A DNA stretch of 25,996 nt, taken from IMG/VR virus record IMGVR_UViG_3300021964_000449, positions 1 through 25,996 of that record; one strand, written 5' to 3'. The number at the start of each line of letters is the position of its first letter. Positions within the stretch are counted from its first letter, which is position 1. The notes beneath the pieces were generated by a model, which was given only the letters and a program-made list of their open reading frames with translations, was not told the origin of the DNA and searched no databases. Positions 1 to 25,996 of this stretch are shown here, piece after piece. Position numbers and translations under genes: made by a program. This DNA comes from a virus.

Positions 1-1
1 T

Positions 2-145
2 ACCATTATGGTAGGTAAGTTTAAAAACAAAAGAGTAACCGTGGAGTCAATCGAATACGATGAGTTTGGAATGCCTATCATTAACGGAAGTCCAGCATGT
101 ACATTCAGAATGGTTCCTAAACCGAGAAAAGATGATGAGAAATAA
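2..145 (+). CDS. C-terminal fragment of an unknown protein (5' end outside window)
   Basis: An open frame runs from the first bases to a TAA at 143-145 and gives about 47 residues. An ATG at 8-10 could be a start, but no ribosome-binding site can be seen because the window begins there, so I treat it as the tail of a gene that starts upstream. The visible end is basic (KPRKDDEK) and follows a beta-like stretch (VTVESIEYDEFGMPIINGS). It overlaps the next gene by 14 bases, the tight packing seen throughout the window. I do not recognise the family. Confidence 0.5.
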   Translation, partial: TIMVGKFKNKRVTVESIEYDEFGMPIINGSPACTFRMVPKPRKDDEK

Positions 146-509
146 TTTGACTACAGAGCAAAGTTTTATATGGGTGACATTTCAGAAAGAAGGCATCCAC
201 AAATATCCCGCCGCACTAGAAGACCCTAAGCTAGCAGATGTTAGTTTTCTAGGGTATCCGCACAGACACATATTCCATTTCAGAGTAGAACTGGAAGTGT
301 TCCACGACGATAGAGATGTTGAGTTCATCCTATTCAAAAGAGAGTTAGAGTCTCTCTACAACGAAAACACATTGCAATTAGATTACAAATCATGCGAGAT
401 GATAGCTGAAGATTTAGCTAAATACATACAAGACAAGTATCCTGGCAGAGGTCTCGCTATAGAAGTTTCAGAAGACAACGAGAACGGGTGCAGGTTAATA
501 TGGAATTAG
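132..509 (+). CDS. QueD/6-pyruvoyltetrahydropterin synthase (T-fold)-like small phage protein
   Basis: A 125-residue protein of a type I associate with T4-like marine phages, usually annotated hypothetical. The frame is open from further upstream; I start at ATG 132 (ATG 135 is equally possible) because residues before it would lie inside the preceding gene. The order of motifs resembles QueD/PTPS: His23 in GIH, then an HxH pair (His44, His46), a hydrophobic strand, a DxDVEF/FKREL segment like the 'DFxxLK' region, SCEMIAEDLAKYI like 'PTSExLAxWI', and a terminal SEDNENGC like 'ETxxAG' carrying Glu114. In QueD a catalytic Cys lies four residues before the HxH; here Leu40 is in that place, so classic QueD chemistry is doubtful. 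Two genes downstream is a TGT-like enzyme, which fits 7-deazapurine-type chemistry. The fold assignment is my inference. Confidence 0.55.
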   Translation: MMRNNLTTEQSFIWVTFQKEGIHKYPAALEDPKLADVSFLGYPHRHIFHFRVELEVFHDDRDVEFILFKRELESLYNENTLQLDYKSCEMIAEDLAKYIQDKYPGRGLAIEVSEDNENGCRLIWN

Positions 510-510
510 T

Positions 511-777
511 ATGCAAAAATTTTCCGATTTCTTGGAACAAGAACAACTTAAACCGAACACTATTGTATGTAGAGGAAACGCCTCAGGCAATCAATGGGAA
601 GTGAAGTCCTGTGGCAAAAATGCTATGGGGTTTTTGAGACCAGGTACTAATCTAACTAACGATCAGATTGAAGACCTAAAAAATAAAAAGTGGGACGTCA
701 GATATGCTGACGAGATAACACCTAAGAGCGATGGACCTACATCGTCAGGTAAAGCTGGAGTGCCACAGAAAGATTAA
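511..777 (+). CDS. hypothetical protein, 88 aa
   Basis: An 88-residue soluble protein that begins one base after the stop of the preceding gene (TAG T ATG), so it is probably translated by coupling; no separate Shine-Dalgarno is obvious. It opens with an amphipathic helix (QKFSDFLEQEQL), has a central beta-rich part with two cysteines (IVCRGNASGNQWEVKSCGKN), and ends in a flexible Ser/Gly/Lys/Pro tail. The CRG...SCG spacing could bind metal but only two cysteines are present. No recognisable family. Its position between the QueD-like and TGT-like genes is the only functional hint. Confidence 0.6.
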   Translation: MQKFSDFLEQEQLKPNTIVCRGNASGNQWEVKSCGKNAMGFLRPGTNLTNDQIEDLKNKKWDVRYADEITPKSDGPTSSGKAGVPQKD

Positions 778-800
778 TTATATCATGGAGAAATTATATT

Positions 801-1670
801 ATGAGATTTTGTCATATTGCACCTAACAAACTGCTAGATAAAGTAATCACAACTAATCGTACAGCACACCTTACATTAGCACACATCATCGAAGAGGGCA
901 ATCAAGAATACATTGACTTCTATCTCGGTGAACAAAAAGAAGCAGAAACAATGGGGACACCGTTCCTCAACATTATGGACAATAGTGCATTTGAGTTGTA
1001 CAAAGCTCAGTTGCCTATGTTTGATCCAGAAAAGCTAGTAGAGCTTGCAAAAAAAGTTAACGCTACTCATATTGTATTACCAGATCATCCAAGCATGCCT
1101 TCTATGGTAGGGATTGATGATGCTAAAAGATACGCGCCAGTGTTTAAAGAAAATGGCTTTGGTACTTTCTTTGTGCCTCAGAGTGACGTTGGTGACTTAG
1201 AAGATTTAATTACTTCATTTGCATGGGCAGCATCAAGTCCTCTTATTGATTATATTGGTATTAGTATTCTTGCTGTACCTAATGCATATAGATGTGAAGT
1301 AGGAAACAAACTACAAAGATTTAACTCTCGATGGAAATTCATGAATGAGCTCTATGATAGAAACCTGTTACAACTTGCTAAAGCAAATGGTAAGAAAATT
1401 CACTTCCTTGGAATGGTTGACGGTCCAAATGAAATTTCACTACTTCGTAATTTTAGTATTGACACTTGGGATTCTAGTGCTGGAGTTTGGGCTGGACTAA
1501 ACGGAATTGAGTTTGATGGATCCCCAACAGGACTTTTCGAGGGTAAGTTTGAGAAGCACGTTGACTTTAACTTCGATACAGAAGATGATAACCTCATTGA
1601 TTGTGCAAGACGTAACGTTGCATATATTGACAATCTAGTTGAAAGATTCAATGCAAGTGAAAAATTATGA
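801..1670 (+). CDS. tRNA-guanine transglycosylase-like (phage DpdA-type) base-exchange enzyme
   Basis: A 289-residue protein with the landmarks of the TGT TIM-barrel superfamily, shorter than bacterial TGT (about 370 aa). MDNSAFEL (Asp60) matches the substrate-binding DSGGF segment; ATHIVLPD (Asp95) is a barrel strand ending in Asp; FLGMVDGPNEI (around 202-212) matches the 'YLMGVGxPEDL' strand; SIDTWDSS (around 219-226) matches the 'GxDMFD' segment and places the likely nucleophile at Asp224. The four-Cys zinc site of tRNA TGT is absent, as in shortened phage relatives. Known DpdA enzymes swap guanine for a 7-deazaguanine in DNA; whether this one acts on DNA, tRNA or another substrate is inference. 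GGAG at 787-790 with AAATTATATT before ATG sets the start. It overlaps the next gene by 4 bases. Confidence 0.7.
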   Translation: MRFCHIAPNKLLDKVITTNRTAHLTLAHIIEEGNQEYIDFYLGEQKEAETMGTPFLNIMDNSAFELYKAQLPMFDPEKLVELAKKVNATHIVLPDHPSMPSMVGIDDAKRYAPVFKENGFGTFFVPQSDVGDLEDLITSFAWAASSPLIDYIGISILAVPNAYRCEVGNKLQRFNSRWKFMNELYDRNLLQLAKANGKKIHFLGMVDGPNEISLLRNFSIDTWDSSAGVWAGLNGIEFDGSPTGLFEGKFEKHVDFNFDTEDDNLIDCARRNVAYIDNLVERFNASEKL

Positions 1671-1954
1671 AGTATAGATTTGACGAAGATAAGATACTAG
1701 CAGAAGTAGGTAAGTACATTGAATCTACTTATTCTGCTCATTATGTTAATGAGAAGGCTGGTACTAAGGACGAAGAAATCCAAACGATTGATGTTTGGAA
1801 ACAGATGGGACAAGAGAAAGAAGCCTGTCATTCAAATATTATTAAGTACGCTATGAGGTATGGTAAGAAGGATGGTTATAATAAAAAAGACCTAATGAAG
1901 ATCATTCATTATACTATTCTGTTGTGGCACTTTACACAGGAGAAAACAAAATGA
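1667..1954 (+). CDS. DUF3310-like small protein
   Basis: A 95-residue protein overlapping the TGT-like gene by an ATGA junction at its start. The core reads HYVN..., then IDVWKQMGQEKEACHSNIIKYAMRYG, then KKDLMKIIHYTILL. This matches the DUF3310 layout, where 'PIDVI...NAIKYIxRxG' is followed by 'DLxKAxWYL'. DUF3310 proteins are common in phages and are often annotated as nucleotide-kinase-like or unknown; no catalytic residues are established that I can rely on. Its neighbour encodes a dUTPase/dCTP-deaminase-like enzyme, so a role in nucleotide pools is plausible. The TGA lies inside the ATGA that begins the next gene. Confidence 0.6.
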   Translation: MKYRFDEDKILAEVGKYIESTYSAHYVNEKAGTKDEEIQTIDVWKQMGQEKEACHSNIIKYAMRYGKKDGYNKKDLMKIIHYTILLWHFTQEKTK

Positions 1955-2454
1955 GTATGAGGCATATACTGTCTAAATGGGTTTCTAGTGAGCCTCTTTT
2001 GACTAACGTACAAGAAGGAGACAGCCAACCTAATGCTGTCGACTTGAGAGTAGATAAGATATTCAGACTAGAAGATAAACAGTTTGAGATATCTGAAAAC
2101 ACAAAGAAGCATAGAGGATCTTGGGAAGTAGAAGCACATGATGGATATTTTTACTTAGAGCCAGGAACGTATGAAATCCTAATGGAGAATATTGTAAAGA
2201 TTCCAGAAGGGTATGCAGGATGGGTGATCACTAGATCGACCCTTAACAGAAATGGTCTCTTCATTACTAGTGGTCTATACGATTCAGGCTACCATGGAGT
2301 AATGGCTGGTGCACTTCACGTCGAAGGTGGCCCAGCTAAGATTGAGAAAGGTACGAGAGTAGCACAGTTCTTAATGTTTGAAGCAGAGACACTATCAATG
2401 TATGATGGTGATTACGGACTCGGAAAGGAGCACGATAAGAAGTATGGAAATTAA
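1951..2454 (+). CDS. dUTPase / dCTP deaminase superfamily protein
   Basis: A 167-residue protein with dUTPase/dCTP-deaminase trimer-fold motifs in order: AVDLRVDKIF (motif 1), GWVITRSTLNRNGL (motif 2, RSS-like), SGLYDSGYHGVMAGAL (motif 3), KGTRVAQFLMF (motif 4), and a C-terminal YDGDYGLGKEHDKKYG that stands in for the flexible glycine-rich motif 5. The family removes dUTP or makes dUMP/dUTP from dCTP, which feeds thymidylate synthesis and keeps uracil out of phage DNA; I cannot tell the two activities apart by eye. I start at ATG 1951, in an ATGA overlap with the previous stop and behind GGAG at 1939-1942, not at the in-frame upstream ATG inside the previous gene. It overlaps the glycosyltransferase by 11 bases. 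Confidence 0.75.
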   Translation: MSMRHILSKWVSSEPLLTNVQEGDSQPNAVDLRVDKIFRLEDKQFEISENTKKHRGSWEVEAHDGYFYLEPGTYEILMENIVKIPEGYAGWVITRSTLNRNGLFITSGLYDSGYHGVMAGALHVEGGPAKIEKGTRVAQFLMFEAETLSMYDGDYGLGKEHDKKYGN

Positions 2455-3424
2455 TATTAAAATAGAAGAGTTGCAAAAACGTTCGTTGTTTATTGCAACA
2501 CCAATGTATGGTGGACAATGCGCAGGTATGTTCACTAAATCAAGTAATGACTTATCTGCACTTTGTATGCATTACAAAATTCCTGCTAAGTTTTACTATT
2601 TGTTCAATGAGAGTTTGATTACTCGTGCACGTAACTATTGCGTTGATGAGTTCTTAAGGTCTGACGCAACACACATGATCTTTATTGATAGTGACATAGC
2701 ATTCAATCCTAATGATATTATTACTATGTTAGCAATGATGGATCATGAAGACCCTGAGTGTCCATATGACATCTTATGTGGTCCGTACCCTAAAAAGTGT
2801 ATTTCATGGGAAAAGATTACTCATGCAGTTAACCAAGGTGTTGCTGATGATGATCCAGAGATCCTTTCTAAGTTTGTTGGAGATTATGTATTTAATCCTG
2901 CAGAAGGTGGAAATGAGATTAAAATTAGTGAACCTGCTGAAGTGTTAGAAGGTGGTACTGGTTTCATGATGTTCAAGAAGTCTACATTGCAAAAGTTTGC
3001 AGATGCGTATCCTAATATGCTCTACAAGCCTGATCATGTAAGAACTCAACACTTTGATGGATCAAGAGAGATTACAGCATTCTTTGATGCAGTAATTGAT
3101 GATAAGCAACTTAATGTTACTAATGAACTGGAAGCATTTTACAAAGAGAATGCAGAAGCTACGCCTGAGCAGGTTATAGAGTTTGTTAAAGACAAGACTA
3201 CATCTGCTATTGAAGGTAAGAGATACTCTAATCGATACTTGTCTGAAGACTATATGTTCTGTCAGTGGGCAAGAAACATTGGTATTAAAGTATGGTTGTG
3301 TCCTTGGATGGAACTTCAACACATGGGTTCTTTTGTATTCGGTGGATCGTTGAAAGACTTAGCGTCCATTGGAGCTCCAGCAACTGCTGATCCTGGAAAG
3401 GTAGGCAAGAACAAAGCAATGTAG
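2444..3424 (+). CDS. GT-A fold glycosyltransferase (family 2-like)
   Basis: A 326-residue protein. The N-terminal part begins LFIATPMYGGQCAGMF, continues with NESLITRARNYCVDEFL, then HMIFIDSDIAFNPNDI, where Asp82-Ser-Asp84 is the metal/nucleotide-sugar-binding DxD of GT-A enzymes. A later GGTGFMMFKKS loop and the C-terminal CPWMELQHMGSF (His) match the acceptor and metal-ligand parts of this family. I start at ATG 2444 with AAAGGAG at 2424-2430, not at an earlier in-frame ATG inside the preceding gene. Such genes are frequent in T4-like marine phages; the acceptor could be modified phage DNA, a virion protein or host surface glycan, and the sequence does not decide. The residues between about 190 and 260 are Glu-rich and poorly conserved-looking. 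Confidence 0.75.
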   Translation: MEINIKIEELQKRSLFIATPMYGGQCAGMFTKSSNDLSALCMHYKIPAKFYYLFNESLITRARNYCVDEFLRSDATHMIFIDSDIAFNPNDIITMLAMMDHEDPECPYDILCGPYPKKCISWEKITHAVNQGVADDDPEILSKFVGDYVFNPAEGGNEIKISEPAEVLEGGTGFMMFKKSTLQKFADAYPNMLYKPDHVRTQHFDGSREITAFFDAVIDDKQLNVTNELEAFYKENAEATPEQVIEFVKDKTTSAIEGKRYSNRYLSEDYMFCQWARNIGIKVWLCPWMELQHMGSFVFGGSLKDLASIGAPATADPGKVGKNKAM

Positions 3425-3432
3425 GACAATTT

Positions 3433-3885
3433 ATGTTTGAATCTTTAATTTTAACAACAATGCTAACATGGGGTACAGAAACATTAGATACTCCTATTGG
3501 CGAGATTGATGCTCACGTCAACCAACAAATGGTAAGTGTACAGAACTTACAAGGTTGGACTGTCGAAGGGTATGAAATGTCTATTAATCCTGACATCGGT
3601 AACAAGATGTCAATGACTGACTTTGCAATTGGCAAATCATGGAAATATGGTACTGTCACTGTAGGGGAAGACATCATTAATGTACGAGGTGTATATCCAG
3701 TATACGGTGAAAGAGTGTACGGGATTGCAGGGGTTACGTTTAGGGACAGTGTAGATAGAGCAGCTGTAGGTATTGGGTACAAGTTTACTGACAATATCTT
3801 CATGCATGCTAGTTATGGACAAGCCGATTATAAAGATGGGTTTGACAGTGATTTTACAGCACTAAGTTTAGTGTTTGTATATTAA
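3433..3885 (+). CDS. putative exported beta-barrel (outer-membrane-like) protein
   Basis: A 150-residue protein of unknown family. After a hydrophobic N-terminus (MFESLILTTMLTWG, without the usual basic n-region) the chain is made of alternating polar/hydrophobic strands rich in Gly, Tyr, Val and Phe, for example KSWKYGTVTVGEDIINVRG, RVYGIAGVTFRDS, AVGIGYKFTDNIFMHASYGQADY, and ends TALSLVFVY. Alternating strands, short turns and an aromatic last residue resemble small outer-membrane barrels and their C-terminal beta-signal. The weak signal peptide is against this. It lies just before the sliding-clamp gene; a stop at 3422-3424 leaves only 8 bases upstream. If truly exported it might change the infected cell's surface, but that is speculation. 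Confidence 0.5.
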   Translation: MFESLILTTMLTWGTETLDTPIGEIDAHVNQQMVSVQNLQGWTVEGYEMSINPDIGNKMSMTDFAIGKSWKYGTVTVGEDIINVRGVYPVYGERVYGIAGVTFRDSVDRAAVGIGYKFTDNIFMHASYGQADYKDGFDSDFTALSLVFVY

Positions 3886-3899
3886 ATGGAAATTATATT

Positions 3900-4613
3900 A
3901 TGAAATTGAGTGAAAGTACTATTAACGTCTTAAAATCATTCTCTGTTATTAACACAGGGATTGAATTGCAACCAGGGAATGTGTTGAAGACAATCTCGCC
4001 TCAGAAGTCTATTATGGCTAGAGCTGAGTTGCCTGATACCATTCCAGCAGCTGGTTGTTTCTATGAGCTGCCTAGATTCCTAGGTGCACTAACTCTCTTT
4101 GACCAACCTCAGTTGGACTTCAATGAGAAATATGTTACTATCAGAGATGCCAAAAGAACTCTGAACTATACGTTTGCGGATCCGCAAATGATTGTTACCC
4201 CTCCAGCTAAGGAAGTAGAACTACCTTCTGTAGATGTTGAAGTCAATCTTACTTGGAATGACATTAACAATACTATGAGAGCAGCTAGTGTTATGTCCTT
4301 ACCAGAGATTGCAATCACAAGTGATGGATCCACAATCAACATTGAAGCAATCAGTAGCAAGAATCCAACAGCTGACAAGTATGCGACTGTTGTAGATAAC
4401 AATGCTAGTGGCAAGGTATTCAAGGCTGTGTTCAAATTGGAGAACCTTAAGCTAATGAATATGGACTACACAGTCCAGTTGTCCAGCAAAGGTATCGCTA
4501 AGTTTACTTCCATGAACAATAAAACATGGAAGGATGAGAAAGTTGAGATTCAATCTATTCCTCAACTGACTTATTGGATTGCAACAGAACAACATAGTTC
4601 ATCGTTCGAGTAG
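3900..4613 (+). CDS. 45: sliding clamp, T4 gp45-like
   Basis: A 237-residue protein close in length to T4 gp45 (228 aa). The N-terminus MKLSESTINVLKSFSVINTG parallels T4 MKLSKDTTALLKNFATINSG, and the later pattern (IRDAKRTLNYTFADPQMIVTPP; MSLPEIAITSDGSTINIEA; MNMDYTVQLSSKGIAKF) follows the clamp repeats. It forms a trimeric ring that holds gp43 polymerase on DNA and, in T4, is also the mobile activator of late transcription with gp33 and gp55. That fits the TATAAATA late-type promoters seen elsewhere in the window. The leader AATGGAAATTATATTATGA resembles the one before the TGT-like gene. gp44 follows after 4 bases, the T4 order. Confidence 0.93.
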   Translation: MKLSESTINVLKSFSVINTGIELQPGNVLKTISPQKSIMARAELPDTIPAAGCFYELPRFLGALTLFDQPQLDFNEKYVTIRDAKRTLNYTFADPQMIVTPPAKEVELPSVDVEVNLTWNDINNTMRAASVMSLPEIAITSDGSTINIEAISSKNPTADKYATVVDNNASGKVFKAVFKLENLKLMNMDYTVQLSSKGIAKFTSMNNKTWKDEKVEIQSIPQLTYWIATEQHSSSFE

Positions 4614-4617
4614 GCCT

Positions 4618-5556
4618 ATGCTAGAAAATTATCTTTGGGTGGAGAAATATCGCCCCGGTGTACTAGCAGATTGTATTTTACCAGACGAATTAAAGAATAC
4701 ATTCCAAAAGTTCATCGATAATAAAAACATTCCTAACTTATTGTTATCAGGATCTGCTGGTGTTGGTAAAACGACAGTGGCAAAAGCTATGTTAGATGAA
4801 CTTGATGCTGACTACATTGTAGTTAATGGTTCATTGCATGGTAACATTGATACGCTAAGAACAGAGATAATGAACTTTGCTACAACAGTATCGTTTAGTG
4901 AGGGACGTAAGTACGTAATATTGGATGAGGCTGATTACCTTAATCCACAATCCACACAACCCGCTCTTAGAAACTTTATGGAAGAATATTCTAAAAACTG
5001 TGGATTCATACTAACATGCAATTTCAAGAACAGAATCATTGATCCACTACATTCGCGTTGTAGTGTTATTGACTTTACATTTCCAAGAAAACTAGCACCT
5101 AAACTTGCTGGTGACTTCTTTGTTAGAGTGAAATCAATACTCGACCAAGAACAAGTTAAGTATGATGAGAAAGTGTTAGCTGAGATTATTCAGAGACATT
5201 TTCCTGATTGGAGACGTGTTTTAAACGAGTTACAGCGCTATTCCGTGAATGGGATCATTGATACAGGATTACTAGCTAACTCCTCTCAGAACGCATTTAA
5301 TTCGCTTCTAGCCCTGCTAAAAGAGAAGAAGTTCAGCGACATGCGAAAGTGGGTTGCACAGAACTTAGATAGTGATCCAACAAGTATTATGAGACAACTG
5401 TATGACCATGCCAGTGAGAAAATAGATCCAAAGTCTATACCTCAATTGGTCTTACTTATTGGTGAGTATCAATACAAGTCTGCCTTTGTAGCTGACCAAG
5501 AAATTAACTTAGTTGCGTTCTTAACGCAAGTGATGGCAGAAATCGAATTTAAATAG
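4618..5556 (+). CDS. 44: clamp loader large subunit, T4 gp44-like AAA+ ATPase
   Basis: A 312-residue AAA+ protein (T4 gp44 is 319 aa). After LWVEKYRP, the hallmark of RFC/gp44 proteins, come Walker A GSAGVGKTT (45-53), Walker B VILDEADYL (around 100-108), the sensor-1 region FILTCNFKNRI, and the arginine-finger SRC motif in HSRCSVIDF. With gp62 it loads gp45 onto primed DNA using ATP. I start at ATG 4618, directly after the gp45 stop, instead of an in-frame ATG at 4579 that lies inside gp45. In T4 gp62 follows directly; here two unrelated genes intervene. Confidence 0.95.
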   Translation: MLENYLWVEKYRPGVLADCILPDELKNTFQKFIDNKNIPNLLLSGSAGVGKTTVAKAMLDELDADYIVVNGSLHGNIDTLRTEIMNFATTVSFSEGRKYVILDEADYLNPQSTQPALRNFMEEYSKNCGFILTCNFKNRIIDPLHSRCSVIDFTFPRKLAPKLAGDFFVRVKSILDQEQVKYDEKVLAEIIQRHFPDWRRVLNELQRYSVNGIIDTGLLANSSQNAFNSLLALLKEKKFSDMRKWVAQNLDSDPTSIMRQLYDHASEKIDPKSIPQLVLLIGEYQYKSAFVADQEINLVAFLTQVMAEIEFK

Positions 5557-5564
5557 GAGACAAT

Positions 5565-5747
5565 ATGCCTTACGTAGAGAAGGTTGGTGTCGAGGGGGTC
5601 AAGGATCAGATTGATCAATGGTATCATGTGATGCATGATCAAAACCTCGATGGGTATACTTGTAGAGCTTGTAAGAGAAAAATTACTCAAGTACTGGAAA
5701 AAGCCAAGCAAGCATTAGTAGATGCACCGGAGTATGTAGAGGAATAA
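5565..5747 (+). CDS. small CxxC protein, unknown
   Basis: A 60-residue protein that begins 8 bases after gp44 behind a good Shine-Dalgarno (AGGAGA at 5551-5556, overlapping the gp44 stop). Its centre reads WYHVMHDQNLDGYTCRACKRKITQVLEKAKQ: one CxxC pair with two upstream histidines, followed by a helix, so a single small zinc site is possible. The acidic tail is EYVEE. I recognise no family. Position between gp44 and gp62 suggests co-expression with the replisome, but nothing ties it to clamp loading. Confidence 0.65.
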   Translation: MPYVEKVGVEGVKDQIDQWYHVMHDQNLDGYTCRACKRKITQVLEKAKQALVDAPEYVEE

Positions 5748-5750
5748 GAT

Positions 5751-6482
5751 ATGCAAATCAAAGTAGCAATTATGGGATATGGGTTTGTTGGTAAAGCAAC
5801 AGAATATTTCTTAAAAACTTATTGTTCTAATGTTACAGATATTCAAATTCAAGATCCAGCAATGGACTTATGGGTTGAAGATTGGGATAGAGTAGACTAT
5901 ACATTTATATGCGTTCCTACTCCTCAACAAGATCGTAAACTTGATATCTCATATGTGATAGATGCATTGAATAGTTGTTCTGGTAAGCCTATTGTAAGAA
6001 GTACAGTAGGACCTGAACAAGTTAATCATTTAAATAGTATTAAACGTATTATTTTATGGCCTGAGTTTCTAAGAGAAAAGACTTGGAAAGAGGATACTGA
6101 TAACAGTACGCAAATAATTCTTGGGGTTGGATTTCACATCCCTAATGATCTATTTGCTCTTTGTGGTAGAAAAATAAAAACTACTACATTGGGTGAAGCA
6201 TCGTTATTTAAAATGTCACGTAATGCTATGTTGGCAGCTAAAGTAGCACAAGCTAATATGTTATATGATTTGTGTCAGAAGTTTGGAGGCGTTGAATATA
6301 ACAATATCAAAGAACTTTTAATTTCTGATGGCACATTAGGTACAACGCACTTTGATGTTCCTGGACATCATGGTAGAGGATTTAGCGGTAAGTGTTTACC
6401 AAAAGATACGACGCACTATGAAAGCCTATTTAAAGAATTAAACTTATACACAGAAGTACTGGATTACAATGAAACCTTTTGA
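5751..6482 (+). CDS. short UDP-glucose/GDP-mannose dehydrogenase-like protein
   Basis: A 243-residue protein with an N-terminal Rossmann NAD-binding motif GYGFVGKA (Gly9, Gly11, Gly14), the YTFICVPTPQ strand, RSTVGP, the EFLREKTW segment (family 'PEFLREG'), the helix FKMSRNAMLAAKVAQANMLYDL, and near the end GFSGKCLPKD with catalytic Cys215. These are the first two domains of nucleotide-sugar dehydrogenases, which oxidise UDP-glucose or a related sugar to the uronate in two NAD-dependent steps. Cellular members are about 390-450 aa; the C-terminal nucleotide-sugar-binding domain is missing here, with only 28 residues after the Cys. No frameshift is visible: the gene ends 14 bases inside gp62. 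A shorter phage form or altered substrate is likely. Confidence 0.8.
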   Translation: MQIKVAIMGYGFVGKATEYFLKTYCSNVTDIQIQDPAMDLWVEDWDRVDYTFICVPTPQQDRKLDISYVIDALNSCSGKPIVRSTVGPEQVNHLNSIKRIILWPEFLREKTWKEDTDNSTQIILGVGFHIPNDLFALCGRKIKTTTLGEASLFKMSRNAMLAAKVAQANMLYDLCQKFGGVEYNNIKELLISDGTLGTTHFDVPGHHGRGFSGKCLPKDTTHYESLFKELNLYTEVLDYNETF

Positions 6483-6870
6483 TTTTGTTAACAGCATAAA
6501 CTTTACAAAGAAAAATATGATGCGAGGTACAGAGAATGATGACCTTGCAGAGAAAAGTTATGTCCCATATTTAACAAATAAAGCGTTATCATATCACACA
6601 GACACATTATTATATGCAAATGAGATTAACCGTCTTCACTTTTTAGACAATAAACTTCAATATGAGTTTTACCTAAATACTCTTAGAAAAAAGAAAAGGT
6701 TTGCGAAGTGGGCGAAAGCAGATAGTAATGATGATATAGAAATGATTTCACAATATTTCAACTATTCACCATCTAAAGCTAAAATTGCTCTCACCGTACT
6801 TTCGAAAGAGAATCTTCAAGAAATAAGAGAAAAGGTTACTCGCGGTATTGAAAATGATAGACATAACTAG
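6469..6870 (+). CDS. 62: clamp loader small subunit, gp62-like
   Basis: A 133-residue protein that starts MKPFDFVNSINFTKKNMM, with the conserved LTNKALSYHTDTLLYANEINR, a FYLNTLRKKKRFAKWAK stretch and a DIEMISQYFNYSPSKAKIALTVL end. I recognise this as the marine T4-like form of clamp-loader subunit gp62, clearly shorter than T4 gp62 (187 aa). One copy joins four gp44 subunits to load gp45. It begins 14 bases before the stop of the dehydrogenase gene and overlaps regA, the same neighbour as in T4, so translation is probably coupled. Confidence 0.85.
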   Translation: MKPFDFVNSINFTKKNMMRGTENDDLAEKSYVPYLTNKALSYHTDTLLYANEINRLHFLDNKLQYEFYLNTLRKKKRFAKWAKADSNDDIEMISQYFNYSPSKAKIALTVLSKENLQEIREKVTRGIENDRHN

Positions 6871-7246
6871 CTTAATTGAAATTAAACTTAAGGACCCAGA
6901 AGACTTCCTTAAAGTCAAAGAAACTTTGACACGTATAGGTGTGGCATCTAAAAAGACAAACACCTTATATCAATCATGCCATATTTTACATAAGCAGGGA
7001 CAATATTATATCGTTCACTTTAAAGAATTATTTTCGTTAGATGGTAAAGCATCTGATTTTAATTTTGATGATATATCAAGACGAAATACGATAGCGCTTT
7101 TACTAGAAGAATGGAACCTTGTAGAAATTGTTAATAAACAAATGACACAGCCAGCTGACAGTATAAGTTCTATCAAAATTATTCCTCACTCTCAAAAGGG
7201 TGATTGGAATTTGGTTGCCAAATATAATATTGGCAAACGAAAATAG
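6854..7246 (+). CDS. regA: translational repressor RegA
   Basis: A 130-residue protein (T4 RegA 122 aa) with almost unchanged T4 segments: KDPEDFLKVKETLTRIG, LYQSCHILHKQGQYYIVHFKE, and RRNTIALLLEEWNLVEIV. RegA binds the start-codon region of several early phage mRNAs, including clamp-loader genes in T4, and blocks translation. I start at ATG 6854, which gives MIDI like T4 MIEI; an in-frame TTG at 6848 would add two residues. Compared with T4 there is an insertion of about six residues near the N-terminus. It overlaps gp62 by 17 bases and is the last gene before a GC-rich inverted repeat. Confidence 0.95.
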   Translation: MIDITSLIEIKLKDPEDFLKVKETLTRIGVASKKTNTLYQSCHILHKQGQYYIVHFKELFSLDGKASDFNFDDISRRNTIALLLEEWNLVEIVNKQMTQPADSISSIKIIPHSQKGDWNLVAKYNIGKRK

Positions 7247-7298
7247 GGTCAGGTCCATCCACTTGGCCGGCCTGCGAGCGATGTTCCTGGCCCGACCT
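7246..7298 (+). repeat. GC-rich inverted repeat after regA
   Basis: The 50 bases after the regA stop are strikingly GC-rich beside their AT-rich surroundings. GGGTCAGG (7246-7253) can pair with CCTGGCCC (7286-7293) through one G-T wobble; alternatively AGGTC (7251-7255) pairs with GACCT (7294-7298). The loop holds the 8-base palindrome GGCCGGCC (7265-7272). There is no T-run after it, so it is not a classic intrinsic terminator. It could be a transcript-end or mRNA-stability structure or a protein site. Confidence 0.55.
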
Positions 7299-7333
7299 AT
7301 TGACATTAACACACATACACACAGGAGGAAATT

Positions 7334-7570
7334 ATGTCGACACCAAAATCTGGATTTGAAATCCGAGCAGACTTGTTAAAGCAAGCACAAGAACTTCTTC
7401 AAGATAATAACTATAGGAAGATCGATTACTATCACGCACAAGTATCAAGAGCACTGGATGAAAAGGATGTGAACTATCCTGACTATCCTATGGATTGCTT
7501 AAGTGGTATTAACTCTGCTGATATAATCACAGTTGCAAAACAATTTAACGAGTTTGTTAACGAAAAGTAG
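7334..7570 (+). CDS. conserved small T4-like phage protein, unknown
   Basis: A 78-residue soluble protein starting MSTPKSGFEIRADLLKQAQELLQDN behind a strong AGGAGG (7323-7328). I recall this N-terminus and the ending ITVAKQFNEFVNEK from small uncharacterised proteins of marine T4-like phages. It is mostly helical, with no cysteine pair motif or membrane segment. It stands alone between the GC-rich repeat and the hsp20 promoters. No function can be given. Confidence 0.7.
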   Translation: MSTPKSGFEIRADLLKQAQELLQDNNYRKIDYYHAQVSRALDEKDVNYPDYPMDCLSGINSADIITVAKQFNEFVNEK

Positions 7571-7607
7571 TTGATTTTAAATCTTATTGGGAGAGATAAT
7601 ATAAATA
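7571..7607 (+). promoter_or_regulatory. tandem early-type and late-type promoter before hsp20
   Basis: TTGATT (7571-7576), 18 bases, then GATAAT (7595-7600) form a sigma70-like promoter; GTTGATTTTAAATC matches the clearer promoters at 19995 and 20392. It runs directly into TATAAATA (7600-7607), the T4 late-promoter sequence. A transcript from the late box would begin near 7613, at a small hairpin, CGAG (7612-7615) with CTCG (7629-7632) and an inner CTC/GAG pair. This suggests hsp20 can be expressed both early and late. Confidence 0.6.
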
Positions 7608-7663
7608 ATAACGAGTGCTCATAAGAGGCTCGAAATTAAACTTCGCTTAGAAAAGGAGGAAAC

Positions 7664-8080
7664 ATGACAATCTACGAAGAACCCTTTGGTCGTTTCAGAC
7701 CGTTTGGTATTGGCTTTGATGAAGCCTTTCGCCAATTAGATAAACTGCACGCAACTACAACAGGTAACTACCCGCCCTACAATATTGTAAAGGTGGATGA
7801 GGAAAACTTCCTTGTTGAAATTGCAGCTGCCGGATTCGCTAAAAGCGACTTTGATATCACTCTTAAAGATGGATCATTAACCATCACAGCAAAATCTGAA
7901 AAAGAGGATGCTAAAGAGTATGTGCATAAAGGTATTGCAGCTCGTTCTTTTGAAAGAACATTTGCATTAGCTGAGCATGTTGATGTCAAAGGAGTATCTT
8001 ATAAAGACGGTATTCTGTTGGTTGAATTATCTAAAGTAATTCCTGAAGAGGAAAAACCCAAGAAGTTCACTATCAAGTAA
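7664..8080 (+). CDS. hsp20: small heat-shock protein, Hsp20/IbpA-like
   Basis: A 138-residue protein: an N-terminal segment with PFGRFRPFGIGFDEAFRQLDKL like IbpA, an alpha-crystallin domain from about residue 37 (YNIVKVDEENFLVEIAAAGFAKSDFDITLKDGSLTITA), the typical KGIAARSFERTFALAEHV strand pair, DGILLVEL, and a short charged tail with an IPEEEKPKKF end. It is an ATP-independent holdase for unfolding proteins and is a regular accessory gene of marine T4-like phages, probably helping capsid assembly or host proteostasis. AAAAGGAGGAAAC before the ATG is a very strong ribosome-binding site. It has its own promoters upstream and a terminator downstream, so it is a single-gene unit. Confidence 0.93.
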   Translation: MTIYEEPFGRFRPFGIGFDEAFRQLDKLHATTTGNYPPYNIVKVDEENFLVEIAAAGFAKSDFDITLKDGSLTITAKSEKEDAKEYVHKGIAARSFERTFALAEHVDVKGVSYKDGILLVELSKVIPEEEKPKKFTIK

Positions 8081-8082
8081 CG

Positions 8083-8111
8083 TTGACCTTAAATAGGAAA
8101 TAACTTAAACT
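8083..8111 (+). promoter_or_regulatory. possible degenerate early-type promoter abutting a terminator
   Basis: TTGACC (8083-8088), 17 bases, TAAACT (8106-8111; four of six matches to TATAAT). GTTGACCTTAAAT is nearly the same as GTTGACCTCAAAT of the clear promoter at 20392. A start near 8118 would fall within the following terminator stem, so this promoter could drive the lysozyme unit without being stopped. Weak -10, so low confidence. Confidence 0.3.
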
Positions 8112-8137
8112 GGGGGCTATTAGTAGCCCCCTTCTTT
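8112..8137 (+). terminator. intrinsic terminator after hsp20
   Basis: GGGGGCTA (8112-8119), loop TTAG, TAGCCCCC (8124-8131): a perfect 8-bp GC-rich stem followed by TTCTTT. The T-run is interrupted by C. It lies about 30 bases after the hsp20 stop and before the lysozyme unit. Confidence 0.85.
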
Positions 8138-8193
8138 GTGTGGGCATATATACTTTTATATACCGTAATATTTCGCATACAAGGAGGACAAAT

Positions 8194-8313
8194 ATGTTAG
8201 AGAGAATTCATAAATTTATGAAGTCAGGAAGACTGAATAAAGTGATTAAACTTGCGATCGATCGCAAGAAAGTAAGAAAAGGAAAAAGAAAACATGGACA
8301 TGCAAAAACTTAG
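8194..8313 (+). CDS. 39-residue highly basic peptide, unknown
   Basis: An ATG at 8194 behind AAGGAGGA (8181-8188), the best ribosome-binding site in this region, opens a 39-codon frame ending TAG 8311-8313. The peptide contains 15 Lys/Arg and only two acidic residues; the start MLERIHKFMKSGRLNKVIKLAIDRKK could form an amphipathic helix, followed by RKGKRKHGH. It overlaps the first 20 bases of the lysozyme gene. It may be a real nucleic-acid- or membrane-binding peptide, or a leader that brings ribosomes to the lysozyme start, which has no good site of its own. I favour real translation because of the strong site. Confidence 0.55.
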   Translation: MLERIHKFMKSGRLNKVIKLAIDRKKVRKGKRKHGHAKT

Positions 8314-8734
8314 AGAAGAAATTGAACTTGATGAAGGGGTAGTCAATAAGATATACCTTGACCATCTTGGTTATCCAACGTTTGGAATTGGTCATCTCGT
8401 AAAGGATACGGATCCAGAAAAAGGACTACCCGTAGACGCACCAGTCTCTGAAAAGAGAATCGAAGAGGCTTTCCAACAGGACATGAACTGGGTTGAATCA
8501 GACTGTGTAAAAATGTTTGCAGAGTTTAGAGAGATGCCAGAAGAAGTCCAAAGAGTAGTAGCAAACATGATGTTCAATCTTGGGTACACGAGACTGAACC
8601 AATTTAATAACTTCAAAGCAGCAATTCGTGAAGGTGACTGGAACGAAGCAGCTAAAGAAGGACGCGACAGCAGATGGCACAAGCAAGTGACCAATAGAGC
8701 TGAGCGTTTAATGGTAAGGTTGGAAAATGTCTAA
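8294..8734 (+). CDS. T4-type lysozyme (endolysin, GH24)
   Basis: A 146-residue muramidase (T4 E is 164 aa) that cuts peptidoglycan between MurNAc and GlcNAc. The catalytic set has T4 spacing: Glu14 (LDEG), Asp23 (IYLDHLG) and Thr29 (YPTFGIGH). Later motifs VVANMMFNLG, FNNFKAAIREGDWNEAAKEGRDSRW and TNRAERLM match the C-terminal helices. There is no signal peptide, so it would need a holin or other route; none is visible nearby. Two in-frame ATGs (8294, 8300) are possible starts and only a weak AAAAGAAAA precedes them; coupling to the overlapping 39-residue frame may help. It overlaps the next gene by 8 bases. Confidence 0.93.
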   Translation: MDMQKLREEIELDEGVVNKIYLDHLGYPTFGIGHLVKDTDPEKGLPVDAPVSEKRIEEAFQQDMNWVESDCVKMFAEFREMPEEVQRVVANMMFNLGYTRLNQFNNFKAAIREGDWNEAAKEGRDSRWHKQVTNRAERLMVRLENV

Positions 8735-8954
8735 AATGTTATTACAAGCACTTAAGAAAAAATTAGAAGGTGATATGGCTGTAGCTAGAGCCAATATAGA
8801 AGTCTACAAAAAAGATTCTGTTGGTATCGGTGAACACCCAGAAATTGTACAAGCTATTGAAATTGAACTTAGCAAGTATAGTGAAGCAGTAGATAAGTTA
8901 GGAAACCTAAATCAGATTCTACAAGAAACTGATCCAACATTTATTCAAGAATGA
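8727..8954 (+). CDS. conserved small coiled-coil-like phage protein
   Basis: A 75-residue, almost fully helical protein: MLLQALKKKLEGDMAVARANIEVYKKDSVGIGEHPEIVQAIEIELSKYSEAVDKL. The pattern 'LEGDxAxAxANIxVY...GIGEHP...AIxxELxKxxEAxxKL' is one I recall from unnamed small proteins of marine T4-like phages. The two helices around the GIGEHP turn could pair as a hairpin. It overlaps lysozyme by 8 bases and the next gene by an ATGA junction. Function unknown. Confidence 0.7.
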   Translation: MSKMLLQALKKKLEGDMAVARANIEVYKKDSVGIGEHPEIVQAIEIELSKYSEAVDKLGNLNQILQETDPTFIQE

Positions 8955-9205
8955 AAATTAAAAAAATTGAACACCATCAAATGGATATCATCCGTGAGTA
9001 TGATTTAGATGAAGAATTACTAAGTGAATGTAATCTTACAGAAGATGACGTTTATGACATAATTGCTGAAAGTGATGATGTTCCACCTGAAAAGTATGAT
9101 GACTTTTATAATCTAATGTCTGAAGCAGAACCAATAGATATTCAAGAGGATCTGTGGACAGATAGAAAAGGTGGTTATGACATCAGTTATATTATAGAGG
9201 ACTAA
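8951..9205 (+). CDS. hypothetical acidic protein, 84 aa
   Basis: An 84-residue, strongly acidic protein (many Asp/Glu, for example ECNLTEDDVYDIIAESDDVPPEKYDDFY). It starts in an ATGA overlap and its stop is directly followed by the next ATG. It has no cysteine motif or membrane segment. The acidity could point to DNA mimicry or partner binding, but no family is recognised and this is only a composition note. Confidence 0.6.
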   Translation: MKIKKIEHHQMDIIREYDLDEELLSECNLTEDDVYDIIAESDDVPPEKYDDFYNLMSEAEPIDIQEDLWTDRKGGYDISYIIED

Positions 9206-9649
9206 ATGCTAAAATGGCTTAACGGTGACGTTAGCGATAAAGGTAAAATAGGCATTACGTTTGGCTGTATGGATCTGCTACATGCTGGTCATGTAGCAAT
9301 GTTAGCTGAAGCAAAACAAGTATGCGATTATCTTATCGTCGGATTACAGAATGATCCCTCAGTCGATAGACCTGAGAAAAATAAACCTATACAATCTATC
9401 TTTGAACGGCAGTTACAAATTACAGCATGTAGATTTGTTGACGAAGTCGTTGTTTATAATACAGAAGCTGATGTTCTTGACATACTAAAAACGTTACCTA
9501 TTGATGTTAGAATCATAGGCAGCGATTATGTCGATAAAGATTTTACTGGAAAGGACTACTGCGTTGACAACAATGTTGATATTGTGTATAATAGCAGAGA
9601 TCATTCATTCAGTACAAGCAGCTTAAGGGATAGAGTTAAAAATTCATGA
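9206..9649 (+). CDS. cytidylyltransferase-like protein (TagD/RfaE-type)
   Basis: A 147-residue nucleotidyltransferase-fold protein. ITFGCMDLLHAGHVAMLAEAK holds the HxGH motif (His26-Ala-Gly-His29); the middle has VGLQNDPSVDRP.KNKPI and ERQLQITACRFVDEVVVY, and the end IGSDYVDKDFTGKD...HSFSTSSLRDR holds the 'STSxLR' motif. Relatives join CTP or ATP to a phosphorylated alcohol or sugar (glycerol-3-phosphate, heptose). The substrate cannot be read from sequence. It is coupled to the polymerase gene by an ATGA overlap. Together with the dehydrogenase and glycosyltransferase genes it suggests activated-sugar or glycerol chemistry. Confidence 0.85.
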   Translation: MLKWLNGDVSDKGKIGITFGCMDLLHAGHVAMLAEAKQVCDYLIVGLQNDPSVDRPEKNKPIQSIFERQLQITACRFVDEVVVYNTEADVLDILKTLPIDVRIIGSDYVDKDFTGKDYCVDNNVDIVYNSRDHSFSTSSLRDRVKNS

Positions 9650-12159
9650 AGTTTTATACAAACATAGTTCAAAACAACAATGTAATTCTTGAACGATACA
9701 TTGAAGATGGCGTACAGAAACAACGTGAAGTTCCATACATGCCTACATTGTTTGTTAGCACTGTAAAACAGACGCCATTCAAAACTATTAAAGGCGAGAA
9801 CGTTGAACCAAAGATGTTCAACAGTATTAGAGAAGCTCGTAATTATATTCAAGAGCATAACAATATATCAAACAAGCCAATCTATGGCATGCAACAATTT
9901 GCTTATGCATACATCAATGAAGAATATCCGCAAAGAGACTTTGATGTAAATCAGCTTACCGTATTCAACTTTGATATTGAGACCAAGTCCGATGAAGGAT
10001 TTCCTAACATAGCAGAAGCTGATAAAGATATTCTGTCAATTGCTGTAAGATGCAAGAATCAATCATACATCCTTGGTTTAGATGAATACAAGCCTAGCGG
10101 TGATGACATCTACATTAAATGTTCATCAGAAACCGATCTACTTCTAAAGTTCATTGAACTGTGGGTAAGATGTAATCCAGATATTGTTACAGGTTGGAAC
10201 ATTGAGATGTTCGATATTCCTTACACTGTTAATAGAATTAGACGTAGAGTTGGTAAAGAAGCAGCAGATAGACTTTCACCTTGGGGCATGGTTAGAGATA
10301 GACATATTCCTACAGCTGCATCAAGAGCTAACAATGATAACACGCCTAACGCAAAAGATATTATTGGTGTCACGGTTCTTGATTATATGAATCTATACAA
10401 AAAGTTTACATATTCGCAGCAAGAAAGCTATGCACTAGATTACATTGGTGAAGCAGAATTAGGTGAGAAGAAATTAGACTATAGTGAGTACGGAACGCTT
10501 AATGAACTATACAAACAAGACTATCAAAAGTTCCTAGACTATAACATCAAAGACGTTGTGCTTGTTGAACGACTAGATGACAAGATGAAGCTAATTGAGC
10601 AAGCATGTACAATTGCATACGATGCTGGGGTCAACTTGGTAGACTCGTTGACGTCTGTGCGTATGTGGGACGTTATTATTCACAACTATTTGTATGCTAA
10701 GAATATTATTGTTCCACCTAAAGAGCAAGTTGATAAAGATTTTCAAGTAGAAGGTGCTTACGTTAAGGATCCACAAACTGGATTACATAACTGGGTTGTA
10801 TCGTTTGACTTAAACAGTCTGTACCCTCACTTGATTATGCAATACAATATCTCACCAGAAACGTACGTTAGAGATATTGGTCAAAGACCCACTGCAGATG
10901 AAATTATAGGTGGGCTATATAACAATGAAAACATCAGAAAGTATATGGACGACCATAACGTCACAGTATGCGGTTCAGGTGCCATGTACACAAAGGACTT
11001 CCAAGGTTTCTTACCTAAGCTGATGGAAACAATGTATAATGATCGTGTGAAATGGAAGTCACGAATGATCGAAGCAAGGAAACAATATGAAAAACAACCT
11101 AGTAGAGAACTTGAGTACGAGATTGCAAAATGCAACAATATGCAAATGGCTAAGAAGATCCAACTTAACTCAGCATACGGTGCTCTTGGTAACCAGTATT
11201 TTAGATTTTTTGATACAAAGTATGCTGAGTCTATTACACTATCTGGCCAGCTTTCGATTAAGTGGATGGAGACTCACCTCAACAAGTTCCTTAATGCAAA
11301 GCTTCAGACGGAAGCAGTTGACTATGTCTTGGCGGTCGATACAGATTCGTTATATGTTACTCTCGACGAGCTGGTCAATCAATCGGGCATTGATACAACT
11401 GAAAATAGCAAAGTGGTGGACTTCCTCGACAGAGTGGCTACAGAGGTCCTTGAACCGTTCATAGACAAGAGTTACTCCCAACTTGCCGATTACGTTAATG
11501 CGTATGAGCAAAAGATGGTAATGAAGCGAGAAGCAATTGCTCGTAATGGTGTATGGACTGGAAAGAAACATTACATCCTTGATGTGTATGATAATGAGGG
11601 CGTCCGATATGCTGAACCTAAACTTAAAACAATGGGCATGGAAGCAGTACGATCGTCTACACCTAAAATCGTTCGTGAAAATTTAAAGAAAGCCTATGGC
11701 GTTTTGTTACGTGAAGGTGAGAAAGCTATTAGAGAATTTATTGATAACTTTGAGAAAGAGTTTAGACAATTGCCATTTGAGGACGTGTCTTTTCCAAGAG
11801 GTTGTCGATTCATTAAAAAATGGGAAAGTGCTTCGGACATATACAAGAAAGGTACGCCGATCCATGTTCGTGGAGCATTACTATATAACAAACTAATAGA
11901 AGAGAAGAAATTAACTAAGAAATACAATAACATATTTGAGGGAGACAAGATTAAGTTCTGTTACATGAAGTTGCCTAACCCTCTTAGAGAAAACGTTTTT
12001 GCTGTTCCAATGGTACTTCCACCAGAACTACAGTTGGATCAGTACGTAGACTACGAGAAACAATTTGATAAAGCATTCAAGGAGCCATTAAATAACATTT
12101 GTGAATGTATGGGGTGGTCATTAGAAAAGCAGTTCACTCTTGATGATTTCTTTGTATAA
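9646..12159 (+). CDS. 43: DNA polymerase, family B, T4 gp43-like
   Basis: An 837-residue replicative polymerase (T4 gp43 is 898 aa). Exonuclease motifs: FNFDIETKSDEGFP with Asp110/Glu112 (Exo I) and YNIKDVVLVERL near 300 (Exo III). Polymerase motifs: SFDLNSLYPHLIMQYNISP near 387-405 (motif A), KIQLNSAYGALGN near 504-516 (motif B), AVDTDSLYV near 563-571 (motif C, DTDS). It ends MGWSLEKQFTLDDFFV; the short C-terminal tail is where T4 gp43 contacts the clamp. The proofreading residues look intact. It overlaps the cytidylyltransferase by ATGA, and a TATAAATA box overlaps its stop. Confidence 0.98.
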   Translation: MKFYTNIVQNNNVILERYIEDGVQKQREVPYMPTLFVSTVKQTPFKTIKGENVEPKMFNSIREARNYIQEHNNISNKPIYGMQQFAYAYINEEYPQRDFDVNQLTVFNFDIETKSDEGFPNIAEADKDILSIAVRCKNQSYILGLDEYKPSGDDIYIKCSSETDLLLKFIELWVRCNPDIVTGWNIEMFDIPYTVNRIRRRVGKEAADRLSPWGMVRDRHIPTAASRANNDNTPNAKDIIGVTVLDYMNLYKKFTYSQQESYALDYIGEAELGEKKLDYSEYGTLNELYKQDYQKFLDYNIKDVVLVERLDDKMKLIEQACTIAYDAGVNLVDSLTSVRMWDVIIHNYLYAKNIIVPPKEQVDKDFQVEGAYVKDPQTGLHNWVVSFDLNSLYPHLIMQYNISPETYVRDIGQRPTADEIIGGLYNNENIRKYMDDHNVTVCGSGAMYTKDFQGFLPKLMETMYNDRVKWKSRMIEARKQYEKQPSRELEYEIAKCNNMQMAKKIQLNSAYGALGNQYFRFFDTKYAESITLSGQLSIKWMETHLNKFLNAKLQTEAVDYVLAVDTDSLYVTLDELVNQSGIDTTENSKVVDFLDRVATEVLEPFIDKSYSQLADYVNAYEQKMVMKREAIARNGVWTGKKHYILDVYDNEGVRYAEPKLKTMGMEAVRSSTPKIVRENLKKAYGVLLREGEKAIREFIDNFEKEFRQLPFEDVSFPRGCRFIKKWESASDIYKKGTPIHVRGALLYNKLIEEKKLTKKYNNIFEGDKIKFCYMKLPNPLRENVFAVPMVLPPELQLDQYVDYEKQFDKAFKEPLNNICECMGWSLEKQFTLDDFFV

Positions 12160-12162
12160 ATA
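12155..12162 (+). promoter_or_regulatory. TATAAATA late-type box overlapping gp43 stop
   Basis: An exact TATAAATA covers the gp43 stop and ends 5 bases before the next ATG (TATAAATAGGACTATGGC). A T4-type late start would fall at or inside the start codon, giving a leaderless message, so this may be a chance match created by a V-stop-AGGA junction. Confidence 0.3.
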
Positions 12163-12167
12163 GGACT

Positions 12168-12470
12168 ATGGCAGAAAAAAACTTACATGACTTAAGTACT
12201 TTTGATTTTGGGTTTAGTGTTGTAGACGCTGACGAGTTGGATGCTGTCCAATCTGTTAAGCAAGAAGCTGCAAGTGCAGCGTCTACATCAGCTGAATGGC
12301 AAGCACAAGCAGAAGAGTGGCAGGCAAAAGCTAACGCCATTTACGGAGCTATTGTTCCTTTGTTAAACAATCTTCAATCTAATGAAGAAAAGGAATATAT
12401 CTATTGGCCTAATCGATCTGTTAAGATTGATCAGTTTAAACTAAAACTACAACAAGTATTAAATGATTAA
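12168..12470 (+). CDS. conserved small phage protein, 100 aa
   Basis: A 100-residue protein beginning MAEKNLHDLSTFDFGFSVVDADEL, with an Ala/Gln-rich helix (AASTSAEWQAQAEEWQAKANAIYGAIVPLLNNL) and the end EKEYIYWPNRSVKIDQFKLKLQQVL. The 'LSxFDFGF' start and 'YIYWPNR..KI..F' end recall a small protein often found near gp43 or the next membrane protein in marine T4-like phages. The central helix is probably a coiled coil, so it may oligomerise. It overlaps the next gene by 8 bases. Function unknown. Confidence 0.75.
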   Translation: MAEKNLHDLSTFDFGFSVVDADELDAVQSVKQEAASAASTSAEWQAQAEEWQAKANAIYGAIVPLLNNLQSNEEKEYIYWPNRSVKIDQFKLKLQQVLND

Positions 12471-13320
12471 TTACTTAGCTATATTTGCATCATTGTGTGT
12501 GGCAACAGTTGCTGCATACTATTCTATCGTTGGACTTTCAACAATATTTTCTGGTGCATTTTGGTCAGTTGTGATAATGGCATCAGTACTAGAGTTCGCT
12601 AAAATTATCACAGCAGTTTATGTTCATTTACGTTGGAGTGACATAAACAGAGCATTCAGATATTATTTAACTACTGCAGTAATTGCTTTGATGTTAATTA
12701 CGTCATTAGGTATATTTGGTTTCTTATCAAAGGCACACATAGACAGTCAAACAGCATCAGCAGACAACTCAATAGCAATTGAATTAATTGATAGTCAAAT
12801 ACAAAGAGAACAAAAAGTAGTAGATTACGTTGACTCTCAGTTTAATCTCTTAGATAATGCATACGAGGAATGGATATCTAAAGGATACATTACGAGGGCA
12901 CTAAATGAGCGAGACAAACAATCAGAACAAAGAGAGCAACTTAGTGGACAACAAACTCAAGCTACAGAAAAAATTAATGAGCTTGTACTTAGAAGAGCTG
13001 AACTCGAGCGAGAAGCTGTTAGACAAGAAGCTGAAGTTGGCCCAATCAAGTATGTTGCAGAAATTGTATACGGTGACGATGATGATCGTATTGATGATGC
13101 TGCTCGTATTCTTATCTTGGTATTGATATTTGCATTTGATCCGCTAGCGCTTTTATTGTTACTAGCAAGTACATCTGTAATTTATAAAGAGAATGATTAC
13201 ATTCCACCTATCATTGATGAAAGTGATATAAATGATTTAAGGGAAGGTACCACCGTTTCTGTTAAAGAAATAAATGAGTACATTAGGAAAAAAAGAGAAT
13301 ATTTCCCTAAGAAAAAATAA
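12463..13320 (+). CDS. multi-pass membrane protein with a central coiled coil
   Basis: A 285-residue protein with four predicted membrane segments at about 4-24, 30-52, 68-88 and 210-235 (the last is ARILILVLIFAFDPLALLLLLAS). Between the third and fourth lies a long Gln/Glu-rich coiled coil of about 110 residues, including REQKVVDYVDSQFN and EKINELVLRRAELEREAVRQEAE. The VGPIKYVAEIVYG and FDPLALLLLLAS pieces are familiar from membrane proteins of marine T4-like phages with no known role. A structure of membrane anchor plus coiled-coil stalk could suit a replisome or assembly anchor, or superinfection control; that is inference. Confidence 0.75.
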   Translation: MINYLAIFASLCVATVAAYYSIVGLSTIFSGAFWSVVIMASVLEFAKIITAVYVHLRWSDINRAFRYYLTTAVIALMLITSLGIFGFLSKAHIDSQTASADNSIAIELIDSQIQREQKVVDYVDSQFNLLDNAYEEWISKGYITRALNERDKQSEQREQLSGQQTQATEKINELVLRRAELEREAVRQEAEVGPIKYVAEIVYGDDDDRIDDAARILILVLIFAFDPLALLLLLASTSVIYKENDYIPPIIDESDINDLREGTTVSVKEINEYIRKKREYFPKKK

Positions 13321-13332
13321 CTGAAGGACATT

Positions 13333-15060
13333 ATGTGTAGCGTTGAAGGCTTTACTGGTAAGCATGATTTTACCATTGAACAATTTACAAAATTTAATAA
13401 ATGCAGAGGACCTGATGATACAACGTATTTTCAAGATTCGTTATTATCATTAGGGCACAATCTACTGTCGATATCACCAAATTCTACTCCAAAACGACAG
13501 CCCTGGATATGTCCAGGAGGAGAAATTCTTACATGGAACGGTGAGATTTTTGGACTAGAAAATAATCAATTTGATACAGAAGTATTTGGTGAAATTATAT
13601 CCAAGCACTCTATTGCTAAAATGAAGCATAATATTAATTGGATGGGTGCAGGAGTTATATACGACCCAGAAAAGTATCGTCTTACATTGTTTAGAGACCA
13701 TTTTGGAATTAAACCTTTATACTTCGTTGAGTATCAACAAAATATTTTCTTTTCTTCAACAGCAAGACCGCTATATGCAGTACTTCAAAGTAAAGGAATT
13801 CCGATTGAAAAGGATAAAAATCACTTTAGATCGTTTCAATCTAATGACAGACATATGTTTGGGATGTATACGCCCGTAAATCGCATTCAAAGATTGGCGC
13901 CAGGTCAAGTATTGTTATGGGATATTAGAGAAGGTAAATTTGATGGAGAAGACAATCTCTGGGGACAAGATCCTAAAAAATGGAATCTTCGTATGAATAT
14001 GAATTGGATCCCTGAGAGACTGGAAGATAAGTTTGTAAAAGGAATAACAGAAGTATGTAATGCGCCTGGAATAAAAAAAACTATTTCGTTAAGTGGCGGT
14101 TTGGATAGTACGTTGATAGCATCAATTGCAAAAGATTTAGATAATATAGACGTTCAGACAGTTAAATATGAAAACTTTACTCCTGAACAAGATGAAACAA
14201 TCAATGACAATATGTTCTTTGAGTGGGACCTTGCTAAAAAGACAGCAAATAAATTTAAACTTCCATTTCACACAACCAAGTATCCATACGATAATAACAA
14301 GATAATCAAGTATGGGCAATTTGCACTGTCTATTCCTCAGTGGGACAGAAATAGATGGACAACAAGATTTGCAAACATAAAAGCTGCTTCAGATAGAGGA
14401 TCCAAAATATATATTGTTGGAGATGGTGCTGATGAACTATTGACTGGATACAACGGTGATTATGATTACTTTGAGGAAAGAAAAAGACCAAAGATGAGTA
14501 AGCAAATAATCGATGCATATGCTAACAATGATTTTAAATGGTGGCACCTTAAAAGAGTTACACCGTGGTGGTTGTTTGGCGATGATTTAATTAACAATCG
14601 TTTGTTTACTAGATTGTTCCAGCATGTTGATTCTTTCTGTACGACCGTAGATCATATGTGTGGTAATTTTGGAATGGAAAGTAGAGTGCCATTTTTACAC
14701 CAAGAGCTTGCCAAATATTTGTTAAAAATACCAGCGGTTGATAAGCTCCATGTTCCGTTTAGTTATAGTGAGAATGATAGACATATGTACAAAGGTCATT
14801 ATAAAATAATGATACGTGATTACATGAAACAATACATTCCCCTCCATATTCGTAAAAGAGATAGCAAGATAGGATTCTCTACTCCATGGAATGCAAGGGA
14901 CGATAAAAGAAATCAAGCCTTAGCAAAAGAGGATTGGAGATTATTACAGTTACAAGCAGAGAAGTTTTTTAACTTTGATGTTGATTTTAAAAATGAATGG
15001 GACGATAATAGCGAATCAATTAATGACAGTAATATTACTGTAGACCTAAGCGGAGATTAG
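13333..15060 (+). CDS. asnB: asparagine synthetase, glutamine-hydrolysing (AsnB-like)
   Basis: A 575-residue two-domain enzyme. Met-Cys2 opens the class II glutamine amidotransferase domain (MCSVEGFTG; Cys2 is the nucleophile after Met removal), followed by CRGPDDTTY, WNGEIFG and FRDHFGIKPLYF. The synthetase domain has the PP-loop LSGGLDSTLIAS near residue 252, IVGDGADELLTGY, and GMESRVPFLHQELAKYLL. It would make asparagine (or amidate a related carboxylate) from glutamine with ATP. Start is fixed by the Cys2 rule and AAGGA at 13323-13327. Relatives occur in marine phages and in glycan clusters, so the acceptor may not be free aspartate. Domain order and catalytic residues look intact. Confidence 0.9.
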   Translation: MCSVEGFTGKHDFTIEQFTKFNKCRGPDDTTYFQDSLLSLGHNLLSISPNSTPKRQPWICPGGEILTWNGEIFGLENNQFDTEVFGEIISKHSIAKMKHNINWMGAGVIYDPEKYRLTLFRDHFGIKPLYFVEYQQNIFFSSTARPLYAVLQSKGIPIEKDKNHFRSFQSNDRHMFGMYTPVNRIQRLAPGQVLLWDIREGKFDGEDNLWGQDPKKWNLRMNMNWIPERLEDKFVKGITEVCNAPGIKKTISLSGGLDSTLIASIAKDLDNIDVQTVKYENFTPEQDETINDNMFFEWDLAKKTANKFKLPFHTTKYPYDNNKIIKYGQFALSIPQWDRNRWTTRFANIKAASDRGSKIYIVGDGADELLTGYNGDYDYFEERKRPKMSKQIIDAYANNDFKWWHLKRVTPWWLFGDDLINNRLFTRLFQHVDSFCTTVDHMCGNFGMESRVPFLHQELAKYLLKIPAVDKLHVPFSYSENDRHMYKGHYKIMIRDYMKQYIPLHIRKRDSKIGFSTPWNARDDKRNQALAKEDWRLLQLQAEKFFNFDVDFKNEWDDNSESINDSNITVDLSGD

Positions 15061-15061
15061 T

Positions 15062-16126
15062 ATGGGTGAATTTTTTAGAAATTTTGTTGAGGATCTTAAG
15101 GACGAGGATACTTCTATTGCATCAGATGGTTTAGCTGCTGGTGAGTTTAGTGGCACAATAGATTCTGGTTCATATATCCTTAATGCATTGTTAAGTGGAT
15201 CCTTGTTTGGTGGTATTCCTAACAATAAAGTTACTGCATTTGCAGGAGAATCAGCTACAGGTAAAACGTTCTTTGTGTTAGGATGTGTGAAGGCATTCTT
15301 AGAATCTAATCCTGATGCTGGCGTAATGTATTATGATACTGAAGCAGCTGTTACTAAGGATATGATGGAAGCAAGAGGAATTGATACTTCTCGTGTAATC
15401 ATTTCAGAACCTCAGACCATTCAAGAGTTTAGACATCATGCACTTAAGTCTATTGACCTCTATGAAAAAACTCCTAAAGATAAAAGACCACCATTCATGT
15501 TTGTCTTAGATTCTTTAGGGCTACTCTCTACTACAAAAGAATTAGAAGATATCTCTGAAGGCAAAGAAACTAGAGATATGACCAAAGCTCAAGTAATCAA
15601 AGCTGCATTTAGAGTGCTTACACTTAAACTTGCAAGAGCTGGCATACCAATGTTAGTAACTAACCACGTATACGAAGTAATTGGAAGTTATATTCCACAG
15701 AAAGAGATGGGTGGCGGTACTGGACTTAAGTATGCTGCAAGCACAATTGTGTATCTCGGTAAGAAAAAAGAAAGAGATAACACTACAAAAGAAGTTGTTG
15801 GTAATATTATCAAAGCAACTACTTATAAATCAAGATTGTCTAAAGAAAATGCTACAGCAGAAGTTCTGTTAAGGTATGATAGTGGTCTTGATAAACATTA
15901 TGGACTTATTGAGTTAGCTATTGAAGCTGGCTTATTTGAAAAGAATGGGTCTAGGATTGTGGCTAATGGTAAAAGCGTATACGCTAAAAACATTCTTGGT
16001 AGTCCAGAAGAATATTTTACTACTGAAGTCCTCAATGAACTAGACAAATTTGCACAGGAGAAATATAGTTATGGTTCCGGATCCCAAATGGCATCTGAGG
16101 ATATCGTTAGTGAAGAGTCTGCTTAG
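15062..16126 (+). CDS. uvsX: recombinase UvsX (RecA-like)
   Basis: A 354-residue RecA-family protein (T4 UvsX 391 aa). Walker A is GESATGKTF (62-70) after FGGIPNNKVTAFA; the catalytic region VMYYDTEAAVTKDMMEARGID and Walker B MFVLDSLGLLST follow; GMGGGTGLKYAAST is the L2/ATP-cap region as in UvsX. It forms filaments on single-stranded DNA for strand invasion and recombination-dependent replication. It starts one base after the asnB stop with GGAG just before. A different reading frame in its last 56 bases begins the small membrane protein listed next. Confidence 0.95.
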   Translation: MGEFFRNFVEDLKDEDTSIASDGLAAGEFSGTIDSGSYILNALLSGSLFGGIPNNKVTAFAGESATGKTFFVLGCVKAFLESNPDAGVMYYDTEAAVTKDMMEARGIDTSRVIISEPQTIQEFRHHALKSIDLYEKTPKDKRPPFMFVLDSLGLLSTTKELEDISEGKETRDMTKAQVIKAAFRVLTLKLARAGIPMLVTNHVYEVIGSYIPQKEMGGGTGLKYAASTIVYLGKKKERDNTTKEVVGNIIKATTYKSRLSKENATAEVLLRYDSGLDKHYGLIELAIEAGLFEKNGSRIVANGKSVYAKNILGSPEEYFTTEVLNELDKFAQEKYSYGSGSQMASEDIVSEESA

Positions 16127-16226
16127 AATAGCAGCTGGATTTGCATTAATCGTTCACAACTTTCTTATTGCAGGCGTACTATTCATAGTCGCTGAAGCAT
16201 TAGGTATCCTTGAAGAGCTTGTATGA
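16071..16226 (+). CDS. 51-residue single-pass membrane protein between uvsX and the 2OG oxygenase
   Basis: A short frame from ATG 16071, behind CAGGAG (16055-16060), to TGA 16224-16226. It begins inside the end of uvsX in another frame. The start MVPDPKWHLRISLVKSLLRI is basic and amphipathic, then AAGFALIVHNFLIAGVLFIVAEALGIL is one membrane helix. It explains the 96-base gap between uvsX and the oxygenase gene and ends in an ATGA overlap with it. I recall similar small proteins after uvsX in marine T4-like phages. In T4 the membrane protein gp40 lies between uvsX and 41; this is a positional likeness, not shown homology. Confidence 0.75.
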   Translation: MVPDPKWHLRISLVKSLLRIAAGFALIVHNFLIAGVLFIVAEALGILEELV

Positions 16227-16813
16227 GTATATCAGATATTAAACACAGGGGTCTTTTTAGAGTAGATGTATTACGAATAGTATTAGATTTGCCTCACAAA
16301 GAGATCTCTGAGTATCTTATTGAAGATAGCAAAGATTGGGAAAGGTATACAACATACCATGATGCTAAATTAAATAAAAAAGTGCTTGAAGGTATGCCTG
16401 GATATCAAGATATGATTAATGATATCACAAAAGCATCGCACGAATTTGTTAAGAGAACCAAACGTAAACCATTCATAGACGATGATGACGTATTCATATC
16501 TACATGGGTAAGTATCTATGATGAACACGATCAACATGGTTCACATTTTCATCCTAAGTCTCTTATAGCTGGAACATACTATCCACAGACAAGTTCAGAA
16601 AGTTCTGCCATTACTTTAGAATCTCCGTGGACTAATTTTACAAGTCATGATACAATACCATTTCAAGAGATGTTGTTTGACTATAAACCTAATCCTGGCG
16701 ATATGTTATTATGGCCAGCGTGGTTGAACCATAGAGTGTCACCACAAAAGAAATCAGATACAAAAAGAATAGCAATTTCATTTAACATAGATTACCAGAG
16801 ATATCATCAATGA
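16223..16813 (+). CDS. 2-oxoglutarate/Fe(II)-dependent oxygenase
   Basis: A 196-residue protein of the putative 2OG-Fe(II) oxygenase type (TIGR02466/2OG-FeII_Oxy_5-like). The core HGSHFHPKSLIAGTYYPQT matches the family 'HxHPxxxxSGVYYL' with His108/His110; ITLESPW follows; PGDMLLWPAWLNHRVSP supplies the distal His170, and KRIAISFNI supplies the 2-oxoglutarate-binding Arg182. The family hydroxylates unknown substrates; relatives are very common in marine T4-like phages. It is coupled by ATGA overlaps to the small membrane protein before it and to gp41 after it. I cannot tell protein, DNA-base and metabolite hydroxylation apart. Confidence 0.85.
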   Translation: MSISDIKHRGLFRVDVLRIVLDLPHKEISEYLIEDSKDWERYTTYHDAKLNKKVLEGMPGYQDMINDITKASHEFVKRTKRKPFIDDDDVFISTWVSIYDEHDQHGSHFHPKSLIAGTYYPQTSSESSAITLESPWTNFTSHDTIPFQEMLFDYKPNPGDMLLWPAWLNHRVSPQKKSDTKRIAISFNIDYQRYHQ

Positions 16814-18168
16814 TTGAGAAACAGATACTAGCAGGACTTATTAATGACGAACAATATACTCGTCAAGTTCTTCCGTTCTTAAAAGAACATTATTTTGGTC
16901 AAATAGATCAAAAGCTAGTATTCAAGATTATTACTCAATACTTTGAGAAGTACAATGCACTACCTAAGAGAGAAGCACTCTCAATTGAGATAGAACAAGT
17001 AGCAGGGGTAGATGATAAAACTATACAAAGTGCATTACAGACTGTTAATGAATTACCTACGACGGATGTCGATGAATGGCTAGTTGATCAAACAGAGACT
17101 TTTTGTCAAGATAAAGCAATCTACAATGCAATCATGTCTGGCATTGAGATCATAGAAAAGACCCCTGATAATAAAGGACAACTTCCTGGGTTATTGCAAG
17201 AAGCATTGCAAGTGAGTTTTGATAACAGCATTGGTCACGATTTTATTGATGACGCTGATAGACGATATGAGTTCTATCATCAAGAAGAAACTAGAGTTCC
17301 TTTTGACCTAGATATGATGAACAAAATTACTAAAGGTGGATTACCAACAAAAACGCTTAATATTATCCTAGCAGGTACTGGCGTAGGTAAGTCATTGTTC
17401 ATGTGCCATTGTGCAGCAGCTAACATTACAGAAGGCAAGAATGTATTATACATTACAATGGAGATGGCAGAAGAAAGAATTGCTGAAAGAATTGACGCTA
17501 ATTTATTAGACGTAACTATGGAAGACCTCAATGTGTTACCTAAGTCAGCCTACGATAAGAAAATGGCAAGACTAAAAGAAAGGTGTACAGGTAAATTAGT
17601 AATTAAAGAATACCCAACAGCAAGTGCAAATGCTAATCACTTTAGACATCTAATTCAAGAACTAAGAACAAAAAAGAACTTTAAACCAGATGTAATATAT
17701 ATTGACTACCTCAACATATGTGCATCGTTTAGAATTAGAGGAGGCGCAAATGCAGGATCGTATGCCATTGTCAAAGCGATTGCAGAAGAATTACGAGGAC
17801 TGGCTGTGGAATGCAACGTGCCAATCATCAGTGCGACACAAACCAATAGACAAGGGTTCTCAAGCTCTGATATTGGTTTGGAAGATACGTCGGAGTCTTT
17901 CGGTCTACCGGCAACAGCTGACTTCATGGTGGCACTCTCGCAAACAGAAGAACTCGAACGATTAAACCAATACATGATCAAGCAGCTTAAGAATAGATTT
18001 GCTGATCCAGCTTTTCATAGAAAGTTTGTTGTTGGCGTAGATAAGTCTCGTATGAGAATTTATGATGTAGAGCAGAGTGCTCAGAAAGAAATTATTGATG
18101 ATACGCCTTTATTTGATAGAAGCGAGTCGTCAAAGAACTTAAAAAACATATTTGACGATTTTAAATGA
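16810..18168 (+). CDS. 41: replicative DNA helicase, gp41/DnaB-like
   Basis: A 452-residue DnaB-family helicase (T4 gp41 475 aa). The N-terminal helical domain covers about 1-135; the RecA-like motor has Walker A LAGTGVGKSLFM (188-199), the YITMEMAEERIAERIDANLL helix, Walker B DVIYIDYLNICAS, the VPIISATQTNR motif and an arginine-bearing VGVDKSRMR end. It is the hexameric 5'-3' helicase that moves on the lagging strand with the primase. It overlaps the oxygenase gene and the carbamoyltransferase gene by ATGA at each end, so the three are likely made in step. Confidence 0.95.
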   Translation: MIEKQILAGLINDEQYTRQVLPFLKEHYFGQIDQKLVFKIITQYFEKYNALPKREALSIEIEQVAGVDDKTIQSALQTVNELPTTDVDEWLVDQTETFCQDKAIYNAIMSGIEIIEKTPDNKGQLPGLLQEALQVSFDNSIGHDFIDDADRRYEFYHQEETRVPFDLDMMNKITKGGLPTKTLNIILAGTGVGKSLFMCHCAAANITEGKNVLYITMEMAEERIAERIDANLLDVTMEDLNVLPKSAYDKKMARLKERCTGKLVIKEYPTASANANHFRHLIQELRTKKNFKPDVIYIDYLNICASFRIRGGANAGSYAIVKAIAEELRGLAVECNVPIISATQTNRQGFSSSDIGLEDTSESFGLPATADFMVALSQTEELERLNQYMIKQLKNRFADPAFHRKFVVGVDKSRMRIYDVEQSAQKEIIDDTPLFDRSESSKNLKNIFDDFK

Positions 18169-19763
18169 ACATATTAACAACATACCTAGGACACGAATCT
18201 AACATAGTAACTTACATAGATGGTAAGATTACTATCTTTGAGCTAGATAAACTTGTAGGTGAAAAATGGACAAAAGTAGCTACTAAACCTGTAGTAGAAA
18301 TTTGTAATATATTTGAACAGGTGTTTGATATTATTGGCACTAATTCATTTGATCTTTGGGTTAATGGATCCATCGGTGATGAAGGTGCAGGTAATGGAGA
18401 CGTATGGGCTACTAAATTCAAAAAAATCATTGATTACAAGAGACATATTAACGGCCCTGGACACCACTTATGTCACGGTTACAGTTCTTTTTATCAATCT
18501 CCGTTTGAAAAAGCATTTATTATCTCTAGTGACGGTGGAGGTAATGATGGCGTATTTAATATGTACAGAGCAGATAGACAAAATGGCCTTCAATTATTTC
18601 AGCGAATAGATAGGTTTGATCTTGGAACAATCTATGGTCTGTTAGGATGTTCAAGTAAAGAGATTACTGATACTACTGGACATTATTTAGATGTAGCAGG
18701 TAAAGCAATGGCATTGGCCAGCGTAGGTCATGATCGTAGTAGAGATGTAAAGTTAAGAAATTTTATTCAAGACATATACACCGGACAGACGTTTGGTCAT
18801 TTTAATGAATATGTTGGTTTAAAAAAAGGGACGCACAACGTTAATGTTGCTGTAGGCAATCATGTAAAAGCTAAATTCCAGTCTTTAGAAGATAACAGTT
18901 TATCAAGACAAATCTGTGAAATAAATCAGACGCAACTTGAAAATAAGTTTTATTCAATAGTCAATGACAGATCGTATGAAATATTTTCTCGATACGATGG
19001 TAATCTAGTTCTTACTGGCGGTGTTGCAATGAACGTCGTGAACAATCAAAAACTAAGAGATAAGCAAGGTGTTGATTTATTCGTTCCATGTAATCCTAGT
19101 GATAGAGGTCTTGCGTTAGGACTATTGTATTGGTATCTACATTTGACTGGCATGGAAATTCCTAGAGGTTCACAACACTATGCAGGACCTCCATTGATAG
19201 GTGATGGTCCTATTGATCCATCTAAAAGAAAGACATCAATCAAAACAATTGCAAACATGCTTAAAAAAGGTGCTATCCTTGGAGTAGCAGAAGGCAATGG
19301 TGAAATAGGAATGAGAGCTTTAGGTAGACGATCAATCATTTGTGATCCAAGCATTCCTGGAATGAAAGACAAAATCAATGCTGAGGTCAAAGGAAGAGAA
19401 TGGTTTAGACCATTTGCACCGATAATATTAGAAGAACACTTAGATGGATTCCAGTCATCCTCATTTGATAACTTAGAATATATGGCTTATGCTGTTCCAG
19501 TAACAGATGAGTTTGCTGAGAAGTATCCTGCTGTATGTCATGTGGACAATACAGCCAGAGTTCAATTGTGCAATGATGAAAATAGCACAGTATACAAAAT
19601 TATGAAAGAATTAGGAACACCATTGCTAAACACCTCTTTCAATATTCAAGGGCAACCTATAATTGCTCGAGAATCAGAGGCATTTGATATGTTAAACAGT
19701 GGCGTCTTAGACGGCATTGTCGTGAATGGTGTCCTATATAAAAAACCCAAAAGTGATAAATAA
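18165..19763 (+). CDS. carbamoyltransferase (NodU/CmcH/TobZ family)
   Basis: A 532-residue protein. The N-terminal Kae1-like domain shows YLGHESNIVTYIDGKI, the metal-binding histidines GPGHHLCHGYSSFY (His100, His101, His104), ISSDGGGNDG, LTGGVAMNVVNNQKL and NPSDRGLALG. The C-terminal YrdC-like domain shows EGNGEIGMRALGRRSII, KGREWFRPFAPIILEE and TPLLNTSFNIQGQPI. The family moves a carbamoyl group from carbamoyl phosphate, with ATP, to a hydroxyl. Acceptors include antibiotic and Nod-factor sugars, and in some phages hydroxymethylcytosine in DNA has been reported. The overlap with gp41 and nearby oxygenase suggests DNA, while the sugar genes elsewhere suggest glycans; both stay open. Its end overlaps a late-type promoter. 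Confidence 0.93.
   Translation: MNILTTYLGHESNIVTYIDGKITIFELDKLVGEKWTKVATKPVVEICNIFEQVFDIIGTNSFDLWVNGSIGDEGAGNGDVWATKFKKIIDYKRHINGPGHHLCHGYSSFYQSPFEKAFIISSDGGGNDGVFNMYRADRQNGLQLFQRIDRFDLGTIYGLLGCSSKEITDTTGHYLDVAGKAMALASVGHDRSRDVKLRNFIQDIYTGQTFGHFNEYVGLKKGTHNVNVAVGNHVKAKFQSLEDNSLSRQICEINQTQLENKFYSIVNDRSYEIFSRYDGNLVLTGGVAMNVVNNQKLRDKQGVDLFVPCNPSDRGLALGLLYWYLHLTGMEIPRGSQHYAGPPLIGDGPIDPSKRKTSIKTIANMLKKGAILGVAEGNGEIGMRALGRRSIICDPSIPGMKDKINAEVKGREWFRPFAPIILEEHLDGFQSSSFDNLEYMAYAVPVTDEFAEKYPAVCHVDNTARVQLCNDENSTVYKIMKELGTPLLNTSFNIQGQPIIARESEAFDMLNSGVLDGIVVNGVLYKKPKSDK
19755..19762 (+). promoter_or_regulatory. late-type promoter (GATAAATA) for the structured RNA
   Basis: GATAAATA differs from the T4 late box TATAAATA by one base and lies on the last codons of the carbamoyltransferase. 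A late start 6-7 bases downstream would fall at about 19768-19769, exactly where the outer stem of the structured RNA begins (GTTCTTG). Confidence 0.45.
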
Positions 19764-19768
19764 GCGTA

Positions 19769-19917
19769 GTTCTTGTGAGACTCAGTGGGGACTGGATCTA
19801 GAGGCAAGTGTTTAGTCAAACTAAGCAGATGGAATTGACGGGATTTATCGTGGGGTTCGACCCGTCCAAGAACACTTAGAAGGTTTTTTAGAGGTGCCAA
19901 ATTGGCACCTTTTTTTT
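19769..19917 (+). ncRNA. structured, cloverleaf-like non-coding RNA of unknown class
   Basis: No reading frame of note fills this gap, but it folds well by eye. Outer stem: GTTCTTG (19769-19775) with CAAGAAC (19867-19873), 7 bp. After TG comes hairpin 1, AGACTCAG/CTGGATCT (19778-19785 with 19792-19799; one mismatch, one wobble). Hairpin 2 is TGTTTAG/CTAAGCA (19809-19815 with 19821-19827; one wobble); read with a 5-bp stem its loop is GTCAAAC, with T and CAA where an anticodon loop would have U33 and the anticodon. Hairpin 3 is GACGGG/CCCGTC (19837-19842 with 19861-19866); its 18-base loop ends GGGGTTCGA, and it abuts the outer stem as a T arm does. It fails as a normal tRNA: no 5+7 T arm, no usual D arm, no CCA, 105 bases. 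Segments AAACTAAGCA and GGGGTTCGAC recall the 3' part of tmRNA, but no tag frame is present. An intrinsic terminator ends the unit. Confidence 0.65.
19892..19917 (+). terminator. strong intrinsic terminator after the structured RNA
   Basis: AGGTGCC (19892-19898), loop AAATT, GGCACCT (19904-19910), then seven further T (19911-19917). A perfect 7-bp stem with a run of eight T makes this the clearest terminator in the window. Confidence 0.95.
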
Positions 19918-19940
19918 CGTTTGAAATTTGTGATAGGAGT

Positions 19941-19960
19941 GTGTTGAATAACATCAACAC
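19941..19960. repeat. perfect inverted repeat upstream of early promoter
   Basis: GTGTTGA (19941-19947), spacer ATAACA, TCAACAC (19954-19960): a perfect 7-6-7 inverted repeat about 35 bases before the -35 box of the next promoter. There is no T-run, so an operator or mRNA hairpin fits better than a terminator. The rest of 19918-19994 is AT-rich and shows nothing else. Confidence 0.5.
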
Positions 19961-19994
19961 TATTTACAATCCTTAACTTTTGGGGAATTAGCTG

Positions 19995-20023
19995 TTGACT
20001 TCAAATCAAGAATAGGAGATAAT
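19995..20023 (+). promoter_or_regulatory. sigma70-like early promoter
   Basis: TTGACT (19995-20000), 17-base spacer, GATAAT (20018-20023). It is followed by AGTTGTATAA, which is repeated after the next promoter at 20392. Start predicted near 20030, then AAAGGAG (20037-20043) and ATG 20049. Confidence 0.8.
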
Positions 20024-20048
20024 AGTTGTATAAAGTAAAGGAGTAAAT

Positions 20049-20414
20049 ATGTTAGAATACAGGATCTTAGGAAACCAACCAGAACCATCATTAGTAAAAG
20101 AGGGTTTAAATATCATCGACTTTGAGGTTAGATGTAAAGACGAAGAAATCTTTGCAGTAGGTAAAGATATGATTGAGCAATTTGTTGCTCTTAATCCAGA
20201 ACTTGAAGGATGTCAACTTTACATTAATGATCCAATGACTGTTGGATTATATCCATCACATGACGAAAATGGTGATATGTACCACGGAGTTGATAACCCA
20301 TCACCATATAACTTTGATAAACTTGTTCAATCATTAGAAGAAGTTGGTTTTTATGGTAAGTTTGCATCATATAAACAAGTTGGAGAAATTGTTGACCTCA
20401 AATCAATAATTTAG
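20049..20414 (+). CDS. hypothetical protein, 121 aa (early)
   Basis: A 121-residue soluble mixed alpha/beta protein directly behind a strong promoter and AAAGGAG. It begins MLEYRILGNQPEPSLVKEGLNIIDFEV, has a middle AVGKDMIEQFVALNPELEGCQLYIND, and ends with a Tyr/Phe-rich part (FDKLVQSLEEVGFYGKFASYKQVGEIVDLKSII). No catalytic motif or membrane segment is seen. Its last codons carry the -35 box of the next promoter. Placement behind an early-type promoter suggests a host-takeover role, but that is inference. Confidence 0.65.
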   Translation: MLEYRILGNQPEPSLVKEGLNIIDFEVRCKDEEIFAVGKDMIEQFVALNPELEGCQLYINDPMTVGLYPSHDENGDMYHGVDNPSPYNFDKLVQSLEEVGFYGKFASYKQVGEIVDLKSII

Positions 20415-20420
20415 TATAAT
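20392..20420 (+). promoter_or_regulatory. consensus sigma70-like early promoter
   Basis: TTGACC (20392-20397), 17-base spacer, perfect TATAAT (20415-20420), placed over the end and just after the stop of the previous gene. GTTGACCTCAAATCAA and ATAATAGTTGTATAA repeat the promoter 400 bases upstream, so the two arose by duplication or strong selection. A second TATAAT lies at 20426-20431. Confidence 0.88.
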
Positions 20421-20452
20421 AGTTGTATAATTTAAAAAGTAAGGAGAAAATT

Positions 20453-20797
20453 ATGAATTATAGTGAAAGTGATAAAGTATTAGTAAAAAGAAATAGAGCA
20501 ATCTTTTATGAGAAGTTCTATGAGTTTTTATTAGATGGTGTTGAGAGAAACGGAAGTTACAGTTTTGTACAAATCAAAAAAGATTTGCAAGATGAAGATT
20601 CAATCATTAACGATCTATATAAAAGTATTACTAATGTCGGTGAGTATGGATACGACATGTATTGGGATCTATATGATTATAGTGATAGGCTAAGAAACAA
20701 TATTGATGGTGCACTAGCTGATAGTGATTTAGTTGTAGAAAAACAGGGTCATAGACTGTTCGTAGTACACGAGAACAGTGTTGACTCTAATTACTAA
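20453..20797 (+). CDS. hypothetical protein, 114 aa (early)
   Basis: A 114-residue acidic protein rich in Tyr and Asp, starting MNYSESDKVLVKRNRAIFYEKFYEFLL behind AAGGAG (20441-20446). I use ATG 20453 because an in-frame ATG at 20423 lies on the promoter region and would have no leader. The middle GEYGYDMYWDLYDYSDRLRNN looks helical and aromatic. Unknown family, with its own consensus promoter, so probably expressed early. Confidence 0.65.
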   Translation: MNYSESDKVLVKRNRAIFYEKFYEFLLDGVERNGSYSFVQIKKDLQDEDSIINDLYKSITNVGEYGYDMYWDLYDYSDRLRNNIDGALADSDLVVEKQGHRLFVVHENSVDSNY

Positions 20798-20815
20798 AAG
20801 AGGTATCATAAAGAT

Positions 20816-21019
20816 ATGAATGACGCATTTGAAACACTAAAAGACGGAATCTACAACCAGATGGCTTGTAATCCAGAAGCTCTGGTTGAGGCGTTTTGCA
20901 GAATGACTGACGGTCAAATTCAAAGGTTTGCTAATGCAGCTTCTGAAAAAAAGATTGCAGTAGCAATTGAACACGCTCTGCATGCTGCAGAGTTAGATTT
21001 TATGGTTGGAGAAGATTAA
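20816..21019 (+). CDS. hypothetical protein, 67 aa
   Basis: A 67-residue helical protein: MNDAFETLKDGIYNQMACNPEALVEAFCRMTDGQIQRFANAASEKKIAVAIEHAL. An imperfect AGAGG at 20799-20803 precedes it. The last A of its TAA is the first base of the next ATG. It has no known motif. It sits third in the small early cluster, and 18 bases after the preceding stop suggests co-transcription. Confidence 0.6.
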   Translation: MNDAFETLKDGIYNQMACNPEALVEAFCRMTDGQIQRFANAASEKKIAVAIEHALHAAELDFMVGED

Positions 21020-21249
21020 TGGCATTTAAACCTTATCGCAATACCAAGAACGAAATGACGTTTGATCGAGCTGATTCAATGGCTCGTGGGAACAAGAAAA
21101 AACTAGAAGAGTTTTTTCACAACTGTTTTGTTAAACTACATTATTATGGAAAAGAAGACGAAGCATTTTACTTTGAAATGATTCACGACCACATTAAAGA
21201 TGGCGGTGATCTTGATCCAGATAATGTTTCAATGATTTTAGGATTATGA
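21019..21249 (+). CDS. hypothetical protein, 76 aa
   Basis: A 76-residue protein starting MAFKPYRNTKNEMTFDRADSMARGNKKKLEEFFHNCFVKLHYYGKEDEAFYFEM. The basic N-terminal half and acidic end (DHIKDGGDLDPDNVSMILGL) give it a bipolar charge. It shares one base with the previous stop and overlaps the next gene by ATGA. Unknown family. Confidence 0.6.
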   Translation: MAFKPYRNTKNEMTFDRADSMARGNKKKLEEFFHNCFVKLHYYGKEDEAFYFEMIHDHIKDGGDLDPDNVSMILGL

Positions 21250-21749
21250 AGTTCGATAAACATTTCTTACCACTATGGCTAACTTTATTCTTTATGATGT
21301 TTCTATCAATTCAAGAAGCAAAAGCGTATGATGAGAATGAAGACAGGTTTTGGCTTGCTATGAATATGTACCATGAAGCGGGTAACCAATCGGATGCTGG
21401 ACGTATTGCAGTTGCGCTGGTGACGTTGAACAGAGTTAACTCTTGGGGTTGGCCTGATCAAATCGACCAAGTAGTAACGCAAGGTCCAACATACGTTAAC
21501 TGGAAAGGCAATGTATTGCCAATCAGGAACAGGTGCCAGTTCAGTTGGTACTGTGATGGTGAGCCAGACGAACCTGAAGATAGTAAGACTTGGGAAGAAT
21601 GCCTCAAACTTGCTAACATGATAATGGATGAAGGAATGTATGATTTTACTCATGGATCCACACATTATCATAGTGATAAAGTAGACCCATATTGGAATAA
21701 GCACCTAAAGAAGACGTTGGTTGTCGATAACCACATCTTCTATAAATAG
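21246..21749 (+). CDS. exported cell-wall hydrolase, SleB/CwlJ (Hydrolase_2)-like
   Basis: A 167-residue protein. Residues 1-27 form a signal peptide: a basic start (MKFDKH), the hydrophobic LWLTLFFMMFLSI, and a likely AKA|Y cleavage site. The mature domain has MYHEAGNQSDAGRIAVALVTLNRV, RCQFSWYCDG, and STHYHSDKVDPYWNKHLKKTLVVDNHIFYK, which are the SleB/CwlJ family blocks with the catalytic Glu in YHEAG. The family cuts peptidoglycan. Unlike the lysozyme in this window, it should reach the periplasm through the host Sec system. A TATAAATA box overlaps its stop. Confidence 0.88.
   Translation: MKFDKHFLPLWLTLFFMMFLSIQEAKAYDENEDRFWLAMNMYHEAGNQSDAGRIAVALVTLNRVNSWGWPDQIDQVVTQGPTYVNWKGNVLPIRNRCQFSWYCDGEPDEPEDSKTWEECLKLANMIMDEGMYDFTHGSTHYHSDKVDPYWNKHLKKTLVVDNHIFYK
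21741..21748 (+). promoter_or_regulatory. TATAAATA late-type box overlapping the SleB-like stop
   Basis: Exact TATAAATA ending 5 bases before ATG 21754 (TATAAATAGGTGTATGGC). The layout copies the one at 12155 after gp43. A late start here would be leaderless, so a chance match at a Tyr-Lys-stop end is possible. Confidence 0.3.
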
Positions 21750-21753
21750 GTGT

Positions 21754-23157
21754 ATGGCATTTAGTATAAGAGTAGAAACACCAAGCAATTTTACACAACT
21801 TCAGAAGCAGCTAAGTAAAGATCAAGCCATGCTTATGGTTAGATGCTACGATGCAATTGCTGCTGAGTTGGGTTGGACTATTGTTGCTGGTGTAGGGACT
21901 GATGGTGGTAAATTCAAAGTACCGAATTCATTTAAGGATGAGTTTGGTGAGTCTCAAGGTAAAGGTAAAATTCATTCAGCACTTGTAAAGCATGGAATAA
22001 ACAAGACTGCATTTAAAGCATTTGGTAATGGAAGCACAGGAGGAGGAACCAGTGCTGTCGATACGAAGATGCAAGAGAATGGTTCACTTTTATACTTCCA
22101 ACATTATATTGAAACTGGTAAATTTCCTAGCGACAAAGAAATAAGAAAGATTTATCCGAAAGCAACAGATAATTGGATTACTTCATTTGAGACACAATCA
22201 GTTAAACTAAAAGAGTATCTAGGAGCTCAAAAGAATTACAATTATTCTCGTGATGATGGTATCATGCCTTTTATTGAGAATCTTGCAAAACAACATTGTG
22301 GTGTATCTACTATAGATAACTGGAACCCTGCTGACGTTTATATTGTAAAAAAGGATAAGGAAAAAGAAGTAAGAGAGAAGTTAGGTAAATGTGCCGATCA
22401 TCCTAATCCTAAAGCAGCCAGAGATTATCTAAACGAGTGCATGCAAAACTATGTCAAGGATAAAATCTTAGTAGGAATTTCTCTTAAAGCATTGAAGCCT
22501 CCTACAAAGGCATCGATAGAAGAAACAAACCTTGTTACTAAAACTAGAGAAAATACTGTAAGTCTTGACAGTGATTTTAAATGTAGTTGGGAATTGTTAG
22601 ATGGTAAAATGTTTAAATCTACAGAAACGCAATTCTTTATTAGAGATAATGTAAAGCGATACTCTGTTCAGATAAGAACATTTACAAATTCAAATGCTCG
22701 TGAACAAGTCCAAATGGAGATAACTCCTGTTGGAGGTGGTGCAAAGTTAGGTAAGGTATCTGCAGATGCAGCTATTGATCCATACTTGAGTGGTGAATCA
22801 TTGACCAGGCCTTTGAACAGAAATGTTCCAAAACAAGGACAGTTTACACAAAGAGATTTAGATCAAGTAATAGCGTTGTATAATGAACTAAAATCAGGTA
22901 CAATAGGCGGACAAAAAGTACTTTGGGATATTCCGGGTGATAGTAGTTTTGAAATGCAACTTAGAATGGCAGTGTCAGCTGAGAGAACATTAACGCCGAC
23001 TGCAAGAATTTTATCTGCAAAGATTCAAGGTATGAAATATTTAAAGGTGTTTAAGGAATTAGATAGAAAAGGCAAGTTGAATAGTTTCTTAAACGTTTGT
23101 TATTATGGTGCAAAAAAGGAATACGAAGGCGCTGGTCCTTTTGTAAAGATTAGTTAA
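21754..23157 (+). CDS. large unknown phage protein, possible PD-(D/E)XK-like nuclease
   Basis: A 467-residue protein. I start at ATG 21754 (MAFSIRVETPSNF); an in-frame ATG at 21721 lies inside the previous gene. The N-terminal part is SKDQAMLMVRCYDAIAAELGW; a Gly/Ser/Thr-rich linker is near 90-105; LLYFQHYIETGKFPSDKEI and DDGIMPFIENLAKQHCG follow. The most telling stretch is IDNWNPADVYIVKK (about 190-204) and later ILVGISLKALK (about 242-252): a 'PxD ... SLK' spacing that recalls degenerate PD-(D/E)XK active sites. The C-terminal half is basic and helical. I recall similar proteins, annotated hypothetical or structural, in marine T4-like phages. The nuclease idea is a weak inference. Confidence 0.6.
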   Translation: MAFSIRVETPSNFTQLQKQLSKDQAMLMVRCYDAIAAELGWTIVAGVGTDGGKFKVPNSFKDEFGESQGKGKIHSALVKHGINKTAFKAFGNGSTGGGTSAVDTKMQENGSLLYFQHYIETGKFPSDKEIRKIYPKATDNWITSFETQSVKLKEYLGAQKNYNYSRDDGIMPFIENLAKQHCGVSTIDNWNPADVYIVKKDKEKEVREKLGKCADHPNPKAARDYLNECMQNYVKDKILVGISLKALKPPTKASIEETNLVTKTRENTVSLDSDFKCSWELLDGKMFKSTETQFFIRDNVKRYSVQIRTFTNSNAREQVQMEITPVGGGAKLGKVSADAAIDPYLSGESLTRPLNRNVPKQGQFTQRDLDQVIALYNELKSGTIGGQKVLWDIPGDSSFEMQLRMAVSAERTLTPTARILSAKIQGMKYLKVFKELDRKGKLNSFLNVCYYGAKKEYEGAGPFVKIS

Positions 23158-23158
23158 T

Positions 23159-24364
23159 ATGGCAAAAAATACACACATGACTCACTTGGAAGACGCTGTC
23201 TTCCTACTTGGTATTGAAGGCACTCGTCAATCAGTTAACTTTCTTATTGGTATGAGAGAGACACTTAATGGTACGACAAATAGACCAACAACTACATCTG
23301 TTAAGTGGGATGGTGCACCAGCTATCTTTATTGGCCAACATCCTGAAACTAAAGAGTTCATAGTTGCTAAAAAGAGTTTATTTAACAAGGAACCATTATT
23401 CTATAAAAGCATTGCAGAAATTAATGCAACGAAGGATCTTAATCCTGAATTAAAAAGTAAATTTAAAGCAGCATTTGAAGGTTATAAAAATGCAAACATC
23501 AGAGGAATTATTCAAGGTGATTTCCTTTGGGAGAATAAAGACCTTAAAACAGAAATCATTGATGGTGAAGAAGTTATAACATTTCATCCAAATACTATTG
23601 TATACTCGATACCTAAAAATAGTGACCTTGGTAAGAAAATAGCAGCATCTAAGTTTGGTATAGTATGGCATACAACTTACACAGGAAGAACTTTACAAAC
23701 AATGAACGCCTCATTTGGCGTACGTATGCCAGCACAACCAAGACAGGGCGTTCAGTTTGATGCTATGTACAAAGATGTTGCAGGTTCTGCATCTCTAACA
23801 AAAAGTGAAAGTAGAACATTAGCACGACATTTAACTCTTGCAGGCAGACATTTCAAAAAAATACAACGTAGTTCTTTTGCTGTATTTGATAATGAGGCTC
23901 TTGCAATACTTGCTACCTCATATACTAACTCATATATCAGAGCTAATAGAGTGCCATCAGAACGAGAACTGGCAACAGGATTCTTGCCTTACTTAGATGC
24001 ATATGCTGCTAAACAAATAAATGCATTGAAGTCTGATGCAGGTAAAAAGAGAAAAAGAATGGCTATGTCACAATTGATTTCACCTGTTAGAAGAATGGGG
24101 AGTGAACAAATAGGACATATGTTTAGCTTATATCATCACTTACAAATTTCAAAAAATATGCTAGTAAAAAAACTAAATAGTTCAGGATTTATTAAAACGT
24201 TCCTTAAAACACAAGATGGATGGAAAGTAACAGGTCAAGAAGGATTTGTTGCTATTGATAAATCTGGAGCAAACGCTGTCAAACTTGTAGATCGTTTAGA
24301 CTTTAGTTACGCTAACTTTAGTCCTAATGTAATTAAGGGGTGGCAGACAGACTTACGGAGATAA
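23159..24364 (+). CDS. KxDG nucleotidyltransferase / ligase-like protein
   Basis: A 401-residue protein that starts one base after the previous stop. After HLEDAVFLLGIEGTRQSVNFL comes TTTSVKWDGAPAIFIG, in which Lys49-Trp-Asp-Gly52 fits the KxDG lysine-adenylation motif of DNA/RNA ligases and capping enzymes. Further matches in order are FIVAKKSLFNK, IRGIIQGDFLW (119-124, like motif III), FHPNTIVYSIP and FGIVWHTTYTG (near 166-175, like motif IV). The last 150 residues are basic and helical, with RKRMAMSQLI and a final GWQTDLRR. The family (DUF6267-like, as I recall it) is uncharacterised. Its place between the nuclease-like and NMNAT-like genes supports nucleic-acid end chemistry; ligase activity is an inference. 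Confidence 0.65.
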   Translation: MAKNTHMTHLEDAVFLLGIEGTRQSVNFLIGMRETLNGTTNRPTTTSVKWDGAPAIFIGQHPETKEFIVAKKSLFNKEPLFYKSIAEINATKDLNPELKSKFKAAFEGYKNANIRGIIQGDFLWENKDLKTEIIDGEEVITFHPNTIVYSIPKNSDLGKKIAASKFGIVWHTTYTGRTLQTMNASFGVRMPAQPRQGVQFDAMYKDVAGSASLTKSESRTLARHLTLAGRHFKKIQRSSFAVFDNEALAILATSYTNSYIRANRVPSERELATGFLPYLDAYAAKQINALKSDAGKKRKRMAMSQLISPVRRMGSEQIGHMFSLYHHLQISKNMLVKKLNSSGFIKTFLKTQDGWKVTGQEGFVAIDKSGANAVKLVDRLDFSYANFSPNVIKGWQTDLRR

Positions 24365-24368
24365 TTAT

Positions 24369-24376
24369 TATAAATA
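24369..24376 (+). promoter_or_regulatory. late-type promoter TATAAATA
   Basis: Exact TATAAATA, 4 bases after the preceding stop, with 72 bases to the next ATG. A start near 24382 would begin the message at the first strand of a stem (AGGC, 24382-24385), as at 7613 and 19769. This is the most convincing late promoter in the window. Confidence 0.7.
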
Positions 24377-24381
24377 AACAT

Positions 24382-24446
24382 AGGCGATATTCCAATAGAG
24401 CCTCGAAAGAGTGGAATGTTAAACACAAGTTAGCCTACGGGAAACC
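24382..24446 (+). other. structured 5' leader of the NMNAT-like gene
   Basis: By eye: AGGC (24382-24385) pairs with GCCT (24433-24436). Inside, ATATTCCA (24387-24394) pairs with TGGAATGT (24412-24419; one wobble), closing a CTC-GAAA-GAG hairpin (24402-24411) with a GNRA tetraloop and a 7-base bulge. After the outer stem comes CGGGAAACC (24438-24446), another possible small hairpin, ending 2 bases before the ATG; no Shine-Dalgarno AGGAG is seen. The leader may regulate or protect the message. No known riboswitch class is recognised. Confidence 0.5.
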
Positions 24447-24448
24447 TT

Positions 24449-25996
24449 ATGCCAATTGATAATCAACCAATAGCTGGAAAAAGTCCAGGAATAGATACAG
24501 GTGCTCCAGGAGTAGTTACTCCTCCACCTCCATTAAAAAAACCTAAGAAAGATGGCCTTAAATTAGAAAAGCCATCTAAGAATCTTAAAGATATCGTCGA
24601 TATCAACCCTACCATGAAAGAAGCAGCAGAGAAACATGCTGTAATGACATTTGGTAGAATGAATCCTCCTACAACAGGTCACGAGAAACTTATTCATAAA
24701 ACACATAGCATTGCTCAAAAGCATGGAGCAAAAGCTCATATCGTGTTATCTCATTCTCATGATGCAAAGAACAACCCTTTACCTCAAAAAGATAAAATTA
24801 ACTATGTTAAGAAAGTCCACAAAGGAGTTCATGTAACAGGATCCAGTAAAGAACACCCAAACTTCTTATCACACGCTAAGAAGTTACATCAAGCAGGTCA
24901 TGATCATCTACACGTTGTAGCTGGATCTGACAGAGTTGGTGATTATAAAAGAGTATTAAACAAATATAATGGTCACAAAGATCATTATAACTTTAAATCG
25001 ATCACAGTACATAGTGCAGGTCAAAGAGATCCAGACAGTGAAGGCACATCTGGTATCAGTGGTACAAAGATGAGAGCTCATGCTAGAGCTGGAGACCACA
25101 ATTCATTTAAAGCTGGCCTACCTAAGTCATTACATGGTGATCATAAAAAAATTATGTCACACATTAAAGAAGAGATAGAGAACGCAGAATTATTAGAACA
25201 GTTTACAGATGAAGTAATGGATCAATTGATTGCAGAAGATTATGCAGTCGAAGAGATGATCAACGAAAGAGTTATGACGTTGTTACAAAGACGTAAAGCA
25301 GCTCTTAAGATGAGACGTCTTAGATTTAGAATTGCTCGTGCTAGAAAACTTAAAAAGAAAAGAATGGCAACGACGGATATGTTGACAAGAAGAGCAAGAC
25401 GTCAAGCAAGATCATTCATCAGAAAAAGAATTGCAGGTAAACAAGGTGGTGATTATGCAAACTTATCACCCTCCCAAAAAATTCAGATAGATAAAAGAGT
25501 AGAGAAAAAAGCAGCATTCATTACTAAGCTCGCAAAAAGATTGCTGCCTAAAGTTAAACAAGCTGAGCTAGCAAGGTTAAGAAGTGCAAGAAAACAAAAA
25601 GAATCAATCGACATCAATCTCGATTTCACAAATTACCTCGCCGAACTTCAAAATGGTGGGTCGACCAGTGTTAATGATAGAGGGCAGCAAGAAGAAAAAG
25701 CTGTCAATAACTCTACAACAAGAACAGAAGAAGCTAATCCTAAGGTAGATCAATTAAAAGATAAGCATAAGAATGAAGCAGAAGCTATCAAAAAAAGACA
25801 TGCTATTGAAAAAGAAAAGCTGAAATCACAAATGGCTAGATCAAAACAAGCACAATTAAGAAGAGAAGCTAAAGAAATAGCTGAGGCAGTTGATATCATG
25901 GTAGATGCTTTGGCAGCATTAGAAGAAAAAGCATCAAAGGCTAAAGTTGATTTAGATACTATGTTCGTTGAGTTTGTTGAAGGATATACGAATCCA
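24449..25996 (+). CDS. NMNAT/cytidylyltransferase-like domain with long basic extension (3' end outside window)
   Basis: An open frame of 516 codons from ATG 24449 to the window end without a stop. Residues 1-60 are a Pro/Lys-rich tail (APGVVTPPPPLKKPKKDG). Residues 64-225 are a nucleotidyltransferase domain: MTFGRMNPPTTGHEKLI is the (H/T)xGH site, HVVAGSDRVGDY the core strand, and SGISGTKMRAHA the 'ISSTxxR' motif. From about 275 comes an Arg/Lys-dense helix region (LKMRRLRFRIARARKLKKKR), then YANLSPSQKIQIDKRVEKKAAF and a long charged coiled coil. The combination is familiar from marine T4-like phages. It may make NAD or a related dinucleotide, or be virion-associated and bind DNA through its basic part. 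The gene order suggests a link to the ligase-like protein. Confidence 0.75.
   Translation, partial: MPIDNQPIAGKSPGIDTGAPGVVTPPPPLKKPKKDGLKLEKPSKNLKDIVDINPTMKEAAEKHAVMTFGRMNPPTTGHEKLIHKTHSIAQKHGAKAHIVLSHSHDAKNNPLPQKDKINYVKKVHKGVHVTGSSKEHPNFLSHAKKLHQAGHDHLHVVAGSDRVGDYKRVLNKYNGHKDHYNFKSITVHSAGQRDPDSEGTSGISGTKMRAHARAGDHNSFKAGLPKSLHGDHKKIMSHIKEEIENAELLEQFTDEVMDQLIAEDYAVEEMINERVMTLLQRRKAALKMRRLRFRIARARKLKKKRMATTDMLTRRARRQARSFIRKRIAGKQGGDYANLSPSQKIQIDKRVEKKAAFITKLAKRLLPKVKQAELARLRSARKQKESIDINLDFTNYLAELQNGGSTSVNDRGQQEEKAVNNSTTRTEEANPKVDQLKDKHKNEAEAIKKRHAIEKEKLKSQMARSKQAQLRREAKEIAEAVDIMVDALAALEEKASKAKVDLDTMFVEFVEGYTNP

Follow-up and report, generated by a model that had tools for sequence, protein, structure and literature searches.

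The window, the whole 26 kb stretch of DNA that was analysed, is a fragment of a virus genome. Upon inspection, we read it as part of a T4-like phage, from ORFs for a clamp, a clamp loader, a DNA polymerase, a RecA-like protein and a helicase. The gene under study is found at positions 801-1670, and its protein is referred to as P0001. The following features were assigned:

8..145, + strand, short ORF of 45 aa, flanked by FolE2 (outside the window) and by the QueD-like gene at 132-509, whose start it overlaps
132..509, + strand, QueD-like T-fold protein (phrog_17812), 125 aa from the ATG at 132 (start at 60 in the mechanical ORF)
511..777, + strand, conserved protein of 88 aa; in 56 loci its gene immediately precedes that of the transglycosylase
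801..1670, + strand, predicted DpdA-type DNA guanine transglycosylase, 289 aa, ATG start; equivalents of the TGT/DpdA active site are D60, D95, Q127, H201, G204 and D224
1667..1954, + strand, DUF3310 protein (PF11753, 1e-9); overlaps the stop codon of the transglycosylase gene
1951..2454, + strand, dCTP deaminase/dUTPase-like protein, a conserved downstream neighbour
2447..3424, + strand, glycosyltransferase-like protein (phrog_1574), with weak GT2/GT21/Anp1 matches; conserved 1.5-2.5 kb downstream
13333-15060, asparagine-synthetase-like protein (GATase and ATP-pyrophosphatase)
16223-16813, 2OG-Fe(II) oxygenase
18165-19763, Nol-like carbamoyltransferase

The dCTP deaminase/dUTPase-like protein probably belongs to ordinary nucleotide metabolism. 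The last three genes lie among the replication genes and probably function in surface or metabolite modification.

P0001 has no sequence match in Pfam, PHROG, NCBIfam or PDB. IMG/VR and phage records yielded 136 distinct sequences of its gene, all with an intact reading frame, and we thus consider it a real gene. One alignment-based scan of IMG/VR returned 534 places that encode the family. In the collection searched, four phage records carry it: Rhizobium phage RHph_I1_18, Vibrio phages D479 and Bakedbeans, and Aeromonas phage Ahp1_CNU-2021. In RHph_I1_18 (L081:8001-9269), the transglycosylase and the DUF3310 protein are fused into one protein, while they are encoded by separate, adjacent genes in the window. 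A search of the literature outside subscription papers found no publication on this phage group.

An AlphaFold2 model of P0001, built on an alignment of 73 rows (A2), has a pLDDT of 95.5 and a pTM of 0.92. When it was compared to PDB with Foldseek, the top 41 matches were tRNA-guanine transglycosylases (TGTs; best E 5e-9). With VIA-align, all 50 matches listed are TGTs, the best one having a Z of 18.8 over 245 residues at 3.0-3.2 A. Further matches are DpdA, a bacterial enzyme that inserts preQ0 into DNA (7ui4; Foldseek, E 3.4e-5), and the BFVD model of DpdA2 from phage nt-1. P0001 thus has the TGT-type TIM barrel that characterizes DpdA. A preliminary description of this DNA, made from the sequence alone, had proposed a DpdA-type enzyme and had suggested structure prediction against TGT and DpdA as a check; TGTs are indeed the best matches, and the top match is not an unrelated TIM barrel.

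The residues that had been pointed out as TGT landmarks, Asp60 in DNSAF and Asp224 in DTWD, are present and are invariant in A2 as well as in A3, which is A2 supplemented with remote DpdA-type proteins. D60, D95 and D224 are invariant and are aligned with the catalytic aspartates of E. coli TGT. H201 and G204 stay invariant after the addition of remote relatives. The counterpart of H201 in DpdA of phage 9g is, according to a low-scoring alignment, H196, a histidine that is conserved in DpdA and absent from DpdA2 (Hutinet et al., PMC6884629). The zinc-binding cysteines of tRNA TGT had been described as lacking, and the CxCxxC motif is found in none of 77 non-redundant family members.

A profile of the family retrieves the DpdA-type proteins of Campylobacter phage CP220 (9e-15; 1.5e-12) and Cellulophaga phage phiST (2e-17). 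DpdA1 (9g) and DpdA2 (nt-1) have no significant profile similarity to P0001 (hhalign probability 1.3% and 0.7%), and a profile search gave no match in the genomes of 9g, nt-1 and Dp-1. As judged from sequence comparison, the nearest named relatives of P0001 are thus the DpdA-type proteins of phiST and CP220, not DpdA1 or DpdA2. A more remote homolog, about 25% identical to P0001, is encoded in a contig binned as WWE3. In a phylogenetic tree, the P0001 family forms one group (support 97/99), apart from the CP220/immuto and the phiST/Bacillus proteins. The deep branches of this tree are long and their order is unsettled; a single clade of the P0001 family and phiST is not rejected (p-AU 0.19).

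The TGT fold and the aspartates would also fit an enzyme acting on tRNA: P0001 might be a short tRNA-guanine transglycosylase and serve to increase the queuosine content of host tRNA in infected cells. We consider such a role quite improbable, given the lack of the zinc motif in the whole family, the DpdA-type relatives (one of them annotated as DNA guanine transglycosylase) and a linked pathway that is devoid of QueC (see below).

Positions 1-3178 of the window are 100% identical to L086:9201-12378, and in this contig QueE, QueD and FolE2 are encoded upstream of the shared stretch. The transglycosylase from a further contig, L087, is 99% identical to P0001. In both contigs, the gene run consists of peptide deformylase, a QueE-like protein, a 2OG oxygenase, a QueD-like protein (PTPS, 2e-17), FolE2 (GCHY-1, 1e-58), a small ORF, the 125-aa protein, the 88-aa protein and the transglycosylase; family scans of the upstream genes were run on L087. 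The operon genes were counted in those 34 distinct loci for which 6 kb or more of upstream sequence is available; these loci come from related genomes and are not independent samples. FolE or FolE2 is encoded in 33 of these, QueE in 28 and QueD in 27, with all three being present together in 27 loci. The family is thereby linked to 7-deazaguanine synthesis genes, as is typical of DpdA. Also the remote WWE3 homolog is found amid such genes (FolE, QueD, QueE and QueC). The TGT fold supports the DpdA-type reading, and the lack of the zinc motif, H201, the profile match to CP220 and phiST, and the FolE/QueD/QueE operon speak for DNA rather than tRNA as the substrate. QueE is specific to deazapurine synthesis, and its occurrence in the same gene run in most loci speaks against a role of FolE/FolE2 and QueD in making pterins or folate, with the transglycosylase as a coincidental neighbour. 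We attribute almost negligible probability to such a role, even though FolE also serves folate synthesis (PMC6884629).

Several peculiarities of the operon were observed. FolE2 (GCHY-IB; L087:7851-8774) is encoded in about half of the loci, and FolE occupies the same operon place in the rest. The Radical SAM profile PF04055 misses most QueE copies, which were recovered by NCBIfam and seeded searches; the misses are probably due to an insert in the cluster loop. In ordinary QueE, two residues separate the second and third cysteine of this loop. In the QueE of this group (e.g., L087:5653-6588), 38 residues are found there in 49 of 59 copies with a readable motif, and in phiST QueE there are seven. 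QueD normally carries an HGH motif. This is HGY in 79 of 88 cases (L087:7388-7858 and most other QueD matches), so that one zinc histidine is replaced by tyrosine.

The canonical pathway proceeds from GTP via H2NTP, CPH4 and CDG to preQ0, catalyzed by FolE/FolE2, QueD, QueE and QueC (PMC6884629). According to the preliminary description, FolE, QueE and QueC, as the rest of the preQ0 pathway, are not encoded in the window; neither the ORF list nor family scans revealed any of them there. A search beyond the window, which it had recommended, was successful for FolE/FolE2 and QueE, found upstream in the matching contig and in relatives, but not for QueC: the whole records of eight relatives (G001-G005, W01, W03 and W04) have no match to PF06508. 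With a QueD-like protein in the place of the missing QueC, the pathway encoded nearby is not the preQ0 pathway, and preQ0 is probably not the base that is inserted. Among the loci of the family, that of the remote WWE3 homolog is the only one with QueC nearby. G008 has a weak QueC match, located inside an asparagine-synthetase-like ORF. Vibrio phage D479 has an annotated QueC-like gene (L213:1208-2014), about 100 kb away and adjacent to nicotinamide phosphoribosyltransferase; this gene may encode an NAD-related ATP-pyrophosphatase and not QueC.

The asparagine-synthetase-like protein encoded at 13333-15060 was considered as a replacement for QueC that would amidate CDG to ADG. Its domain layout resembles that of Gat-QueC, and it has a match to the QueC-like phrog_1550 at 0.0086. 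The best NCBIfam match is, however, asparagine synthase, and such a gene occurs in only one of the 11 relatives' records searched. This candidate, very improbable in our view, was dropped.

The T-fold protein encoded at 132-509 is the better candidate. Its gene lies just upstream of the transglycosylase gene (134 of 154 copies are in the nearest 500-base bin), and it is distinct from the gene for the ordinary QueD of the operon. Pfam scans of the family gave no match. An AlphaFold2 model (pLDDT 92.9) best matches E. coli QueD and related 6-PTPS structures (Foldseek E 2.8e-6; VIA Z about 11-12). H23, H44 and H46 align with the zinc histidines of QueD. In place of the catalytic cysteine, the protein has a leucine (L40), and it does not conserve the Asp-His pair; it is therefore unlikely to be a QueD.

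The T-fold protein and QueC exclude each other with few exceptions. Of 17 whole records with the T-fold protein that were examined, 15 have no QueC match. The exceptions are phage X1, with a sub-threshold QueC trace, and D479, with the distant QueC-like gene mentioned above. The T-fold family occurs in G001-G005, W01-W04 and phiST. Outside this group, it is found in Paride, Phosso, ACP17, BUCT-ZZ01, X1, Roos and MA9V-3, none of which has QueC above the cut-off. Conversely, it is absent from the QueC-bearing 9g, nt-1, Dp-1, HVTV-1, CP220, immuto, BSP7, CC_R7 and Youna2, and from the WWE3 genome. In ACP17, X1 and BUCT-ZZ01, the T-fold gene adjoins a gene for DpdA2 (phrog_10773). Phage nt-1 has a DpdA2 that belongs to this PHROG as well, but it encodes QueC and no T-fold protein. 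In MA9V-3, the partner is a phiST-type protein. The neighbours in Paride and Roos have TGT-like motifs (DSGGF and HFLGL; DSGLF and HLLGC, respectively), as judged by motif reading only. A related GT4-like glycosyltransferase is encoded near the T-fold gene in Paride, Phosso, ACP17, X1 and BUCT-ZZ01 (L206-L210), and hypermodification of the base is possible.

The exclusion is in part phylogenetic, as one clade of the P0001 family and phiST is not rejected. For the same reason, we do not claim that the swap arose in phiST a second time and independently, an idea that had come from the tree. Independent support for the swap rests on the DpdA2-bearing phages.

Hosts may supply QueC. If they did, a DpdA-type enzyme could insert preQ0 or a derivative, and the T-fold protein would be functionally unrelated. 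Many bacteria carry QueC, as seen in the control genomes, and phages that possibly rely on host preQ0 synthesis have been discussed (PMC6884629). We nevertheless regard this as rather unlikely: QueE occurs systematically without QueC, and the same T-fold protein accompanies at least three DpdA lineages, which suggests a dedicated substitute.

We consider it probable that P0001 is a DpdA-type DNA guanine transglycosylase which uses CDG or a product of CDG, with the T-fold protein in place of QueC. The activity on DNA, the order of steps and the base that we infer from fold, residues and operon are as follows. FolE2 or FolE, encoded in the operon of the same virus group, would convert GTP to dihydroneopterin triphosphate, QueD would convert this to carboxytetrahydropterin, and QueE would form 7-carboxy-7-deazaguanine (CDG), where the chain would stop in the absence of QueC. 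The T-fold protein is read as acting on CDG because it is a QueD-related T-fold with a zinc site that is found where QueC is missing. It probably processes CDG; our first choice is removal of the carboxylate, yielding 7-deazaguanine, and our second choice is that it helps to deliver CDG itself as the inserted base. In P0001, D224, the equivalent of the TGT nucleophile, would attack C1' of deoxyguanosine in phage DNA. Guanine would leave and be replaced by a 7-deazaguanine base, which D60, D95 and Q127 would hold. The DNA of these viruses thus probably carries an unusual modified guanine. This may shield it against bacterial defences; protection from restriction is conceivable by analogy to work on other phages (PMC6884629).

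A standard pathway step seems to be replaced by a small protein in these viruses, and this T-fold protein is the probable branch point that sets which base enters DNA. An annotation can thereby be offered for phrog_17812, so far listed as having unknown function. With the 534 encoding places from one IMG/VR scan, a large unannotated DpdA group joins the known phage DNA 7-deazaguanine systems. The family shows that FolE2 is able to replace FolE in such systems. Distinctive features are the large DpdA group itself, which had not been placed before, its pathway without QueC, the presence of FolE2 in many members and the T-fold protein at the probable branch point. A 2023 study by Cui et al. reportedly found dDG and dCDG in the DNA of phages, predicted DpdL to be a CDG decarboxylase, and distinguished the subfamilies DpdA3 and DpdA4. 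This study may already describe the T-fold protein (as DpdL), and P0001 may belong to DpdA3; the name DpdL was not met in our search of the literature outside subscription papers. It is tempting to speculate, albeit tentatively, that this widespread group of T4-like phages and several unrelated phages, Paride and ACP17 among them, replace guanine by a CDG-derived base via an unrecognised, QueD-derived stand-in for QueC, which works with at least three DpdA lineages, and that linked glycosyltransferases may then glycosylate this base.

Among the known systems, bacterial TGT and archaeal ArcTGT have the fold and the catalytic aspartates in common with P0001. P0001 differs from tRNA TGT in lacking the zinc motif, in being shorter and in having H201 where E. 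coli TGT has a tyrosine. The T-fold protein shares with QueD (6-carboxytetrahydropterin synthase) the fold, the pattern of the three-histidine zinc site and a Glu near the C terminus, but does not keep its catalytic Cys and Asp-His pair. DpdA1 from 9g has aspartates and a histidine (H196) that align with P0001, but was not found by the P0001 profile, and 9g carries a QueC-domain protein. DpdA2 from nt-1 (phrog_10773) resembles P0001 in having a TGT fold and in being encoded by T4-like phages within a FolE/QueD cluster; it has, however, 464 aa and no profile match to P0001, and nt-1 keeps QueC. The DpdA-type proteins of phiST (phrog_20335) and CP220 (phrog_19058) are likewise short (258-259 aa) and have the same invariant D-N, D, H, G and D positions. 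They are only about 19-25% identical to P0001, whose family forms a separate, supported group. CP220 has QueC and lacks the T-fold protein, unlike the P0001 group, while phiST shares with this group both the T-fold protein and the absence of QueC.
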